In this document: one piece after another, positions 1-64,000 of the stretch
Position numbering within the stretch: position 1 is the stretch's first letter
Layout of the letters: each line of letters begins with the position of its first letter
Origin: Cnuella takakiae
Lineage (GTDB): Bacteria > Bacteroidota > Bacteroidia > Chitinophagales > Chitinophagaceae
Length of the DNA: 64,000 nt
NCBI RefSeq assembly: GCF_001953305.1
Contig: NZ_MTFE01000010.1
Span: forward strand, 3,263,776 to 3,327,775
Direction of reading: 5' to 3'
The notes under the pieces: generated by a model
Told to the model about the DNA's origin: nothing
The model's input: only the letters and a program-made list of their open reading frames with translations
The model's database searches: none
Program-made: the position numbers and the translations under genes

Positions 1-73
1 AGTTGTATTTACGAAATTATCAGTAGGTTGTACACTACCCCTATATGGTACTATTTATTTGATTTTCATCTTT

Positions 74-150
74 ATCCAGTTTCGTTTTTTGAGTAGTAAC
101 TACTCGAAAACGAAACTGGATTCTTTTCTTTTACTACTCAAAAAACGAAA
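74..150. repeat. AT-rich inverted repeat with a third arm (alternative hairpins)
   Basis: Positions 74-97 and 99-121 form a near-perfect 23-24 bp inverted repeat separated by one base. A third copy of the inner arm lies at 133-150 and pairs perfectly over 18 bp with 80-97. Two mutually exclusive hairpins can therefore form. The element lies downstream of the minus-strand VOC gene and may be its terminator, or the end of a repeat extending from outside the window. The function is inferred. Confidence 0.6.
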
Positions 151-163
151 GCTATTCTATACC

Positions 164-616
164 CTATTTCTGTTCATCATTTACCTCAAGCCAATGTCCA
201 TCGAGGTCTTTAAAATATATCTGGTGTACACCGTCTATGCGGGTAGTAATGCTAGAGGATTTACCGGGCCAGTCTTCGTAAGGCACACCAGCAGCGGAGA
301 GTTTGCTAATCAGCGGCTGCAACTGTGGTACCGAAAAACAAAGATGGGTGTTCTTGTTTTGGTCAACCGGTGCGCCCAGGCCTTCTATCAGGTGGAGGGC
401 AGCGCCGCCGCTGCCAATGGTAAACCAGGTATGCTTACCATCGTGGAAAGGTTCCGGGATGGTATCCAGCCCCAGCAGGTCGCGGTAAAAGCGGGTACTC
501 TTTTCCAGGTTTTGGGTATAAAGGGCGATATGGTTGATACGGGGCGCGGATGTTTTCTGGCTCAGCGCGGCAAACGAACACAGTACAAGGGCAAGCACAA
601 GGGTGAAGGAGCGCAT
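164..616 (-). CDS. Secreted VOC (glyoxalase/bleomycin-resistance fold) family protein
   Basis: This 150-residue protein starts with a Sec-type signal peptide of about 20 residues ending near FAALSQ. A single vicinal-oxygen-chelate domain follows: INHIALYTQNLEKSTRFYRD at the N-terminal side, and a C-terminal module ending in YFKDLDGHWLEV. The His of NHIAL and the Glu of WLEV sit where VOC metal ligands usually lie. VOC enzymes include lactoylglutathione lyases, dioxygenases and resistance proteins, so the substrate cannot be read from the sequence. Export to the periplasm is unusual for glyoxalase I itself and argues for another role. The gene is monocistronic here, divergent from the CPBP gene. 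Confidence 0.85.
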   Translation of the reverse strand: MRSFTLVLALVLCSFAALSQKTSAPRINHIALYTQNLEKSTRFYRDLLGLDTIPEPFHDGKHTWFTIGSGGAALHLIEGLGAPVDQNKNTHLCFSVPQLQPLISKLSAAGVPYEDWPGKSSSITTRIDGVHQIYFKDLDGHWLEVNDEQK

Positions 617-699
617 AAAATGGTTTTGCTAAAAATAAGGAATATAGAAACCAGCGGCTACGAAGTCTTGCTGCCGCTTTTATCCGACATTCGCCGCGC

Positions 700-1602
700 A
701 TGAAAGCCATCCTTGGGTATATACGCGCTTACCTGGTGCAGGCCAACTGGCCGGTGCACCTGCTTACCCTTGCGCTGCTGGCAATGCTGGTGTTGATCAA
801 TTACCGGTGGGGACTCAACCAATGGCTTTACCAGCACTCCCTTCCCGGGCAAATGGCCGGCTGGTTTTGCCTGCTGTTGATCTCGCTCGGGGTACCTTAC
901 CTGTTGTACCGTTGGCTCGAGCCCCGCTCCTATCACCGGCACGCCACCTTTGCGGGTTTGCTGCTGGCGGCGCCACTCCTCTTTGCCTGGAAAATGACCT
1001 GGCCCATACACCCGTTCAGCAACCAGCCACATAGCTTATTTTGGAACCAGGTTATATATTTCCCCGCCAAAGTGTTGGGCATCTGTCTGGCCCTTTGGGT
1101 GGTTTGGCTGCTGGCAGGCAAAGACGAACGCTGGATGGGTTTGCGTACCCCCTCCACAAGCATGCAAACCTATTGGCTGATGCTCCTGGTAATGGTGCCA
1201 CTGGTAATGCTTGCCGCCACCCAGCCCGACTTCCAGACTGTTTATCCCAAGCTGCAACATGCCTTTCCAAAAGGCAGCACTGCCAACTGGTACCAGGTGC
1301 TTCTTTTTGAACTGGCTTATGGCAGCGATTTCATCACCATCGAACTTTTTTTCCGGGGCTTCCTGGTCATTTATTTTGCCCGATGGGCTGGTGCCCAAGC
1401 CATCCTGCCCATGGCTGCCTTTTATTGTGTTATCCATTTCGGCAAACCTTTAGGAGAATGCATCTCTTCTTTTTTCGGGGGCATGTTGCTTGGTATTGTT
1501 TCCTATCGCACCCAAAGCATCTGGGGAGGCCTGGTGGTGCACTTGGGTATTGCCTGGTTGATGGAGGGAGCGCCTGGCCTGATAAAACCCCTGCTCTTCT
1601 AA
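700..1602 (+). CDS. CPBP family intramembrane protease-like protein
   Basis: The protein has 300 residues with about eight hydrophobic segments. The C-terminal half carries the CPBP (Abi, type II CAAX prenyl endopeptidase-like) signatures: IELFFRGF (the motif-1 ExxxR, with the usual first Glu replaced by Ile), FYCVIHF (FxxxH) and VVHLGIAW for the third motif. Family members are inner-membrane glutamic proteases or their non-proteolytic relatives. The retained ExxxR and His residues allow activity, but no substrate is indicated. It is transcribed alone and ends before a long hairpin shared with rnpB on the other strand. Confidence 0.85.
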   Translation: MKAILGYIRAYLVQANWPVHLLTLALLAMLVLINYRWGLNQWLYQHSLPGQMAGWFCLLLISLGVPYLLYRWLEPRSYHRHATFAGLLLAAPLLFAWKMTWPIHPFSNQPHSLFWNQVIYFPAKVLGICLALWVVWLLAGKDERWMGLRTPSTSMQTYWLMLLVMVPLVMLAATQPDFQTVYPKLQHAFPKGSTANWYQVLLFELAYGSDFITIELFFRGFLVIYFARWAGAQAILPMAAFYCVIHFGKPLGECISSFFGGMLLGIVSYRTQSIWGGLVVHLGIAWLMEGAPGLIKPLLF

Positions 1603-1683
1603 AACACCTCCTGTCCTCCTAAAAGTGGAATTTGAGACGGAGCCCCTGCCCTATTTACAAACAGCTTAAGGTAGGTTTGGTAC

Positions 1684-1726
1684 AATACAACAGCGCCCCT
1701 CTGTTCAGGAGGGGCGCTGTTGTATT
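1684..1726. terminator. Bidirectional terminator between CPBP gene and rnpB
   Basis: Perfect 18-bp inverted repeat (1684-1701 and 1709-1726) with a 7-nt loop. The core is GC-rich (GCGCCCCTC) and the outer part AT-rich, so each transcript gets a stem followed by U-rich sequence. It lies between the end of the plus-strand CPBP gene and the 3' end of the minus-strand RNase P RNA. Confidence 0.8.
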
Positions 1727-1784
1727 TGAGACTGCTTTGACCTAAGTTTCCCCTTTGGTGGGACAAGGAGTGTTGTTTTAAAAA

Positions 1785-2170
1785 CTGCAAGCCTGTAAGC
1801 CGGATTCTGTCATCCCGTTTGCACGGGTCCGTTATCATTTATCTGCGATGCCTGTTGCCAGACACCTGTATCTGCCTACCCTGAACCGTGTGCCGCCCGA
1901 AGGCTGCAGCGGGAACGGGCCGCTCCCAACCAGTTCTATACATGGCATTTCAGCACGCCAGGTTTACCCCCAATGGCTGTCTCCAACCATTGCCGTGGGC
2001 TCTTACCCCACGTTTTCACCCTTACCCTTACAAGAAGAGCGGTAATTTTCTGTGGCACTGTCTCGATCCCGTTTTACCAGGATGTCCTGCCGTTAGCAGG
2101 AGGCGCTGCCCTATGCTGTCCAGACTTTCCTGACCCTGCGCTAGGCACGGCCCGATAACGCGGCTTGCAG
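1785..2170 (-). ncRNA. rnpB: RNase P RNA (bacterial class A)
   Basis: Read on the minus strand, the transcript starts with CTGCAAGCCGCG and ends with its complement-like CGGCTTACAGGCTTGCAG, closing the P1 helix. Conserved region I (CAGGAAAGTCTGGACAG) is at about 2117-2133 and conserved region V (GACAGAATCCGGCTTA) at about 1797-1812; together they form the P4 core. The length of about 386 nt is normal for type A. It is the catalytic RNA of RNase P, which matures tRNA 5' ends. Ends are estimated from P1 pairing and may be off by a few bases. A promoter box lies just upstream and a hairpin terminator downstream. Confidence 0.95.
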
Positions 2171-2175
2171 TGGGG

Positions 2176-2183
2176 CAAAGGTA
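2176..2183 (-). promoter_or_regulatory. Probable -7 promoter box of rnpB (TACCTTTG)
   Basis: TACCTTTG on the minus strand matches the Bacteroidota -7 consensus TAnnTTTG and ends 5 nt upstream of the predicted rnpB 5' end, as expected for a stable RNA transcribed directly. No clear -33 TTG at the usual spacing was found. Confidence 0.6.
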
Positions 2184-2425
2184 ATGAGGAATGGGTGATG
2201 AGTGATTAGTGAAGCGTTATTGGTGAGAAAAGGAATCATGGAAGGCCAACTTATTAAAATTTAGACATGGGCATGTCTTAGAAAAAACATGAAGCTTTTA
2301 CTATTGCTTTAAAATTGAAAAACCTTAATCATTTTGGTACCCGGATGACAATAGAGGTTCATCATATTCAATATCCGCTACTCATTTCTAAATACTCCTC
2401 ACCCTTCACTTCTCACTCATTCCTC

Positions 2426-3442
2426 CTAAAAATATATCTCCGTTGCCCCATAGCCATAAGCCGGGTGGTATCGGTTTACAAAAGATTTTACTTCACGTTT
2501 AAGGCGGAGCGCATCGTGTATTTCATCGCGTAGTTTGCCCGTACCCACACCATGAATCATAATCAGGTGCGGCAGGTGGTGTGCTACGGCAAGCTCATAC
2601 CATTTTTCAAATTCACGGAGCTGGATATCGAGAATTTCGGCATTGGTAAGGTACTCCCAACTGTCCTCCAGTTTTTCGATGTGCAGGTCCACTACGGAGC
2701 GGGCGGGTGGCAGGTGGCGGCGTGCTTCTTTGGCGTTGTACACCTTCACGCCTTTGGCTACCAACGAGGAAAGATCAAGGCCAACGGGTTCTTCTTTCAC
2801 TGCCTCGGGATAGTGCTCAAACAAGCGGTACTTGAATGTAGGCTCGCCTTTTTCCTGGATCTGTTGAATCTGCTGGAAGATCTGTTTGCCTTTCAGCTTG
2901 GTATTGGTTTCAAAAAACGGCGCCTTTCCTTTTTCAGGTTCGGGTAAGGAGAACTCGAACTGGAACTGCGGGTTATCGCTCATGTCGCCAAAAGGAATAT
3001 CATGGAGGTAAAAATCCTGTTGCGGGTTGATCTCACCTTTCAGCTCAAATTCATTGTCTCCAAAAAACTGGAGCTTGTATTTGAATTTAAAAGTTCTTTC
3101 GGTTCGGTTAATCAGGTGCACTTTCAGCAGCTCCACCACATCATCGCCAAATTCATCGGTGTCAAAAACAGGCAGGAAAGACAACCAAACCCCATCGATG
3201 ATCCTGGGTCCTTTTACCTTGTCTTTTGGCAGGTCTTCCACGTAGCGCTTTTCCTTCTTGGCACCAAACATCTTCTTTTCGCTGAAGCGTTTGAAATAAG
3301 GAAAATCGAGCTGGTCGATATAAGCAGGAAAACGTACGCCCCGCACTTCCACCATCACCATTTCCTTGTTGATGATTTCGATTACCTCGCCTTCTTCGTT
3401 GCTGTGCTTCACCAAAACCTTATCGCCTACCTGGAATTTCAT
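2426..3442 (-). CDS. DUF2027 / Smr-domain protein
   Basis: The protein has 338 residues counted from MKFQVGDKV. That start was preferred because the upstream extension is not conserved-looking and the domain begins exactly there. Residues 1-45 form a small beta-barrel-like domain (VGDKVLVKHSNEEGEVIEI), and the middle is DUF2027-like beta-rich. The C-terminal 85 residues are an Smr domain with VVDLHIEKL and the HGVGTGKLR motif. Smr domains are found on MutS2 and as stand-alone nucleases that cleave RNA or branched DNA; here the domain has the DLH and HGxGxG motifs. A nucleic-acid role, possibly ribosome or mRNA quality control, is inference. It is monocistronic, with a terminator-like hairpin between it and the next minus-strand gene upstream. 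Confidence 0.85.
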   Translation of the reverse strand: MKFQVGDKVLVKHSNEEGEVIEIINKEMVMVEVRGVRFPAYIDQLDFPYFKRFSEKKMFGAKKEKRYVEDLPKDKVKGPRIIDGVWLSFLPVFDTDEFGDDVVELLKVHLINRTERTFKFKYKLQFFGDNEFELKGEINPQQDFYLHDIPFGDMSDNPQFQFEFSLPEPEKGKAPFFETNTKLKGKQIFQQIQQIQEKGEPTFKYRLFEHYPEAVKEEPVGLDLSSLVAKGVKVYNAKEARRHLPPARSVVDLHIEKLEDSWEYLTNAEILDIQLREFEKWYELAVAHHLPHLIMIHGVGTGKLRDEIHDALRLKREVKSFVNRYHPAYGYGATEIYF

Positions 3443-3494
3443 TGTATGCTTTTTCTGTTGTTTGCCGGTATGCAACCGGCCGGTAAAATTAAGC

Positions 3495-3530
3495 ACAAAA
3501 GGAGCGCGGAATAACCCGCGCTCCTTTTGT
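3495..3530 (-). terminator. Terminator downstream of the 3553-4077 lipoprotein gene
   Basis: Perfect 15-bp inverted repeat (3495-3509 and 3516-3530) around GGAGCGCGG, with a 6-nt loop and A/T tracts on both sides. It lies 22 bp past the stop of the lipoprotein gene on the minus strand and so separates it from the Smr gene. Confidence 0.75.
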
Positions 3531-3552
3531 AAATGCTAATAATATTTTGTGC

Positions 3553-4077
3553 TTAACGGAAAGGTGCGTAAAACACACCATCGGTTACGTTATGGATATT
3601 TCCGTTGGCATCTGCCATCTGTCCTTTGAAGGTGCCCCGTACGGTGCCCGAGCTGATCTGGCTGATGGTAAGTTCAAAACCGCTGGCGGTGGGTACAAAC
3701 AGGTTGGTAAATACGGTACCTATCGAATCGGTAAAGGCCATTGCCGGCGCGTCCCTGCCTGGAACTTCGGGATAGGTTTTCGTTATTACAGGTGGTTGTT
3801 CAGCCAGCACCAGCAGCATACCCGAAGGGTCGGTTGAAAGATCGGCCAAGCCCTGGATGATGATGGTTTCCAGACTTGGTTCCAGGCGCCGCTCGGCAAG
3901 GATATTTTCCTTGTAATCCTTGGCCTGCCCATCGAGGGTAAAGCGGAAGAAATAGCCCGTATCCAATCCTTCTTCCTGCGACACTTCTTTGGAGCAACCC
4001 GTGCTGAAGAACAGGAGTCCGCAACCGGATAAAACCAAAATCAAGGGCAGGATCAATTTCCGTACAGTGTTTTTCAT
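3553..4077 (-). CDS. Putative lipoprotein of unknown function
   Basis: Starting at MKNTVRKL (the preceding codon is also ATG), the product has 174 residues. A hydrophobic signal ends in LVLSGC, a good lipobox; a second Cys follows at FSTGC. The mature part is a small beta-rich domain with alternating hydrophobic strands (FRFTLDGQAKDYKENI, GFELTISQISSGTVRGTFKG). It resembles the small DUF6252-like lipoproteins common in Bacteroidota, though the assignment to a named family is tentative. It is probably anchored in the outer or inner membrane facing the periplasm. It lies 90 bp downstream of the permease gene in the same direction; cotranscription is possible. Confidence 0.7.
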   Translation of the reverse strand: MKNTVRKLILPLILVLSGCGLLFFSTGCSKEVSQEEGLDTGYFFRFTLDGQAKDYKENILAERRLEPSLETIIIQGLADLSTDPSGMLLVLAEQPPVITKTYPEVPGRDAPAMAFTDSIGTVFTNLFVPTASGFELTISQISSGTVRGTFKGQMADANGNIHNVTDGVFYAPFR

Positions 4078-4167
4078 CATGGTAAGATTAGGGTTAATGG
4101 CTGCATGCAGCCACTGAACACAACAGGTAACCAAACGCTTCAGGCGCCTGTTTTATTATGCAGGTAT

Positions 4168-5901
4168 TTAAGCCTGTCCCGGATGGAGCTTGCTGCGGCG
4201 GTAACCGTACATAAAGTATACCACCAATCCAAGGGCAAACCATATAAAGAACCATTTCCAGTTGGTTGCCGACATGCCGGTAAGCAGGTAGAGGCAGGTG
4301 GTCAGTCCAAGCAGGGGAATAAGCGACAATTTGCGCAAAAATGCAAGGGCGGCCAGCACCAGGCAAATAACCCAGAACACGATGGTGGCGATTTTTACCG
4401 CCCCGGTTTGAAAGAGGTAATCCTTTCCTGCGGCATCGGTATAGTCGTTGAAGTCGCCATTGAGCAGTTCAGAAAAATAACGGGGTGCAAGGCTGCCCAC
4501 CAACACCAGCGCAAAGAGGATGATTGCGGGATAGATCAGCCGGGCATTGATAAAAGGCATATGGAATCGACCTGGCACCTTTTCTTTTTGTGGCAGCAAC
4601 AAAACCCCACCACATACCAGCACAAAGGCAAAGAGGGTACCGATGGATGTAAAATCGAGGACGAAGGTTTTGTCGGTAAACAATATGGGCGTACCTACCA
4701 TAAAGCCGGTCAGCACGGTAGAGAAGGAAGGCGTTTTGTAATTGGGGTGAATGCGCTGAAAGGCCGGCGGCAGCAAACCATCGCGGCTGATGCTCATCCA
4801 GATACGGGGCTGGCCCATCTGGAAAACCAGCAGTACGGATGTCATAGCCACAACGGCTACCAGCGATACCAGGAATTGCATCCAGGCAACACCTTTAACT
4901 TCAAAAATAAAGGCCAGCGGATCGCCGATGCCATCAAATTGCTTGTAATCTACCACGCCGGTAAGTACCAGCGCCAGGATGATATAGACTATCGTACAGA
5001 TCACCAGGGAGTAGATCATTCCCCGGGGAAGGTCGCGTTGGGGGTTTTTGCTTTCTTCAGCCAGTACGCTTACCGCATCAAAACCAATATAAGCGTAAAA
5101 CACACCGGCAACGGCCAGCATCACCCCGCCAAAACCATTGGGCAGGAAAGAGCGTACACCGGTTTCGTTCATAGGCGTCCAATTGGCGGTATCAATATAA
5201 AAAGCACCTACAATGATCACGATGGCGATCACGGCCAGCTTAAGTACCACCATTACATTGCTGAAATTGCGGGATTCTTTGATGCCGCGATATACCAGCA
5301 AAGTGATCATGGCATTGATAGCGATTGCGGGCAGGTCCACAATAAAGCGCATGCCGCCCACCAGTGGTGCGGTGTTCCATGCAGCAATGGACTCCTGGTG
5401 CGACGAACCAGCTTCAATGGCATGCTTTGCTTCGTTGTAGGAGGTGGACAGGTAAGCAGGTATGTGCATGCCCAGTCTTTCGAGCAGGGAAGTAAAATAG
5501 TCGCTCCAGGAAAAGGCCACATAGATGTTGCCAATAGAATATTCCATTACAAGTGCCCAGCCTATCACCCAGGCAAAGAGTTCACCAAAGGAAGCATAAG
5601 CATAAGTATAGGCGCTACCTGCAACAGGAATACGGCTGGCAAATTCTGCATAGCAAAATGCTGTAAAGCCACAGGCAATGCCGCAGATAATAAAGAGCAA
5701 TACCACACCCGGACCGCCCGTAAAAACTGCTGCACCCAAACTACTGAACGATCCCGCGCCAATGATTGCCGCAATGCCAAAAAAGGTGAGATCCCTTACA
5801 GTAAGTACCCGGCTCAATCCCTCATGGGCATGCGCTTCTGCATCGCCCTTGTCGTGCATGATACTCTTAATGGGTTTTCTCCGGAAAATGGAATGCGACA
5901 T
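4168..5901 (-). CDS. APC-superfamily amino-acid permease (CAT/YfnA type)
   Basis: This 577-residue inner-membrane protein has about 14 hydrophobic segments, which is the cationic-amino-acid-transporter subgroup of APC rather than the 12-helix form. The first helix shows the substrate-binding signature FFGIAAIIGAGSFSSLG, followed by GGPGVVLLFIICGIACGFTAFCYAEFA and PVAGSAYTYAY. The motif GFDAVSVLAEESKNPQRDLPRG (helix 6 into loop) is also typical of the family. The substrate is probably a basic or branched amino acid, but specificity cannot be read. It is transcribed alone. A 647-codon open frame on the opposite strand is an artefact of codon bias. Confidence 0.92.
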   Translation of the reverse strand: MSHSIFRRKPIKSIMHDKGDAEAHAHEGLSRVLTVRDLTFFGIAAIIGAGSFSSLGAAVFTGGPGVVLLFIICGIACGFTAFCYAEFASRIPVAGSAYTYAYASFGELFAWVIGWALVMEYSIGNIYVAFSWSDYFTSLLERLGMHIPAYLSTSYNEAKHAIEAGSSHQESIAAWNTAPLVGGMRFIVDLPAIAINAMITLLVYRGIKESRNFSNVMVVLKLAVIAIVIIVGAFYIDTANWTPMNETGVRSFLPNGFGGVMLAVAGVFYAYIGFDAVSVLAEESKNPQRDLPRGMIYSLVICTIVYIILALVLTGVVDYKQFDGIGDPLAFIFEVKGVAWMQFLVSLVAVVAMTSVLLVFQMGQPRIWMSISRDGLLPPAFQRIHPNYKTPSFSTVLTGFMVGTPILFTDKTFVLDFTSIGTLFAFVLVCGGVLLLPQKEKVPGRFHMPFINARLIYPAIILFALVLVGSLAPRYFSELLNGDFNDYTDAAGKDYLFQTGAVKIATIVFWVICLVLAALAFLRKLSLIPLLGLTTCLYLLTGMSATNWKWFFIWFALGLVVYFMYGYRRSKLHPGQA

Positions 5902-6147
5902 TCAATGGATGATTTAAGGCGGCAAAATAAAGCAAAGGCGGGGAAGCGCACAAAGAATGTGCTACCAGAATGTAGGTTATCTCACATACATCAAAACGGG
6001 TTTATATACGTGGTTGTTCAGCTAGTTAACCTTTTCTTGTTTTTATAAAAGTGTCTTTGCCTACTGTTTTGATAATTTGGATGCTTTGCAAACAATTACT
6101 GGTACAAAGCTTATGGCGTACACCAGTGATGTTTGCAACACCCGGTC

Positions 6148-6780
6148 TTAATCAACTACTGGCACCAGGTTATTACTTTCCAGTTGCTGATACAATAAGT
6201 CGATCTGGCTTTTTAAAATGCGTACTTCAGAAAGCGGGGGCAGTTTGTCCCTGTCGAAATAAGCCACCTCCAGTACATCATGCCCAGGCTGCAGGGTTTG
6301 TGTTTCCGTGGTACAATGAAACATCAGTTTATAGATATAATAGGGTTCGGGCGGATGAGGGTGCATCTTTTTATCAAAGATGGCCAGCAGCCGACCCACT
6401 GTTACTTCAATGCCTGCTTCTTCGCGGCATTCTTTGATGACATTTTCCGCAGGGGTAAAACCTATATCGGCCCAGCCACCGGGGAGGGTCCAGCAGCCAT
6501 CCACCTGTTCGCGCACCAGCAATACTTGCCCTTTATCATTCAGGATAAATGCGCGCACATCCACTTTGGGCGTGGGATAATCTTTGGGAGGCGGCAAAGC
6601 ATGCTCCAGGGTACCCGAAGCAAAACCGGCTTCGTTTTCCAGGAGCCTTCCGCTGATCTCCCGCAACTCGGTATAGCGTTCGCGGTCAAATTCGTCTTTA
6701 GCATAGAGCAGTCCCGTGTCGGCCATGGCCCTGATCCTTTGCAAGCTTGAAAAAATGTTGGTGTTCGTGGTGGGTGTCAT
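6148..6780 (-). CDS. NUDIX hydrolase with N-terminal NUDIX-associated domain
   Basis: The protein has 210 residues counted from MTPTTNTN. The first 70 residues form the helical NUDIX-associated N-terminal domain (IRAMADTGLLYAKDEFDRERYTEL), and the catalytic domain follows with the Nudix box GGWADIGFTPAENVIKECREEAGI; its two glutamates of REEA are intact. Enzymes of this architecture hydrolyse ADP-ribose, ADP-glucose or CDP-choline-type nucleoside diphosphates. The start overlaps nothing but lies 10 bp downstream of the polyprenyl synthase stop, so the two are probably cotranscribed. Confidence 0.9.
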   Translation of the reverse strand: MTPTTNTNIFSSLQRIRAMADTGLLYAKDEFDRERYTELREISGRLLENEAGFASGTLEHALPPPKDYPTPKVDVRAFILNDKGQVLLVREQVDGCWTLPGGWADIGFTPAENVIKECREEAGIEVTVGRLLAIFDKKMHPHPPEPYYIYKLMFHCTTETQTLQPGHDVLEVAYFDRDKLPPLSEVRILKSQIDLLYQQLESNNLVPVVD

Positions 6781-6790
6781 ATACGGGTGT

Positions 6791-7756
6791 TTACTTGTCC
6801 CTTGATACCAGGTAATGAGCAAGGTCGGTAAGGGGTTGCTTGCGGTTGGATACTACAGCTACATCTTCCAGGTGCTGTAAGGCTTGTTGCAGGTACTGTT
6901 CTTTGAGGTGGCGAGCCCAGTCGTCCACGCCACATTTGCGGAAAATGGAGATTACTTCGGCTACTTTATGGTCACTGTTCGACAACAGCAATTGTTCCAG
7001 TGCTTCTTTGTCTTCCTTGGGTGCGGTTTCCAGGGCATGAATCAACAGGAAGGTTTTTTTATTGGCTAAAATATCGCCACCTACCTGTTTGCCAAATTTT
7101 TCAGGATCGCCAAATGCATCCAGGTAATCGTCCTGCACCTGAAAGGCTAAACCCACCTTGCGGCCGAACTCGTACAGCAATCCCTGGTTGCGATCCGATG
7201 CACCGCCCAGAATGGCACCCATCTTCAGGCTTGCCGCCAGCAATACCGATGTTTTAAGGCTGATCATGTGCTCGTACTCTTCGAGACTTACCTCATCGCG
7301 GCTTTCAAAGTCCATATCCAGTTGCTGGCCTTCGCATACTTCCCTGGCTGTTTTATTAAACAGCGGCAGGATGCGCACCAGGTACTTGGCATCGATTTGT
7401 TGCAGGTATTCGTAAGCAGCCACCAGCATCACATCGCCAGCCAGCAGTGCAGTGCTTTCGCCAAATTTTTCATGCACGGTTACCATGCCGCGGCGCAGAG
7501 GTGCCCGGTCCATGATATCATCGTGAACCAGTGTGAAGTTGTGAAACAATTCCACCGCCGTTCCCACTTTCCATGCATCAGGTACAATGACATCAAACAA
7601 CTCATTTCCCATGAGGGTTAAAATGGGCCTTACCCTTTTACCTCCCAACTGTAAAAAGTAGCGGTTGGGATCGTATAGCGTTGCAGGTGTTTGCGGGAAA
7701 TGATCGCGGTTGAAAAAACCGGTAAACTGGACAGAAAGCTGCTCGAATGTTTGCAT
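6791..7756 (-). CDS. Polyprenyl (farnesyl/geranylgeranyl) diphosphate synthase
   Basis: The product has 321 residues counted from MQTFEQL; the longer frame upstream is the translation of a repeat. It carries LGGKRVRPILTL, the first Asp-rich motif HDDIMDRAPLRRG and the second QDDYLDAFGD, both complete, so it should condense isopentenyl diphosphate with allylic diphosphates. The residues before the first motif (NFTLVHDD) contain mid-sized side chains, and chain length cannot be fixed from this alone; farnesyl to geranylgeranyl is usual for the short-chain group in Bacteroidota. It acts in the cytoplasm, feeding quinone and undecaprenyl lipid synthesis. A TATCTTTG promoter box lies 19 bp upstream. 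Confidence 0.92.
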   Translation of the reverse strand: MQTFEQLSVQFTGFFNRDHFPQTPATLYDPNRYFLQLGGKRVRPILTLMGNELFDVIVPDAWKVGTAVELFHNFTLVHDDIMDRAPLRRGMVTVHEKFGESTALLAGDVMLVAAYEYLQQIDAKYLVRILPLFNKTAREVCEGQQLDMDFESRDEVSLEEYEHMISLKTSVLLAASLKMGAILGGASDRNQGLLYEFGRKVGLAFQVQDDYLDAFGDPEKFGKQVGGDILANKKTFLLIHALETAPKEDKEALEQLLLSNSDHKVAEVISIFRKCGVDDWARHLKEQYLQQALQHLEDVAVVSNRKQPLTDLAHYLVSRDK

Positions 7757-7774
7757 GTGAAAATGGTAGAGGGC

Positions 7775-7782
7775 CAAAGATA
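7775..7782 (-). promoter_or_regulatory. Probable -7 promoter box of polyprenyl synthase gene
   Basis: TATCTTTG on the minus strand matches TAnnTTTG and lies 19 bp before the chosen ATG, giving a leader of about a dozen bases. It supports the shorter start. No convincing -33 element was seen. Confidence 0.45.
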
Positions 7783-7836
7783 AGGCCCCACCAATACTAT
7801 TTCCACCTAGGTAGTGTGGTTTGTACAATAGGCGAC

Positions 7837-7865
7837 TGTCATGCCTGACTTGTTTCGGCATGACA
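7837..7865. repeat. REP-like palindrome (TGTCATGCC ... GGCATGACA)
   Basis: Nine-base arms (7837-7845, 7857-7865) flank an 11-nt loop TGACTTGTTTC. Short palindromes of this general TCATGCC-type are dispersed between genes in many bacteria. Its translation gives the spurious N-terminal extension MPKQVRHDS on the polyprenyl synthase frame. Confidence 0.5.
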
Positions 7866-7930
7866 CACTCCGATATTACTGTACTACCTACTTGAAAGTG
7901 GTATCATAGATTGTTGTTACGACAGGTTGC

Positions 7931-7967
7931 ATAGAAGAAGCCCCGGAAGTGCCGGAGCTTCTTCTAT
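7931..7967 (-). terminator. Hairpin downstream of rnr
   Basis: Arms ATAGAAGAAGC (7931-7941) and GCTTCTTCTAT (7957-7967) pair perfectly around an inner CCGG/CCGG stem. It lies 66 bp after the rnr stop and closes the large minus-strand operon. The flanks are only moderately U-rich. Confidence 0.55.
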
Positions 7968-8033
7968 ATTTAGTTGCATACAGATAAAAGACCATTGAAG
8001 CTTGCAGCTCATAGCTTGTAGCTTTTACAAATG

Positions 8034-10154
8034 CTATTCTTCTTTTTTATTTTTGCGTTTGGGCTTTTCTGTTTTCTCCTTGGTGGCTTTAGTTGTTTTG
8101 GGTTTATCAACCTTTGCCTTAGGTGCCCGTGTCTTTTTGGCTTTTGGCTTTTCAGCTGCGCCTTCCTCGTCGGGTTCAGGAATGGCAGTAAGTACCCATT
8201 CGTAGTCCAATTGCCGCTTGGTAAGGTTAGCAGCCACTACTCGTATCCGTACTTTATCGCCTATGCGAAAGCGGCGGCCACTGCGGCCTCCCACCAGCAT
8301 ATAATCTGATTCTACATGCCTGAAATCATCATAATCTGAAAGGGAGGCAATACTTACCAGGCCCTCACATTTGTGCTCCACGGTTTCTACCCAAAAGCCA
8401 AAAGAAGAAACCCCTGAAACCACCCCGTCAAATTCATCGCCCAGGAACTGCTGCATAAACTCTACCTGCTTGTATTTGTTGGCGGCACGTTCTGCTTCCA
8501 TGGCGGCACGTTCTCTTTCCGAACAATGCTTACACTTTTGCTCCAGCTTTTTGTCGATATGTATATCGCCGTCAAGCACCTCCTGAAGGATGCGGTGGGC
8601 CAGCACGTCGGGGTACCGGCGAATGGGCGAAGTAAAGTGGCAGTAATTTTCGAATCCGAGACCGTAGTGCCCTATATTTTCAATGGTGTAAGCAGCTTTT
8701 GCCATGGTGCGGATACCCAGTTGCTCCAGCACGTGTTGCTCGGGTTTGCCTTTTACATCTTCCAGCATGGCGTTGAATGATTCGGCAATCTTATCCGGCG
8801 TACTGAGGTCGAACTTATGGCCAAACTTGCGGGCAAAAGCAATAAAAGGCGTGAGCTTTTCTTCCGATGGCAGGTCATGTACCCGGTAAGGGAAAGGAAT
8901 GGGATCCTTGTTCACCTTTACCTTGGATACCACCGTTGCCACCACCTGGTTGGCCAGCAGCATAAACTCTTCGATCAGCTGGTGCGATTCCTTGCTTTCT
9001 TTTACAACAATACCAATTGGTTTGCCGGTTTCATCGAGCTTAAACCGCACCTCCTGGGAAGAGAAAGAGATGGCGCCATTTTCAAAACGCTTCTTGCGGA
9101 TGCGCTGGGCAATGCTGTGCAGGATCATCACTTCATCGCTATACAAACCTTCACCCTTTTCGATGATCTCCTGTACGTCTTCATAAGTAAAGCGGTGATC
9201 GGAGTGGATGACGGTGCGACCTACCCAGTGTTTTTTTACCACACCCTTGGGTGTCATTTCAAAAACAGCGGAAAAGGTAAGCTTGTCCTCTTTGGGCCGA
9301 AGCGAGCACAATACATTGGAAATATGCTCGGGCAACATGGGGTTCACCCTGTCGGGCAGGTACACCGATGTGGCCTTGTGGTAGGCTATCTCGTCCAATG
9401 CGGTATTGGGCGTAACATAGTGACTTACGTCGGCAATGTGCACGCCTATTTCATAGTTGCCGTTGGGCAACACTTTTATGGAAAGCGCATCATCAAAGTC
9501 TTTTGCATCAACGGGGTCGATGGTAAAGGTGAGGATGTTGCGAAAATCGCGGCGTTTATCAATTTCACTTTGCGGGATGGTATCCGGTATGCGGGCCGCC
9601 TCTTCCATGGCATCATCCGGGAACTCGAGGGGAAAGCCATTCTCCAGCAGTATTTCCTTCATGGCCACTTGGCCCGGGTTTTCGTTGAGTACGGTTACCA
9701 CTTCACCCTCCGGCCTTTTGCCGCTTTCCTCGCTCCACTTGGTTAGCCGTACCACTACCCTTTCGCCATCTTTGGCTTCGTTAAAAGCGGATGAGGGAAT
9801 AAAAATATCAGGCATCCTGCGTTCTGAATCGGCTACAAAGAAGGCAAAGCCTTTATTCATTTGCAGGGTACCTATAAACTCTGTTTGTTTGCGGTTAACC
9901 ACTTCCGTTACCACGCCCTGCACCCTGCGGCCTTCCCGGCTGCTGTTGATGCGCACCTTAACGGTATCCCCGTTGAGGGCGGTATTAAAATCGTTGGGTT
10001 TAACCATGATGTCGGCATCAACGCCTTCCACCACCACGAAACCCATACCCGAACGGGTTACTTCCAATCGACCCTGCACCTGCTGGCTGCCACCGCCACC
10101 ACCGCTACCCTCTTTCCTGTTGCGTCCTTTCTTTTGGCTATTTTTTCGTCCCAT
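8034..10154 (-). CDS. rnr: Ribonuclease R
   Basis: This 706-residue 3'-5' exoribonuclease has a basic Gly/Ser-rich N-terminus, two cold-shock-like RNA-binding domains (about 25-190), an RNB catalytic domain (about 200-560) and an S1 domain (about 600-660). The catalytic Asp cluster is visible in TIDPVDAKDFDDALS near residue 212. TSPIRRYPDVLAHRIL is the other RNB signature. A lysine-rich tail of about 45 residues (KPKAKKTRAPKAK and on) matches the basic tail that RNase R uses on structured RNA. It degrades structured RNA in mRNA turnover and rRNA quality control. It is the last gene of the operon, 5 bp after lpxK. Confidence 0.97.
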   Translation of the reverse strand: MGRKNSQKKGRNRKEGSGGGGGSQQVQGRLEVTRSGMGFVVVEGVDADIMVKPNDFNTALNGDTVKVRINSSREGRRVQGVVTEVVNRKQTEFIGTLQMNKGFAFFVADSERRMPDIFIPSSAFNEAKDGERVVVRLTKWSEESGKRPEGEVVTVLNENPGQVAMKEILLENGFPLEFPDDAMEEAARIPDTIPQSEIDKRRDFRNILTFTIDPVDAKDFDDALSIKVLPNGNYEIGVHIADVSHYVTPNTALDEIAYHKATSVYLPDRVNPMLPEHISNVLCSLRPKEDKLTFSAVFEMTPKGVVKKHWVGRTVIHSDHRFTYEDVQEIIEKGEGLYSDEVMILHSIAQRIRKKRFENGAISFSSQEVRFKLDETGKPIGIVVKESKESHQLIEEFMLLANQVVATVVSKVKVNKDPIPFPYRVHDLPSEEKLTPFIAFARKFGHKFDLSTPDKIAESFNAMLEDVKGKPEQHVLEQLGIRTMAKAAYTIENIGHYGLGFENYCHFTSPIRRYPDVLAHRILQEVLDGDIHIDKKLEQKCKHCSERERAAMEAERAANKYKQVEFMQQFLGDEFDGVVSGVSSFGFWVETVEHKCEGLVSIASLSDYDDFRHVESDYMLVGGRSGRRFRIGDKVRIRVVAANLTKRQLDYEWVLTAIPEPDEEGAAEKPKAKKTRAPKAKVDKPKTTKATKEKTEKPKRKNKKEE

Positions 10155-10159
10155 GCGTT

Positions 10160-11233
10160 CTACTCCGGCTTTTTAAAATTCTTAATGAATGTAACGACTG
10201 TTTCTATAAACCGATGCTCACCTTCAAAAAGAAACCGGTGTTCAATAGGCAGGACTGAAAAAGGCATGCCATTGATTTCGCTGGCAAATTTTTCCAGGCG
10301 CATGGCATCCTTCTCTGTAGTGAGGATGATCTTTTTAGGGTTGGTGAGGTTTTCAAAACGTTTTTTTATATCCCTGAAATCATCAATGGTAAAAATGTGG
10401 TGGTCGCCATACTGCATCAGGTGGTAAGTATGTACCTGGTCTTCCAGGTAGGTTTTCAGCGGCTTTGGATTGGCAATACCCGTTACCAGCAATACTTCGG
10501 TGTCGGCATCAATGATAACCGGTGCCATATGGGTGATATGGTACGGCATGCCATAGGCGATGGTCGTAAAATATAGCTGCTGGTGTTCCCTGGGGCTTAT
10601 TTCCCGACGTATGGCTTCCGCCTCGCCAGTACCCATTTGGGCCGGGCATTTGGTAACGACAATGATATCCGCCCTTCCGGCAGCATGGCGGCTGTCGCGG
10701 AGGTCGCCGGCAGGTAAAAAGAAATCGCGGGTGTACAGGTTGCCGCAATCGGTAAGCAGGATGTTCAGCCCGGGCTTAATGGCGCGGTGCTGGAAGGCGT
10801 CATCCAGGATCACCACTTCCGTATCAGGCCGGTCGTGCAGCAGTTGTGGAATGGCTACAATGCGCTCCTCGCCTACTGCCACCGGTACCCCGGGGAATTT
10901 GCGGTGAAACTGCATGGGCTCATCGCCAATATCGATGGCGGTAGTGTTTTCGGTAGCCAGGGCATATCCCCTTGTTTTCCGTTTATACCCCCGGCTAAGG
11001 GTGGCCACCTTAAAGTGACGGGTTAGCTGGCGCACCAGCAGTTCTACCATGGGCGATTTGCCCGTACCCCCAACAGAAAGGTTACCCACACAAATGAGGG
11101 GCAGACCAAAATTTGCTGAGCGCAATATTTTTTTATCGTACAGCCAGTTACGTATCACTACGATGAAACCGTAGAGCAGGGCAAAAGGCAGTAAAAGAAT
11201 GCGGAAGGATTTCAGGAACCAGTCAAAAAACAT
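10160..11233 (-). CDS. lpxK: Tetraacyldisaccharide 4'-kinase
   Basis: LpxK phosphorylates the 4' position of the lipid A disaccharide at the inner face of the cytoplasmic membrane. The 357-residue protein begins with a hydrophobic anchor helix (FRILLLPFALLYGFIVVI), followed by the P-loop GNLSVGGTGKSP and the signature VVILDDAFQHR. GDEPMQF and TLSRGYKRK are further family motifs. The start ATG overlaps the end of the 5-formyl-THF cyclo-ligase gene by 11 bp, so translation is probably coupled. Its presence shows that the organism makes lipid A. Confidence 0.97.
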   Translation of the reverse strand: MFFDWFLKSFRILLLPFALLYGFIVVIRNWLYDKKILRSANFGLPLICVGNLSVGGTGKSPMVELLVRQLTRHFKVATLSRGYKRKTRGYALATENTTAIDIGDEPMQFHRKFPGVPVAVGEERIVAIPQLLHDRPDTEVVILDDAFQHRAIKPGLNILLTDCGNLYTRDFFLPAGDLRDSRHAAGRADIIVVTKCPAQMGTGEAEAIRREISPREHQQLYFTTIAYGMPYHITHMAPVIIDADTEVLLVTGIANPKPLKTYLEDQVHTYHLMQYGDHHIFTIDDFRDIKKRFENLTNPKKIILTTEKDAMRLEKFASEINGMPFSVLPIEHRFLFEGEHRFIETVVTFIKNFKKPE

Positions 11234-11789
11234 AAACCTTTGAAGGAGTGATACAAAGGTCTAAAGGTATGTCAAATTCATGGGTGTCTTCCAGCAGCGA
11301 CACAGGCTCGAAATAACTGAGGCCAACCTTGAGACAATCCGGCCGGCAGGCTGCCAGAAACCGGTCGTAATAACCTTTTCCGTACCCTGCCCGGTTTCCC
11401 TGAAGGTCATAGGCCAGCAGCGGCACCAGCACCAGGTCTACTTCTTCTGGCTCCAGCTTCAGCCCCGTTGCAGGCTCCAGGATATCGTAAGCATTGGGCA
11501 CAAAGTCCTCTTCACTATCCGGCACGATGGCATCAATCCCGAAATCTGTTGTGATGCGGGGAAAGGCAATAGCCACGCCCGGGTTGGAAAATGCCAGGTA
11601 GCGCGTCAGCAGGAAAGTGTCCACTTCCCCTTTTTCGCCCGATGGGTAATAACTCAGGACCTTCGCTACAAAGGGCAGCCCCGCCTGTTGAAAGGAAATC
11701 AGGAGCAGGTCATTCCAGCGGTTTGCCTCCGCATCAGTGATTGCCGCCCGTTTGGCACGAAACAAGGCCCGTGCTTCTTTTTTACGCAT
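11223..11789 (-). CDS. 5-formyltetrahydrofolate cyclo-ligase
   Basis: The 188-residue protein converts 5-formyl-THF to 5,10-methenyl-THF with ATP. Family marks are the N-terminal MRKKEARALFRAKRAAI, PSGEKGEVDT (substrate and phosphate region), and the C-terminal nucleotide-binding signature NRAGYGKGYYDRFL. Length and order are standard for the YgfA/MTHFS family. It overlaps rsmD by 8 bp upstream and lpxK by 11 bp downstream in a compact operon. Confidence 0.94.
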   Translation of the reverse strand: MRKKEARALFRAKRAAITDAEANRWNDLLLISFQQAGLPFVAKVLSYYPSGEKGEVDTFLLTRYLAFSNPGVAIAFPRITTDFGIDAIVPDSEEDFVPNAYDILEPATGLKLEPEEVDLVLVPLLAYDLQGNRAGYGKGYYDRFLAACRPDCLKVGLSYFEPVSLLEDTHEFDIPLDLCITPSKVYVF

Positions 11790-12345
11790 GCTTATCCTCG
11801 TTGGCCGCTTTGTTTTCGAAAAAAGAAAATACGGTGGTGCCGTAATTCTTCATTTTAAAAAAGTTAGGATGCTGTTGGTAATCGTTACGGGGCGTATGCT
11901 CCAGCACGAAGATGCCACCAGGCTTTAGCAAACCGTGTTCAAAGATTTTTACCGGCAACTCATCAATGGTGGTAAGCGCATAGGGCGGACCGGCGAAAAT
12001 AAAGTCGTATTGTTCGCGGCAGGTTTCAATAAAGCGGAAGACCTCCGATTTGATCACCTTAAAATTCTCGAGCTTTAGTGCCGTTGCATTTTTCTGGATA
12101 AATGCATGCATCTGGTTGTCGCGTTCCACAATGGTTAGGTCGGGCACGCCGCGGCTGGCCAGTTCGTAAGAAATGCTTCCGGTACCGCCAAAGAGGTCGA
12201 GGGTTTTAAGCTCCTCGAAGTCCAGGGTATTCTGGAGCATATTGAACAGCCCCTCCTTGGCAATATCCGTTGTGGGCCGGGTGTGGGGCATATGGGCAGG
12301 TGGGTTGATCCTTCTGCCGCCATGATTTCCGCCTATGATGCGCAT
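11782..12345 (-). CDS. rsmD: 16S rRNA (guanine-966 N2) methyltransferase RsmD
   Basis: The 187-residue protein has the RsmD N-terminus MRIIGGNHGGRRI, the substrate loop RPTTDIAKEGLFNML, the SAM-binding motif LDLFGGTGSISYELASRG and the acidic end of strand 2 (IVERD). The catalytic motif IV, normally (D/N)PPY, reads AGPPY here. The Asp-to-Gly change is encoded by GGT and differs by one base from GAT. If real it could weaken the methyltransferase, or it may be a lineage variant. Everything else is normal. It overlaps both neighbours in the operon; DUF3822 next to rsmD is a recurring Bacteroidota arrangement. Confidence 0.9.
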   Translation of the reverse strand: MRIIGGNHGGRRINPPAHMPHTRPTTDIAKEGLFNMLQNTLDFEELKTLDLFGGTGSISYELASRGVPDLTIVERDNQMHAFIQKNATALKLENFKVIKSEVFRFIETCREQYDFIFAGPPYALTTIDELPVKIFEHGLLKPGGIFVLEHTPRNDYQQHPNFFKMKNYGTTVFSFFENKAANEDKHA

Positions 12346-13121
12346 TGGGCCAGGTTGAACAGTGAAGAAAAGAAGTGTTTGGGCAAATCTGTGCCGCCGG
12401 AGTGTACCGCATCCCCGTGGCTGAAATGGATGTTCAGGAAGTATTGGTGCAGTTCCTGGTACAAGGCCGAGTCGGGAGCAATAAAACCGGATAGAGCTAG
12501 CCCGGTAGTTTGTTGGCTAAAGCCAAACTCGGTACAGATCTTCAGCAGGTAATACACAACATCGAGCGACGACTTATAGGCATACTGCTGTTGTAACAGG
12601 AGCAGCCCATCGTTATGTACCGATACCCTTATTTCATTGTCGATAAAAAAAGCCTGGATGGTGGGACCGCTTTCTTCCGCAGCTGCAGTACAGGCCAACG
12701 CAGGTACAAACAGTACTTCGTTGAACTTATCGTGTAATAGGGCATTGAGGTGGCGGGGCACTACAAAAACATAGTGGTGCCCGTTGGAATATACCCTTGC
12801 CTCGCTTCCCTGCCCCGGAAAAAGGGCGTCCAGCAGCAGGTCGGCCTTGCCATCAAAACGATGGGGCAAAAGGGTGGTTTGCGGCAGGGCCAAAGCCACG
12901 CGGATCTTATTGCGGCTGATACCAGCGGCATCCACCGTATCCATGATCTTTTGCAGGCTGCTATCCTGGTCTTCGGGACTGAATTGCCAGAGCCTTGCAA
13001 AGCGGGGCTCCGCACCTTTTCCATCCAGCTGTGATAAAAGGCAATAACCTGTACCCAGCTCCATCAGCAGGGGTGCGTTGCCTGCATCACTCAGGCTTCC
13101 AGATTCGAAAAGGGTCCTCAA
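12333..13121 (-). CDS. DUF3822 family protein
   Basis: The 262-residue protein starts at a TTG codon, chosen because the length fits the family and no ATG precedes it in frame. It belongs to DUF3822, found almost only in Bacteroidota and usually just upstream of rsmD as here. The fold is thought to be of the actin/ASKHA type; segments such as IRVALALPQTTLLPHRF, YSNGHHYVFVVPRHL and IQAFFIDNEIRVSVH are recognisable as beta-strand pairs. The function is unknown. It is the promoter-proximal gene of the DUF3822-rsmD-ligase-lpxK-rnr operon and overlaps rsmD by 13 bp. Confidence 0.85.
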   Translation of the reverse strand: MRTLFESGSLSDAGNAPLLMELGTGYCLLSQLDGKGAEPRFARLWQFSPEDQDSSLQKIMDTVDAAGISRNKIRVALALPQTTLLPHRFDGKADLLLDALFPGQGSEARVYSNGHHYVFVVPRHLNALLHDKFNEVLFVPALACTAAAEESGPTIQAFFIDNEIRVSVHNDGLLLLQQQYAYKSSLDVVYYLLKICTEFGFSQQTTGLALSGFIAPDSALYQELHQYFLNIHFSHGDAVHSGGTDLPKHFFSSLFNLAQCAS

Positions 13122-13208
13122 TACACGTGATTTAAGGCGCGCAAAATACAGATTCCCAAAGAATTTGACCGATTCATCTTGCCGCCTTCGTAGCTTGCAG
13201 CCCTTCGC

Positions 13209-14555
13209 ATGGAAACGAAATTACAGGTGGCTACCACCAACCGGCAGATCCTGAACATAGCGCTGCCCATCTCCCTGGCGATGATGGTGCCGCAGCTTAA
13301 TTTTATCATCAATAATGTTTTCCTTGGCCACCTCAACGAGCAATCGCTGGCGGCAGCCAGCATTACGGGGGTGTATTACCTTATTTTCGGCTCTATTGGC
13401 TATGGACTCAATAATGGGCTGCAGGCGCTTATTGCCCGGCGTGCCGGCGAAAACAAGCCCGATGAAATTGGCCGGATCTTCAACCAGGGTATCCTGATGG
13501 CCCTGCTGATTGCCGTTGCCGCCATCCTCATCACCTATTTCATTGCGCCGGTTATTTTAAAAGCCAGCCTGCATTCGGAAGAAACCTACCGCATGTCGGT
13601 CGACTTCCTGCGCATCCGGATATGGGGTGTACCCTTTCTGTTTGTGTACCAGATGCGGAACGCCCTTCTTGTAGGTACCAACCAAAGCAAGTTCCTGGTT
13701 ATCGGCACCCTTGCTGAAGCATTGGCCAATATCTTTTTTGACTACACGCTGATCTTTGGCCGGCTGGGCTTCCCTGAACTGGGCTTTAATGGCGCTGCCT
13801 ATGCCTCCGTGATTGCGGAATTCATGGGTATGTTCATTATCTACCTGGTCATTCATTTTAAAGGCATCAGCAAGCGATTTTCGCTTTTCAAGGGGTTTCG
13901 TTGGGACGGCCATAATGCACGACTCATTGCCGACATGTCGGGACCGCTTGTTTTCCAGCACGGCATCGCCATCGTTAGCTGGGTATTTTTTTACATCCTG
14001 GTAGAGCACCATGGCCAAACCAGCCTTGCAGTAAGCAATACCATGCGCAATGTGTTTGGGTTCTTCGGGGTTTTTGTTTGGGCTTTTGCAGCTACCAGCA
14101 ATACCATGGTGAGCAATGTAATTGGGCAGGGCAAGAAAGAAGAAGTGTTGCCTGTGGTAAAAAAGATCATGCGGCTTAGCCTGATGATGGCTGTTGGGGT
14201 GTGTATCCTGCTCAACCTCTTTCCGCATGTTTACCTCGGCCTTTTTGGCCAGGACGAAGCATTTGTGAGTATGGGCACGCCGGTACTCCGGCTTATAGCA
14301 TTTGCTATGATCATCATGTCCATGGCTACGGTGTGGCTTCAAGCGGTAACCGGCACAGGTAATAGCCGGGTTACGTTCCTGGTTGAAGTGGCGGCAATCG
14401 TTGTGTATTGTGCTTATGTATACCTCACCCTCGAGGTTTATTTCCTGCCCATCATCTGGGGTTGGGCTTCCGAAATGCTTTATTGGATCGTGATGCTCAG
14501 CCTATCCTATTGGTACCTCAATAGCGGCAGGTGGCAAAAAAAGGAAATCAGGTAA
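13209..14555 (+). CDS. MATE family efflux transporter
   Basis: The 448-residue protein has twelve predicted membrane helices in two six-helix halves. The MATE pattern is clear: ALPISLAMMVPQLNFIINNVFLGHL in helix 1, GLNNGLQALIARRAGENKPDEIGRI after helix 2, and NAMRNVFGFFG-like and VIGQGKKEEV segments repeating the pattern in the second half. It exports drugs or metabolites in exchange for H+ or Na+; the substrate is not deducible. It diverges from DUF3822 with an 87-bp shared upstream region. Confidence 0.92.
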   Translation: METKLQVATTNRQILNIALPISLAMMVPQLNFIINNVFLGHLNEQSLAAASITGVYYLIFGSIGYGLNNGLQALIARRAGENKPDEIGRIFNQGILMALLIAVAAILITYFIAPVILKASLHSEETYRMSVDFLRIRIWGVPFLFVYQMRNALLVGTNQSKFLVIGTLAEALANIFFDYTLIFGRLGFPELGFNGAAYASVIAEFMGMFIIYLVIHFKGISKRFSLFKGFRWDGHNARLIADMSGPLVFQHGIAIVSWVFFYILVEHHGQTSLAVSNTMRNVFGFFGVFVWAFAATSNTMVSNVIGQGKKEEVLPVVKKIMRLSLMMAVGVCILLNLFPHVYLGLFGQDEAFVSMGTPVLRLIAFAMIIMSMATVWLQAVTGTGNSRVTFLVEVAAIVVYCAYVYLTLEVYFLPIIWGWASEMLYWIVMLSLSYWYLNSGRWQKKEIR

Positions 14556-14603
14556 GCGTACAAGTTCCCTGGTTTTTTTGGCATGCACTTTCCTTGCACC
14601 AAA

Positions 14604-15353
14604 TCATTCCAGTTCTTTCATCAAAGCCTTGCCTTCCGCTTTAATGCGGTTGTCATCACCGGTACGGGTAGGAAGGGAGGCCAACTTTTGCAACAGGGTC
14701 CGCGCTTTTGCATCCTGGCCTGTTTGGTGGTAAGCCTTGGCGAGTTCCAGGTAGTTGAGCGCAAAGTTGGCTTCCAGTTTCTGGGCTTTTTCGTAAGCCT
14801 GTATGCTATGCTGGTAGGAAGATTCGGGGAAGCCGCCGTAAAATAACTTAACAGCGGTACGCTCTACAAAATTGAGGCTGCTGATTTCGTAATGCCATTT
14901 CCCGAGCACATGCCAGGCGCGACCGTGGTTGGGATTGTACCGGATGGCTTTTTCCGCATTGGTTTTGATGGCTTTCACTGCTGCAATCTTTTCCTTATTG
15001 GGACCTGCAAGGGCAAGTCTGCCCATGGCAACCGAAAGCACATAATACCCATCTGCTTCATTGGGCTGCACCCTGATGGCCTGCTCGGCAGATTTTTGCG
15101 CAGCCCTGTAAAAGGCAAGCATGTTATTCTTATCGCGTTGCGAAATGCCTAAACGGCTGTACAGTTCGCTCGACTTCCACAGTGCGTAGTAGTTATTGGG
15201 TTCGGTGCGGAGTACCTGTTTCAATTTATCCAATGCAGCGGGTTCATTGGCATTTTGTTCCAACTGAACGGACTCCTGGATCAAGGATGCATTATTTTGG
15301 CCGGCTGCCAGCCAATGTACCAGGAAAAGGGTTAGGGTGAGCAGAAATCGCAT
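14604..15353 (-). CDS. Secreted TPR protein, RMDN (regulator of microtubule dynamics)-like
   Basis: The 249-residue protein has an 18-residue signal peptide (ending LAAGQ) and then helical TPR-type repeats. The stretch YNPNHGRAWHVLGKWHYEIS, then LNFVERTAVKLFYGG with FPESSY, resembles eukaryotic RMDN proteins and their bacterial homologues rather than ordinary TPR scaffolds. That likeness is recognised from memory of the family pattern and was not computed. It is predicted periplasmic. It follows folB by 9 bp and is probably cotranscribed, though no functional link to folate is known. Confidence 0.8.
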   Translation of the reverse strand: MRFLLTLTLFLVHWLAAGQNNASLIQESVQLEQNANEPAALDKLKQVLRTEPNNYYALWKSSELYSRLGISQRDKNNMLAFYRAAQKSAEQAIRVQPNEADGYYVLSVAMGRLALAGPNKEKIAAVKAIKTNAEKAIRYNPNHGRAWHVLGKWHYEISSLNFVERTAVKLFYGGFPESSYQHSIQAYEKAQKLEANFALNYLELAKAYHQTGQDAKARTLLQKLASLPTRTGDDNRIKAEGKALMKELE

Positions 15354-15362
15354 GGTTTGTAT

Positions 15363-15725
15363 TTAGTATTCACGGGTATAAGAAACACCTACCGAACCGG
15401 TAAAGTTGGTGATGGGAGGCGTGGTTTTGCGAATGCTGATAAATGCCTTTTTTATCCTGGGGAAAACAGGCAGGAGGTCGTCGCAAATACGCATGGCACA
15501 GGTTTCCAGCAATTGCTTGCGGTCGCTCAATTCTGCAGCTACAATGCGGTACACTTCCACATAGTTCACCGTGTCTTCTATACGGGTAATGGGCACTTCA
15601 GGAGCCTGGTAGCTGATGAGCACATCCACCTCAAATTCATTCCCAACTTTTTTTTCTTCGGCATACATACCATGCTCGCCAAAAAATCGCAGGCCACGGA
15701 GTTCAACGGTCATTATTCCAGCCAT
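15363..15725 (-). CDS. folB: Dihydroneopterin aldolase
   Basis: The 120-residue protein converts dihydroneopterin to 6-hydroxymethyl-dihydropterin and glycolaldehyde in folate synthesis. Recognisable features are VELRGLRFFGEHGMYAEEKKVGNEFEVDV with the pterin-binding Glu region, the conserved Tyr of DTVNYVEVYRIV, and the catalytic Lys in SIRKTTPPI. The chain length matches the FolB family, which forms tetramers or octamers. It is the first gene of a short minus-strand operon with the TPR gene. Confidence 0.93.
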   Translation of the reverse strand: MAGIMTVELRGLRFFGEHGMYAEEKKVGNEFEVDVLISYQAPEVPITRIEDTVNYVEVYRIVAAELSDRKQLLETCAMRICDDLLPVFPRIKKAFISIRKTTPPITNFTGSVGVSYTREY

Positions 15726-15791
15726 CAGGGTTCAGTCTTTAGTTAAAAAAGGCAAGCTATGGAACGCTGGGGCAATATAGGGTGTAAAAAC

Positions 15792-15821
15792 AAAAGCGGA
15801 CCACTCGTGTGATCCGCTTTT
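15792..15821 (-). terminator. Terminator of trxB
   Basis: AAAAGCGGA (15792-15800) pairs with TCCGCTTTT (15813-15821) with a further CAC/GTG inner stem. On the minus strand the hairpin is followed by a U-rich run. It lies 39 bp past the trxB stop. Confidence 0.8.
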
Positions 15822-15860
15822 ATATATGAGTTGGGTTCAAAAACCAGAACTATCAATGTA

Positions 15861-16808
15861 TTAATGCAGTCCCTTCTCGCTCAGGTAACGTTCGGCGTCC
15901 AGTGCAGCCATACAGCCACTGCCTGCAGCGGTTACTGCCTGGCGGTAAATTTTATCCTGCACATCGCCTGCAGCAAATACACCTTCCACATTTGTTTTTG
16001 CGGTACCGGGTGTGGTTTTAATATAACCGGCTTCGTCCATTTCAAGGAATGGCGCGAAAATATCTGAGTTGGGCTTGTGGCCAATGGCTACAAAGAACCC
16101 TTTGATGGCAACTTCCTGCTTTTCGCCGGTTGCGGTGTTGTGAATACGTACCCCTTCTACCGCCTTTTCACCGATGATCTCGTCGGTGATGCTATTCCAG
16201 TAAATCTTGATGTTAGGGGTAGCTTTTACTCTTTCCTGCATCACCTTGGAAGCACGCATTTCCTCACGGCGTACAATCATGTGCACGGTGGTGCACAGCT
16301 TGGAAAGGTAAAGAGCTTCTTCGGCAGCGGTATCTCCGGCACCAACAATGGCTACTTCCTTGTTGCGGAAAAAGAAGCCATCGCAAACGGCACATGCACT
16401 CACACCATAACCGTTCAAACGCTGTTCGCTTTCAATGCCCAGCCATTTGGCTGAAGCACCGGTGGATATGATCACAGCATTGGCTTCTATAATTTTCTCT
16501 TCGTCAATCCAAACCTTGTATGGCTGTTGGGAAAAATCGACCTGTGTAGCCAGCCCATAGCGAATATCGGCACCCATACGATGAGCCTGCTTTTCGAAAT
16601 GCACCATCAGCTCAGGACCCTGGATGCCTTCGGGAAAACCAGGATAGTTCTCAACTTCTGTGGTGATGGTCAGTTGCCCGCCGGGTTGGATACCCTGGTA
16701 CAATACAGGTTTCATATTGGCACGCGCTGCGTATACAGCTGCGGTATAACCCGCAGGGCCGGAACCTATGATGAGACAGTTTACCTTTTCTATATTGTTT
16801 TGATCCAT
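15861..16808 (-). CDS. trxB: Thioredoxin-disulfide reductase
   Basis: Starting at MDQNNIEKVN, the protein has 315 residues, the normal size of low-molecular-weight TrxB. The FAD-binding GSGPAGYTAAVYAARA is at the N-terminus, the NADPH-binding GAGDTAAEEALYLSKL in the middle, the redox-active disulfide CAVC (SACAVCDGFFF) near residue 137, and the C-terminal FAD motif VFAAGDVQDKIYRQAV. It reduces thioredoxin with NADPH in the cytoplasm. The longer upstream frame lacks family similarity and was trimmed. Confidence 0.97.
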   Translation of the reverse strand: MDQNNIEKVNCLIIGSGPAGYTAAVYAARANMKPVLYQGIQPGGQLTITTEVENYPGFPEGIQGPELMVHFEKQAHRMGADIRYGLATQVDFSQQPYKVWIDEEKIIEANAVIISTGASAKWLGIESEQRLNGYGVSACAVCDGFFFRNKEVAIVGAGDTAAEEALYLSKLCTTVHMIVRREEMRASKVMQERVKATPNIKIYWNSITDEIIGEKAVEGVRIHNTATGEKQEVAIKGFFVAIGHKPNSDIFAPFLEMDEAGYIKTTPGTAKTNVEGVFAAGDVQDKIYRQAVTAAGSGCMAALDAERYLSEKGLH

Positions 16809-16924
16809 GCTCAAAGGGGACTTTAATTTTTGCCGTGCGAAGTTAAGGAGGAAACGGTTGCTGCCACCCTTACATAGAAGGATGTTGATAGAAGATAGAT
16901 AGGTGTGAATAAGACCCTGGTGGG

Positions 16925-16980
16925 CGGACCATGGTCTATAATCCATGATCCATGGTCAATGATCCCTCTATTATGGTCTA
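16925..16980. repeat. Short degenerate repeats of ATGGTCTA/CCATGATC type
   Basis: ATGGTCTA occurs at 16931-16938 and 16973-16980, with related CCATGATC and CCATGGTC units in between. They form a patchy tandem with palindromic character between trxB and the DUF4249 gene, and the last copy covers that gene's stop codon. It looks like a slippage-prone simple repeat; no function is evident. Confidence 0.4.
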
Positions 16981-17856
16981 TTTGGGAATTATCATTGTTC
17001 GGTACTGGGCAGCATAGCCGCCAAAATAGCCCAGTGCACCTCCGCTTATATTGCTCAAAACCCGCACGGGCGTAGAAAATGGATTACCGATTGAGCTGTA
17101 GTTGTATTCCATGGTGCGCCAGAAATCATAGGTAGCCTTGTCGATATTGGCCAGCTTTAAACCCACTGTATCCCCGCGGCGGAAAAAGTAGGTGTCATCG
17201 TCAAAATCAGTATTTCGGTTGAAGCCAGGTTCCACCTGAATTTCATAGGTGGTGCCATCTATAACAAAATCATCGAAAACGGAAGTAAACGGCGGGTAAA
17301 ATGACTGCCGGTTGCGGCGGGTAAAATACCGGATATAATCGCCATAACCCTTCTTATCAGTTGCCCGTACATAAATCTGGACTTCATTATCTGTTGAATT
17401 GGGCACGGGCCGCCACCATAGTGAGTCCACCCTGCGGGTGGTATCCGGAATGGTGGTTTTGGCGGAGTACTCCTGTCCTTCTGCAACAATGCGGAGGCTG
17501 TAATCCTTTCTTAATTCACCAACAAAAGCCGTTGCAGGCTGGCTGCTGTCGTTGGTGTAATAGCGCAGGTTGAAACCGCCTGCAGACACCACGTATTCTT
17601 TAAGTTTATGTTCTTTTTGGCCGTTTGAAACATAAACTGCTGCACCCTTTACAAAGCTTTCATTGAGCAGGTCGGCCGAAATTTGCGAGAAATAGCTTTG
17701 GGAGCGGGTAAGTACCACCATGGGGGCCTGCCCGTTTTCAATGGTTGCTTCCACCACCAGGCGGGGTTCCGATTTTTCCAGGTCGAAACTGACGGCTTTA
17801 TCACAGCCATACAGCAGCATCAGTAGAGGCAAAAGGATGGAAAGGCTTGATTTCAT
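16978..17856 (-). CDS. DUF4249 family lipoprotein
   Basis: Starting at MKSSLSIL, the product has 292 residues. The signal ends in MLLYGC, a lipobox. The mature protein shows the DUF4249 pattern: an N-terminal Ig-like strand set (RLVVEATIENGQAPMVVLTRSQSYF), a central YSLRIVAEGQEYSAKTTIPD and a C-terminal helix-strand pair (YDFWRTMEYNYSSIGNPFSTP). DUF4249 lipoproteins usually lie beside a TonB-dependent receptor and face the cell surface, but no receptor is adjacent here. The role is unknown. It is monocistronic. Confidence 0.85.
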   Translation of the reverse strand: MKSSLSILLPLLMLLYGCDKAVSFDLEKSEPRLVVEATIENGQAPMVVLTRSQSYFSQISADLLNESFVKGAAVYVSNGQKEHKLKEYVVSAGGFNLRYYTNDSSQPATAFVGELRKDYSLRIVAEGQEYSAKTTIPDTTRRVDSLWWRPVPNSTDNEVQIYVRATDKKGYGDYIRYFTRRNRQSFYPPFTSVFDDFVIDGTTYEIQVEPGFNRNTDFDDDTYFFRRGDTVGLKLANIDKATYDFWRTMEYNYSSIGNPFSTPVRVLSNISGGALGYFGGYAAQYRTMIIPK

Positions 17857-17915
17857 TGCAGCACGAAGGTACAAACAAGCTTATCTAAAATGGTAGCTAC
17901 ACCAAGCGCAAAAAG

Positions 17916-17939
17916 AAAAGCCGGCATTTGCCGGCTTTT
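17916..17939 (-). terminator. Terminator of rpoD
   Basis: AAAAGCCGGC (17916-17925) and GCCGGCTTTT (17930-17939) form a perfect 10-bp stem with a 4-nt loop, 30 bp past the rpoD stop, with U-rich sequence following on the minus strand. Confidence 0.85.
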
Positions 17940-17969
17940 GTAAATTCTGGTGTAAAACCAAGGTATGTG

Positions 17970-18827
17970 TTAACCCAGGTACGCTTTCAGCGCATTGCTG
18001 TAGCGGGCCTTTTGCAAACGTTTGATTGCACGTTCCTTGATCTGGCGGATACGCTCCTTGGTCAGGTCATATTTCTGCCCAATCTGTTCGATGGTAGTAC
18101 CGTTTTCACCGTCCAGTCCGAAATATGCGTTTACAATTTCGGCTTCACGGGGGCTCAGCGATTTAAGTACGCGGCGTATTTCAGCACGCAGCGAATCTTT
18201 CATCACGTCGTCATCGGTATCGTCGCTACCTTCCAGCAGGTCGCCCATAGCTACGTCTTCAGCTTCGTGCACGGGTGCATCCAGCGAAGTGTGGCGGGTA
18301 TTGCTCTGGAAGATATTGTTGATCTCGGTTTCGCTCATTTCCAGGATGTCGGCGAGTTCTTCGGTAGAAGGCTCGCGTTCGTGCTCCTGCTCAAATGCCA
18401 TATATGCCTTATTGGCCTTATTATAGGTGCCGATTTTGTTCTGGGGCAAACGCACCAAACGACCCTGTTCGGCCAAAGCTTGGAGGATGCTCTGACGAAT
18501 CCACCATACGGCGTAAGAAATGAATTTGAAACCCTTGGTTTCATCGAAGCGTTGGGCAGCCTTGATCAGACCCAGGTTACCCTCATTGATCAGGTCGGAG
18601 AGCGAAAGACCCTGGTGCTGGTACTGCTTGGCCACCGATACCACGAAACGTAAGTTCGCCTGTACCAGTTTGTCCAAAGCACGTTGGTCACCCATCTTGA
18701 TCCGCTGGGCCAGGGTGGTTTCCTCTTCGGGGGTGATCATCGGTATCTTGGAAATTTCCTGCAGATACTTCTCGACCGCCTGGGAATCCCTGTTGGTGAT
18801 CTGGGTGGCAATTTTAAGCTGCCTCAT
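17970..18827 (-). CDS. rpoD: Primary RNA polymerase sigma factor (Bacteroidota short form)
   Basis: This 285-residue sigma-70 has region 1.2 (DSQAVEKYLQEISKIPMITP), region 2 (LVQANLRFVVSVAKQY then GLIKAAQRFDETKGFKFISYAVWWIRQSI for promoter melting), region 3 and region 4 (ERIRQIKERAIKRLQKA, the -35-contact helix-turn-helix). It lacks the long 1.1 domain, which is the normal state in Bacteroidota. It should read the TAnnTTTG/TTTG promoters seen elsewhere in the window. The leader is about 90 nt and a TACCTTTG box is present upstream. Confidence 0.96.
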   Translation of the reverse strand: MRQLKIATQITNRDSQAVEKYLQEISKIPMITPEEETTLAQRIKMGDQRALDKLVQANLRFVVSVAKQYQHQGLSLSDLINEGNLGLIKAAQRFDETKGFKFISYAVWWIRQSILQALAEQGRLVRLPQNKIGTYNKANKAYMAFEQEHEREPSTEELADILEMSETEINNIFQSNTRHTSLDAPVHEAEDVAMGDLLEGSDDTDDDVMKDSLRAEIRRVLKSLSPREAEIVNAYFGLDGENGTTIEQIGQKYDLTKERIRQIKERAIKRLQKARYSNALKAYLG

Positions 18828-18923
18828 AATTGATTATTAGTTGTTTATTATATGATACGAGTAAAAGATGCAAAATGGTGGAAGGATGTAGCCAAGATTT
18901 CGTTAAGCTTGGAAAACGATCTG

Positions 18924-18931
18924 CAAAGGTA
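18924..18931 (-). promoter_or_regulatory. Probable -7 promoter box of rpoD
   Basis: TACCTTTG on the minus strand, about 97 bp upstream of the rpoD ATG, matches TAnnTTTG. The -33 region at standard spacing is not a good TTG, so the call rests on the -7 box alone. Confidence 0.4.
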
Positions 18932-19044
18932 ACATTCCTCCGTCAAATTTCATAGCCAATTCAGCCTTAATTACCTGCGCAAAAAGCATACTTGTTTGAG
19001 CAGTAAGGCTTTTTATTTATGCAGCATATGTGCAAAACCTTAAA

Positions 19045-20214
19045 TCAGGCCTGGCGGGAAGCGGTAACCGGAGCTGTTTTCCTGCGTAGATAAATCCAAA
19101 GTCCAATGCCAACCAATACCAACCCTGTGGAAATCACTTCTGCCTGGGTAGGGTGCAACCCAAATAATTCCATCCGGTTATTAACCCGGATCTTTTCAAT
19201 AAAAAAGCGTTCCAGCCCATTTAAAATCAGGTAAAGCGCGAAAAGGGCTCCAAAAGGCCTGATTTTCTTGCGCAGCGCCCACAATACACCAAAAAGCAGG
19301 GTGCAAACCACCGTTTCGTAGAAAGGAGTAGGAAAATGGCCGGTAGGCAGTTGGGTACAATAACGGCCATTGCAGCCCGGTATGGGTACGCCAACCTCAT
19401 TTACGTTGTGTGGATAATTGTAGCTCCACATCCAGTCGGGCAGAAAGCCAAGAGGATTGGGACTGGTATTTTCAATACCCCAGTCCCCATCGCCAGCCAC
19501 CTGGCAGCCAATCCGGCCAATAGCATAAGCCAACATCAGGGCAGGCGCCAGGCTGTCGGCAAGATGACGTAAAGGGATTTTATGTTTGCGGGCAAAAATG
19601 ATAATGGCAATGGTGGCGCAAATAAGTCCGCCGTAAAAGGTAAGTCCCCCGCCGGAAAGGATATAGGCCATGGGGCGAGTGAGGAAATCGCTCCAGTTTT
19701 CAAAAATATCAAACAACTTGGCGCCCAACAGGCCAAATACCAGGGCCAGCATGGTGATCTCTCCTACCCTGTCTTGGGGCCAGATCCGCACTTTTCGGGT
19801 TTCTGGCTTTTCCAGCCTGGTTTTGTTTTTCTCCTGCCATTTCAAAAAAGCAAACAGCGCACCCGTGGCCAAGCCTGCCGGCCAGGAACCTGCACTTGAA
19901 AAAATATAGGCTTGCGGATCGGCACTGGCTTCAGGGCCCAGGAAAAAGAGGGCTATGATTTTGTAACCCACAATAAATCCAAGGAAAAAATTGAGCAGCA
20001 GTTCGGAAATGCCTGCCGGCTCTCCTACTGTAATGCTAGTTTCGGAAGGCACCAACAGGCCGGCCTTGCTTTTACGTTTCAGTTCAGCCGTAACAAGTGC
20101 AGCAGCTACAATAAAGCAGAGGGCCACAAAGAAACCAAAGGAATTAATAAATCGCAGGGGGGTGAATTCAATACCGAAGAGGTCTTTGAAAGCGTAGTAA
20201 AGGTTTGGATACAT
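19045..20214 (-). CDS. lgt: Prolipoprotein diacylglyceryl transferase
   Basis: Lgt transfers diacylglycerol to the lipobox Cys of prelipoproteins in the inner membrane. The 389-residue protein (start MYPNLYY) has about eight membrane segments. The signature AYAIGRIGCQVAGDGDWGI corresponds to the Lgt motif RIGNFxNGELxG in the form used by Bacteroidota. LTFYGGLICA and the C-terminal GLERFFIEKIRVN also match the family. It is longer than proteobacterial Lgt because of an inserted charged segment around 125-145 (KWQEKNKTRLEKPETRKVR). The many lipoproteins in this window depend on it. Confidence 0.93.
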   Translation of the reverse strand: MYPNLYYAFKDLFGIEFTPLRFINSFGFFVALCFIVAAALVTAELKRKSKAGLLVPSETSITVGEPAGISELLLNFFLGFIVGYKIIALFFLGPEASADPQAYIFSSAGSWPAGLATGALFAFLKWQEKNKTRLEKPETRKVRIWPQDRVGEITMLALVFGLLGAKLFDIFENWSDFLTRPMAYILSGGGLTFYGGLICATIAIIIFARKHKIPLRHLADSLAPALMLAYAIGRIGCQVAGDGDWGIENTSPNPLGFLPDWMWSYNYPHNVNEVGVPIPGCNGRYCTQLPTGHFPTPFYETVVCTLLFGVLWALRKKIRPFGALFALYLILNGLERFFIEKIRVNNRMELFGLHPTQAEVISTGLVLVGIGLWIYLRRKTAPVTASRQA

Positions 20215-20252
20215 GCAGGGCAAATCGGTTTAGGAAAAGGCAGGCAATAAAA

Positions 20253-20280
20253 AGCCTCCCGCCTGCTGAGACGGGAGGCT
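20253..20280 (-). terminator. Terminator of the bacilliredoxin gene
   Basis: AGCCTCCCG (20253-20261) pairs with CGGGAGGCT (20272-20280). On the minus strand it is followed by TTTTTATT. It lies 13 bp past the stop of the bacilliredoxin gene and just upstream of lgt. Confidence 0.85.
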
Positions 20281-20293
20281 ACCAATATAGGTA

Positions 20294-20710
20294 TTAATTG
20301 CAATGCTGTTCGAATGCCCCGATCAGGTTCTGGGCAATCATCTGGGCAGAGCGGCCTTCAATCATGTGGCGCTCTACAAAGTGTACCAACTGGCCATCTT
20401 TAAACAGGGCGATGCAGGGTGAAGAGGGCGGGTATGGCAGCAGGTGCTGGCGGATAGCCTGTACCGCTTCGGTGTCGAAACCAGCGAAGGTGGTAGTGAG
20501 AAAATCAGGCTTTTTAGCCGAGTTGTGCACTGCCATCAGGGTGCCGGGACGGGCGGTGCCAGCCGAACAGCCGCAAACCGAATTAACCATTACCAGGGTA
20601 GTACCGAATTTAGCCAGTTGTTCATCAACAGCTTCACGGGTCAGCAATTCAGAAAAACCGTAGTCTGTCAGTTCTTCCTTCATGGGTTGCACGATCTCTA
20701 TGGGATACAT
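20294..20710 (-). CDS. BrxA/BrxB family bacilliredoxin
   Basis: The 138-residue YphP/YqiW-type thioredoxin-fold protein has the atypical active site CGC in NSVCGCSAGTARPG, the mark of bacilliredoxins. In Firmicutes these reduce protein-bacillithiol mixed disulfides. Several Bacteroidota also make bacillithiol, so the same role is plausible but inferred. SSPCIALFKDGQLVHFVERHMIEGRSA is the conserved C-terminal half. It has its own promoter box and terminator and so is a single-gene unit. Confidence 0.9.
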   Translation of the reverse strand: MYPIEIVQPMKEELTDYGFSELLTREAVDEQLAKFGTTLVMVNSVCGCSAGTARPGTLMAVHNSAKKPDFLTTTFAGFDTEAVQAIRQHLLPYPPSSPCIALFKDGQLVHFVERHMIEGRSAQMIAQNLIGAFEQHCN

Positions 20711-20732
20711 ATGTTATCAGTTTTTGGGATGG

Positions 20733-20740
20733 CAAAGGTA
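20733..20740 (-). promoter_or_regulatory. Probable -7 promoter box of bacilliredoxin gene
   Basis: TACCTTTG on the minus strand, 23 bp upstream of the ATG, matches TAnnTTTG and gives a leader of about 16 nt. No clear -33 TTG at 19-21 bp spacing. Confidence 0.45.
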
Positions 20741-20912
20741 AGCAATTGTCATAATTGCACCTATCCTTCACCTTTATCTAACATTTTGTCACACAGAAAA
20801 CTTATTTACTGCATAACTGTCATGATTATTAAGGTTTTAAGCCATTGGAACAAGGTTTGAAATTAGGTGTGCGTACTTCTATAAAACAAGTAAAATTTTA
20901 AAACAAAATACT

Positions 20913-21359
20913 ATGGCACTGGTGAAATTTCAACCGCAAACCTTTGAACAAACTTTTAACAACCTCGTTGACGACCTTTTTTTCCAATCGCCGTCTTTAT
21001 ATGGTAACGGGGCAACAAACAGGACAGTGGGCACCGGCGTACCGGCCAATATCCTGAAAACAGAACAGGGCTACGAGTTGCAACTGGTGGCTCCCGGTTT
21101 TGAAAAAGAAGCGTTTCAAATCAACCTCGACAAAGACCTGCTGACGATATCGGCAGCACATAAAGCCGAGGGGGAAGAAAAGCAGGAAAACTTTGTTCGC
21201 CGCGAGTTCCGTCAGCAGTCGTTTAAGCGCTCCTGGACTTTGGACAAGATCATCGACGCTGAAAAGATTGAAGCCCGTTATAACAATGGCGTACTATCGG
21301 TAGTACTGCCTAAAAAGGCCGATGTAAAAGAGCCTGTAAAACAAATTTCGATTCTCTAA
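20913..21359 (+). CDS. Hsp20/alpha-crystallin small heat-shock protein
   Basis: The 148-residue protein has an N-terminal arm with TFEQTFNNLVDDLFFQ, an alpha-crystallin domain (about 45-135: GVPANILKTEQGYELQLVAPGFEKE, then FVRREFRQQSFKRSWTL and IEARYNNGVLSVVLPKK) and the C-terminal I-x-I anchor QISIL that docks into neighbouring subunits. It acts as an ATP-independent holdase in the cytoplasm under heat or oxidative stress. It is monocistronic with a strong terminator. Confidence 0.95.
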   Translation: MALVKFQPQTFEQTFNNLVDDLFFQSPSLYGNGATNRTVGTGVPANILKTEQGYELQLVAPGFEKEAFQINLDKDLLTISAAHKAEGEEKQENFVRREFRQQSFKRSWTLDKIIDAEKIEARYNNGVLSVVLPKKADVKEPVKQISIL

Positions 21360-21391
21360 AAGTTTCTCATAAGCAGTTGGTTTTGGTTTAC

Positions 21392-21413
21392 GCCCCTGGT
21401 TTCCACCAGGGGC
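21392..21413 (+). terminator. Terminator of hsp20
   Basis: GCCCCTGGT (21392-21400) and ACCAGGGGC (21405-21413) form a perfect 9-bp stem with a TTCC loop, followed by TTTCTTATT. Confidence 0.85.
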
Positions 21414-21420
21414 TTTCTTA

Positions 21421-21660
21421 TTAGCCAGTGATTTGGAGGATTATCAAAAGATTTACAGGACGGTTTAATATTTTCAAGGCTTGCAGCGTTTGATCCTTAG
21501 CACCTGAAACTTATTATTCAACGCTGTGAAGAGCAAATCAATTGGTTTTTAATGGGTTGGAAAAAATAGTTTTAGCACTGGTGTTCTTATAAATCCCTCC
21601 AAAATCCTGCAAATCACCTGTTCCCCTTAATATTGCAACCTTAATCACCCACCTGCAAAG
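21421..21660. other. Intergenic region without recognised feature
   Basis: With the hsp20 terminator this completes a 301-bp gap before the next gene. It is AT-rich and presumably holds the promoter of the 21661 gene, but no TAnnTTTG box, RNA gene or repeat was recognised. The long minus-strand open frame that spans part of it is the antisense of the next gene. Confidence 0.5.
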
Positions 21661-22929
21661 ATGTTGAGATATATTTCTGTTGCCCTTTTGCTTTGTTTGC
21701 TGCAGTTGGTGGCTCATAGCCAGGATACTACAGCCATTGTACCGGCTACCGACAGCAACCAGGTTTATCATCCCGATTCTACCCTTCGGATCATCAACCT
21801 GAATCCATTTTTTACCCTTCATGTTGATTCGAGCCTGAGCTACCAGTTGCAGATCAACAAAAACCCTGAGCAATATTTCTGGTACCTGCGCAACTCGCCT
21901 GTGGGGCTGCGGATCAATAAGGACAATGGCAACCTGAGTTTCAGGGCCGACAAGTCTTTCTTCCTTTCGGGAAAACTGAAGTATGATGTTAACTACCGGG
22001 TAAACCTGGGCGTCCAAAATCTTTCCGACCCGAAAGAGAAGGTGGATACCAGTTTTACCATTGTTTTTTACAATACCGAAATCATCCGCTCCGAAGTGAA
22101 GCCCACCGTTAGCGGTACCGTAACGGTAGATGAAGGGGAAGAACTTAAGTTCCGTGTACTCTGCGAGAACGGCTCCTTTCCGATCGACAATATCATTATG
22201 AGTGCAACGGCGCCGCTGGGTACTTATAACGAGGTAAAAAAATGTGATGACGAATTTCGCTGGGTACCCTCCTATGATTTTGTGCGGGAAGGCAAAGATT
22301 CGGGTAACCAACGCACCGTGGTGCTCAGTTTTATAGGTACCACCCGGTTCCAGGCAAGGGATACCACTGCGGTACGCGTGATCGTGCGCAATTCACTGAA
22401 TTACCCGCTGGCCAAAACGGAGTACGATCAGGTAGTGCGCAATATCCAAACCTATATCTTGAAGCTGAAATATACCTTCCTGGTGTTGGATAAAAGGCTA
22501 AAAAAGACCAAGAATGCCCGCACCACCTTTGACCTGACTTCCACCACCACTTCTTTAACTGGTACCATCCTGACCACTTCTACCAGCCAGGCGCAGCAAA
22601 GAACCGGTAAAATCCTTCCAAGCGTAGGCCTTGCCATGGTGCCCATTAAAGAGGCATCCGTTCCCAACAGGTCGGTTGATCAAAACCAGGCATCTATGAT
22701 CCGTGGTTCCATCAAGCGTTTGGAGTATATCCTCCCCGACAATATGTTGTTGGGTGAACGCGACTGGGACATTGTTCGCAAAACCAACAAGCTCCGCGAT
22801 GAACTGAAGGCAGTACAGGTACAGTTAATTGATGTGCCTATTGAGATCACAAACAATATGTCGGAGGAACAACTGAACCGTTATTTCAACAGCCCTAAGG
22901 TGACCAAAAAGTACAGGCTGAAAACGTAA
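21661..22929 (+). CDS. Secreted hypothetical protein with Ig/cadherin-like N-terminal half
   Basis: The 422-residue protein has a 20-residue signal peptide (LLCLLQLVAHSQ). Residues about 45-250 are beta-rich and read like two or three Ig-like domains (LSYQLQINKNPEQYFWYLRN, KPTVSGTVTVDEGEELKFRV). Residues 260-300 form a Lys-rich helix, then comes a Thr/Ser-rich linker around 300-330. The C-terminal 90 residues are helical (SMIRGSIKRLEYILPD, TNKLRDELKAVQVQL). No named family was recognised. A periplasmic or surface structural role is only a guess. It is monocistronic and ends at a shared hairpin. Confidence 0.75.
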   Translation: MLRYISVALLLCLLQLVAHSQDTTAIVPATDSNQVYHPDSTLRIINLNPFFTLHVDSSLSYQLQINKNPEQYFWYLRNSPVGLRINKDNGNLSFRADKSFFLSGKLKYDVNYRVNLGVQNLSDPKEKVDTSFTIVFYNTEIIRSEVKPTVSGTVTVDEGEELKFRVLCENGSFPIDNIIMSATAPLGTYNEVKKCDDEFRWVPSYDFVREGKDSGNQRTVVLSFIGTTRFQARDTTAVRVIVRNSLNYPLAKTEYDQVVRNIQTYILKLKYTFLVLDKRLKKTKNARTTFDLTSTTTSLTGTILTTSTSQAQQRTGKILPSVGLAMVPIKEASVPNRSVDQNQASMIRGSIKRLEYILPDNMLLGERDWDIVRKTNKLRDELKAVQVQLIDVPIEITNNMSEEQLNRYFNSPKVTKKYRLKT

Positions 22930-22941
22930 AATATATCCAAG

Positions 22942-22991
22942 CCATAAACAGGAAAGCCGGGACTTTGAGTTCCCGGCTTTCCTGTTTATGG
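22942..22991. terminator. Bidirectional terminator (21-bp perfect inverted repeat)
   Basis: Positions 22942-22962 and 22971-22991 are perfect reverse complements over 21 bp around GGAAAGCCGGGA, with an 8-nt loop. The plus-strand gene ends at 22929 and the minus-strand NTF2-like gene at 23034, so both use it. Confidence 0.85.
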
Positions 22992-23033
22992 TACAATTGT
23001 GAACCAAATTTTATTCTAATGTTCGGTTGCTTA

Positions 23034-23486
23034 TTACTCGCAACCTTCTCTCCTCCGGGTATCAATCAGGTATTGGATTTTCCATTTTCCCTCCAGTTTT
23101 ACCAACTGGAAAGAGTTGACGCCACAATGGCTGAACTTTTCTCCTACATAAAACTTATAGGGCGTCCAAACAGATGCCATATCTCCATCTATAAGCACCT
23201 GCCCGAAACTGATGCGCTCGTCGTACACTTCGGCATGTGGCTGTCCAACTGACTTAATAAAAGCCGCCACTTCGTCGGTGCGCACCTGTGTACCGCCTGC
23301 TTTTGGTTTGGCTATGGTTTGTAAAATGGCCTGGGGCGTAAAGGCTGCTTTCAGCAGGGCTGTATCCGACTTGCGCATACCTTCAAAAAGCTGGTTTACC
23401 GTAGCTTTAACCGCATCCGCTTCTGTTTGGGCTTGTGCCTTTAGTGTAGCAATTGTTAATATCAATGCAGCGATACGCTTATACAT
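23034..23486 (-). CDS. Secreted NTF2-like / lumazine-binding-type protein
   Basis: The 150-residue protein has a signal peptide (IAALILTIATLKAQAQ). The mature chain matches the NTF2-like fold: VKATVNQLFEGMRKSDTALLKAAFTPQAILQTI (helices 1-3), a lid around TDEVAAFIKSVG, then strands GQVLIDGDMASVWTPYKFYVGEKFSHCGVNSFQLVKLEGKWKIQYLIDT. The family is a cone-shaped pocket that binds or modifies small molecules. The substrate is unknown. It is predicted periplasmic. Confidence 0.85.
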   Translation of the reverse strand: MYKRIAALILTIATLKAQAQTEADAVKATVNQLFEGMRKSDTALLKAAFTPQAILQTIAKPKAGGTQVRTDEVAAFIKSVGQPHAEVYDERISFGQVLIDGDMASVWTPYKFYVGEKFSHCGVNSFQLVKLEGKWKIQYLIDTRRREGCE

Positions 23487-23541
23487 TTTCTTAGGATTTG
23501 TTGGCTAACATATTGCATTTCAAGGGAAAAACAACCAAGAA

Positions 23542-23970
23542 ATGAAACAAATCAATATCGTACCGATGGCGTTGATTGCTGTGTTGATGATATTGGCTGT
23601 AAGCTGTACGCCGCTGCAACAAACCCAGGGCGGTTACGAGGAAGCACCCGGCAGCAGTCGTGTGTATCGCAATGCACCTTATGGCAACCAGCAGGTAATT
23701 GTTGTGGAGCGTGATCCTTATTCAGGTCAATACTTTGAAGTTTCGCCTTATGGCTATTATGGAGGCACGCCTTACTATGGCAGTCCCAGGGGATATAATT
23801 ATGGTTATGGCTATCCAAGTGGCGGTTATAGCCGTGGAGGTAATGTAAGAGGCGGATACAACCGCGGTGGTAATGTTGGCACCAGCCGTCCAGCTCCGAG
23901 GCCTTCTGCTCCTTCCAGACCCAGCAGCCCTACTACCCAAAGAGCGAAAGACGCGATCAGAGGCAACTAG
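23542..23970 (+). CDS. Gly/Tyr-rich putative lipoprotein
   Basis: The 142-residue protein has a signal with lipobox LAVSC. About 45 residues of ordinary sequence (RVYRNAPYGNQQVIVVERDPYSGQ) are followed by a low-complexity Gly/Tyr/Arg-rich region (SPYGYYGGTPYYGSPRG and similar) and a Pro/Ser-rich tail. No domain is recognised. The composition suggests a flexible, surface-exposed or envelope-associated protein. It diverges from the NTF2-like gene with a 55-bp gap. Confidence 0.75.
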   Translation: MKQINIVPMALIAVLMILAVSCTPLQQTQGGYEEAPGSSRVYRNAPYGNQQVIVVERDPYSGQYFEVSPYGYYGGTPYYGSPRGYNYGYGYPSGGYSRGGNVRGGYNRGGNVGTSRPAPRPSAPSRPSSPTTQRAKDAIRGN

Positions 23971-23991
23971 TAGTATGCAAGCCTCCGATTT

Positions 23992-24030
23992 TAAATAAAA
24001 AAGCCCCGCAATGCGGGGCTTTTTTATTTA
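23992..24030. terminator. Bidirectional terminator overlapping the speA stop codon
   Basis: A 19-bp perfect inverted repeat (23992-24010 and 24012-24030) with a GC core AGCCCCGCA/TGCGGGGCT and A/T outer arms provides U-runs on both strands. Its right end is the stop codon (24028-24030) of the minus-strand arginine decarboxylase gene. Confidence 0.9.
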
Positions 24031-25434
24031 ACGGATATAACCTAAAATCTTGAGCATGCTCTGGGCGCTCTGCTCTTTAGCGTACACCCAATCTTCCAGC
24101 TTACCGTTTTTATCGTATTCTACAATAATGTGCTTTGGTGAAGGAATCAAACAGTGTTTGATGCCTCCATAGCCACTGATCTGGTCCTGGTAAGCTCCCG
24201 TATGGAAAAAGCCTACATACAAGGGTTCTTCAGTGCCTTTATCTGCCTTGGGGAGGAATACTTCGTTGATGTGCTCCTCCGAGTCGTAATAATCATGGCT
24301 ATCGCAGGTGATGCCACCCAAGACGACTCGTTGGTACTCCTCGTTCCATTTGTTGATGGGCAACATCAAAAACTTTTCACCAATACCCCAGGTATCAGGA
24401 AGGGTGGTAATAAAGGAAGAATCGATCATGTACCACATCTCGCGGTCGTTCTGGGCTTTCTGGCCAATTACGCTGTAGATATGCGCCATGCTCTCTCCAA
24501 CGGTGTACGACCCAAACTCAGTGAAGATATTGGGCATGGGCACCTTGTTGCGCTTGCACGCAGCCTTTATATTGCCCACGATCTCATTGATCATAAACTG
24601 GTAGTCGTATTCAAAACCCAGCGAGTGCTTGATGGGAAAGCCACCGCCGATATTGATGGAATCCAGTTCGGGACAGATCTTTTTCAACTGGCAGTACAGG
24701 TTGATGATCTTGTTCAGTTCCGACCAGTAATAGATATCATCCTTAATGCCTTTGTTCAGGAAGATGTGGAGCATCTTCAGCTGGAACTTGTCTTCGTACC
24801 CTTCTATATTGTCTACGTAAAATTCCAGGATATCCTTTGCACGGATACCCAGGCGGGAAGTATAGAAGGGGAATGTGGGTTCTTCTTCAGCAGCCACGCG
24901 GATACCGAGCTTAAACGTGCCCTTTACCGAACGCTTGTATGCGTTCAGTTCATCCTTGTTGTCCAGAACAGGAATGACATTCTTGAAGCCGCTGTTGATC
25001 AGCTGAACGATCCGGCGGGTATATCCTTTCTGCTTGAAACCATTGCAAATGATATGGATGTCCTTATTGATCTTGCGCTTCTCGTAGAGCTTCTTGATGA
25101 TCTCTATATCGTAAGCGTAAGAAGTTTCCAAGTGGATATCATGTTTGAGGGCTTCCTGCACCACGAAAGAAAAGTGTGAGCTCTTGGTGCAGTAGCAGTA
25201 ATAGTACTGACCCTCATACTTATGCTTCTTTATGGCATTGGCAAACATCTGCTTGGCCTTGTTGATCTGCATCCCGATCTTGGGCAGATAGGTAAGCTTC
25301 ATAGGCGTACCGTATTTGTCAATCAAAGCTTTGATGTCCAGTCCATTGAAATGGAGGTAACCATCTTTAACATTGAGTCCCTCTTGGGGAAAATTGAAGG
25401 TTTGCTCAACGAGGCCGAGGTAGGTATTGTTCAT
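24028..25434 (-). CDS. Arginine decarboxylase (PLP, alanine-racemase fold, Bacteroidota type)
   Basis: The 468-residue enzyme is annotated across Bacteroidota as arginine decarboxylase, making agmatine for polyamine synthesis. The PLP-binding N-terminal TIM barrel is visible: YYYCYCTKSSHFSFV carries the region of the PLP Lys, ICNGFKQKGY and NIGGGFPIKHS are barrel loops, and the C-terminal beta domain has GGITCDSHDYY, with the conserved Cys-Asp pair, and GFFHTGAYQDQ. It is shorter than the E. coli SpeA type (about 650 residues) and lacks its inserted domain. Substrate preference between arginine and related amino acids is inferred from the family. Confidence 0.85.
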   Translation of the reverse strand: MNNTYLGLVEQTFNFPQEGLNVKDGYLHFNGLDIKALIDKYGTPMKLTYLPKIGMQINKAKQMFANAIKKHKYEGQYYYCYCTKSSHFSFVVQEALKHDIHLETSYAYDIEIIKKLYEKRKINKDIHIICNGFKQKGYTRRIVQLINSGFKNVIPVLDNKDELNAYKRSVKGTFKLGIRVAAEEEPTFPFYTSRLGIRAKDILEFYVDNIEGYEDKFQLKMLHIFLNKGIKDDIYYWSELNKIINLYCQLKKICPELDSINIGGGFPIKHSLGFEYDYQFMINEIVGNIKAACKRNKVPMPNIFTEFGSYTVGESMAHIYSVIGQKAQNDREMWYMIDSSFITTLPDTWGIGEKFLMLPINKWNEEYQRVVLGGITCDSHDYYDSEEHINEVFLPKADKGTEEPLYVGFFHTGAYQDQISGYGGIKHCLIPSPKHIIVEYDKNGKLEDWVYAKEQSAQSMLKILGYIR

Positions 25435-25476
25435 TGACGATTAAAAAGGGAGTACAGTGAACAGGAAATTTTTTTG

Positions 25477-25484
25477 CAAAAGTA
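25477..25484 (-). promoter_or_regulatory. Probable -7 promoter box of arginine decarboxylase gene
   Basis: TACTTTTG on the minus strand matches TAnnTTTG, 43 bp upstream of the ATG. A TTG lies 15 bp further upstream, shorter than the usual spacing. Confidence 0.4.
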
Positions 25485-25509
25485 TACCTTATGGATACAC
25501 AAAAAGAAA

Positions 25510-25532
25510 CCGGGTGCAAAAACTGCACCCGG
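25510..25532 (-). terminator. Terminator of rpmI-rplT
   Basis: CCGGGTGCA (25510-25518) pairs with TGCACCCGG (25524-25532). On the minus strand the hairpin is followed by TTTCTTTTTG. It lies 28 bp past the rplT stop. Confidence 0.88.
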
Positions 25533-25559
25533 CTTACTATAATGTTAACTGTCTGTTGG

Positions 25560-25904
25560 TTATTTCACCTGAGCAACCAGCGCTTTGAACGACTCGGGGT
25601 TGTTCATAGCCAGGTCGGCCAGCACCTTGCGGTCGAGGGTGATGCCCTTGTTCGACAGCAGGTTGATGAATTGCGAGTAGGTCAGACCTTCTGCGCGTAC
25701 AGCAGCGTTGATACGGGCAATCCACAGAGCGCGGTACTCACGCTTCTTCAGTTTGCGGCCTACATAGCTGTAGGTCATACCCTTTTCAACAATGTTCTTA
25801 GCTACGGTATATACGTTTTTACGCTTACCATAGAAGCCTTTGGCTTGTTTCAGGATTCTTTTGCGACGTGCCCTGGAGGCAACGGCATTAACGGAACGAG
25901 GCAT
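25560..25904 (-). CDS. rplT: 50S ribosomal protein L20
   Basis: The 114-residue protein has the L20 pattern: [32 protein letters not shown] in the basic extended N-terminus that threads through 23S r[25 protein letters not shown] in the globular C-terminal domain, and [13 protein letters not shown]-like [10 protein letters not shown]. It is needed early in 50S assembly. It follows rpmI by 58 bp in the same operon and is closed by a strong terminator. Confidence 0.98.
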
Positions 25905-25962
25905 ATGTAATCAGTTTAGAAGTCTTAAGTAAAAATTTCAAAGTCGATGAATGCGCGACCGC

Positions 25963-26160
25963 TTATTTCAGGCGGAGCAAACGCATCACGAAATCCTTGT
26001 GCGACTGGGCTACTACGCCGTCAACACGCATACCGCGCTTGCGCTTGGTGGATTTTTTGGTGAGGATGTGACGTTTGAAAGACTTCTGGTGTGTGATCTT
26101 ACCGGTGCCGGTTACCTTGAAACGCTTCTTGGCACTCGAGTTTGTTTTAACCTTAGGCAT
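25963..26160 (-). CDS. rpmI: 50S ribosomal protein L35
   Basis: The 65-residue protein is highly basic with the L35 signature [20 protein letters not shown], then [12 protein letters not shown]. In most bacteria infC lies immediately upstream; here the upstream gene is a lactonase and no infC is found in the window, so rpmI-rplT has its own promoter and a leader of about 100 nt. Confidence 0.98.
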
Positions 26161-26264
26161 TGTTTGAATGCGGTTTGTCGTGATTCCCTTAAGGCGCGCT
26201 CCACAGGGAGCAACTTATGGAGCCTGTTCGGAAAATACCCGCCCTTTTTTGTGCTGGCGGGCCG
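26161..26264 (-). promoter_or_regulatory. Structured 5' leader of rpmI-rplT
   Basis: The untranslated leader between the promoter and the rpmI ATG can form a GC-rich hairpin CCCGCC/GGCGGG (26238-26243 with 26256-26261) and a second hairpin GCTCC/GGAGC (26198-26202 with 26207-26211). L20 or L35 operons in other phyla are autoregulated through their leaders; a similar role here is inference. Confidence 0.4.
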
Positions 26265-26296
26265 CAAAAATAGGAAGGTTTACTGAACTGGCAAAA
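26265..26296 (-). promoter_or_regulatory. Promoter of rpmI-rplT (TTTTG-N19-TATTTTTG)
   Basis: On the minus strand the -33 element TTTTG (26296-26292) is separated by exactly 19 bp from the -7 element TATTTTTG (26272-26265). This is the best full match in the window to the Bacteroidota consensus TTTG-N19-21-TAnnTTTG. Confidence 0.7.
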
Positions 26297-26368
26297 GATA
26301 ACTAACCCTTAAGCCAGGTTTTATGATTTATGTTCCGCTTTTCTATTTTGCAGTTGTTTTGCCAGCAT

Positions 26369-27511
26369 TTACCTGAACAAGAGGCAAACGGGCCTTGGTA
26401 CTGCTAATTCCTCCCCGGTTGGTGTCAGTTTGCCGCTTACCGCATCGCGTTTCATCACCACAACATTATCGGTATCCTGGTTGGCTACCAGCAAAAACCT
26501 CCCGCCAGGTGCCAGCGTGAAGTTTCGGGGCGCTTTGCCACCTGAGGACTGATCGCCTACCCATTTTAATTTGCCGTCGGCCGCAACCGAAAAGATAGCA
26601 ATGGTGTTTGCATCGCCCCTGTTGGAGGCATAAAGAAACTTGCCATCGGCGGAAAGATGTATATCCGCACTGCCCCTGGTTCCGGTAAAATTTTCCTTAT
26701 GGGCAGAGATATTTTGAATGGGCGTGAGCTTACCATCCTGGTAGCGGTACACGTTTACCGTCCCGCCCAGTTCCTCCATCAGGTAAGCAAAACGTCCATT
26801 AGGATGAAAAGTAAAATGTCTGGGACCGCTGCCCGGAGCGGAGGCTACAAAAGGCTGGGCAGCCTCTTTCAACGGTTCGATGGCCTGCCCGTCAAAGCGG
26901 TAGATGTAAACCTTGTCTGTACCCAGGTCGGGAACAAAAACAAAGCGGTTGGCAGGATCAAGAATGGTTGCATGCACGTGGGCTTTCTCCTGGCGGGCAG
27001 TATTAGGGCCTTTACCTTCATGCTGAATGACCTGCCGGGCTGGTTCCAAAGTTCCATCACCTTTAACCGGGAAAACGCCAAAACTGCCACCGGAATAATT
27101 ACCAGCCATCACCCACTTACCATCCTTGCTTACCGATACATGACACGGGTGGTCGCCTCCGGAACCAACTTTATCAAGGAACAACAAGGTGCCATCGGGA
27201 TCAACGCTGAACGCACTTACGGCACCCTGGGTACGGCCACCCGTTTCCGTAACCGCATACAGGTGTTGCTTGTCGGGTGCCAACGCCAAGAAAGAAGGAT
27301 TTTCTACTGAACCGCTATCGGTGTGGCTTACCAGCCTTGCCTTACCGGTGCGGGTGTTGAACATATAGGTATAAATGCCCTTGCTCCCGGTGCCGGTATA
27401 AGTGCCCACAAAAAGCGGAACTTCCTGCGCATTTACCCATAGGCAGGATACAAAGAATATAACGGTTAGGGAAAGACGAAAAAATGTAGTTCGGTTCACT
27501 TGGTTAATCAT
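26369..27511 (-). CDS. Secreted lactonase family (6-phosphogluconolactonase-like) beta-propeller
   Basis: The 380-residue protein (start MINQVNRT) has a signal peptide ending WVNAQ and a seven-bladed propeller of the Pgl/YbhE family: FVGTYTGTGSKGIYTYMFNTRTG opens blade 1, and YAVTETGG, HPCHVSVSKDGKWV, GPRHFTFHPNGRFAYLMEELGGTVNVY and GKAPRNFTLAPGGRFLLVANQDTDNVVV are the repeated blade motifs. Cytoplasmic members hydrolyse 6-phosphogluconolactone. A secreted form more likely acts on other sugar lactones in the periplasm. It is monocistronic. Confidence 0.88.
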   Translation of the reverse strand: MINQVNRTTFFRLSLTVIFFVSCLWVNAQEVPLFVGTYTGTGSKGIYTYMFNTRTGKARLVSHTDSGSVENPSFLALAPDKQHLYAVTETGGRTQGAVSAFSVDPDGTLLFLDKVGSGGDHPCHVSVSKDGKWVMAGNYSGGSFGVFPVKGDGTLEPARQVIQHEGKGPNTARQEKAHVHATILDPANRFVFVPDLGTDKVYIYRFDGQAIEPLKEAAQPFVASAPGSGPRHFTFHPNGRFAYLMEELGGTVNVYRYQDGKLTPIQNISAHKENFTGTRGSADIHLSADGKFLYASNRGDANTIAIFSVAADGKLKWVGDQSSGGKAPRNFTLAPGGRFLLVANQDTDNVVVMKRDAVSGKLTPTGEELAVPRPVCLLFR

Positions 27512-27655
27512 TTTTGAAAGTAAATAAACCTTCGCCTGCAATTATCAATATCCAGTTTTGCGGCAAGCGTTAGGGTTTCAATTTACATATCCTAATGATT
27601 ACTCAGTTGCAAGGCGTAGAAAATGCATCCAAGTTTTTATACACTCCCTACCAGG

Positions 27656-29452
27656 CTATAGTTCAATACCGATCTTCTGCATCAACACCGATGCATTGAG
27701 GTTAGTGCAAACGCCCTGTTTCAGCTTGTAGTCGAAGTAAAGCTCCTGCCCTGCCACCTGCACATCAAAATGATAATTGGCCAACTGGTTGGGATAAAGG
27801 CTTTCCAACCTTGCCAGTTCCACATCATGTGTTGCCAACACTGCTACACGCTGTGCTTTGAGTAATTGCCCGATCAGCGCTTTAGAACCGGTATGCCGGT
27901 CCAGTGAATTAGTGCCGCGTAGTATCTCATCCAGTAAAATGAAAAGTGGCTGCCCTTCTTTTACCGCATCGATGATGCTTTTTAATTTTTTTAGTTCGGC
28001 GTAGAAGGTAGAGGTGTTTTCGGCCAGGTTGTCTGCAATGCGCATGGAGGACATCAATACAACTGGTGACAGGCTGAGTGACTGTGCACATACCACGGCA
28101 CCCATCTGCGCCAAGACCGTATTTACACCCAGGCTACGCAAGAAGGTACTCTTGCCTGCCATATTGGACCCGGTGATGAGGGCAACCTGCCCTTTTCCTG
28201 AAAGGGCAAAATCGGAACAAACCCTTTGTTCTTCCTTGAGCAACGGGTGGCCAATGGTTTCGCCTTCCCATTCAAAATATCCGGATACAAATTTAGGTTG
28301 CGCCCAACCCGGGTTATTGAACCGGAGGGTAGCAAGGCTAGTCAGCACTTCAAATTGGGCAACTGTTTCAAACCATATGGCGGCCTGCTGTTCATTGGAT
28401 CTGCGCCAGCGCTTGAGAGCCAGCAACTGGCGAATGTCCCACAACAAGAAGCTGTTGATAAACAGGAATACAAAGACATTCAGGCGGAGGTCGAACCGGT
28501 TGAGAATTTCCTTCAGCGATCTGATCTGGCTGGATGCACCAGTGCCAGACACCTGTAAACCCGATTGCAACTCCCGGAGCAAAGGGCTACGGAATGCAGG
28601 TTCCTCCACAACGGTAAGTACCTGCTGCAAGGTTTCCAATTGAGCAACCACACCCGACAGCTGGGCGGCAACGGGTGTGGCCCTTCTACCCACCGTAAAT
28701 GAAAACAGGATAAATGCGATAAAGCATAAGGAAAAAAGGCTCCCGGATACCAGGTCAAGTATGGCCGCAAGAGCAACACTGCAGGCGAGCAGGCTGTAAA
28801 TGGGTACAAACACCGACCAGAATCTTTCATTCATGGTGGCAGATGGTTGCGACAACCAGTTCTTCAGTTTTTGCTCCGTTGTTGTGGTCAGGGGATTTAA
28901 TGCAGCAGATGCCTGCAATTGCTGCCGCCATGCTATCATCGATGCTATTTCATTGGCTGCTTCCTGTCGCCGGAGCACTTCAGTGATTCCAAGTGCCTGG
29001 AGAAGGTTATTGGCCAACAGGGCCCTGCCCTGTTCTCCCGAACAACGGTTGATCAGTTGGTACAGGCTGTAGGTGCCAAACAGGTCCAGGTCATGTGCAT
29101 AGGGGTGTACCGAAGGCAGGTAGGCCAAACCATCTGGCCTGTGGGCAAAATCACCAGCAAGGATTCGTAATTCTTCTTCATTGAGTAATACCAATTGCTT
29201 CAGGTACCCGATTTTCCGGTTGTTTTCCGCATCTGCCGACACAAGCCAAAGGAATAAGGCTATACCCATCCCCACCACCAGCCATGCCCAAGCGCCGGCA
29301 AGGGCAAAAACCTGGTAAGCTGTAATAATGATGATCAATATCAAGGCAAGCCTTAGCCAACCCAGGCGGTTGTGTTTTTTTTGAAGTACCTGAAGCTCAC
29401 CCGCATATTGGTTTTTACGGGACTGGTAAATGGAGTGCAGAGTGGTTTGCAT
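27656..29452 (-). CDS. Membrane-anchored MutS-like ATPase
   Basis: The 598-residue protein (start MQTTLHS) has two N-terminal transmembrane helices (about 38-75, WLRLALILIIIITAYQVFAL and AWAWLVVGMGIALFLWLV), a further hydrophobic pair around 215-255 and a helix near 330. The C-terminal 200 residues are a MutS domain V ATPase: Walker A GSNMAGKSTFLR, Walker B PLFILLDEILRGTNS, and the LATHDVELA switch. The mismatch-recognition domain I is absent. Such proteins are common in Bacteroidota and are labelled MutS-related, but their job is not known. Mismatch repair itself is unlikely. Confidence 0.85.
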   Translation of the reverse strand: MQTTLHSIYQSRKNQYAGELQVLQKKHNRLGWLRLALILIIIITAYQVFALAGAWAWLVVGMGIALFLWLVSADAENNRKIGYLKQLVLLNEEELRILAGDFAHRPDGLAYLPSVHPYAHDLDLFGTYSLYQLINRCSGEQGRALLANNLLQALGITEVLRRQEAANEIASMIAWRQQLQASAALNPLTTTTEQKLKNWLSQPSATMNERFWSVFVPIYSLLACSVALAAILDLVSGSLFSLCFIAFILFSFTVGRRATPVAAQLSGVVAQLETLQQVLTVVEEPAFRSPLLRELQSGLQVSGTGASSQIRSLKEILNRFDLRLNVFVFLFINSFLLWDIRQLLALKRWRRSNEQQAAIWFETVAQFEVLTSLATLRFNNPGWAQPKFVSGYFEWEGETIGHPLLKEEQRVCSDFALSGKGQVALITGSNMAGKSTFLRSLGVNTVLAQMGAVVCAQSLSLSPVVLMSSMRIADNLAENTSTFYAELKKLKSIIDAVKEGQPLFILLDEILRGTNSLDRHTGSKALIGQLLKAQRVAVLATHDVELARLESLYPNQLANYHFDVQVAGQELYFDYKLKQGVCTNLNASVLMQKIGIEL

Positions 29453-29509
29453 GGCTTGTTTGGAATTGATGAACACTGTCCTTATGCTGGGATTATTCGA
29501 GCAGGTTGC

Positions 29510-30556
29510 CTACGCTTCATCCTGGTAATAGATCTTGTAAAATTTCCTGCCGTCATCATCAATACCTTTTTCAATCAGGTCGGTGTTGCCATGGATATAG
29601 ATATGGAAGTTCTTATCCAGTTTCAACACACTTTTATAAATGCGGGTTTGTTTTTTCACCGCCATTGGCGAAATATCAAAAGAGTCTGCAATATCTACAT
29701 TATTCTGGGTTACATACTGCGAACCAAAACTGCGGAACGATTCAATTCTTTCTTCATCGCCAAACACTTCATCCTGGAATTCATTGATGTCAAATGATTC
29801 TTTTTGTTTGAAGTATTCGATTGATTTATTCAGCAGTTCAATTTGTTCATTCTTTTCCAATCCAAATTCCTCTTCCAGCTGGTTGGTGATGAACTGCTTG
29901 GTAAGGGTAAGGAACTGGTTGGTATGATGGTATTCTGTTTTTTGTGCGGTTACATTCAGGAATTGTTCTTTCCAGTACAGCGCCTCTTCTCCCCTGTTTT
30001 GATTGTCGAACATCATCACGTCAAATCCTTCATCGGCATTGCTGTTGATGATCAGACAGCCTTTATCCATCTTATTCAGCTCCACGCCTTCTTTCATCTC
30101 CACAGCCAGCTCGCCGGCGCTCTGGGCTACATCCAGGAAAAGGGACTTGTTTTCTGTTTTAAAGAGGCCGATGGCTTTGTGCATCCTGCCTTCAACTGGC
30201 AGGCCTTCCAAAAAGCCCACATACAGCTCACCAGCTTTTACCTTGGGGTGGGTAGAACTTTCGTACAGGTGGCGGGCAATGGCGCCACCGTTGGCTTCAA
30301 ATTTTTCGCGGTTTAAAAAACTATCGGCTACAAAATTGTACACCTCGTTAAACTGCAGGGAACTGGGGTGGGTAAACTGGTAGTACTCCTCTGAATTTTT
30401 AAACCTGTTCAGAAAGGACTCACCAATTGCCTGGAGGCTTTCTTCATCCAGTTCCAGACAGTGGGGCGAAACATGCAGGGGTTCAAGGTTGTTCTTGCTG
30501 CCCACATAGTGTACCATCAGTTGTTTCAGTGCGGCGCTTTTCAGTTCCAGTTCCAT
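29510..30556 (-). CDS. 37-kDa nucleoid-associated protein family (NdpA/YejK-like)
   Basis: The 348-residue protein has the NA37 pattern: an N-terminal half with HYVGSKNNLEPLHVS and LHVSPHCLELDEESLQAIGESFLNRF, the middle KVKAGELYVGFLEGLPVEG with KAIGLFKTENKSLFL, and the C-terminal FDVMMFDNQNRGEEALYWKEQFLNV. It is acidic and probably cytoplasmic. In E. coli YejK is nucleoid-associated and contacts topoisomerase IV; the Bacteroidota form is not characterised. It precedes the MutS-like gene by 57 bp in the same direction. Confidence 0.85.
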   Translation of the reverse strand: MELELKSAALKQLMVHYVGSKNNLEPLHVSPHCLELDEESLQAIGESFLNRFKNSEEYYQFTHPSSLQFNEVYNFVADSFLNREKFEANGGAIARHLYESSTHPKVKAGELYVGFLEGLPVEGRMHKAIGLFKTENKSLFLDVAQSAGELAVEMKEGVELNKMDKGCLIINSNADEGFDVMMFDNQNRGEEALYWKEQFLNVTAQKTEYHHTNQFLTLTKQFITNQLEEEFGLEKNEQIELLNKSIEYFKQKESFDINEFQDEVFGDEERIESFRSFGSQYVTQNNVDIADSFDISPMAVKKQTRIYKSVLKLDKNFHIYIHGNTDLIEKGIDDDGRKFYKIYYQDEA

Positions 30557-30662
30557 ATCACAGTTGGCTTTGAGGCCGCGAAGTTAGGCTGCAGTGGCTT
30601 GCGGCAGGGCATTGTGGAGAAATTGAAAGCTGGCATAATCTTTTGACCTTTTTGGAAAAAAC

Positions 30663-30872
30663 ATGCAAGACGAAAGAAAAGATAACCCACCAGTAAACGA
30701 GTCGCCAGCGGTACACCAGCAACCCAATGTTGCCCAAAATGAAGGCTTACAAGCCAACCTCAACGAAAATCCCAGGGCCAATGAAAACATTGCCGATACA
30801 TCGGGCAACCAGGTGGTGAAAGGTGACGGCCAGGGTGTGGGCAGCGAAATTACCGACGGGGAAGCCGGGTGA
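30663..30872 (+). CDS. Small disordered Asn/Gln-rich protein
   Basis: The 69-residue product consists almost wholly of polar residues (repeated NE, NP and QxN) with no hydrophobic core, signal peptide or known domain. ATG directly follows an A-rich stretch. Its composition and the GSE/EITDGEAG ending resemble the 90-residue protein at 40273, which suggests a family of small hydrophilic, possibly stress-related proteins. That it is translated is plausible, not proven. Confidence 0.55.
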   Translation: MQDERKDNPPVNESPAVHQQPNVAQNEGLQANLNENPRANENIADTSGNQVVKGDGQGVGSEITDGEAG

Positions 30873-30883
30873 TGGTTACCAGA

Positions 30884-31153
30884 CTACCGGACCACTATAA
30901 AATTTTCAAACTCCTGCTCCGGTAATTCCATTTTTACAAGCTTTGATACTTCGGCCCCTCGAGGGCCTTTTTTACACCATGCTTCCAGTGCTTTTAATTG
31001 CGCAACTGTGCCACTGGCATGCAAAAGCACCGTGCCATCGGGCATATTGCGCACCCAACCGGTAAGGCCAAGCGCTAAAGCCTGGTCACGGGTACTGGCC
31101 CGGTAATAAACACCCTGCACTTTTCCATAAACCTGCAGCGATATGGTGGACAT
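30884..31153 (-). CDS. Acylphosphatase
   Basis: The 89-residue protein (start MSTISLQVYG) has the two signatures: VYGKVQGVYYRASTRDQA, with the catalytic Arg of YYRAST, and GLTGWVRNMPDGTVLLHASG, with the catalytic Asn of VRNMPDG. It hydrolyses acyl phosphates such as acetyl- or carbamoyl-phosphate in the cytoplasm. The 22-residue upstream extension was trimmed because it adds no conserved sequence. It converges with the small gene at 30663. Confidence 0.95.
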   Translation of the reverse strand: MSTISLQVYGKVQGVYYRASTRDQALALGLTGWVRNMPDGTVLLHASGTVAQLKALEAWCKKGPRGAEVSKLVKMELPEQEFENFIVVR

Positions 31154-31299
31154 GTCGCAATATAAGTTTTTTGAAATATGTGTTTGGATGGTTAAACGAA
31201 AATGCATGCGCGTAAACAAAATCTTTTATCCCACTTCAAAAGTCTTGCTGCGCGGTTGGCATAATATTTTTCACAAATCATCACTTAAACGGCATAACC

Positions 31300-32061
31300 A
31301 TGGAACAAGGACAAACGACCATACTTTCCGGAGCACCTGACACTGAAAAAGGAGCTTACCTGGCAGTAATTGCATCTTTGGCTACTGCCGACAGGCAGGC
31401 TTCCGAAGAAGAAACAGAATACCTGACCGCATTGTGCGAGTCGGCGGAACTATCGGAAGCACAGACACAGCAGGTACTCGCCGCGGGTAGAGAGACAAAC
31501 GACAGCGACCTCCAGCGAAACCTTGATGTACTGAAGCACAGCGACCTGCGCTTTTCGCTGGTTACCGACCTGATCACTTTTGCCAAAGCCGACCAAAGTT
31601 ATACGCAAGGTGAACAACAGCATATTCAACTGATCGCCAATCACCTGGGCGTGGACCAGAACCAGTTTCAGTTGCTGAATCAGTACTCCGACCAGGCCGC
31701 ACAACTGGAAGACCCGCAGGTGGCTGCAAGCCCCAACTTCCTGGCTAATAACGGTATGCAACAAAAAATGCAAAATGCAGGCATTAATACCAATGGCCTC
31801 CTGAAAGGCCTGCTCAGTTTTGCCGGTCCTATGATCCTGGCCAGCATGCTGCGCCGCAGGGGCGGTGGTATGATGGGAGGCGGCATGATGGGTGGCGGCC
31901 TTGGTGGCATGTTGGGTGGTATGTTAGGCGGTGGCGGTGGAATGATGGGCGGAATGGGTCGCGGTGGTGGCCTTGGATCGCTCATCGGAATGCTTAGTGG
32001 CGGACGAGGTATGAGTGGTGCCGGTGGCATGCTTGGCCGCGTTTTCGGCAACCGGTTTTAA
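31300..32061 (+). CDS. TerB-like protein with Met/Gly-rich C-terminal tail
   Basis: The 253-residue protein has an N-terminal helical domain (about 12-135) resembling TerB/DjlA tellurite-resistance modules: LAVIASLATADRQASEEETEYL and LVTDLITFAKADQSYTQGEQQHIQLIANHLGVDQ carry the acidic helix pairs. A hydrophobic stretch LLKGLLSFAGPMILASML (about 170-187) may be a membrane helix. The last 60 residues are low complexity built on GGMMGGG and GGMLGG units. TerB domains bind metal ions and attach to membranes in the Ter stress system; a link to metal or membrane stress is inference. It is 44 bp upstream of the BON-LysM gene and probably cotranscribed. Confidence 0.75.
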   Translation: MEQGQTTILSGAPDTEKGAYLAVIASLATADRQASEEETEYLTALCESAELSEAQTQQVLAAGRETNDSDLQRNLDVLKHSDLRFSLVTDLITFAKADQSYTQGEQQHIQLIANHLGVDQNQFQLLNQYSDQAAQLEDPQVAASPNFLANNGMQQKMQNAGINTNGLLKGLLSFAGPMILASMLRRRGGGMMGGGMMGGGLGGMLGGMLGGGGGMMGGMGRGGGLGSLIGMLSGGRGMSGAGGMLGRVFGNRF

Positions 32062-32105
32062 AAGAATCTCTTTTTCAAAGCATAACAAATAGCAAAATCA
32101 TTTTT

Positions 32106-32471
32106 ATGTCAGCAATCCAAACAAAATACCAGCAGGTAATAGACATGGCCCGCAATGCAGGCGTGAAAGATCTAACAGTTAGGGAAGAGGGAAATATCCT
32201 GTACATCGATGGTACTGCCCCAGATGAGCAGTCCAAACAAAGGATCTATGATGTATACAACACCCTGAACCCAGGTTTCAAGTCGGCAGATGCCATCATC
32301 AATATTAAAACAGGTGGAAAGGAATATGAAGTAAAACCTGGTGACACCTTATCCAAGATCGGCCAGCAACACGGCGTGGATTGGAAAACAATTTACGAAG
32401 CCAATAAAGACAAGATCAAAGACCCGGATATGATCCAGGCTGGCTGGAAATTGAAAATACCTCAGGCCTAA
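32106..32471 (+). CDS. BON-LysM domain protein (Kbp/YgaU-like)
   Basis: The 121-residue protein has a BON-like domain (about 1-72: KYQQVIDMARNAGVKDLTV to SADAIINIKTGG) and a C-terminal LysM domain (about 73-121: YEVKPGDTLSKIGQQHGVDW to MIQAGWKLKIP). There is no signal peptide. The order and size match E. coli Kbp (YgaU), a cytoplasmic potassium-binding protein induced by osmotic stress, so a similar role is likely rather than cell-wall binding. It follows the TerB-like gene and ends in a strong terminator. Confidence 0.88.
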   Translation: MSAIQTKYQQVIDMARNAGVKDLTVREEGNILYIDGTAPDEQSKQRIYDVYNTLNPGFKSADAIINIKTGGKEYEVKPGDTLSKIGQQHGVDWKTIYEANKDKIKDPDMIQAGWKLKIPQA

Positions 32472-32478
32472 ATGTCGG

Positions 32479-32503
32479 TAAGGGCCCGGCTAGTGGGCCC
32501 TTA
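32479..32503 (+). terminator. Terminator of the TerB-like/BON-LysM operon
   Basis: TAAGGGCCC (32479-32487) and GGGCCCTTA (32495-32503) form a 9-bp stem with a 7-nt loop, followed by GTTTTTC. Confidence 0.85.
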
Positions 32504-32555
32504 GTTTTTCACGCCACGACAATGGTTTTACAACAGTACTGGTATTTTTTTTCAC

Positions 32556-33611
32556 ATGATTACGGCACTTTCAATATTAAGTTTATTGCTGATCATTACG
32601 GCAGCCCTTACACTAGTACGGCACAACTTCTGGATTTTCAAAGTATTTGAGTATCCAAGGCTGCAAAAGCTTTTCCTGATGGTAGGTTGCCTTGTTGGCT
32701 GGATTGCTGTTTGGCCGGCACTTACCACATTCCACCTGGTGCTGTTTATCCTGCTGCTGGCATTTTCCCTATTCTATTGTTCCCGCATTTTGCCCTATAG
32801 TACTTTATGGCCCAAGGAAATCAAAAGAATGCCGCCTTCGGCAAAAAATGTTGACCTAAAGTTGTTTGCTGCCAATGTACTGCAGGACAACCGGGAGTAC
32901 CACCGCCTGCTGAAACAGATAAAAGACATGGATGCCGACATCGTGTTTTTGCTCGAAACAGACGAAGGCTGGGCACAGGCGATGAAAGAACTGGAAGCAA
33001 CTTACCCCTACAAATTGCTCCAGCCAATTGATAATACCTATGGGCTCCTGTTCTACAGCCGGCTAAAAATTCTTTCCGGTAAAGTTTTGTTCCGGGTAAA
33101 AGAAGGTGTGCCCTCGATTGATGCCATTGTGGAGCTACCCAACGGCCGCCCCATACAAATATGGGGGTTGCACCCCGAACCTCCTGTGCCGGGCGAAAAC
33201 CTGTTTTCTACTGCCAAGGATAAAGAGTTGATGAAGGTGGCCCTGCTGGCAAGAGAGTGTAAATTACCCTGTATTGTTTTTGGCGACCTCAACGATGTTG
33301 CGTGGAGTCATACCACAAAACTGTTCCGCAAAACCAGTGGCCTGCTCGATCCCCGCATTGGCAGGGGCTTTTACAGTACTTTCTCTGCACACCATTGGTG
33401 GGTGCGCTTCCCGCTGGATTATATTTTTTGCTCTACCGATTTTGGTTTGGTGCGTATGAAAAGGCTGCCGCCAAATGGCTCCGACCATTTCGCCACTTTT
33501 GTGCACCTTGTTTATGAACCCAGGCTGGAACCTGTTCAGTCGGGATTGGAAGCCAGGAAAGAAGAAATCAAGGAAGCCCGCGAAATGGCAACACAGGAAG
33601 TGGAACAATAG
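32556..33611 (+). CDS. Membrane-anchored endonuclease/exonuclease/phosphatase-fold protein
   Basis: The 351-residue protein has three N-terminal membrane helices (about 3-21, 41-60, 63-83), then a DNase-I-like domain. Catalytic residues are all present: the Asn of FAANVLQDN, the Glu of FLLETDEGW, the His of WGLHPEPP, Asp and Asn of FGDLNDVAWS, and SDHFATF. The topology puts the domain on one side of the inner membrane, probably the periplasm. Relatives act on phosphodiesters or phosphoester lipids, and the substrate is unknown. The C-terminal 35 residues are charged and helical. Confidence 0.88.
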   Translation: MITALSILSLLLIITAALTLVRHNFWIFKVFEYPRLQKLFLMVGCLVGWIAVWPALTTFHLVLFILLLAFSLFYCSRILPYSTLWPKEIKRMPPSAKNVDLKLFAANVLQDNREYHRLLKQIKDMDADIVFLLETDEGWAQAMKELEATYPYKLLQPIDNTYGLLFYSRLKILSGKVLFRVKEGVPSIDAIVELPNGRPIQIWGLHPEPPVPGENLFSTAKDKELMKVALLARECKLPCIVFGDLNDVAWSHTTKLFRKTSGLLDPRIGRGFYSTFSAHHWWVRFPLDYIFCSTDFGLVRMKRLPPNGSDHFATFVHLVYEPRLEPVQSGLEARKEEIKEAREMATQEVEQ

Positions 33612-33624
33612 TTTTGCAACATAA

Positions 33625-33688
33625 AAAAAAGCGCATCCAAACCTGACCGTGTTTTCAAGGAAACAAGTCAGCCTGGATGCGCTTTTTT
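33625..33688. terminator. Bidirectional terminator
   Basis: AAAAAAGCGCATCCA (33625-33639) pairs with TGGATGCGCTTTTTT (33674-33688), and an inner CTGAC/GTCAG stem closes a long hairpin. It separates the plus-strand phosphatase-fold gene from the minus-strand desaturase gene. Confidence 0.85.
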
Positions 33689-33701
33689 ATGTGTATACCT
33701 G

Positions 33702-34457
33702 CTACCCTACAGCAACAGGCTCTTCAACTTTGCGGACAATGCTGATGATCCGCGCTTTATCCATCAATTTAATTACTGGATAACAAGGATCAAACTCGCC
33801 TCGCTTCATGGCAAAATTGCTGCGCGATGGATATTTATGGTGGTTGTTGTGGTAACCTTCACCCAGCATCAGCCAATCCAAACGAAACAGGTTGCGGCTG
33901 GTATTATCCGTTTCAAAGTTCACTTCGCCATACTTGTGGGCAAACCAGTTGATGATCACTCCGTGAATGGGTCCCATGAAAATATGTACCGGGATGAGCA
34001 GGTACCACCAGGCACTGGGGGCAAATGCTACATAAAACCAGGTATAAATGCCCGCCCATAAGATCCTGCTGTATATGGTATTACCCCAGGTATCAAACCA
34101 GCGCCAGGTAGGCAGGTTTTTCAAAAAGCGGTCTTCAAGCGGTACCCGGCTCTTCAATATATCTACATATGTTTTACTGGTACGCAACATCATGCTGAAC
34201 AGGTTCTTGTCGTATGCAGGCGAATGCGGATCCAACTCCGTATCGGTGTAGGCATGGTGCATCCGGTGCAGAATGCCGTACACCCGAGGGCTCATATAAG
34301 AAGAACCCTGAGTAATATAACAGTAGAGGTAAAAAAACTTCTCCCAACCTTTTCCCATGGTAAAGGCCCGGTGGGCTGCATAGCGATGGTGAAAAAAGGA
34401 TTGGGCAAAAAGAGAAAGGTACCAATGCAGGACAAAAAATAAGAGAATAGCTACCAC
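33702..34457 (-). CDS. Acyl-CoA/fatty acid desaturase
   Basis: The 251-residue membrane di-iron enzyme starts at GTG, since an in-frame stop lies just upstream and the N-terminus matches the family from there. The three histidine boxes are HRYAAH, HRMHH and HNNHH, spaced as in delta-9 desaturases. WFAHKYG gives the additional His. It introduces a cis double bond into acyl chains to adjust membrane fluidity, taking electrons from a ferredoxin or cytochrome not encoded here. Confidence 0.93.
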   Translation of the reverse strand: MVAILLFFVLHWYLSLFAQSFFHHRYAAHRAFTMGKGWEKFFYLYCYITQGSSYMSPRVYGILHRMHHAYTDTELDPHSPAYDKNLFSMMLRTSKTYVDILKSRVPLEDRFLKNLPTWRWFDTWGNTIYSRILWAGIYTWFYVAFAPSAWWYLLIPVHIFMGPIHGVIINWFAHKYGEVNFETDNTSRNLFRLDWLMLGEGYHNNHHKYPSRSNFAMKRGEFDPCYPVIKLMDKARIISIVRKVEEPVAVG

Positions 34458-34668
34458 GCTGAAAAATTAACCGGTTTTGTAAAAATGCAATAATAAGCCT
34501 AAGGGGCCAGAACCAAATACTGAAACCCTTTCCAGGAACTGTATGGCCACTTGCCTACAAACTCCTGAAAAGGGCATACCACCATCCTTGGTCCGAAAAC
34601 TAAGGTGGTTGCGGGGCAAATTGTACCCCAATTTTATATTTACCGGCAGTAAGATGCCGATTTTGCCT

Positions 34669-35289
34669 TTATTGCTGGGTGAGTCCGTTTTTAACTGCCG
34701 CAGCAATCATTACCGTACGCCTTGCCTGGTGTGCTACCGCTTTTCTTACGGCCTCGGCATTTTGGATTTGACCATCTACAACAGATGCGCTGGCACCATA
34801 GGGGTTACCGCCTGCGGCAAAAATATCGGGTGAAGTATAGCCCGGGCCGGCAATGATGCATCCCCAATGGAACATGGTGGTGTACAGGTTCAACAGGGTT
34901 GATTCCTGCCCGCCATGTGGATTTTGGGCCGTGGCCATGGCACTTACTACCTTATTGGCCAGCTTGCCATGGTACCAAAGACCACCTGTGGTATCAATAA
35001 ACTGTTTCATCTGTGCGGCCATGGCCCCATAGCGGGTAGGCACGCTGAAGATATAAGCATCAGCCTCCTCCAGGTCGGAAAGCTGTACTACCGGAATCCC
35101 GGCGGTTTCAGCCACATGCGCCTTCCACAAGGGGTTTGAGTCGATGGCACCCTGTGGGGCCAGTTCGGGAGCTTTGCAGATTTTCACTTCCGCACCTGCT
35201 TCTGTTGCGGCCTCAGCGGCCCATTGCGATAATTGGTAGTTCGCTCCTGTAGCGCTATAATAAACGATCGCAAGCTTGATTGCTGCCAT
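34669..35289 (-). CDS. wrbA: NAD(P)H:quinone oxidoreductase WrbA
   Basis: The 206-residue flavodoxin-fold protein has the WrbA FMN-binding motif IVYYSATGANYQLSQWAAEA, then SVPTRYGAMAAQMKQFID(TTGGLW) and AMATAQNPHGGQESTLL, which bind the isoalloxazine and quinone. The two-electron reduction of quinones protects against redox cycling. A short hairpin (34644-34659) follows the stop. It is monocistronic. Confidence 0.95.
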   Translation of the reverse strand: MAAIKLAIVYYSATGANYQLSQWAAEAATEAGAEVKICKAPELAPQGAIDSNPLWKAHVAETAGIPVVQLSDLEEADAYIFSVPTRYGAMAAQMKQFIDTTGGLWYHGKLANKVVSAMATAQNPHGGQESTLLNLYTTMFHWGCIIAGPGYTSPDIFAAGGNPYGASASVVDGQIQNAEAVRKAVAHQARRTVMIAAAVKNGLTQQ

Positions 35290-35408
35290 AAATAGAAGTT
35301 TTGCTTAAGGTTGCAAAAATTGATCCGCTGGTGTTGAAACATCAAAATAGGCCTGATCAGAAATCGCTCATGGCAGGGATATTGTAACTTGCCAAAAAAC
35401 GATTTTAT

Positions 35409-35672
35409 ATGTCTGCTTGCAATTTCACATTCCCGCTTAATGGCTCCCCTGCAACCATGCTGCAAAAGGCCCGTACTGCTGTTACCAGCCAGGGCGGCAA
35501 TTTCCAGGGCAACGAAGACGCCGGCAATTTCAGCCTTACTGTATTTGGCAATACCATTGCCGGGTCGTATTCGATAGCCAGCAACAATATGGACATCATT
35601 ATTTCCGAAAAGCCTTTCCTGCTACCTTGTGGTACCATCGAAGGTTTTCTGAAATCCCAACTGGGTCTTTGA
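35409..35672 (+). CDS. Conserved-looking small hypothetical protein
   Basis: The 87-residue product has no signal peptide and reads as a compact alpha/beta domain: CNFTFPLNGSPATMLQKARTAVTSQGG (strand-helix), then FSLTVFGNTIAGSYSIASNNMDIIISEKPFLLPCG (three strands) and a short helix. This resembles the small polyhydroxyalkanoic-acid-system-like or START-like stand-alone domains. The frame ends at a strong terminator, which supports a real gene. The function is unknown. Confidence 0.75.
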   Translation: MSACNFTFPLNGSPATMLQKARTAVTSQGGNFQGNEDAGNFSLTVFGNTIAGSYSIASNNMDIIISEKPFLLPCGTIEGFLKSQLGL

Positions 35673-35694
35673 TTGAATAGGTTGACCAACAAGC

Positions 35695-35729
35695 GCCCCG
35701 GTACAATGCTTTTTGCATCGTACCGGGGC
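35695..35729 (+). terminator. Terminator of the 35409 gene
   Basis: GCCCCGGTAC (35695-35704) pairs with GTACCGGGGC (35720-35729), with an inner ATGC/GCAT stem, followed by ATTTGCATTTT. Confidence 0.85.
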
Positions 35730-35768
35730 ATTTGCATTTTACAAACCAAGGCCAAATAACCGGCACCT

Positions 35769-35776
35769 TACCTTTG
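35769..35776 (+). promoter_or_regulatory. Possible -7 box of the TonB-receptor gene, next to the start codon
   Basis: TACCTTTG ends 5 bp before the ATG at 35782. If it is a functional -7 box, the transcript would begin at or next to the start codon and be leaderless or nearly so. No -33 element at standard spacing was found. Confidence 0.4.
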
Positions 35777-35781
35777 CGGCA

Positions 35782-38172
35782 ATGAAATGCATCATCGCCG
35801 CTTTTTTTTGCCTCACCGCTTTTGTTTCCTCCGCACAAAACCTGCACCTGAAGATTATCAACCCTGCGCAGCAGCCGGTTCCTTTTGCAACCGTTACCCT
35901 TTTTCCCGAAAAGGACAGCACACAAAAAAGCACCAACAGGTCTGATGCAGCGGGTATGACCAACTTTACCCTAGCGCCCGGAACCTACCAGGCGAGGGTC
36001 AGCTCCGTTGGCTATATCAATATAAACCAGATGATTGTTGTTGAGCAGGCAACAGAACTAACACTGACCTTGCAACCAGAAACTAAAGCTTTGAAGGGCG
36101 TGACCATTGTGGCTTCCAAACCCCTGGTGCGGCAGGAAGATGATAAAACCATTGTAGACCCTGAGCCATTGGTCCCAGCTTCTACCAACGCCTATGAACT
36201 GCTGGAAAAAACACCGGGAGTATTTGCCGACCAAAATGGCAATGTCTTTCTCAGCAGCACCAGCGCTGCCGCTATTTTCATCAATGGGCGGGAACAAAGA
36301 ATGAGTGCAGCAGATATTGCCACCATGCTGAAAAGCCTGCCTCCAAACGCCATCGCATCCATTGAAGTGCTGCGTACGCCCTCTGCTCGCTACGATGCAT
36401 CCGGTGGAGGCGGCATCATTAATATCATCCTTAAGAAAGGAGTTCGCATAGGTATGACCGGTAGTGTAAACCTGGGCATGAACCAGGGCCGGTATGGCAA
36501 CCAGTTTGCCGGCCTAACCCTAAACAACAACAATCGCAAGTGGAGCAGTTTTGCCAACCTGCAATACAACCACCGCAACAATTACGAACAGCTCAATACC
36601 GACAGGGTGTTTGGCGGCGATACCCTGCTGCGGCAGGCTGCTCGTACAAGTTACCCTGCCCAGTCGGTTTATGCCGCCTTCGGTACCACCTTTAGCCCAA
36701 ATAAAAGGGTGGACCTTTCCTATGATGGCCGCATTACGTTGAACCAATCAGATAACCGGAGTACCAATTTGTCGGTGATAGAGGCAGGCAACACCAAAAA
36801 CCAACTGGCCAAGAATATAGCGGATGTAACAACAGGCAACAAAGGACTGGTATTGGTACAGGGGCTTTCTGCCAAACTGAAAGGGCGCAAGGAAGGAGAT
36901 GAATGGACAACCGACCTGAGCTATACCCTCCTGCCCTCTTCCCTGCACCAGGATTTCCTGACCACCTATCTTTTGCCCCAGCGGCCGGCTCTGCCTGCCA
37001 ATGGCAAACAGGAAAGAGGCGTTCAGCAATTTCAGGCGCAAACCAACCTGGTCCATAAAATTGCAGGTGGCATCAGGCTGGAAACAGGCCTGAAAACCAC
37101 GAATATCTGGCTGGACAGCAAAGCTGATTTTGCATACACCATTAATGGCAATATGGTTCCCGATAAGCTGCGCACCAACCGATACCGGTACGACGAACAC
37201 ATCCATGCAGGTTATTTACAAGGCTCCAAAAATCTAAAAGGCATTGTAGTGAAGGCAGGTGCCAGGGTAGAGCATACCCGTATGGAAGGCCGTCAGCAGG
37301 TGCCTTACGATACCGCATTCCGCATCCAGCGCACCGACGCATTTCCGTATGTATACCTTAGCCGCAACCTGATGCGGATAGCTGGCTACGACCTGAAAGC
37401 CTACCTGGTGTACCGCCGCACCATCAACCGCCCGGCATACGAATACCTGAACCCGGCACCAAAGGTGATCGATCCCTACTTATATGAATCAGGCAATCCG
37501 GCACTCAGGCCCCAGTTCACCCAAAACTTTGAGGCCAATGTATCGGTTGATGAACGGCCCATCATTGCCGTTGGCGTAAACAATACAAAGGATATCTTTT
37601 CGCAGGTAGTGTACCAGGCCGATACAAGCAGTGCGCTTACCTACCGTACGTACGACAACCTAGGCACCAACAAGGAAATATACTTCAGGGCACTGGGTGC
37701 CATACCGCCCGGCAAGCGCTACTTTTTTGTAGCGGGTGTACAGTACAACCACAACCTGTACGCTGGTTTGTACGAAACCAAGCCCCTGAGCTTTAGCCGT
37801 GCCAGCTGGACGGTGTTTACATTTCATTCTTTCAAAATCAACAAGCTGACAACCCTCAACATGAATGGCTTTGCCCGGTTTAAGGGCCAGTTGCAGTTTT
37901 ATGAACTGGGGTCCTTTGGTGCACTCAACTTCAGCCTGAACAGGCAACTGCTGCAAAAGAAAATGACCCTGGGTTTCAGCATCAACGATGTATTTTTCAC
38001 CAACAACAACAGCTTTGTACTCCGGCAGGGATCCATTAATGCAAAAGGTTACCGGGAGAACGATTCGCGCCGTTTTGGAATAACGCTGCGCTACAATTTT
38101 GGCCTGCGGAAAAAAGAAGAAAACGGTTTGATGAACATGATGACCGCAGAACCGAATACCACGGGTAATTAA
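35782..38172 (+). CDS. TonB-dependent receptor-like outer-membrane beta-barrel (OMP_b-brl_3 type)
   Basis: Starting at MKCIIAAFF, the protein has 796 residues. A signal peptide (ends VSSAQ) is followed by a carboxypeptidase-regulatory-like Ig domain (about 20-100: QQPVPFATVTLFPEKD), a plug domain (about 110-215: YELLEKTPGVFADQNGNVFL, IEVLRTPSARYDASGGGGIINIILKKG) and a beta-barrel to the C-terminus. The CarboxypepD-plug-barrel order is the common Bacteroidota form. No SusD partner is adjacent, so glycan import is not indicated; iron complexes, peptides or small organics are possible. Confidence 0.9.
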   Translation: MKCIIAAFFCLTAFVSSAQNLHLKIINPAQQPVPFATVTLFPEKDSTQKSTNRSDAAGMTNFTLAPGTYQARVSSVGYININQMIVVEQATELTLTLQPETKALKGVTIVASKPLVRQEDDKTIVDPEPLVPASTNAYELLEKTPGVFADQNGNVFLSSTSAAAIFINGREQRMSAADIATMLKSLPPNAIASIEVLRTPSARYDASGGGGIINIILKKGVRIGMTGSVNLGMNQGRYGNQFAGLTLNNNNRKWSSFANLQYNHRNNYEQLNTDRVFGGDTLLRQAARTSYPAQSVYAAFGTTFSPNKRVDLSYDGRITLNQSDNRSTNLSVIEAGNTKNQLAKNIADVTTGNKGLVLVQGLSAKLKGRKEGDEWTTDLSYTLLPSSLHQDFLTTYLLPQRPALPANGKQERGVQQFQAQTNLVHKIAGGIRLETGLKTTNIWLDSKADFAYTINGNMVPDKLRTNRYRYDEHIHAGYLQGSKNLKGIVVKAGARVEHTRMEGRQQVPYDTAFRIQRTDAFPYVYLSRNLMRIAGYDLKAYLVYRRTINRPAYEYLNPAPKVIDPYLYESGNPALRPQFTQNFEANVSVDERPIIAVGVNNTKDIFSQVVYQADTSSALTYRTYDNLGTNKEIYFRALGAIPPGKRYFFVAGVQYNHNLYAGLYETKPLSFSRASWTVFTFHSFKINKLTTLNMNGFARFKGQLQFYELGSFGALNFSLNRQLLQKKMTLGFSINDVFFTNNNSFVLRQGSINAKGYRENDSRRFGITLRYNFGLRKKEENGLMNMMTAEPNTTGN

Positions 38173-38290
38173 CCGCTTGTAATGTTGCGCATAGTAAGGG
38201 TTGCTTTGCCGGATATCTTTACCACCCAATTAAGTCGTCCCCTTGAAAAGCAGCCTTTTCAAAACTAATTTGCTGTTTAAATCCCTTACT

Positions 38291-39082
38291 ATGCACCCCT
38301 TAAAATTAGCCTTTGGCAGTTGTATCCTGCTGGCTATGGCTGCCCCTGTCCATGCACAAGGTAAGTTTCTCAAAAAAGTATCTAACGCTGCCAACAATGT
38401 ACTTAACACGGTAAACAGCGGCGGCAACAACAGTTCGCCTGCTGGCGGAACACCTGCCGGTGAACTGCCGAACGCTTCACCTTCCAGCAGTGGCCGGCCT
38501 ACCAACAAGGCCGGCCTGGGACTGATTGCCACGCCCCCTGATGTGGCGGCCAATCTTACTACTTCAGAGTCTGCTTATGCCACCAAAAATTATGGAGAAG
38601 CCAGGTATGCCCTGCAACAGGCCATGCTGGGTGTGGAACTCCAGATCGGCCAAAGCATCCTCAAAGCTTTGCCCGAAGAAATCTTAAGCCTTCCAAGGCA
38701 GGCACAACAGGACCAGGTAGCCTCTACCGGATGGGGCTGGGCCGGGCTCATCATTAAGCGCGAATACCAGAAGGAGGACAAAGCCCTTACCATTAATATT
38801 ACCAACAATGCCATGTGGATGCAGGCCATCAATATGTACTTAACATCCGGCATGATGAACCAGTCGATGGGTGGCCAGCAAAACTGGAAACAAACAAGGC
38901 TGAAGAACAATCGTGCGGTGATCGAGTATGATGAAAGTTCGGGTTACAAACTCAGTGTGCCCCTTGGACAGTCCACCCTTTTCATGCTAGAAGGCGTCAA
39001 CTTTGCCAATGAACAGGAATTCATGAAAGCCGCCGAAGCGGTGGACATTGAAAAGATCAAAGACCTGCTAAACGAAAAATAA
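38291..39082 (+). CDS. Secreted hypothetical protein, paralogue A of tandem pair
   Basis: The 263-residue protein (start MHPLKL) has a signal peptide ending APVHAQ, a disordered Gly/Ser/Asn/Pro-rich region (about 40-90) and a helical plus beta domain. The domain shares its pattern with the next gene: YGEARYALQQAMLGVELQIGQ and LKALPEEI, then GWAGLIIKREY. No named family recognised. It is probably periplasmic. The two genes are 18 bp apart and share a terminator, so they form one transcript. Confidence 0.75.
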   Translation: MHPLKLAFGSCILLAMAAPVHAQGKFLKKVSNAANNVLNTVNSGGNNSSPAGGTPAGELPNASPSSSGRPTNKAGLGLIATPPDVAANLTTSESAYATKNYGEARYALQQAMLGVELQIGQSILKALPEEILSLPRQAQQDQVASTGWGWAGLIIKREYQKEDKALTINITNNAMWMQAINMYLTSGMMNQSMGGQQNWKQTRLKNNRAVIEYDESSGYKLSVPLGQSTLFMLEGVNFANEQEFMKAAEAVDIEKIKDLLNEK

Positions 39083-39100
39083 AACCCTCAACTTTTTTAT

Positions 39101-39703
39101 ATGAAACTGCTTATAGTAGCCCTTGGCCTTTTGCTGGGCAGCAGCCTGCAAGCCCAGGATTTTGCCAAACACCTTACCGAAGCCCGCACCGCCTATACCG
39201 GTGGTAAACTTGAGGATGCCCGCTTTGCCATGCAGCAGATGATGCATGAACTGGACATCATTACCGGTAAAGAAGTCCTGACCCTGCTGCCACAAAAACT
39301 GGATACACTTTCTGCCAATATCCCCCACGATGAAGTAACAGGTGCTTCTGGTTTTACCGGTGTGGTTATTCACCGCGACTACGGGAAAGCAATTGCCCAG
39401 GATGGAAGTGAGGACAAGGTCAGCCTGGAAGTAATTACCAATTCACCCCTGCTTGGAGCCCTCAACGGCTTGCTGGCCTTGCCGATACTGGGAAATAATC
39501 CTGACCAGAAAGTGGTCAAAATAAACGGGTATAAAGCCCTGGTTACAAAAGTGAGCAGCACGGGAGAAAAAGATGCATTCGAAGTACAACTGCCCTTGAA
39601 CAATAGCCTGATCACCCTGAAGGCACCCGGCTATAACCAGGACAAAATAGTAGCTATGGCCAATACCATCCCAGTTGCAGCTATTGCTAAAGCTATTCAA
39701 TAA
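39101..39703 (+). CDS. Secreted hypothetical protein, paralogue B of tandem pair
   Basis: The 200-residue protein has a signal peptide (LGLLLGSSLQAQ) and then the same domain as its neighbour without the disordered linker: LEDARFAMQQMMHELDIITGK aligns with YGEARYALQQAMLGVELQIGQ, LTLLPQKLDTL with LKALPEEILSL, and FTGVVIHRDYGK with WAGLIIKREYQK. The pair looks like an old duplication. A binding or scaffold role in the periplasm is a guess. It ends before a strong terminator. Confidence 0.78.
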   Translation: MKLLIVALGLLLGSSLQAQDFAKHLTEARTAYTGGKLEDARFAMQQMMHELDIITGKEVLTLLPQKLDTLSANIPHDEVTGASGFTGVVIHRDYGKAIAQDGSEDKVSLEVITNSPLLGALNGLLALPILGNNPDQKVVKINGYKALVTKVSSTGEKDAFEVQLPLNNSLITLKAPGYNQDKIVAMANTIPVAAIAKAIQ

Positions 39704-39724
39704 CAAGTCAGAAAACTTAAAAAC

Positions 39725-39750
39725 AAGCCGGAAGCAAGCGCTTCCGGCTT
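39725..39750 (+). terminator. Terminator of the tandem secreted pair
   Basis: AAGCCGGAAG (39725-39734) pairs with CTTCCGGCTT (39741-39750), followed directly by TTTTTT. Confidence 0.9.
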
Positions 39751-39863
39751 TTTTTTGCCCTTTGTAGAATTGGGGTGCATCGTTGCCCCAAAGTTTACAC
39801 TGGCACTGTTTTAGGAGCACTACTGAACCTTGACATCATTGTTAAACCCTTAGACAAAACACT

Positions 39864-40175
39864 ATGAAAAAGATACTTTCCATTGCAGCAATCCTTGCTG
39901 CCACAAGCCTAACGGTACCTGCATTTGCACAAAACAGTAAAGTGGAGAAAGTGGGCCAGGACATAAAGAAAGGCGCAAAAAAAGCGGGCAACAAAACTGC
40001 AGAAATTGCCTCCAAGGGTAAATCTCGGGTTACCGATACCGAGCACAAGGACAAGGTTGGCCCCAATGGTGAAAACATTTTTATAGATAACCACTCCCGT
40101 TATTACTGGGTAGACGATAAAGGCAAGCGCCACTATGTTACTGAAGGACAATTAAAGGACAAGCCCAAAGATTAA
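39864..40175 (+). CDS. Small secreted Lys-rich hypothetical protein
   Basis: The 103-residue protein has a signal peptide ending VPAFAQ. The mature chain is strongly basic in the first half (GQDIKKGAKKAGNKTAEIASKGKSR, which reads as an amphipathic helix) and then has DHRYYWVDDKGKRHYV-like NHSRYYWVDDKGKRHYVTEGQL, a small beta hairpin. No named family recognised. The position between secreted and stress-type genes hints at an envelope-stress role, which is inference. Confidence 0.65.
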   Translation: MKKILSIAAILAATSLTVPAFAQNSKVEKVGQDIKKGAKKAGNKTAEIASKGKSRVTDTEHKDKVGPNGENIFIDNHSRYYWVDDKGKRHYVTEGQLKDKPKD

Positions 40176-40272
40176 TCATCGGTATAGCACTACATGGTGC
40201 TTCAGAAAAGGCCTCAATACTAAAAGTTGAAGGTGCTTAGGCACCATACTTGTGCACCCTAAAAAAAAGATT

Positions 40273-40545
40273 ATGAACAACCAACCACAGGAAGGAAGCG
40301 GCAGCGCCGAAAACCAGGGCCGCAGCCGCATTGAGCAAAGACAGCCTATGCGGGATGTAACTGAGGAGCAAAAGCGCGACATAGAACAGGAAATAGGCAC
40401 CGGTAGTGGTTCAGTAGCCGGCATCGGCGAACTGGGCGGCAACAGTGGTCGCGATGATGCCTCAGGTGGCAGTGGCGATGGTATGGAAAACCAGCATACC
40501 CGGCAGGCAACCGACGGACGACCTAGCCAGGAAGATATCAGTTAA
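40273..40545 (+). CDS. Small disordered Gly/Gln/Ser-rich protein
   Basis: The 90-residue product (start MNNQPQEG) has no hydrophobic core; RDVTEEQKRDIEQEIGTGSG is the only helix-like segment. The Gly/Ser/Asp-rich ending and general composition resemble the 69-residue protein at 30663. It lies 65 bp upstream of the DUF892 gene, a family of stress-induced ferritin-like proteins, and may be cotranscribed. Cytoplasmic. Confidence 0.6.
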   Translation: MNNQPQEGSGSAENQGRSRIEQRQPMRDVTEEQKRDIEQEIGTGSGSVAGIGELGGNSGRDDASGGSGDGMENQHTRQATDGRPSQEDIS

Positions 40546-40609
40546 AGCTTTTCACCCTTAATCGTTTGAACGGAACAAATTATACCCGTTCAGGCACAAA
40601 TAAACCGTT

Positions 40610-41179
40610 ATGGAAAAAATGCGTGATTTAAGAGACCTGCTTACCCATGAAGTAGCAGATCTTTATTCGGCAGAAACACAGATTATTGAAGCCATGCCCC
40701 AGATGATTGCCAAGGCACACAACCCCCAACTGCGCCTGGCACTGGAGCAACACCTTCAGGTTACCCGCAACCAGGTAGACCGCCTGACACAGGTGCAATC
40801 CATTTTGGGCGACCACCAGCAACAGGATGATGGCGGCTTGCTGGGCAACCTTTTTGGAAAAGGCGTAAAGTGTAAAGGCATGGAAGGCCTTATTGAAGAA
40901 GGTCAAAAAGTGCTTGCAGAAGACATGAACCCCGAAGTGCTGGATGCGGCTATTATTGCCTGCGCACAAAAGATTGAACATTACGAAATCTGTGGTTATG
41001 GTACGGCACGAGCCTATGCCCGCCAACTGGGGTTGCAGGAAGCAGAACGACTGCTGGAGCAAACCCTTGATGAAGAGCACCAGGCCGATGAGCTGATGAC
41101 CTCTATGGCCCTCAACAGTGTAAACCTGATGGCCGAAACAAGTGGCGGCAGCACCGGCACACAGTATAACAGTTTATAG
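40610..41179 (+). CDS. DUF892 ferritin-like protein (YciE/YciF type)
   Basis: The 189-residue helical protein begins with the family motif LRDLLTHEVADLYSAETQIIEAMPQMIAKA and has IEHYEICGYGTARAYARQLG and LEQTLDEEHQADELM. The Glu and His residues (E of the YSAETQ helix, E-H of IEHYE, EEHQ) form the di-metal site expected for this ferritin-like fold. The family is induced by osmotic or envelope stress in Enterobacteria, but the biochemical function is uncertain. The inserted LLGNLFGKGVKCKGMEGL between helices 2 and 3 is usual. Confidence 0.9.
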   Translation: MEKMRDLRDLLTHEVADLYSAETQIIEAMPQMIAKAHNPQLRLALEQHLQVTRNQVDRLTQVQSILGDHQQQDDGGLLGNLFGKGVKCKGMEGLIEEGQKVLAEDMNPEVLDAAIIACAQKIEHYEICGYGTARAYARQLGLQEAERLLEQTLDEEHQADELMTSMALNSVNLMAETSGGSTGTQYNSL

Positions 41180-41317
41180 TTTGTAGCAGGCAGGGCAAGT
41201 TTAATATCAGCAAGGCAGTAATAAAAGCAAGGAACAGTTACAACCTGAATTTGCCGGACTCTACAATATCAAAGATCCGCTACCCATTTAATCTGGTTCT
41301 TTTCACACAGCAGCACA

Positions 41318-41349
41318 CAAAATGGCCTTCCAATTGGAAGGCCATTTTG
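41318..41349. terminator. 32-bp perfect palindrome downstream of clpB
   Basis: CAAAATGGCCTTCCAA and its exact reverse complement abut at 41333/41334. As RNA it would fold with an AATT loop, and the outer T tract would serve transcription from either side (DUF892 on plus, clpB on minus). It is 38 bp past the clpB stop. Confidence 0.75.
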
Positions 41350-41387
41350 CATTTGATCCTTACTCCGTTCTTACCCCACTTCACGCA

Positions 41388-44012
41388 TCACTGCTCACTC
41401 ATCACCCCTTGCTCTACATCATTCCGAAACACCACTACGCCATCAAACACATCTACCAGTACGGGGTGCGATTTATCTATATCTCCTGCAAGGATCTTTT
41501 TACTCAGGCCATTCACAATTTCCTTCTGGATCAAACGCTTTAACGGGCGTGCTCCAAACTGCGGGTCAAAGCCATTCTCCGACAGGTAATCCAGCAGGTA
41601 ATCGGAGAACTGTAGTTGGATGCCATTGCGGCCGACCAACTCTTTAAGGTTGTTCAGCTGTATGCGAATGATACCTTTTATCTCGTTCCGCATCAGGGGC
41701 TGGAAAAGAATGATCTCATCTACCCGGTTTAAAAACTCGGGACGGATGGTTTCTTTCAAGCGGCTCATCACTTCAGTTTTGGTACGCTCCAGCACCACAT
41801 CCAGGTTACGCTCCGTAACATCGGCGAAGTTTTCCTGGATAATGTCCGAACCCATGTTGGAGGTCATAATGATGATGGTGTTTTTAAAATTCACCACCCT
41901 GCCCTTGTTATCTGTAAGCCGGCCATCATCCAACACCTGCAACATGATATTCCACACATCGGGGTGCGCCTTTTCAATTTCGTCGAGCAGTACCACCTGG
42001 TAGGGCTTGCGCCGTACCGCTTCGGTAAGCTGCCCTCCTTCGTCATAACCAACATATCCGGGAGGCGCACCAACCAGGCGGCTTACGGTATGTTTTTCCT
42101 GGTACTCGCTCATGTCAATGCGGGTCATCATGTGCTCGTCGTCGAACAGGTATTCGGCTAAAGCTTTGGCCAGCTCTGTTTTACCTACACCAGTGGTACC
42201 CAGGAAGATAAAGGAGCCTATTGGTTTCTTGGGATCCTGCAAACCGGCGCGGCTGCGGCGGATGGCATCCGCAACGGCTGTTATGGCTTCTTCCTGTCCC
42301 ACCACGCGGTGGTGCAGTTCGGTTTCTAGGTGCAGCAGCTTTTCGCGTTCGCTCTGGAGCATTTTACTCACAGGTATTCCCGTTGACTTGGCAATACTTT
42401 CAGCTATATCTTCTGCATCCACTTCTTCCTTCATCAGGCGGCGGCTGTTCTGGCTCAACTCATTGAGTTCAGATTGCAACCCGTTGATCCTGGCCTCCTG
42501 CTCTTTCACACGGCCATACCGGATCTCGGCTACGCGGCCATAATCTCCTTCCCTTTCCGCCTGTTCGGCCTGCAGCTTCAGGCTTTCAATTTCAGCCTTG
42601 GCATTTTGGATTTTCTCCACCAAGTCTTTTTCTTCCTGCCATTTGGCTTTCAGGGTATCCCGCTCCACGGCCAGGTTGGCAATGGATGTATTCAGTTCCT
42701 TCAGCTTCTCTTCATCGTTCTCGCGCTTGATGGCTTCCCGTTCAATCTCCAGCTGGCGGATGCGGCGCTCCAGTTCATCCAGCTCTTCGGGCATGGAGTT
42801 CATTTCCAGGCGCAACTTGGCGGCGCTTTCATCGATCAGGTCAATAGCCTTATCGGGCAGAAAACGGTCGGTAATATAACGGCTCGACAACTCCACAGCA
42901 GCAATGATGGCTTCGTCCTTAATGCGCACATGGTGGTGCGTTTCATAACGATCCTTCACTCCGCGCAAAATGGAGATGGCATCTTCCATGGAAGGCTCTT
43001 CAATCATTACCTTCTGGAAGCGACGCTCCAAGGCTTTGTCTTTTTCAAAATACTTCTGGTATTCGTTAAGGGTGGTGGCGCCTATGGCACGCAGCTCGCC
43101 ACGGGCTAGTGCTGGCTTAAGGATGTTGGCGGCATCCATGGCACCCTCACCACCACCGGCACCTACCAGGGTATGTATTTCATCAATAAAGAGGATGATC
43201 TCGCCTTCGGATGTAGCTACTTCTTTCACTACTCCTTTCAGACGCTCTTCAAACTCTCCCTTGTACTTGGCACCTGCAATGAGCTGGCCCATATCAAGGG
43301 CATAAATAATTTTTGATTTCAGGTTTTCGGGCACATCACCATTTACTATGCGGATGGCAAGGCCTTCGGCAATAGCTGTTTTACCCACACCAGGCTCTCC
43401 CACCAGGATAGGGTTGTTCTTGGTGCGGCGCGAAAGGATGTGCAGGGTGCGGCGGATCTCTTCGTCGCGCCCAATCACCGGATCCAGCTTACCCTGGCGT
43501 GCCATTTCATTAAGGTTTTTGGCGTACTTTTTCAGGGTGTTGAACTGGGTTTCCTGTGTTTGGCTGGTAACGGTGTTGCCTTTGCGCAGGTCATTGATGG
43601 CGGCAACCAGGCTTTTTTCGGTGACGCCAAAATCTTTTAGCAGCTTGGCGGTATTATCGTTGCCCTGCACAATGGCCAGCAGCAGGTGCTCAGGCGTAAT
43701 GAATTCATCCTTGAACTGCTTGAGTACGGCACCGGCACGCAATACCACGTTGTTGCCATCACGGCTGATTTGCTGGGCGGGCTCACCACTCACCTTTGGC
43801 AAACGCTCAAGTGCCTGGTCCAGTCTGCTTTCCAGTTGCGGAATGTTCACCGCATTTTTCTTCAACAGGTATTCCACCGGCGAATCTTCCTGGTCGAGCA
43901 AAGCTTTAAGGATATGCTCCGTTTCAATCTGGCTGTTGCTGCCATTAAACGCAAGCTGTTGCGACTGCTGGATGGCTTCGGCGGCTTTTATGGTAAAATT
44001 GGATAGGTTCAT
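41388..44012 (-). CDS. clpB: ATP-dependent disaggregase ClpB
   Basis: The 874-residue hexameric AAA+ chaperone has the Clp N-domain (about 1-145), AAA-1 with Walker [15 protein letters not shown], a coiled-coil middle domain (about 410-520: [22 protein letters not shown]) and AAA-2 with [19 protein letters not shown] and [13 protein letters not shown] pore loop. The C-terminal small domain ends in a Val/Glu-rich tail. The coiled coil and pore-loop GYVG identify ClpB over ClpA or ClpC. It rescues aggregated proteins with DnaK. It is monocistronic and diverges from the next gene. Confidence 0.98.
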
Positions 44013-44076
44013 ACCAATAGTTTTTTGTTTTACGTTGTATGTTTAGCAAACCATAATCCATTTCATTTTTCCCGCA

Positions 44077-45135
44077 ATGATGTCAGCTAAATTCCGTACT
44101 AACTGCCTGAAAGCCAGTCCCGCTTTGCTTTTCCTGTTATTTTTTCAGTTTGCAGGGGCCCAAAACCGCTTTGAAGGGGCCGCAGCCATCATAGACCAAC
44201 AGGCAAAAACCCTGAAACAGGAACTTGTGCTGGTGGTTGCCAGCAAAGACACCACGCTGTTTACCAAAGACAGCAAAACCTTTAGTGCCCTGCGAGGCCA
44301 GGCCGACCTGGGACAAAGCAGCCAGTGGCTGACCGCAGCACTGGTGATGGTACTGGTAGATGAAGGCAAAATATCGTTGGACGATAAGGTGAGTCAATAC
44401 ATTCCAGCCTTTGCTTCTTATGGTAAAAGCTATATTACTATAGGCAATTGCCTGTCTCACTTTACCGGCATCCACAATGAGACGAATAAAGCAATCAAAT
44501 TTTTTGAAAAGAAGAAATTTGCCAACCTGGAGGAAGCGGTGGCGGGTTATGTAAAAAAAGAAATCCAAAACAATGCAGGCGAAGCCCATCGCTATAACAC
44601 CATGGGACCAGATATAGCCGGTAGGGTACTGGAAATTGTGACCAGGAAAAAATTTGATATGCTGGCACAACAAAAACTGCTGCGGCCGCTAGGTATGCGC
44701 CAAACTACCTTCAGCACGCTGGATGGATCGGCGCTTTCCCCTGCAGATGGTGCACGCGGCACGGCAGCTGATTATACCCGGTTTTTGCGCATGCTACTAA
44801 ACAATGGTATGCACAATGGCCAGCGGATACTTAGTGAAGCATCGGTGGCAGCACTGCGAAAGATTATGACCTCACCAGCCAACCGCAAGTTCAGCCCGGA
44901 AGGGATGCAGGGTTTTGAATATACATCTGGAGCCTGGTCGGTGGGCACGAACCCGGGAGCGGTGGCCGATGTGCTATCGGCACCATCTTTTGGCGGTACT
45001 ACGCCATTGGTTGATTTCTGCCGGGGCTATGCATTTATGTACCTGCAAAAAGAAGCCACGGAGGAAGCCAAGGTGCCGGTGCGGAACCAATTGCGTGCAG
45101 CACTCGAGCCCCTTTTTCCAGGTAAATGCCAATAA
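44077..45135 (+). CDS. Serine-hydrolase (class C beta-lactamase fold) homologue with lost catalytic motif
   Basis: The 352-residue secreted protein (signal ends FQFAGAQ) matches the beta-lactamase/serine hydrolase family over the segment QWLTAALVMVLVDEGKISLDDKVSQYIPAF and LSHFTGIHNE. The active-site SxxK is replaced: the aligned residues 80-83 read QSSQ, so both nucleophile Ser and Lys are Gln. The HTSG motif is HFTG. The C-terminal HxGG-like site reads SFGG. The fold looks intact, with no frameshift, so this is probably a pseudoenzyme with a binding or structural role rather than a decayed gene. Confidence 0.82.
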   Translation: MMSAKFRTNCLKASPALLFLLFFQFAGAQNRFEGAAAIIDQQAKTLKQELVLVVASKDTTLFTKDSKTFSALRGQADLGQSSQWLTAALVMVLVDEGKISLDDKVSQYIPAFASYGKSYITIGNCLSHFTGIHNETNKAIKFFEKKKFANLEEAVAGYVKKEIQNNAGEAHRYNTMGPDIAGRVLEIVTRKKFDMLAQQKLLRPLGMRQTTFSTLDGSALSPADGARGTAADYTRFLRMLLNNGMHNGQRILSEASVAALRKIMTSPANRKFSPEGMQGFEYTSGAWSVGTNPGAVADVLSAPSFGGTTPLVDFCRGYAFMYLQKEATEEAKVPVRNQLRAALEPLFPGKCQ

Positions 45136-45151
45136 TCAGGAAGTTGAAATA

Positions 45152-45190
45152 AAATAAGGGATGATACCACGCCGGTATCATCCCTTATTT
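45152..45190 (+). terminator. Terminator of the pseudo-hydrolase gene
   Basis: A perfect 17-bp inverted repeat (45152-45168 and 45174-45190) around AAGGGATGATACC with a 5-nt loop, and T-rich sequence after it. Confidence 0.88.
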
Positions 45191-45215
45191 TTAGGGTCCA
45201 CCATTCCTGCTTTAG

Positions 45216-45566
45216 ATGATGTACGAACATAAAACAGACCCGATACTTCCTGCTCCCTTGTACTACAAGCGTGTAGCCTGGAATTTTGCCGTGGCCATGG
45301 GCATCCTGATGAACTGTATCATCATCGGAGTGTTAGGCTACCACTACCTCGCTGGCTCAAGCTGGATTGATGCTTTTCATAATTCCAGTATGCTGCTGAG
45401 CGGTATGGGCCCGGTCATCACCATTGAATCTTATTCAGGGAAAATCTTCTCTTCCCTATACGCTTTGTTCAGTGGTATCGTGTTTGTAACTACCATGGGC
45501 TTTATACTGGCACCTTCCATTCACCGCTTTTTTCACAAGCTGCATCTGGAAGAAGACAACAAGTAA
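45216..45566 (+). CDS. Two-helix membrane protein with channel-like pore-loop region
   Basis: The 116-residue protein has TM1 at about 22-44 (WNFAVAMGILMNCIIIGVLGYHYL) and TM2 at about 77-100 (FSSLYALFSGIVFVTTMGFIL). Between them is WIDAFHNSSMLLSGMGPVIT, which takes the place of the pore helix and filter in 2-TM ion channels, reading GMGP in place of GYGD. The C-terminal tail is HRFFHKLHLEEDN. It may be a divergent member of the two-TM channel superfamily, but the filter differs. Monocistronic; no partner gene is evident. Confidence 0.65.
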   Translation: MMYEHKTDPILPAPLYYKRVAWNFAVAMGILMNCIIIGVLGYHYLAGSSWIDAFHNSSMLLSGMGPVITIESYSGKIFSSLYALFSGIVFVTTMGFILAPSIHRFFHKLHLEEDNK

Positions 45567-45590
45567 GGGGCAGTTCCTGATACAAGGTTA

Positions 45591-47507
45591 TTATTCCTGC
45601 CGTACCAGCACTACCCTGCTGCGGTCGGCTTTATATACGGCATCCCAAAACTGCACCAGCTCAGGACCTTCAGTTGCGGGCACCCTAATTGCAAAGCGTT
45701 CTACTTTCCTGCTAAACTGCAGTTTGTTACCCGCCAATTGCACTGCAAATTGGTAAGTTCCGTATTTAGTATGCAAGGTCACCGGCTTGGGCATGGCTTC
45801 GGGCATGTACCCTTCGGGCAGTACCAGCTCCAGGCTATCCTCGTCGTGGTATGGATCATCAAAAACATAATCACAGGTACGGCTGGTATCCATGCTCATT
45901 TTCATTGTGCTTTGCGCCAGCAGGTTTGGTTGTATAAATATGCGTTTGCCACTGATGGTTGCAAAACGGGGAATATCGAGGTCCAGCACTTCATCCACTT
46001 CCGGAAGGCTGCCATGTTTTTGTTGGTAACTGAAGGCCGTTACCTCGTAAGATGGCAGGTCATATTCTTTATTTAGTTCTTCGATCACTTTTTGTTTATC
46101 CGGGTTCCGGGCCAGGGTCCTTTTTTCATCCTGCTGTATACCAGTATAGCGTGTATTGATCTTGAGTGTGAGGTTACCTTCTTTATCCAAACTCCCTTTC
46201 ATTGACCTGAGCAAGAGGTTTTCGGCAAGGCCATACACGGGTGTAGGCACCAGTTTGCCCCCCTCTGGTGTAATGAGCAGGGCTTTACGGTTGCCCGTGA
46301 AATTGCTCATATAACCGGGTTCTTCTGTTTGGCTGGTACATTCCAGCCAGATGGTATCCTTGCCGTTGGGTACGCATAAAACGGCGTGGTTGAACTGGAA
46401 AGCCGGAAAATCTTCCATGATGCGGTGTGCATCGCGGCTACCCCCTGCTTTTACCAAGGCAAAGTGGGAGGTAATTCCAGCTTCCTTGAGCAGGCTATAC
46501 ATATAATTGGATAGTGCCTTACAATCTCCATATCGGTTCTTTGATACATAGGCTGCATCAAAAGGTTGCCAACCGCCAACACCTATCTGCACACTGATAT
46601 AACGGGTGTTATTTTGCAGGTACCGGTATAGAGCAACAACCTGCTCCTGCTCACTTTTTGATTCTTTGCAGATCTCCTGCACCTGCAGTTTTACCTGTTC
46701 GGGTAACAGGTCCTTGCCAGCGTTGAGCTGGTGTTGAAAGCGCCCTAACTCCTGCCAGCTTTCCATGTTTCCTTCATAGCCCGCTACCTGGAAAATGGTT
46801 GGACCTATAAATACAACCGGCACCAACTCATACCAGGGCGGTGCTGCATAAGGCCTTATTACCGGTGCCTTTTGCTTTACCTCCCATTGGGTAATTTGAC
46901 GTCCATTTTCCTGCCTGGTAGTGGGCGGCATGGATTGGTTATAAGTCTTAGTGCGCAGGGCATAACCAACAGGGTGCACCAGGGTAAACCTGCTTTCTTC
47001 TACGGCTACACCTTCTGCCTCCTGGGGTGTCCAGGGTTCGAAATAAAAGGTATGGTTGAAACGAATGACCACTTCGTAAGCAACAGTGTAAGGGTACTGG
47101 TGATAATCGAAGCTGTGGCGCTTTACCCGGCTGTCTTCGTATATACTGCTATTAGAAATGGCACTAACATCCTTTACATCTTTATTCCTAAAGGTTCTTA
47201 TTTCCTTTCCGCTGGCATCCAGCAGGCGGCCTTCTATGCTTTTTACCTGGCGCAAACCATCATAGGACTCTTCCAGTTCGGCCAAGGCTGCCCCCTCTTC
47301 GTCCAGCACCGTATAAACGTATTTCTTGTGCAAAACCGTTTCTTTCGGGCTAATGATTTCAAAACGGATATCCTCCATCCTTTTTACCAGGTGGGCATTT
47401 TCTTTTAATGCAGGGGCAATGGTACTGGTGGGATATTCGCCGGCCTGTGCCGCCATGCAAACAAGGAGCGCTAACAACACCTGTGCGCTTAAAAATAAGT
47501 TCCTCAT
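45591..47507 (-). CDS. DUF3857 transglutaminase-like protein, paralogue A
   Basis: The 638-residue protein has a signal peptide (CMAAQAG). DUF3857 occupies about 45-240, a transglutaminase-like core about 260-400 and a beta-sandwich DUF3858 to the end. The core has NRYGDCKALSNYM with catalytic Cys near residue 325 and FNHAVLCV with the His near 373; the third position lies in WLECTS, where the usual Asp reads Glu. These genes are characteristic of Bacteroidota and are thought to be periplasmic, cleaving or crosslinking peptides. It overlaps the next gene by 4 bp (ATGA), so the two are translationally coupled. Confidence 0.9.
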   Translation of the reverse strand: MRNLFLSAQVLLALLVCMAAQAGEYPTSTIAPALKENAHLVKRMEDIRFEIISPKETVLHKKYVYTVLDEEGAALAELEESYDGLRQVKSIEGRLLDASGKEIRTFRNKDVKDVSAISNSSIYEDSRVKRHSFDYHQYPYTVAYEVVIRFNHTFYFEPWTPQEAEGVAVEESRFTLVHPVGYALRTKTYNQSMPPTTRQENGRQITQWEVKQKAPVIRPYAAPPWYELVPVVFIGPTIFQVAGYEGNMESWQELGRFQHQLNAGKDLLPEQVKLQVQEICKESKSEQEQVVALYRYLQNNTRYISVQIGVGGWQPFDAAYVSKNRYGDCKALSNYMYSLLKEAGITSHFALVKAGGSRDAHRIMEDFPAFQFNHAVLCVPNGKDTIWLECTSQTEEPGYMSNFTGNRKALLITPEGGKLVPTPVYGLAENLLLRSMKGSLDKEGNLTLKINTRYTGIQQDEKRTLARNPDKQKVIEELNKEYDLPSYEVTAFSYQQKHGSLPEVDEVLDLDIPRFATISGKRIFIQPNLLAQSTMKMSMDTSRTCDYVFDDPYHDEDSLELVLPEGYMPEAMPKPVTLHTKYGTYQFAVQLAGNKLQFSRKVERFAIRVPATEGPELVQFWDAVYKADRSRVVLVRQE

Positions 47508-49501
47508 TTGGCTGCTTTTTTAAATACCAGTTGCTCGCTTTGTTTGGCAACAACATGTTTGAAAAACTCCCGGAGCATATCATATTCATCAGGGGAAAAC
47601 CAGGTGCGTTTTATTTTGAGCACCATCTGCATGCTGACAACATTATTGGAGTAAGAAATCAAGTAATCTAGCGTCGCATCCCTGTCTTCGTTCATAGCCA
47701 TTCTTATTTGCTTGGGCATTTCATCCAGCACATACCCTTCCGGAACGGTGATGTTGGCTGTGTAGGTTTTCTCAAATGCATAGGGCATTTCAACAGGATA
47801 GGAACGGGAGGCCGCTTTAAAAGGATTTTCAAAATACCGGTCACTAAATAAAGGATTGACATACAGGATATCCTCACCGTTCATCTTCAGGTCGAACTCA
47901 CATTTGTATAACAAAACTGCATCCTTGTTGTCCAGCGAGTCAATCGTGATTTTATTGATTGTTGCTACCGATTCAAAATCAGTCTGCAATTCCTTTTCAA
48001 AAGCTTTTCTGCCCTTATCACTAATGGTTTCCCGGATGTTGAGCGACTGGTAGTATCCGGGGGCCTGTTGCAGCATGCCAACCCATTTACCACCCACATT
48101 GTTCAGGGCTACATAAGTCAGTTTGCGCTCCAGCAAAGAGTCGGGGGAAAGCTCCAGGGCCGTGCCTAAGCCATCAAGCTGCCGGGCCGCTCCATTGTAG
48201 CAATACGAAGGCATCCTGCCAAAACTTAAATGAGGCAGGGTGGCATCCAGCAAGGTTTCTTTTTCACCAAGCCTGGCCTTTGCTACCACATAATTGTATT
48301 TGCTCAATTGCGGGTAAACTACATTGGCCAACCCGTTATCCCTTGTGCTTAAGATTACGGGGTTGGCCTCCAGGCCAGCATGTCGCATCAGGGTAACAAG
48401 TAAAAGGTTAAGTTCGCAAACATTGCCCTTCCCGGTTTTTACCACGTTGCGCAAGCTTTGTTCTGCAAAAAGAGCCCGCCTGTCGGTACAGGTGAAATGA
48501 TCCCTTACATAAGCAAAGATTTTTTGTGCCTGCTCCTGCTGGCTGGTCGTACCATCAAGGATTGGTTTTAAAATATCATCCAGCCAACCGTTGTTGGCAT
48601 TTACCAATTTGCCAAAATCATCACGCTCCATGAGGTTTTTACTTACCGTAGGCCAATCGTTCAATATGGACTGGTGGCTTAAAGGTTCGCGGTAACCCGA
48701 CAGCTGAAATTCAATCTTGGCAATATGATTTTCGAGCGTTGAGGTAAAATTTTCGTCCTTCAGTACGCCTACCTCTTTCATTACCCAACGGTATTCGCTT
48801 ACGCCTGCACTGAAGGATTGTCTTTTAGAATCTATCCCATTGGATGTAACAGAAAAGAAGTCCACCCTGTCTTTTTTTTCTTTTATATGAAAGGGCACAT
48901 ATCCCTGTGCAAAAAACAGGTAGTCCATGAACTGCGGTACCGCAAACTGGTATTCACTCCAGAGCCTTGGTATACTTCCCTGGAACTCCCAGGGCATCAG
49001 AGAAAAATAGAAGTCGGAAAGAATGGTATATTCATATTCCACAATAGATCCTTCCTTAACGGCTGGTGCAGTAAAACGAACACGTTTCCGGTTTTTGTCT
49101 ACCTGCTCTTCAAACACCTGGGATTTCTCCAGTTTGGTTTCTACCACCTTGCCATCTTCCAAATTATAGGTAGCACACTTCAGGTTTTGTAAACTGGTTT
49201 CACCGTCGTTGTCTTTGTACAGGGCAACCATTTCCTTGGCGTGGTCATAACCATCTTTTTTTAAGATATGTACCCTGCGCCTGTGGGTGTGGCGCATACT
49301 AAACCATCCTTTCTGGTTGCCTTCAATTTCGGTGCGGCCGTGATCAAATAAAATCACAGCACCCGCGCTGCTATCTACGGAATAGGCTTTAGCGGCAAAG
49401 GTGAGCGGATCGATTTTTCCAAACTTCGTAATGGGGCTGTTCTGGGCTTTACTGGACAAAAGGCACGAGAATAATAAAAAGGTAGTAAGCAGGTTTCGCA
49501 T
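47504..49501 (-). CDS. DUF3857 transglutaminase-like protein, paralogue B
   Basis: The 665-residue protein has a signal peptide (LLSSKAQ) and shares the DUF3857-transglutaminase-DUF3858 plan of its neighbour. Its core has GNVCELNLLL with a Cys near residue 361 and LLDATLP for the Asp, but the segment that holds the catalytic His reads KYNYVVA, so His is replaced by Tyr. This Tyr form may be common in the subfamily. Loss of the His suggests a non-catalytic partner. It is the upstream gene of the two-gene operon. Confidence 0.88.
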   Translation of the reverse strand: MRNLLTTFLLFSCLLSSKAQNSPITKFGKIDPLTFAAKAYSVDSSAGAVILFDHGRTEIEGNQKGWFSMRHTHRRRVHILKKDGYDHAKEMVALYKDNDGETSLQNLKCATYNLEDGKVVETKLEKSQVFEEQVDKNRKRVRFTAPAVKEGSIVEYEYTILSDFYFSLMPWEFQGSIPRLWSEYQFAVPQFMDYLFFAQGYVPFHIKEKKDRVDFFSVTSNGIDSKRQSFSAGVSEYRWVMKEVGVLKDENFTSTLENHIAKIEFQLSGYREPLSHQSILNDWPTVSKNLMERDDFGKLVNANNGWLDDILKPILDGTTSQQEQAQKIFAYVRDHFTCTDRRALFAEQSLRNVVKTGKGNVCELNLLLVTLMRHAGLEANPVILSTRDNGLANVVYPQLSKYNYVVAKARLGEKETLLDATLPHLSFGRMPSYCYNGAARQLDGLGTALELSPDSLLERKLTYVALNNVGGKWVGMLQQAPGYYQSLNIRETISDKGRKAFEKELQTDFESVATINKITIDSLDNKDAVLLYKCEFDLKMNGEDILYVNPLFSDRYFENPFKAASRSYPVEMPYAFEKTYTANITVPEGYVLDEMPKQIRMAMNEDRDATLDYLISYSNNVVSMQMVLKIKRTWFSPDEYDMLREFFKHVVAKQSEQLVFKKAAK

Positions 49502-49664
49502 GCAGTGAGTTTTGTTAGTTAGTGGTCAGGGGATAATGATCAGCTTGCAAAATATTCCGTTTGTACAATCTTTCCTACATATGCTTTTAATTAGGAATGC
49601 ATGGGCAACAAACTGCAGAACTCCGTTAACAGTTTATTCGGCCAAATAGCTAGAACTTTGCGTT

Positions 49665-50627
49665 GTGAATAAGGCACTACAAACGCGGATGGTGAAAGAC
49701 CTGGCAAAGCAATATGGCTTTGACCAATGTGGTATTGCGCGTGCCCAGGTGTTGGATGAGGATGCCCGCCGGCTGGAGCGCTGGCTGCACCAGGGACTGC
49801 ATGGAGGAATGCAGTACATGGAAAATTATTTCGATCTCCGGATTGATCCAACCAAACTGGTTCCCGGCGCAAAGTCGGTGATCACGTTTCTGAAAAACTA
49901 CTACCCGCAGCAAACAGCGGAACACACAGCGACAAGGGTATCGAAGTATGCTTATGGCGTTGATTACCACACGGTAATTAAAAATGCATTGAAAGGCATG
50001 ATGGCCGAACTGCAAACGGCAGTTGGCCAGGTGGAAGGTCGTGGATTTGTGGACTCTGCACCGGTTCTGGAACGCAGCTGGGCACAACGTAGTGGCCTGG
50101 GCTGGCTGGGCAGAAACGGCAACCTCATTACCAAGGACAGCGGTTCCTTTTTCTTCATCGCTACCCTCATAGTGGACCTGGAATTGGAATACGACGACCC
50201 ATATGCCAAGGACTTTTGCGGGTCTTGTCGTAAATGTATTGATGCCTGTCCTACACAGGCCATTGGTCCGGATAAAGTAATCAATGGCAGCCAGTGTATC
50301 TCTTATTTCACCATTGAGTTGAAAGATGCGCTTATCCCCGAAGAGCAAAAAGGCCGTTTTCAAAACTGGATGTTTGGTTGCGATACCTGCCAGGATGTTT
50401 GCCCCTGGAACCGCTTCAGCAAGCCACACCAGGAAGCACAGTTCAACCCCATCCCGGAAATCCTCAATTTCACCACCCGCGACTGGGAAGCCCTGAGCGA
50501 AGAGGCTTTCCGGAAAATATTTAAGCAAAGCCCCATGAGCCGCGCCAAATGGAAAGGCATTCAACGGAATGTAAAATTCCTTCAGGACGAAAAGACCCTT
50601 ATACTTTCCAATGAAAAGGAAGGATAA
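49665..50627 (+). CDS. queG: Epoxyqueuosine reductase
   Basis: The 320-residue protein carries out the last step of queuosine tRNA modification, reducing epoxyqueuosine with cobalamin and Fe-S clusters. Two ferredoxin-type clusters are visible: CGSCRKCIDACPT and CDTCQDVCPW. The N-terminal cobalamin domain has SVITFLKNYYP, GYGVDYH-like YGVDYHTVIK and GRGFVDSAPVLERSWAQRSGLGW. The C-terminal HEAT-repeat extension of the E. coli enzyme is absent, as in many short forms. The start is GTG at 49665; ATG at 49689 is an alternative. Monocistronic, oriented divergently from the transglutaminase genes. Confidence 0.96.
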   Translation: MNKALQTRMVKDLAKQYGFDQCGIARAQVLDEDARRLERWLHQGLHGGMQYMENYFDLRIDPTKLVPGAKSVITFLKNYYPQQTAEHTATRVSKYAYGVDYHTVIKNALKGMMAELQTAVGQVEGRGFVDSAPVLERSWAQRSGLGWLGRNGNLITKDSGSFFFIATLIVDLELEYDDPYAKDFCGSCRKCIDACPTQAIGPDKVINGSQCISYFTIELKDALIPEEQKGRFQNWMFGCDTCQDVCPWNRFSKPHQEAQFNPIPEILNFTTRDWEALSEEAFRKIFKQSPMSRAKWKGIQRNVKFLQDEKTLILSNEKEG

Positions 50628-50684
50628 CTCATTTGGAACGGAACTCCCTTATTTTATTCCCATCGTTTTTCGTAGCTATGCACC

Positions 50685-51179
50685 ATGGGTGTAGAGATAG
50701 AAAGGAAGTACCTCGTCAACAAAGCTATTTGGAACAATACCGATAAAGGCGCCGGCGAGTTGTACAGCCAGGGCTATATGCTTACCACACCTGAAAAGAC
50801 CATCCGGGTAAGGCTAACTGAAACAGGAGGGTTCTTAACCATAAAAGGCATTTCCGTGGGTGCCAGCCGCGCAGAATACGAATATGGTATTCCACAAACA
50901 GAAGCCAGCGAATTGCTGGCTGATTTTTGTTCCGGTGTAATAGAAAAGCGGCGCTACAAACTGGTGTATGCAGGCATGGTTTGGGAAGTGGATGAATTTA
51001 TGGGAGCCAACGAAGGACTGGTGTTAGCAGAAATAGAACTTCCTGATGCAGACAGCATTTTTAGTCTTCCCCCCTGGATTGGTGTTGAGGTAACCGGTCA
51101 ATTGCCTTACTACAATTCCTATATCTCGGAGCATCCCTATTCAACCTGGCCTGACCAGGAAAAAAATCCTACAATTTAA
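50685..51179 (+). CDS. CYTH domain protein (inorganic triphosphatase-like)
   Basis: The 164-residue protein has the CYTH signature EIERKYLV at the N-terminus (ExExK) and the alternating beta strands with basic residues expected of the tunnel: TIRVRLTE, GFLTIKG, EKRRYKLVYAG, VWEVDEFMG, LVLAEIELP. It probably hydrolyses triphosphates such as PPPi or acts on thiamine triphosphate-like substrates; cyclase activity is rare in this size class. It overlaps the converging OM-protein gene by 11 bp. Confidence 0.9.
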   Translation: MGVEIERKYLVNKAIWNNTDKGAGELYSQGYMLTTPEKTIRVRLTETGGFLTIKGISVGASRAEYEYGIPQTEASELLADFCSGVIEKRRYKLVYAGMVWEVDEFMGANEGLVLAEIELPDADSIFSLPPWIGVEVTGQLPYYNSYISEHPYSTWPDQEKNPTI

Positions 51180-51735
51180 TACCAGCCTTGAGCGAAATTC
51201 TCCGGTAAATGTATTTGTACGCAGTGTGGTAACCCGGGCAAGGTGCACGTACACATTGCACATCCATGTTTTCTTCCCATCCATAAGTTTTCCCGGAGTA
51301 ACCCAGGCTGAATACAGGACCGGCAGCCCTTTTTCCTTTGAATTGGTATTGCAAACCTGCATCCCAGTACCAGCCGTTTTGCTCCGTAGCATATGCTCGT
51401 TGCAGGCTTTGCTCCGGCCAGGTAAAGCTGCGGCCACCATCGAGGTATACAGAAAAGCTGCGGTCCAAAACGGGTAAGCCATATTGCGCCTGTACAAATA
51501 CCGGCACACTCCTGACGCCATATTTATCGATACCGGTACCCAGGCCTAATTGCCAGGGCCCAACAGCAATGCCGTTTACTGTTTGCACCTGGAAGGCCAA
51601 GCCTGCCTGCCCTTCCAAAAGGCCAATTTGGGTAACAGAGGAAAAGGAAATTTTATGCTGCCTTGCCAGGCTGCTGTCCTGTGCCTGCAACCAAACGAAA
51701 GGAAAAAGTAAAAGCAAAAGAATAAAAAGACGCAT
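51169..51735 (-). CDS. Small outer-membrane beta-barrel protein
   Basis: The 188-residue protein has a signal peptide (LFPFVWLQAQ) and alternating amphipathic strands typical of an 8-strand barrel (LAFQVQTVNGIAVGPWQLGLG, FVQAQYGLP, FSVYLDGGRSF, WYWDAGLQYQF). Loop segment DVQCVRAPCPGYH has two Cys four residues apart, likely a disulfide on an exposed loop. It follows the LVIVD lipoprotein gene by 5 bp and is the last gene of the sigma-factor block. No named family recognised. Confidence 0.75.
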   Translation of the reverse strand: MRLFILLLLLFPFVWLQAQDSSLARQHKISFSSVTQIGLLEGQAGLAFQVQTVNGIAVGPWQLGLGTGIDKYGVRSVPVFVQAQYGLPVLDRSFSVYLDGGRSFTWPEQSLQRAYATEQNGWYWDAGLQYQFKGKRAAGPVFSLGYSGKTYGWEENMDVQCVRAPCPGYHTAYKYIYRRISLKAGIKL

Positions 51736-51740
51736 AGCAG

Positions 51741-53009
51741 TTAGTTGAGGTTGATTTTGCTGATTTGTTTGATTGCCTGCAGGTTGCTGTAATCAAACTG
51801 GAATATGCCCTGGTCGGATACAACCAGCGCGATTTTATCCTGTGCAATGACATCGTAAGTAGTACCCAAGCCGCCAATAGTTTGAACTAGTTTAGGGTCC
51901 CGCTCGTCCTGCACATCAAAAATTTTAAGCCCTGCCAAACCATCGCAAACAAAAAGCCTGTTGCCATCTTTTGAAAGGCCATGCGGGTTTTGCAAGGCGA
52001 TGGTTTTTACCAAGAAAGGCGTTTGCAGGTTGTTGATATTGATTACATCCATTTGGTTGGAAGTGCCACCGCACATGGTACCGCCAGAACGTAGGGTTAC
52101 ATAGGCCGTAAAACCATCAGCAATTACAGGATCGCAACTGCGTACATGGCTAAAGGCACCCTGCCTTGCGGGGGTGGCTGGATTGCCCAGGTCAAAAATA
52201 AACATGCCGGTATTGGAACCTACAAACAACTTGTTCTGAAATGGATATATGGTTTCAATGCCCCACCCCAGGTTCTGGGTACTACTTTTAACCGGGTTGA
52301 GCGGATCGGTAACCTGGAAGGCCGAAAGTTCGGATTGTGTAACGGTATAGAGGTAATCATTCACCATTGTAAAGCGCGCCATGGAGCCCCCTACTCCATT
52401 CACTGGTGCTGCAGCTGCCGCATTTACAAAAACAGGACGGCCACCTGCATCAGCAACCATGCAATTGGGGCAACGCGACCATGTAGTATAAGTGGCGCAA
52501 TCAACAATAGTGTCGCGCTCCACGTAATCAACGATCACCTGAACCGAGTCGGGGTTGGTTTGATTACCCCAGGAAACAAAGCCGTCGTTGAAAACTTTAT
52601 TGCGGAACGTCACTGGCTTTGCCTCTGTCCAGTTACTGACCGGTATAACGGCCAGGTCGCTGTACGAATCAGCGTAGAGCACATTGTTGCGGATGGCAAT
52701 ATCTACATTGCCCAAGATATTGATAAACCCAAGTTTCCGCGGGCTTGCAGGATTGGTATTGTCAAATACATGAATGCCCTTCCACAGTTCGTTTACGAGC
52801 AGGTAAGCACCATACTGGTATATTTTGCCGGGCCGTTCCATCTTGCGGGCTTGCGTAAAACCCATCTCCTTACGCACCGAGCTAAGGCTTTTGTAAACGG
52901 GTTGGTAAATGGTGAACTTGTTGCGGCATTCATCTTTTAAACAACTGGTGAAAAGCAAGGGAAAGCAGAGCAGCACCAGTAGCTGTACAGGGTTTACACG
53001 GGTGGGCAT
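51741..53009 (-). CDS. LVIVD-repeat lipoprotein
   Basis: Starting at MPTRVNPVQLL, the product has 422 residues. The signal ends in LLFTSC, a lipobox. The mature part is a beta-propeller-like array of LVIVD repeats: IHVFDNTNPASPRKLGFINILG, LSAFQVTDPLNPVKSS, MFIFDLGNPATPARQGAF, MDVININNLQTPFLVKTI and LKIFDVQDERDPKLVQTI. Two Cys pairs (DCATYTTWSRCPNC and SCDPV/GGTMCGG) may form disulfides. LVIVD proteins are surface or periplasmic in Bacteroidota, function unknown. The gene lies 91 bp after the barrel-fusion gene in the same direction. Confidence 0.88.
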   Translation of the reverse strand: MPTRVNPVQLLVLLCFPLLFTSCLKDECRNKFTIYQPVYKSLSSVRKEMGFTQARKMERPGKIYQYGAYLLVNELWKGIHVFDNTNPASPRKLGFINILGNVDIAIRNNVLYADSYSDLAVIPVSNWTEAKPVTFRNKVFNDGFVSWGNQTNPDSVQVIVDYVERDTIVDCATYTTWSRCPNCMVADAGGRPVFVNAAAAAPVNGVGGSMARFTMVNDYLYTVTQSELSAFQVTDPLNPVKSSTQNLGWGIETIYPFQNKLFVGSNTGMFIFDLGNPATPARQGAFSHVRSCDPVIADGFTAYVTLRSGGTMCGGTSNQMDVININNLQTPFLVKTIALQNPHGLSKDGNRLFVCDGLAGLKIFDVQDERDPKLVQTIGGLGTTYDVIAQDKIALVVSDQGIFQFDYSNLQAIKQISKINLN

Positions 53010-53100
53010 AAGCAGGAATTTAAAAGCTGACAAGTTGTGCAACCTTTCCGTTGCACGGCGGAGTGTAAAGAATCGAATACTTATAAAGGAGTAAAACAAA

Positions 53101-54408
53101 TTATTTAACCTGCAACTGTATACCGGCACCAAAGGATGCCAGATGGCGGTCATTGTATTTTCGGTTAGCCATTGGGGTAATATGGTAGCTGGCAAAAGGC
53201 CCGGCAAGCAACTCCCAATTTTTTGTCGCCCCTATCCTGTACTGCAGACCTGCATGTACTGGCAATTGCCATCTTTGTACAGCCGGCACTACTTCCCTGA
53301 AATAGGTTGTCCCCGGGAGATATTGCAAGGCTTTATTCCGGACCAGGTAACCCGGCGCTACTCCAGCCTGCACAGAAAGGGGAATACTCCGGACAGGTTT
53401 CAGTTCCAGGGCCAACGGAACACTGATCATTTGAAACTTGTTGTGGTAGGAACCCTGCCCGCCGTTGGCTTCGTACAATTCTATTGCGCGAAAGTTGGCA
53501 TTACTGCTGGCACTAACTAAAACCTTCCTGCCTACGGCAACCTTCTGGGTGTACAACGCATACTGCAGCCCTGCCGAACCTTTCAACCGGCTGCTTATAT
53601 TCTTTTTGAGAAGCACCCCTGCGGAAAGGAACGGTCCACCTGTGATATTTGCCTGCACATTGCCAAACACAGGATTATTGGAAGGTGATGGATCAGCAGC
53701 AAAATTGAGGCTTGCTGCACCTTGCATACCATCTGCACCCGCCCAGGAGCGGCCATATCTTAACTGAACAATCCATGCTAACCGGGTAAGTTGTTTCTCC
53801 ACTTTTTTAATAGCCACTGTTTTGAACAGTGCGCTATCCGGCTGGCGATTGCCTATTGAATAAAACCTTTCTGCCGGTAAGGAAGATATGGCTTCAAAAC
53901 TCTTATCGTTTTTTTCAATAGTCGATTCTAAACCCGCTGATTCAGAAAAAATATCCGTATTTGGTATAGCAGGTTCTATATTTAAAAATGCGATTTTGTT
54001 GGACAAATCACTGGATGATTTGCCCCGCATATATTTTGAATTTTCACCAACTTGAAACTCCTGATTGCTCGGCTGCCTGCCAGGATCATTTGTTTTAGCT
54101 GCACTGGTTTCAATTTGGTTTGCACGATTGCTTTCCTTCTTTGAGGTAATAGCATCTGCTGGCCGATTTATTTCCTTTTGCCTGGTATTGAGGCTTTCGT
54201 TTACCGATGTATTTCCCGCATTATACAACCATAGCACACCTGTAACACCCATTCCTACACCAAGGAAAGCAAGCCATAATACAATGCGCCGCTTTTTCCT
54301 GGGTGCACGAATCTTTGCCTCCACTTCCTCCCACACAGGTGGTGAAGGTGTGAAGGACAGCTCCTGCATTTTCTGCTGCACCGAGCGTTCAAATTCCTGA
54401 TCGTGCAT
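53101..54408 (-). CDS. Anti-sigma-like / single-TM / outer-membrane barrel fusion protein
   Basis: The 435-residue protein has a short cytoplasmic N-terminus with FTPSPPVWEEVEAKIR, a motif of the VW..VE..I type seen in anti-sigma or sigma-partner proteins, and a TM helix at about 41-62 (IVLWLAFLGVGMGVTGVLWLY). A long Ser/Asn/Glu-rich periplasmic linker (about 65-210) leads into a C-terminal beta-barrel domain (about 215-435: WIVQLRYGRSWAG, GPFLSAGVLLKKN, LKGSAGLQYALYTQ, LSVQAGVAPGYLV, ending in GAGIQLQVK). The gene overlaps the ECF sigma gene by 20 bp, so the two are coupled. The design suggests a link from the outer membrane to the sigma factor. Confidence 0.8.
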   Translation of the reverse strand: MHDQEFERSVQQKMQELSFTPSPPVWEEVEAKIRAPRKKRRIVLWLAFLGVGMGVTGVLWLYNAGNTSVNESLNTRQKEINRPADAITSKKESNRANQIETSAAKTNDPGRQPSNQEFQVGENSKYMRGKSSSDLSNKIAFLNIEPAIPNTDIFSESAGLESTIEKNDKSFEAISSLPAERFYSIGNRQPDSALFKTVAIKKVEKQLTRLAWIVQLRYGRSWAGADGMQGAASLNFAADPSPSNNPVFGNVQANITGGPFLSAGVLLKKNISSRLKGSAGLQYALYTQKVAVGRKVLVSASSNANFRAIELYEANGGQGSYHNKFQMISVPLALELKPVRSIPLSVQAGVAPGYLVRNKALQYLPGTTYFREVVPAVQRWQLPVHAGLQYRIGATKNWELLAGPFASYHITPMANRKYNDRHLASFGAGIQLQVK

Positions 54409-54955
54409 AGCTGCCTGGTTTATGGTCCAACATTTTTTTTTCGATCCAGGTTATAAGCAGGGCACGGGCACGGGCATACTGCGACCTCGATGTGCCTTCA
54501 TGTATACCCAACATCTGCCCGATCTCCACATGAGTGTATCCTTCCACTGCGTGCAAATTGAAAATGGTTTGGTAGCCAACCGGCAATTGCCTGATCAGTT
54601 CTGCAAGTTCTTTTGCCTGCAGGCTTACCTGTGGGTCATCGGTGCTTACGGGGTGCAGGTGGTCCGATTCAAATGCCAGCTCCGATTGGTAGCGTACATG
54701 TTTTTTCAGGTAGTTGAGTGCCGTTGTCACCATGATGCGCCGTATCCAGGCGCCCAGTTCACCTGAACCCTTGTATTGGCTTAAGTATCGGTACACTTTT
54801 ACAAAACCCTCCTGCAACACATCTTCTGCATCACCCATGGACTTGGTATACCGGTAACATACGCCCAACATGGGCCCGGCAAATCGGTCGTACAGCATTC
54901 GTTGGGCTGCCGGCCTATGTTTTAAACATTCCGCTACCAATTGGTGATCATCCAT
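54389..54955 (-). CDS. ECF-family RNA polymerase sigma factor
   Basis: The 188-residue sigma factor has region 2 (LYDRFAGPMLGVCYRYTKSMGDAEDVLQEGFVKVYRYLSQYKGSGELGAWIRRIMVTTALNYL) and region 4 (LIRQLPVGYQTIFNLHAVEGYTHVEIGQMLGIHEGTSRSQYARARALL) with the Gly-rich HTH turn. No region 3, so it is of the extracytoplasmic type. It is the first gene of the block; the overlapping downstream gene is probably its membrane partner. Autoregulation is usual but no upstream consensus could be defined. Confidence 0.94.
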   Translation of the reverse strand: MDDHQLVAECLKHRPAAQRMLYDRFAGPMLGVCYRYTKSMGDAEDVLQEGFVKVYRYLSQYKGSGELGAWIRRIMVTTALNYLKKHVRYQSELAFESDHLHPVSTDDPQVSLQAKELAELIRQLPVGYQTIFNLHAVEGYTHVEIGQMLGIHEGTSRSQYARARALLITWIEKKMLDHKPGSYARSGI

Positions 54956-55030
54956 ACAGCCCGGGGGTTAATGGGCTGACAATGGTTAGTTGCATATCGT
55001 TGCAGGCTGCCGTAAAAAAACATGAAAAAA

Positions 55031-55495
55031 TTAGGGTGCCTGCTGCTGGCCTGCTTTGAGGTTGCGCAATCCCTGCTCCATCATGCGGCCATAAGTGCCT
55101 TCATAAAAAAGACTGCTGAAGCGGTGCCAGGGCAAAGGGGAAAGCTTGAAATCCATATACCATTGCAGCGTAAGCGAGTCGGCAGCACCAAATCGGTGCA
55201 GCTCCCAGCCATTGGAAACGGATTTGCCCGAGGCATGGGTTATATCCATAATCACCACTGAATCGTTTTGGGTACGCAGGGAAACTTTTTGTTTTGCAGG
55301 ACTGCCATTGGCATATGCAGGGTGCCAGCTGGGCCACATTGCCGTATCCCGCACTTTTTTCAAAATAGCCGTATCATTTGGCGCAAAATTGATGGCTTTG
55401 GAAATGCGCACCTCCGAAGGCACGAGCTGCGCCATGAGGAAAAAGAGCACACCAAAAAATAAAAATGATAGCAGGGCCAGTTTGATGATACGCAT
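55031..55495 (-). CDS. SRPBCC-type protein with N-terminal membrane helix
   Basis: The 154-residue protein (start MRIIKLA) has one membrane helix (about 4-24) followed by a START/polyketide-cyclase-like fold: ISKAINFAPNDTAILKKVRDTAMWPSWHP, VSLRTQNDSVVIMDITHASGKSVSNGWELHRF and SLTLQWYMDFKLSPLPWHRFSSLFYEG are the strand and helix pattern of the family. The predicted pocket may bind a hydrophobic ligand in the periplasm or at the membrane. It lies between the ABC permease gene and the ECF sigma gene on the same strand, with gaps of 102 and 75 bp. Confidence 0.8.
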   Translation of the reverse strand: MRIIKLALLSFLFFGVLFFLMAQLVPSEVRISKAINFAPNDTAILKKVRDTAMWPSWHPAYANGSPAKQKVSLRTQNDSVVIMDITHASGKSVSNGWELHRFGAADSLTLQWYMDFKLSPLPWHRFSSLFYEGTYGRMMEQGLRNLKAGQQQAP

Positions 55496-55597
55496 ATGCA
55501 AAGAAATAAAAACCGCTTTTAACCCTGTTGGACAGGAAGAGGGTTTGATAAAATGTGTGCATCCGATAACCTTAGCAAAGCTAAAGAGCATCTGCCC

Positions 55598-56698
55598 TTA
55601 TTCCCACCGGAACACTTTGATGGCTACGGCATAAGCTACAATACCCCAGCCGGCAAGTACCGCCAGCTGCAACCCGCAATCGGTAAGGTGTGCGCCTTCA
55701 AAAGAAATTTTGCGCATGGCATCGTTGAAATGCGTGAGCGGCAATGAATAGCTGATAGGTTGCAGCCATACCGGGAAAACATCCACGTTGAAAAAGGTAC
55801 CCGCCAACAGGAATTGGGGCAGGGTGATCATATTGGCAAAGGGCGGAATAGAACTTTCTGTCTTTGCCAACCCGCTTACAATAAAACCAAAACCCATAAA
55901 CACCAGCAGGGCAAGAAAGGAAAGCACCATGATCTCCAGGAATGTAACCCAACCGTTGATCAGGGTAAAGCGGAAAGCAAAATAACCTAAACCAACAATG
56001 ATGATGGCCGTAATCAACTGGAAGATCACCCTTGCAAGGCCTTCACCCAGCAGGATATATCCACGGCGGATGGGAGTAGCATAAAAGCGTTTGAGTACCA
56101 GTTGCTGCCGCAGGCTGTAAAACAAAAAAGCAACACCAAAAACACCGGCACTCAACAAGGAAAAGCCAAGCTGCCCAGGCAGGATAAAGTCAATGGTTCG
56201 GTATTCCCGCACCTGGTTAATCTGTGATTGTAGCTGGGCATAGCTGGCCTTATAAGGATTGCGTTCTTTGTCAATTTTATTAAGGGTATTCTCCAACAGG
56301 GGCAGGAAGGTTGCAATCTTATCACCACTGGCTGTTGTTGATGTAAACAGTACCTGGTAGGCAGCAGCACTGTCTTTTCCGGGGCTTACGGCAATAACAC
56401 CCGTAATCCTGCCTTTTATCAAATCGGCATTCAGGGCGGCAGTATCGGCATAATCGACAAAGCGGATACCCCTTGCTTTGCGCAGGGATTGCACCACGGC
56501 ATTTGTGGTATCACTACCGGGTTGCAGATATAAACGGTAAGAAGGTCCGCCATTGTTGCCTAGAAAGCCAAAAACTACAATCAGGATCAGTGGAAAAAAG
56601 ATGCTGAACAGAACAGAAGAAGGGCTACGGAAAATGGCTCTCAGGCTACCTTTTGTTACGGCTAAAAGGGCCCGCAACTGGCTATATTGATCAGGCAT
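55598..56698 (-). CDS. ABC-2 type transporter permease
   Basis: The 366-residue protein has the ABC-2 layout: a first TM at about 28-46 (SVLFSIFFPLILIVVFGFLG), a large periplasmic domain (about 50-170) and five more TMs (about 175-366), including the signature GFGFIVSGLAKTESSIPPFANMITLPQFLLAGTFF. LKRFYATPIRRGYILLGEG is the coupling-helix region. No ATP-binding protein is adjacent, so the partner ATPase must lie elsewhere. The product is probably a drug or lipid exporter component. Its promoter box is present 18 bp upstream. Confidence 0.88.
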   Translation of the reverse strand: MPDQYSQLRALLAVTKGSLRAIFRSPSSVLFSIFFPLILIVVFGFLGNNGGPSYRLYLQPGSDTTNAVVQSLRKARGIRFVDYADTAALNADLIKGRITGVIAVSPGKDSAAAYQVLFTSTTASGDKIATFLPLLENTLNKIDKERNPYKASYAQLQSQINQVREYRTIDFILPGQLGFSLLSAGVFGVAFLFYSLRQQLVLKRFYATPIRRGYILLGEGLARVIFQLITAIIIVGLGYFAFRFTLINGWVTFLEIMVLSFLALLVFMGFGFIVSGLAKTESSIPPFANMITLPQFLLAGTFFNVDVFPVWLQPISYSLPLTHFNDAMRKISFEGAHLTDCGLQLAVLAGWGIVAYAVAIKVFRWE

Positions 56699-56715
56699 TG
56701 ATGTTGTTTGGTTCG

Positions 56716-56744
56716 CAAAAGTAGGTATTGGGAAGCCGCAGCAA
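56716..56744 (-). promoter_or_regulatory. Promoter of ABC permease gene (TTG-N18-TACTTTTG)
   Basis: On the minus strand TTG (56744-56742) is followed after 18 bp by TACTTTTG (56723-56716), a full match to the Bacteroidota form with slightly short spacing. The predicted leader is only about 10 nt. Confidence 0.55.
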
Positions 56745-56852
56745 GGGAAAATTTAAAAAGGGGTAAATTGATTTTCGGTTGTTTGTTGCTGGTTTGTTTC
56801 AGGGTATCATTTGGAGGCAATCAAAACTGGGTTCCTGCAGCTTGGCTTATGC

Positions 56853-56888
56853 CAAAATAAAAAGGCTCCTTAGAGCCTTTTTATTTTG
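56853..56888 (-). terminator. Terminator of the DUF1080 operon, with the stop codon in the loop
   Basis: A perfect 16-bp inverted repeat (56853-56868 and 56873-56888) with a 4-nt loop. The loop holds the DUF1080 stop codon (56870-56872), so the upstream arm is formed by the last sense codons. The hairpin ends in an AT-rich arm suited to U-tract termination. Confidence 0.85.
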
Positions 56889-57607
56889 ATGTCTTTGAAC
56901 CAGACTGCATCACCATGATCCTGTAAAGCGATATGTCCGCTCCGGTTTTTAGCAAATGCCTGCCAGTCCTTGAACTTGGAGCCAGCAATAAGGGTGTTCC
57001 AGTTATCGTCCCACATGGTGGTAGAAACGGTTTGTACTCCGTTCAGCGACAATTGCAGTTTACCCTTGTTCAGTACAATTTCTGCATGGTTCCACTCGCC
57101 TACTGGTTTTTGCGCTTCCTTGCTGGAAGCTACCAGGTCGTATAGGTCACCAGCCTTGTGTTTGTAAATTTTACCATCAGGGTGGCCCTGGTTATCTACT
57201 ACCTGCATTTCAGGTCCGGTCAGGTAAGTGGCGTTGTATTTTCCCGGGTCGTCCTGCACCAGGAAGATCACACCGGAGTTAGCGTTCGGTGCAATTTTCC
57301 AATCCAGGCTCAGGTGAAAATTTTCGTAGGCTTCGTTGGAAACCAGGTCGCCACCTTCTTTATCTCCCAGGCTTTTTTTGGCCGCAGGATCAAAATGAAT
57401 GGCACCATTATCAACACGCCAGGCTTTGCCCACACCGGTACCACCGTAAGTATGCCAGCCTTTGATTTCCTTACCATCAAAGAGCGGCTGCCAGTCTGCT
57501 CCGCTTTGCGCTGCATGGCTTCCTTGCTGGTTCATTGTGGTTTGCTTGCTGGAAGAGCAGGCGGCCAGCAAGGCCGCCGCCACTCCCAGGGTTAAGAGTT
57601 TGTGCAT
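56870..57607 (-). CDS. DUF1080 lipoprotein (3-keto-disaccharide hydrolase type)
   Basis: The 245-residue lipoprotein (lipobox LLAAC) is a jelly-roll DUF1080 domain: LFDGKEIKGWHTYGGTG, LVSNEAYENFHLSLDWKIAPNANSGVIFLV, EMQVVDNQGHPDG, YDLVASSKEAQKPVGEWNHAEIVL and GHIALQDHGDAVWFKDIKIKRL. Characterised family members hydrolyse 3-keto-glycosides. Its neighbours here (cytochrome c, isomerases, oxidoreductases) fit that role. It follows the cytochrome gene by 3 bp and is the last gene of its operon. Periplasmic, lipid-anchored. Confidence 0.92.
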   Translation of the reverse strand: MHKLLTLGVAAALLAACSSSKQTTMNQQGSHAAQSGADWQPLFDGKEIKGWHTYGGTGVGKAWRVDNGAIHFDPAAKKSLGDKEGGDLVSNEAYENFHLSLDWKIAPNANSGVIFLVQDDPGKYNATYLTGPEMQVVDNQGHPDGKIYKHKAGDLYDLVASSKEAQKPVGEWNHAEIVLNKGKLQLSLNGVQTVSTTMWDDNWNTLIAGSKFKDWQAFAKNRSGHIALQDHGDAVWFKDIKIKRL

Positions 57608-57610
57608 GCT

Positions 57611-58045
57611 TTATTTCTTTAGCAGGAGGATGTACTTAACTATGGTTTTTGCATCGTCTTTCGACAGTTGGGGGTGCGGGGTCATGGGTACCTGGCCCCA
57701 GTTGCCGGCGCCACCATTAATTACCTTGTCAGCCAGCATGTCCACGTCTTTTTCTGTGTACTTGGCTGCAATTTCACGGAAGGCAGGACCAACCAGTTTG
57801 TCATCCAGTTTGTGGCAGGTAGCGCAATCGCTTTTTGCTTCCAGGGCCAGGCCAGCCTGGTAATCGGGATTGGAAGAAAGGTCAACTACTGCGGGCTCGG
57901 TGCCGGTGGTTTGTGCGGCTTCACCCTGGGGTGCTGCAGTTTCAGCGGTTGTAGCCGATTCCTGAGTTGCGCCTTTTTCGGCTTCGTTCGAACCACAAGC
58001 TACCAACAGGGTAATCAGGGAAAGGGTTACCAATACTTTTTTCAT
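57611..58045 (-). CDS. Lipoprotein c-type cytochrome
   Basis: The 144-residue protein has a lipobox (LLVAC), an Ala/Thr/Glu/Gln-rich linker (about 20-55) and one class I cytochrome c domain with CATCH for heme attachment and the Met ligand in GQVPMTPHPQLS. The domain size of about 85 residues is normal. As it is anchored in the envelope, it can take electrons from a periplasmic dehydrogenase; the GMC oxidoreductase of the divergent operon is the obvious candidate donor. Cotranscribed with DUF1080. Confidence 0.93.
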   Translation of the reverse strand: MKKVLVTLSLITLLVACGSNEAEKGATQESATTAETAAPQGEAAQTTGTEPAVVDLSSNPDYQAGLALEAKSDCATCHKLDDKLVGPAFREIAAKYTEKDVDMLADKVINGGAGNWGQVPMTPHPQLSKDDAKTIVKYILLLKK

Positions 58046-58073
58046 GGTCTATTAATTAAGGTGTACGAAGTTA

Positions 58074-59126
58074 CTAAATACCTAGCAGCGAACGATTGTA
58101 TTCTTCACTGGAACCGGTACCTGCAAAATCATCAAATGTTTTATCAGTGGTGGGTATAATGTTGTTTTTGATAAACACGGCCCCTTCTTTAGCGCCAACT
58201 TCAGGATGTTTGAGTGCACACTCCCACTCCATTACGGCCCAACCGCTATAATCGTAGGCGGTGAGTTTGCTGAAAATGGATTTGAAGTCAACCTGTCCAT
58301 CGCCAAGCGAACGGAAGCGGCCGGCACGTTCGACCCAACCCTGGTATCCACCATAAACACCCTGCTTACCCGAAGGGTTGAATTCAGCATCTTTTACATG
58401 GAAAGCACGGATGCGTTCGTGGTAGTGGTCGATATAAGCTAAGTAATCAAGGCACTGCAATACAAAATGGGAAGGATCGTACAACAGGCAGGCCCTTTCG
58501 TGGTTGTTAACTTCCTTCAGGAACATTTCATAAGTGACGCCATCATGGAGGTCTTCACCCGGGTGGATTTCATAACAGACATCTACACCTGCTTCGTCAA
58601 ATGCATTGAGGATGGGCAACCAGCGGCGGCCCAGTTCTTTGAAACCTGTTTCCACCAAACCCGCAGGGCGTTGTGGCCAGGGGTATACTGTGGGCCATAA
58701 CAGGGCTCCACTGAAAGTAGCGTGTGCATTCAGGCCCAGGTTCTGCGATGCCTTGGCTGCATATTTCAATTGTTGCACGGCCCACTCGGTGCGGGCTGTG
58801 GGATTGCCATGCAATTCTTTGGGGGCAAAGCCATCAAACATCTGGTCGTATGCAGGATGCACCGCCACCAGTTGTCCCTGCAGGTGCGTAGAAAGCTCCG
58901 TGATTTCAAGGCCACAACCATTGATCAGGCCTTTTAGATCATCGGCATAGGTCTTACTTTCCGCGGCTTGCTTCAGGTCTATAACCCGTGCATCCCAGGT
59001 AGGCAATTGCACGCCTACAAAACCCAGGGAAGCAGCCCACTCACAAATACTTTTTAAATCATTGAAAGGTGGCTGGTCGCCCAAAAACTGGGCAAGGAAA
59101 ATACCGGGTCCTTTAATTGTCTTCAT
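58074..59126 (-). CDS. Sugar phosphate isomerase/epimerase family (TIM barrel)
   Basis: The 350-residue protein (start MKTIKGPG) belongs to the AP-endonuclease-2/xylose-isomerase-like TIM barrel. Metal-binding residues are visible at strand ends: VCYEIHPGEDLHDG, LLYDPSHFVLQ, IRAFHVKDAEF and GWAVMEWECAL. Its length and the QRPAGLVETGFKELGRRW segment are like those in other keto-sugar clusters. No signal peptide, so cytoplasmic. It probably isomerises or epimerises a keto-sugar from DUF1080 action; the exact reaction is unknown. Confidence 0.9.
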   Translation of the reverse strand: MKTIKGPGIFLAQFLGDQPPFNDLKSICEWAASLGFVGVQLPTWDARVIDLKQAAESKTYADDLKGLINGCGLEITELSTHLQGQLVAVHPAYDQMFDGFAPKELHGNPTARTEWAVQQLKYAAKASQNLGLNAHATFSGALLWPTVYPWPQRPAGLVETGFKELGRRWLPILNAFDEAGVDVCYEIHPGEDLHDGVTYEMFLKEVNNHERACLLYDPSHFVLQCLDYLAYIDHYHERIRAFHVKDAEFNPSGKQGVYGGYQGWVERAGRFRSLGDGQVDFKSIFSKLTAYDYSGWAVMEWECALKHPEVGAKEGAVFIKNNIIPTTDKTFDDFAGTGSSEEYNRSLLGI

Positions 59127-59271
59127 CTTGTATTTCTTTGAAAAGGGCAGCGGCTGCAAACTTTAAAAGGAAGCGTTGTACAATCAAGGTTAGATAAAAG
59201 ATCTTGCCTTGCTTTAAAACAATCCTTTTAAAAAATGCATCCGCCGCCCTGAACTTTTTATGAATCGGATT

Positions 59272-60453
59272 CTAAGCAACAACAGCATGCTCCACGCTCA
59301 CTTCAAACGTAGTCCACTTTTCATTGCTTTCGTGGCTGCGCACCACGTTATCAATAAAGGCCATGCCACGGATACCTTCTTTAACTGAAGGGAATTCTAC
59401 CAGGCTGGTATCAACGGCTTCACCGTCCATTTTTGCCATGAGTGTGCGGGCGAAGTTGCGGTAAATATTGCCAAATGCCTCCAGGTAGCCTTCTGGGTGA
59501 CCACCGGGTGTACGGGTGTTTGCCTTTGTGATATCGCTGGTGAAGGCCATGCCTGCGCGGTACACTTCGGTTGGTTTGTTCAGCCATTTTACCAACAGGG
59601 TATTGGGTTCCTGCTGGTGCCATTCCAGGCCGCCTTCTTCACCGTATATTTTAATGGACAGGTTGTTTTCCTCACCCGCAGTAACCTGGGAAGCGGTAAG
59701 TACACCTGTTGCACCGTTGTCGAATTGCAGCAGCACGCCACCGTCATCATCCAGGGCGCGGCCTTCCACAACAATATTAAGTGCAGCACACAGCTTGGTT
59801 ACCTGTTGGCCGGTAATATATTCGGCAAGGTTGAATGCGTGGGTACCAATATCACCCATGGCACCTGCTTTACCGGAGCGTTTGGGATCGGTGCGCCATG
59901 CAGCCTGTGCATTGCCTTCCCGTTCGGAAAGCTTGCTCAACCAACCCTGGTGATAAGAAACGTAAACTTTACGGATCTTACCAAAAACACCATCTTTTAC
60001 CATCTGCTTCGCCTGCTTCACCATGGGATATCCGGTATAGGTGTGGGTAAGGCAAAGTGTAAGGCCGGTTTCTTCAACTTTTTGCGCCAGTTGTTGTGCT
60101 TCGGCCAGCGAAACAGTGATGGGTTTCTCAATTACTACATGAAAGCCTTTGTCGAGTGCGGCCATTGCTGGTGCAAAGTGTGCGAAGTTGGGTGTAACGA
60201 TGGTTACAAAATCCATGCGTTCGCCTTCAGGCAACTGGCTTTCTTTTTCCAGCATCTCCTCCCAATTGGTGTAGGTGCGGTTCTCGGGCAAAAAAAGCAT
60301 GCGGCCGCTTTCAACAGCCGTTTCTGGATTGATGCTAAGGGCTCCGCAAACAAGTTCGATCAAACCGTCGGCATTGGCAGCAATGCGGTGAATGGCACCA
60401 ATGAAGGCGTCCTTGCCTCCACCGATCATGCCCATTCTTAACTTTCTGTTCAT
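59272..60453 (-). CDS. Gfo/Idh/MocA family oxidoreductase
   Basis: The 393-residue protein has an N-terminal Rossmann fold with GMIGGGKDAFIGAIHRIA and the EKP motif in VVIEKPITVSLAEA (the catalytic Lys). The C-terminal domain has GDIGTHAFNLAEYITGQQV, where His and Asp complete the active site. No signal peptide, so cytoplasmic. Family members oxidise or reduce sugars with NAD(P); here reduction of a 3-keto sugar is most likely from the context. It is the first gene of the minus-strand operon. Confidence 0.93.
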   Translation of the reverse strand: MNRKLRMGMIGGGKDAFIGAIHRIAANADGLIELVCGALSINPETAVESGRMLFLPENRTYTNWEEMLEKESQLPEGERMDFVTIVTPNFAHFAPAMAALDKGFHVVIEKPITVSLAEAQQLAQKVEETGLTLCLTHTYTGYPMVKQAKQMVKDGVFGKIRKVYVSYHQGWLSKLSEREGNAQAAWRTDPKRSGKAGAMGDIGTHAFNLAEYITGQQVTKLCAALNIVVEGRALDDDGGVLLQFDNGATGVLTASQVTAGEENNLSIKIYGEEGGLEWHQQEPNTLLVKWLNKPTEVYRAGMAFTSDITKANTRTPGGHPEGYLEAFGNIYRNFARTLMAKMDGEAVDTSLVEFPSVKEGIRGMAFIDNVVRSHESNEKWTTFEVSVEHAVVA

Positions 60454-60553
60454 CTTAATGGCATTTAGGTTTTCAGTATGTAAAGTGCATAAAAATCACT
60501 GAAAGGAATCAATTGCAATCGGTTGTTCAAAGGAATGTGGAAAAACTTGTATT

Positions 60554-60572
60554 TGAAGCATTTAATGCTTCA
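60554..60572. promoter_or_regulatory. 19-bp palindrome in the divergent promoter region (candidate operator)
   Basis: TGAAGCATT and AATGCTTCA pair perfectly around a central T. The site lies in the 287-bp region between the Gfo/Idh/MocA gene and the MFS gene, where a single regulator could control both operons. The length is like that of LacI/GntR-type operators, but no regulator gene is present in the window. Confidence 0.5.
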
Positions 60573-60740
60573 GGTTTTTAAAAATAAACTTTTACATTTA
60601 ACCGCATAATTTTTCTTTCTAAACACTAACGTTTGCCTTTATGAAGCCTACTAAGTGCACCCAGCATTTGTATCCTCCGCTATTACCTACTGGTTTCCGC
60701 AGCATTCGAATTGAAAACTAAATTCAAAACTTATAACCAA

Positions 60741-61982
60741 ATGAACGAGAACATTAACAAAAGTGCGTTGTTTAACGGAAGTTGCTTTGCACTCATCACA
60801 ACAGCCTTTACCTTTTCAATCCGTGCAGGCATTCTCCCCCAGTTAGGTGAACAGTTTGGTCTTTCGGCCGAACAACTTGGATTTATCAACTCCATGTGGT
60901 TTTTAGGATTTCCTATTGCCATGATCATAGGCGGACTGGTGTATCACACTTTCGGTCCAAAGAGAATAATGTTGGTGGCACTTGTATGCCATACCCTCGG
61001 TATCTTATTAACCATTTTTGCCGGCGGTTATTCCACCTTACTCATTTCTACCTTATTTATAGGTATCGGTAACGGATGTACCGAAGCTGCCTGTAATCCT
61101 ATGATTGCGGATATGTATTCGGGTGTAAAAATGCAAAAAATGCTTTCCCGTTTCCACATGTGGTTTCCCGGTGGCATCCTTATTGGTTCGCTCATTTCCC
61201 TTGCGATGACCAAGCTGGGCTTTGGATGGCAAGCGCAGATGTGGGTTACCCTGATTCCAACCGTTATTTATGCCGTTCTGTTTTTTGGAAAAACCTTTCC
61301 CAAATCGCAGATCGAAGAAGCAACCTCGCTGGCTAATAATTTTAAAGCCATGCTGAGCCCGGTGTTCATCTTCCTATTTTTTGCCATGGCGCTTACCGCC
61401 ATTTCAGAGTTTGGTCCCAACCAATGGGTAAGCATCATTTTGGTTGCCAGTGGAGCCGAACCCTTGCTCATCCTTGCTTTGACCTTTGGTATAGCTGCAA
61501 TAGGCAGGTATTTTGCAGGCCCCATTGTAGCGGCATTGGGCCAGACAGGGGTTTTGCTTGGCGGCGCCATCCTTACTGCTATCGGTATCTATTTGTTTAG
61601 TACAGTAACAGGACCTGCTGTTTATTTTGCTGCCATCATCTTTGCCTTGGGCATTTGTTATTTCTGGCCTGTAATGATCGGTTCTGTAGCACACAGGGTT
61701 CCCAAGAGCAGTGCATTGGGTATGTCGGTTGTGGGTGGTGTAGGTATGTTTTCAACCGCTATTTTCCAGCCCATCATTGGCGGCTGGATTGATAGTGCCC
61801 GGGTTGCTAATTCAAGTAAAGGCCTCACTGCAGATGCACTGGAATTAGCTACCGGACAGGATACGTTGATGAAGATGTTGACCTTCCCAATTATCCTGAT
61901 CGTGCTGTTCACTATATTTTTCTTCTGGCAAAAAAGCTCCAAGCGGATTACAGAAAGTGAAATGACGATGGCGGTACATTGA
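60741..61982 (+). CDS. MFS transporter (sugar/nucleoside-type)
   Basis: Starting at MNENINKS, the protein has 413 residues and twelve membrane helices. The first half has GLVYHTFGPKRIMLV (the MFS loop-2 motif in a divergent form) and GNGCTEAACNPMIADMYSGV. The second half has GRYFAGPIVAALGQTGVLLGG. The context suggests it imports a sugar or keto-sugar. It is the first gene of the plus-strand operon and ends before a hairpin, though read-through into the next gene is possible. Confidence 0.9.
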   Translation: MNENINKSALFNGSCFALITTAFTFSIRAGILPQLGEQFGLSAEQLGFINSMWFLGFPIAMIIGGLVYHTFGPKRIMLVALVCHTLGILLTIFAGGYSTLLISTLFIGIGNGCTEAACNPMIADMYSGVKMQKMLSRFHMWFPGGILIGSLISLAMTKLGFGWQAQMWVTLIPTVIYAVLFFGKTFPKSQIEEATSLANNFKAMLSPVFIFLFFAMALTAISEFGPNQWVSIILVASGAEPLLILALTFGIAAIGRYFAGPIVAALGQTGVLLGGAILTAIGIYLFSTVTGPAVYFAAIIFALGICYFWPVMIGSVAHRVPKSSALGMSVVGGVGMFSTAIFQPIIGGWIDSARVANSSKGLTADALELATGQDTLMKMLTFPIILIVLFTIFFFWQKSSKRITESEMTMAVH

Positions 61983-61992
61983 TCCCCTTTCG

Positions 61993-62032
61993 GACCGTTT
62001 AGCATGCATCAAAATTAGCGTGCTAAACGGTC
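61993..62032 (+). terminator. Hairpin after the MFS gene
   Basis: GACCGTTTAGCA (61993-62004) pairs with TGCTAAACGGTC (62021-62032), with additional inner pairs. It is followed by AATTCATTTC, only moderately T-rich, so it may be a leaky attenuator between the MFS and TIM-barrel genes. Confidence 0.65.
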
Positions 62033-62088
62033 AATTCATTTCAATGAGTTGCTCTTTTGCTGTCATATGTGCTGTATAATTCATCCAC

Positions 62089-62970
62089 ATGGCCCACTAT
62101 CATCGTAGAGAACTAATCAAGCAACTTGTAGCAGGTGGCTTTGCCATGGGAGCATTGCCATCTTTGGCTGCCACCTTGCCCTTCTCCCCTAAAAATGAAA
62201 CCAAGTTGAAGAACAACATCAAACATTCCGTTTGCCGCTGGACCTACGGCTTTATGCCCCTGGAACAATTGTGCACCACCATCAAAGAAATTGGTTTTAG
62301 TGCCATTGACCTGGTGGGACCTGGTGACTGGGCTACTTTGAAAAAACATGGCATCCATTCTTCTATGTGCAATGGCGCGGAAATTAGCCTTACCGAAGGC
62401 TGGAATGACCCGCAATACCATGGCAGGCTAGTAGACAACTACCTGAAGCATATTGACCTTGTGGCCGATGCCGGTTACCAGAACCTGATCTGCTTTAGCG
62501 GCAACCGCAAGGGAATGGATGATGCCACCGGCTTAAAGTACAGCTCGGATGGATTGAAAAAGATCATGTCCAAGGCTGAAAAAAGAGGGGTTACCATCAT
62601 CATGGAGCTGCTTAACAGTAAGGTGGACCATAAGGATTATATGTGCGATCATACCGCATGGGGTGTAGAACTGGCAAAAAGTATCGGATCACCCAACTTT
62701 AAACTGCTTTATGACATCTACCATATGCAGATTGACGAAGGCGATGTGATCCGCACCATCCAGCAGTCGCATCCCTACATAGGGCATTACCACACCGGAG
62801 GCGTACCCGGCCGTCACGAAATAGATGAATCGCAGGAACTGTTTTACCCGGCTATCATCAAATCGATTGTTGCTACAGGCTTCAAAGGCTACCTGGCCCA
62901 GGAGTTCATCCCTGTTGCAACCGACAAAGTGGCCTCCCTGCGCAAAGCCATCAGCATCTGTGATGTATGA
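62089..62970 (+). CDS. Exported TIM-barrel protein (hydroxypyruvate isomerase-like)
   Basis: The 293-residue protein begins HYHRRELIKQLVAGGFAMG, a Tat-like twin-Arg signal, so export in folded form is likely. The barrel has SVCRWTYGFMPLEQLC, AIDLVGPGDWATLKKHG, LLYDIYHMQIDEGDVIR and GHYHTGGVPGRHEID, the Hyi/xylose-isomerase-like pattern with metal-binding Glu (IIMELLNS), Asp and His residues. A periplasmic isomerase is unusual and points to a keto-sugar acted on outside the cytoplasm. It lies between the MFS and GMC genes. Confidence 0.9.
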   Translation: MAHYHRRELIKQLVAGGFAMGALPSLAATLPFSPKNETKLKNNIKHSVCRWTYGFMPLEQLCTTIKEIGFSAIDLVGPGDWATLKKHGIHSSMCNGAEISLTEGWNDPQYHGRLVDNYLKHIDLVADAGYQNLICFSGNRKGMDDATGLKYSSDGLKKIMSKAEKRGVTIIMELLNSKVDHKDYMCDHTAWGVELAKSIGSPNFKLLYDIYHMQIDEGDVIRTIQQSHPYIGHYHTGGVPGRHEIDESQELFYPAIIKSIVATGFKGYLAQEFIPVATDKVASLRKAISICDV

Positions 62971-63074
62971 TTTGGATGGGCACTGATCGATAATTGGCTA
63001 TACATTGTCTTTAGAACCGTCTTTTTTTCGAAGAACAAAACTTTTCAAACAACCTCCATTTAAATAGCGCTACT

Positions 63075-64000
63075 ATGGCTGACAATGTTTTTGACGCGAT
63101 TGTAATTGGCTCAGGAATCTCGGGTGGCTGGGCTGCCAAAGAGCTAACTGAAAAAGGTCTTAAAACCATCATGCTGGAACGAGGCCGCGATATCCCCCAT
63201 ATTAAGGGATACGTAAATGCCAATAAAGAGAGCTGGGAGTTTCCGCACCGCGGAGGCCGTACCCAGCAGATGATACAGGATTATCCCGTGCTGAAGCGCG
63301 ACTACCCACTGAACGAGGTAAACCTCGACTATTGGGTAAACGAAAAAGAAAGCCCCTACACCGAAACCCAGCGTTTCGACTGGTACCGGGGTTACCATGT
63401 TGGTGGCCGCTCCCTCATGTGGGGCCGCCAGAGCTACCGTTTTTCCGACCTGGATTTTGAAGCCAATGCCAAAGAGGGTGTGGGCGTAGACTGGCCCATC
63501 CGTTATAAGGAAATTGCACCCTGGTACAGCTATGCAGAGAAATTTGCAGGCATCTCGGGTTCCCGCGATGGGTTCCCTACCCTACCCGATGGTGAGTTCC
63601 AAAAGCCCATGGACCTGAACTGCGTGGAGAAAGATGTGGCCGACCGCATCAAGCAACAGTATAAAGGACAGCGGATCATGACCATTGGCCGGGTTGCCAA
63701 CATTACGGAGCCGCTTCCCGGCCGCTCCAATTGCCAGTACCGCAACAAATGCTGGCTGGGTTGTCCTTTTGGTGCTTATTTCAGCACCCAGTCGGCCACC
63801 CTCCCTGCTGCGCAAAAAACCGGCAACCTCACCTTGCGCCCCTGGTCCATTGTTACCGAAATTCTGTACGATAAGGATACCAAGCGTGCAAAAGGCGTTC
63901 GCATTTTAGATGCGCAGAACAACAAAACTTACGACTATTTCGCAAAAATCATCTTCCTCAACGCATCGGCCATCAACTCGGCATGGGTCCTGATGAACTC
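63075..64000 (+). CDS. GMC-family oxidoreductase (3' truncated by window end)
   Basis: The first 308 residues are present and the frame runs off the window. The N-terminal FAD-binding motif is AIVIGSGISGGWAAKELTEKG, followed by TIMLERGRD, and GYHVGGRSLMWGRQSYRFSD, which marks the sugar-oxidising GMC group, and CWLGCPFGAYFSTQSATLP. The C-terminal substrate domain with the catalytic His lies outside. In this context it probably oxidises a glycoside at C3, passing electrons to a cytochrome. No N-terminal Tat motif is visible; export could be by a partner subunit. Confidence 0.93.
   Translation, partial: MADNVFDAIVIGSGISGGWAAKELTEKGLKTIMLERGRDIPHIKGYVNANKESWEFPHRGGRTQQMIQDYPVLKRDYPLNEVNLDYWVNEKESPYTETQRFDWYRGYHVGGRSLMWGRQSYRFSDLDFEANAKEGVGVDWPIRYKEIAPWYSYAEKFAGISGSRDGFPTLPDGEFQKPMDLNCVEKDVADRIKQQYKGQRIMTIGRVANITEPLPGRSNCQYRNKCWLGCPFGAYFSTQSATLPAAQKTGNLTLRPWSIVTEILYDKDTKRAKGVRILDAQNNKTYDYFAKIIFLNASAINSAWVLMN

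Follow-up and report, generated by a model that had tools for sequence, protein, structure and literature searches.

A stretch of 64,000 nt of the Cnuella takakiae genome (GCF_001953305.1, contig NZ_MTFE01000010.1, positions 3,263,776-3,327,775 of the forward strand), hereafter the window, carries on its minus strand, in this order, genes for an ECF sigma factor, a fusion protein of Dma type (dual-membrane-spanning anti-sigma architecture), an LVIVD-type β-propeller lipoprotein and a small eight-strand outer-membrane barrel. We consider it likely that the first two form an ECF sigma/Dma-type anti-sigma pathway which controls itself and a regulon of surface lipoproteins, and which is equipped with its own surface module. 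By sequence comparison, the locus appears to be a further case of the known Dma-type lever, here accompanied by a group of conserved surface proteins that are apparently under the same control sequence. A previous sequence-only reading had proposed the same four-gene block, with a one-piece sensor reaching from the cell surface to the sigma factor, and its interpretation as a whole is partly supported. All four open reading frames are present on the minus strand where they had been placed, and the single chain remains the best reading as an alternative to a FecR/FecA relay. The sensor is, however, not novel, since the same one-chain architecture has already been reported as Dma in Bacteroides thetaiotaomicron (PMC13088901, citing PNAS 2024 e2321910121).

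The sigma factor, the fusion protein and the surface proteins

All features described here are located on the minus strand. The ECF sigma factor (54389..54955; 188 aa) contains both Sigma70_r2 (Pfam e-value: 7.3e-16) and Sigma70_r4_2 (e-value: 2e-14) domains and shares 35-75% identity with 30 aligned sigma factors of relatives, 27 of which belong to the same cassette and three of which adjoin a fusion without a propeller. The genome contains 27 Sigma70_r4_2 matches, 22 of them above the family cut-off. As had been claimed previously, the sigma gene overlaps the gene of the fusion protein (53101..54408; 435 aa), with 20 bases in common (54389-54408).

The domain order first proposed for the fusion, namely an N-terminal segment, one transmembrane helix, a linker and a barrel, is backed by its AlphaFold2 layout and by the homology of its barrel. 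The model, derived from 39 sequences (mean pLDDT: 71.8; pTM: 0.55), comprises helices at residues 3-16 and 23-64, a region without structure at residues 66-189 (pLDDT <50) and a barrel at residues 210-434, for which the pLDDT in ten-residue blocks is 81-98 from residue 251 and 42-67 for residues 221-250. The predicted cytoplasmic sigma-binding segment (residues 1-33; 54310..54408) is helical in the model and includes the motif P-S-x-x-V-W and a tryptophan, W26, that is invariant in the 39 sequences; no anti-sigma model of Pfam or NCBIfam matches this domain of approximately 33 residues. The predicted inner-membrane helix (residues about 41-64; 54217..54288), identified from hydropathy (maximum of 2.05, from residue 42), the model and charge, is preceded by RKKRR, for which the positive-inside rule predicts an N-in orientation. 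It is followed by a predicted disordered periplasmic tether of about 140 residues (residues 65-208; 53785..54216), recognized from pLDDT and from the tether lengths in the alignment, which range from 137 to 252 residues (median: 173) in the 39 aligned fusions. The predicted C-terminal outer-membrane β-barrel (residues 209-435; 53104..53784) rests on the model strands, on Foldseek matches to small barrels including OmpW, OmpA, NspA and OmpX (e-values: 4e-6 to 1e-4) and on OMP_b-brl_2. The last is matched weakly by the window's fusion alone (e-value: 0.0018; 18.8 bits, under the 27-bit cut-off) and at an e-value of 0.01 or better by 26 of the 39 aligned members, the window's included. A comparison of the fusion profile with the sequences of solved structures returned no meaningful relative.

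A common small-barrel fold at the C-terminus is also what would be expected of an ordinary outer-membrane protein with an odd uncleaved signal, placed behind an ECF gene by coincidence. We consider this very improbable, given the approximately 40 hydrophilic residues ahead of the membrane helix, the net charge there (positive in 38 of the 39 aligned rows and 0 in one), the length of the tether in all 39 rows, the overlap with the sigma gene and the occurrence in the same genome of at least one further clear ECF-plus-fusion pair, together with a second, weaker one. Proteolysis controls other anti-sigma factors in ECF pathways that sense the envelope, and the long disordered tether would be an easy protease target. 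The chain might thus be made in one piece and then routinely cut, leaving an ordinary outer-membrane barrel and, in the inner membrane, the N-terminal anti-sigma part with a stump; signalling would then depend on regulated proteolysis of the site-1/site-2 type instead of an intact bridge. This is possible, though on balance unlikely, as no conserved cleavage motif was seen by eye after the helix in the consensus of the aligned fusions, and the tether, never shorter than 137 residues across the 39 rows, fits a need to span the periplasm.

The propeller gene was listed from a TTG at 53207; its true start is most likely the ATG at 53009 (51741..53009; 422 aa), given that the aligned homologues begin there and that a promoter-like box lies 46 bases before it. 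This start yields a signal peptide and the lipobox LFTSC, and a lipobox is found by a simple rule in 48 of the 52 aligned propellers. The LVIVD label given by the sequence-only reading fits the family, PF08309 being matched by 50 of the 52 aligned members (best e-value: 1.1e-20); the window's own protein is one of the two without a match at 0.01. It shares 34-54% identity with the other 51 aligned members. In a search of the sequences of solved structures with the propeller profile, one stretch weakly matched haloalkylphosphorus hydrolases (e-value: 3e-4). The mature N-terminus reads C-L-K-D-E, and the optimal surface-export signal of Capnocytophaga is C-X-K-(D/E)2-X (PMC5080379). The small barrel (51169..51735; 188 aa), which has a signal peptide, has no Pfam match and is recognized from its AlphaFold2 model (pLDDT: 91; eight long strands), from Foldseek matches to OmpA/OmpW (e-values: 2e-4 to 6e-4; TM: 0.33-0.52) and from conserved linkage. 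NCBIfam gave no informative match for the fusion, the propeller or the small barrel.

A FecR/FecA relay was considered for the window locus and rejected: a Pfam scan of seven window ORFs (49665-55591) identified neither a TonB-dependent receptor nor FecR, and the barrel is carried on the anti-sigma chain itself. In some relatives (checked in L089), though not in the window, genes for a SusD-like protein and a TonB-dependent receptor are located just upstream of the sigma gene in the same direction. A receptor may contribute to the control of the sigma factor there, although no FecR-like protein was seen.

Conservation of the arrangement among relatives

The arrangement was compared across 125 distinct propeller loci, comprising the window, 52 relatives and 72 named loci, after removal of eight duplicates from 133. 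The named loci derive from the best 80 of 586 confirmed and the sample therefore leans to close relatives. Eight loci with split or distant propeller homologues (L140-L147), none of which has a sigma-Dma pair beside the homologue, were left out before counting. A sigma-Dma pair is located within 6 kb of the propeller in 79 of the 125 loci (72 of the 125 being from the best 80 of 586), an adjacency that further argues against an ordinary outer-membrane protein. In the same sample, the pair lies directly upstream in 61 loci, upstream with a gap in 11 and downstream in seven. One locus (L093) counts as upstream with a gap only because its propeller-barrel pair is duplicated. In 108 of these 125 loci, which again include the 72 from the best 80 of 586, a homologue of the small barrel lies no more than 3 kb from the propeller. 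The arrangement, whose fusion the sequence-only reading had proposed to look for elsewhere, recurs far beyond chance.

Within 6 kb, no pair is found in 46 of the 125 propeller loci, of which 12 have less than 4.2 kb of upstream sequence; in 37 of the 125, both the propeller and small barrel are present without a pair. The box described below is still present in 13 of the 46. The propeller and barrel can therefore exist without an adjacent pair.

Promoter-like boxes and a candidate regulon

Two promoter-like boxes of the form TGCAAC-N18-GTCAGC are present in the module, the first (54975..55004) 49 bases before the sigma start and the second (53026..53055) ahead of the propeller start, within the 91 bases that separate the fusion and propeller genes. 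These are the only two copies in the whole window (0.01 expected), and none of 100 shuffled windows contained two. The relaxed form TGCAAC-N18-GTCNGC occurs four times in the 5.7-Mb genome, two of these being the module boxes (reversed control: 1). Among the 27 Sigma70_r4_2 matches of the genome, CAAC-N18-GTC is found upstream of this sigma gene only.

Across the 72 loci with the pair upstream, drawn in part from the best 80 of 586, CAAC-N18-GTC precedes the sigma gene in 65, the propeller gene in 57 and both in 56, compared to 63/2500 random windows (2.5%); the pattern was picked after the boxes of Cytophagales had been seen, and the 65/72 and 57/72 are thus partly fitted. The earlier pattern TGCAAC-N18-GTC was found before the sigma gene in 48/72 loci and before the propeller gene in 29/61 (adjacent pairs only), with 25/2500 in random windows. 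The Cytophagales boxes read TTCCAAC or TTACAAC, and most are missed by the TGCAAC hexamer patterns. The base preceding CAAC is the same in both boxes of a locus in 52/56 cases (shuffled mean: 35.4), a correspondence that is confounded by lineage. In the seven loci with the pair downstream, a box precedes the sigma gene in none and the propeller gene in one. The grouping of the lipoprotein and small barrel with the sigma-fusion pair, as put forward in the sequence-only reading, is strongly backed by conservation and by these common boxes.

In 18 genomes of the same genus, that of C. takakiae included, the exact sequence TGCAACG-N15-TTGTC occurs 55 times, as opposed to six times for the reversed control, and 22 of the 55 sites precede sigma or propeller genes. 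A rule-based search flagged a lipoprotein start 33-150 bases downstream of 18 of the other 33 (random positions: 2.6%); the remaining 15 do not precede a flagged lipoprotein. Among one-mismatch sites, 30 of 39 were readable and six of these 30 were flagged as lipoproteins by rule, two apparently spuriously. Named candidate targets were chosen by eye, one predicted target being an FKBP-type isomerase lipoprotein. Of 43 FKBP matches, the best 18 were scanned, as were all 16 matches of a 113-aa protein; five of these 18 FKBP loci have a site with no more than one mismatch, among them three that had revealed it. Conservation of single regulon members is weak.

The propeller lipoprotein and small barrel might be mere outputs of the sigma factor, outside the sensing machine. 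The propeller gene has its own promoter-like box, it occurs with the small barrel away from a pair in the 37 loci noted above, and boxes precede other lipoprotein-like genes across the genus. We lean slightly towards this reading, against which stands the proximity of the pair in the 79 loci, in the other order in seven, a tighter linkage than that of other presumed targets. Such linkage would fit a physical partner or a feedback ligand.

Proposed pathway and relation to known systems

In the ECF sigma/Dma-type pathway that we favour, the fusion would, by analogy with Dma1 and Dma2, bind and repress the sigma factor, its short N-terminal helical domain keeping the latter on the cytoplasmic side of the inner membrane. 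The disordered tether would cross the periplasm and the chain would end as a small outer-membrane barrel, one intact protein thereby spanning both membranes. The sigma factor would be freed by an event in the outer membrane or on the surface, presumably through proteolysis or conformational change, with no FecR/FecA relay as a separate intermediary. Once free, it would read xCAAC-N18-GTC and amplify its own operon, the second promoter copy would turn on the propeller lipoprotein, which is probably surface-exposed, and the small barrel, and other lipoproteins, most of them small and encoded at other genomic loci, may also be turned on.

Our literature search, in which absence from print cannot be read from a lack of hits, returned no account of this four-gene module, the nearest being the Dma2 paper (PMC13088901). 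Dma2 has the same four-part layout and an ECF neighbour; loss of dma2 raises the expression of das2 and of genes next to it, and das2 is required for the vesicle phenotype, with the mechanism of Dma2 left unresolved in that study (PMC13088901). The window's fusion resembles Dma in its N-terminal sigma-binding region (predicted here), single membrane helix, long disordered tether and C-terminal barrel, and in the location of its gene beside an ECF sigma gene in a small operon; in B. thetaiotaomicron, removal of dma2 raises its own sigma gene and neighbours. The host, however, belongs to a different class of Bacteroidota, the promoter boxes derive from comparison only, and the comparison with Dma1-3 covers the described architecture. 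With FecA/FecR/FecI-type signalling the predicted pathway shares the control of an ECF sigma factor across two membranes by a surface event, but here both tasks are predicted to fall to a single chain. In the RseA/RseB-sigmaE system, an inner-membrane anti-sigma factor has a cytoplasmic N-terminus and a soluble periplasmic domain, and the output concerns the envelope. An inner-membrane anti-sigma factor with a cytoplasmic N-terminus and an envelope output, with the FKBP-type isomerase lipoprotein as a predicted target, are predicted here as well, whereas the C-terminal part is a predicted outer-membrane barrel.

A broader model, which is speculative and which we hold to be unlikely in its entirety, is that a Dma pathway widely conserved in Bacteroidota watches the state of surface lipoproteins and the outer membrane. 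The surface-exposed propeller would dock on the Dma barrel, or on the small barrel next to it, and serve as a ligand or feedback brake. Through xCAAC-N18-GTC, the sigma factor, once freed, would renew the propeller and barrel together with the FKBP-type isomerase lipoprotein and further surface lipoproteins; in Cytophagales, a serpin whose gene lies inside the module might be added. Bacteroidota would thereby have their own counterpart of the sigmaE response, operated by one two-membrane chain.

In the field, both the stimulus to which Dma proteins respond and their direct target genes are largely open questions. Comparative genomics provides a candidate physical partner, the conserved propeller lipoprotein with its small barrel, as well as a concrete candidate promoter, xCAAC-N18-GTC, at two sites of the module, by which the pathway becomes testable in environmental Bacteroidota. 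Dma-type control would thus extend well beyond gut Bacteroides, into a mostly environmental group.

Composition and predicted architecture of the four-gene module

The ORFs of the window bear out the sequence-only reading that four genes are arranged as a module on the minus strand (51169-54955). The gene encoding the ECF sigma factor (54389-54955) shares a 20-base overlap with a gene coding for a 435 amino acid fusion protein (53101-54408), an overlap of the kind that commonly points to coupled translation. The translated fusion product comprises, from the N- to the C-terminus, a hydrophilic N-terminal part, an RKKRR motif, a hydrophobic helix beginning near residue 42, an extended hydrophilic segment and a β-strand-rich C-terminus. 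An AlphaFold2 model (39 sequences) places helices at residues 3-16 and 23-64, disorder at 66-189 and strands forming a barrel at 210-434. Foldseek comparison matched outer-membrane barrels (top ten: Legionella T4SS-associated porin, OmpW, OmpA, NspA and Ail; then OmpX), with query-normalised TM-scores that are low (0.2-0.3) because the tether and helix make up half of the chain. The layout predicted by these tools agrees with the earlier proposal of an N-terminal part, one membrane helix, a linker and a barrel on a single chain.

This architecture is already known from the Dma proteins, which carry an N-terminal sigma-binding domain, a helix, a disordered tether and a C-terminal barrel, and are encoded beside an ECF sigma factor (PMC13088901). 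The window fusion is predicted to have the same layout and has an ECF sigma neighbor, the comparison being one of architecture. According to the same study, removal of dma2 raises das2 and its neighbors, with a vesicle phenotype that depends on das2, while removal of dma1 induces nigD1 (PMC13088901). On the basis of this layout and these deletion effects the same logic is proposed for the window pair, whereby an outer-membrane event would release the sigma factor from the fusion.

The start of the third gene, encoding an LVIVD-type β-propeller lipoprotein (51741-53009), is most likely at 53009 rather than at the TTG given by the ORF finder. Its signal peptide ends in LFTSC and the mature N-terminus, C-L-K-D-E, fits the optimal surface-export signal reported for Capnocytophaga, C-X-K-(D/E)2-X (PMC5080379). 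Among 52 aligned members a lipobox is found in 48 (simple rule) and C-x-[KR]-[DE] in 32, but the full C-x-[KR]-[DE][DE] in just two, and surface exposure of the propeller is therefore likely rather than certain. The product of the fourth gene (51169-51735) has no match in Pfam and is confidently modeled as a small barrel of eight strands.

Distribution and gene order

When 118 genomes were searched with the single sequences, the fusion was located in 44 and the propeller in 59, C. takakiae included in both. The fusion profile (threshold 1e-5) has matches, many of them partial, in 41/148 genomes of a phylum sample. Among aligned members, amino acid identity to the window protein is 34-54% for the propeller (51 others), 14-27% for the fusion (38), 17-37% for the small barrel (40) and 35-75% for the sigma factor (30), conservation of the propeller being far above that of the fusion or small barrel.

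The loci read comprise 60 stretches from relatives and 80 named loci (the best 80 of 586). The window, L088-L139 and L251-L330 (the named loci) together gave 125 distinct propeller loci. The sigma-fusion pair is located directly upstream of the propeller gene in 61/125 of these loci (named loci being the best 80 of 586), upstream with a gap in 11 and downstream in seven; no pair is found within 6 kb in 46, twelve of which have less than 4.2 kb of upstream sequence, while a small barrel lies within 3 kb in 108. The occurrence of the four genes in more than one order argues for their being held together by function, and not by inherited neighborhood alone.

In one of the gap loci, L093, the propeller-barrel pair is tandemly duplicated behind the sigma-fusion pair. 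The other ten are in records labeled Dyadobacter, Larkinella, Rudanella, Spirosoma, Fibrella and, in a single case, Flavobacterium; in another locus with a Flavobacterium label, L312, the pair directly adjoins the propeller. Two gap loci examined, both of Cytophagales, harbor a serpin lipoprotein gene between the fusion and the propeller (L296:4585-5814 and L314:4106-5344; PF00079; E ~1e-103 and 1e-108), placing a putative protease inhibitor within the module.

A paired promoter-like box and its wider occurrence

The 64-kb window holds precisely two copies of TGCAAC-N18-GTCAGC, one lying 49 bases ahead of the sigma start and the other 46 bases ahead of the propeller start, and none of 100 shuffled windows contained two copies. 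Genome-wide, TGCAAC-N18-GTCNGC has four copies, two of them the module's, against one for the reversed control. Across loci with the pair upstream (named loci being the best 80 of 586), TGCAAC-N18-GTC precedes the sigma gene in 48/72 and, where the pair directly adjoins, the propeller gene in 29/61 (random windows: 25/2500). The upstream regions of 15 loci, mostly of Cytophagales, retain the spacing but carry TTCCAAC or TTACAAC. Counted after these variants had been read, CAAC-N18-GTC is found before sigma in 65/72, before the propeller in 57/72 and before both in 56/72 loci (named loci again the best 80 of 586; random: 63/2500). The base preceding CAAC is the same in both boxes in 52/56 loci (shuffled mean: 35.4), which is supporting rather than independent evidence, as lineages share their base. 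Where the pair lies downstream, the box precedes sigma in 0/7 and the propeller in 1/7 loci. Among 27 Sigma70_r4_2 matches in the genome, the box is located upstream of the module's sigma only, so it does not serve the ECF genes of C. takakiae in general. We infer from the sequences that the module's sigma factor reads the CAAC-N18-GTC box.

In 18 same-genus genomes TGCAACG-N15-TTGTC has 55 copies, compared to six for the reversed control. Genes for sigma or the propeller follow 22 of these copies: 19 that were verified, two in the window and one at a contig edge. All remaining 33 were read: by a simple rule, a lipoprotein start follows 33-150 bases downstream of 18 (random positions: 2.6%), in 17 cases at 36-58 bases, much like the sigma and propeller distances, while no lipoprotein was flagged downstream of the other 15. 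For one of the 18, in C. takakiae, the 663 amino acid product is better regarded as secreted than as a lipoprotein, since it bears a CHU_C type IX secretion signal.

Allowing at most one mismatch, C. takakiae itself has 39 sites (reversed control: 23), followed among others by genes for an FKBP-type isomerase lipoprotein, a 151 amino acid lipoprotein, a 113 amino acid protein weakly matching DUF3630 and a 295 amino acid secreted protein. These single assignments are uncertain, since 30 of the 39 sites were read and targets were picked by eye. With up to one mismatch, the FKBP site recurs in five of the 18 best genus loci, three of which had revealed it, and that of the 113 amino acid protein (G000:C1:4458661-4458999, L179/L373; found in 16/18 same-genus genomes) in 6/16, two of which had revealed it, compared to 3/170 random windows. 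In L220 (G009:C13:591649) an exact box also lies 64 bases ahead of the start of a gene judged by eye to encode an RpoD-like housekeeping sigma factor, which may be chance.

Neighboring genes and the reading of the module

Propeller homologs in several relatives (L140-L147) are split into two adjacent genes of approximately 170-205 and 247-279 amino acids, without a sigma-Dma pair beside them; in L140 and L146 the TGCAAC-N18-GTC box is still found upstream. Adjoining the module in the window (47504-50627) are a plus-strand gene for the epoxyqueuosine reductase QueG and a gene for a 665 amino acid secreted protein, both of which, judged by size and ending, recur beside the module in several same-genus loci.

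The fusion profile furthermore retrieved two other places in C. takakiae. Beside ECF locus L072 it matches over its full length (G000:C1:4470876-4472201; E 7e-36), whereas beside ECF locus L064 the match covers the barrel only and falls inside a 434 amino acid protein (2195981-2196574; E 1e-9); the CAAC-N18-GTC box was looked for upstream of both loci and is absent. With these two further ECF-plus-fusion candidates, Dma-type control looks to have multiplied in this genome. Within the literature searched, which did not extend to the original Dma paper, neither the conserved surface module nor its paired promoter turned up.

In the relative locus L089 (9501-13172) the sigma gene is immediately preceded, in its own orientation, by genes for a TonB-dependent receptor and a SusD-like protein, a place occupied by other genes in the window; several other same-genus loci carry, by eye, genes resembling this pair in size and ending there. 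This receptor pair, along with the selection of targets in C. takakiae by eye, speaks slightly against a Dma-type reading. Nevertheless, the genes and predictions together make it quite probable that the module constitutes a Dma-type ECF pathway which would control both itself and a surface module.
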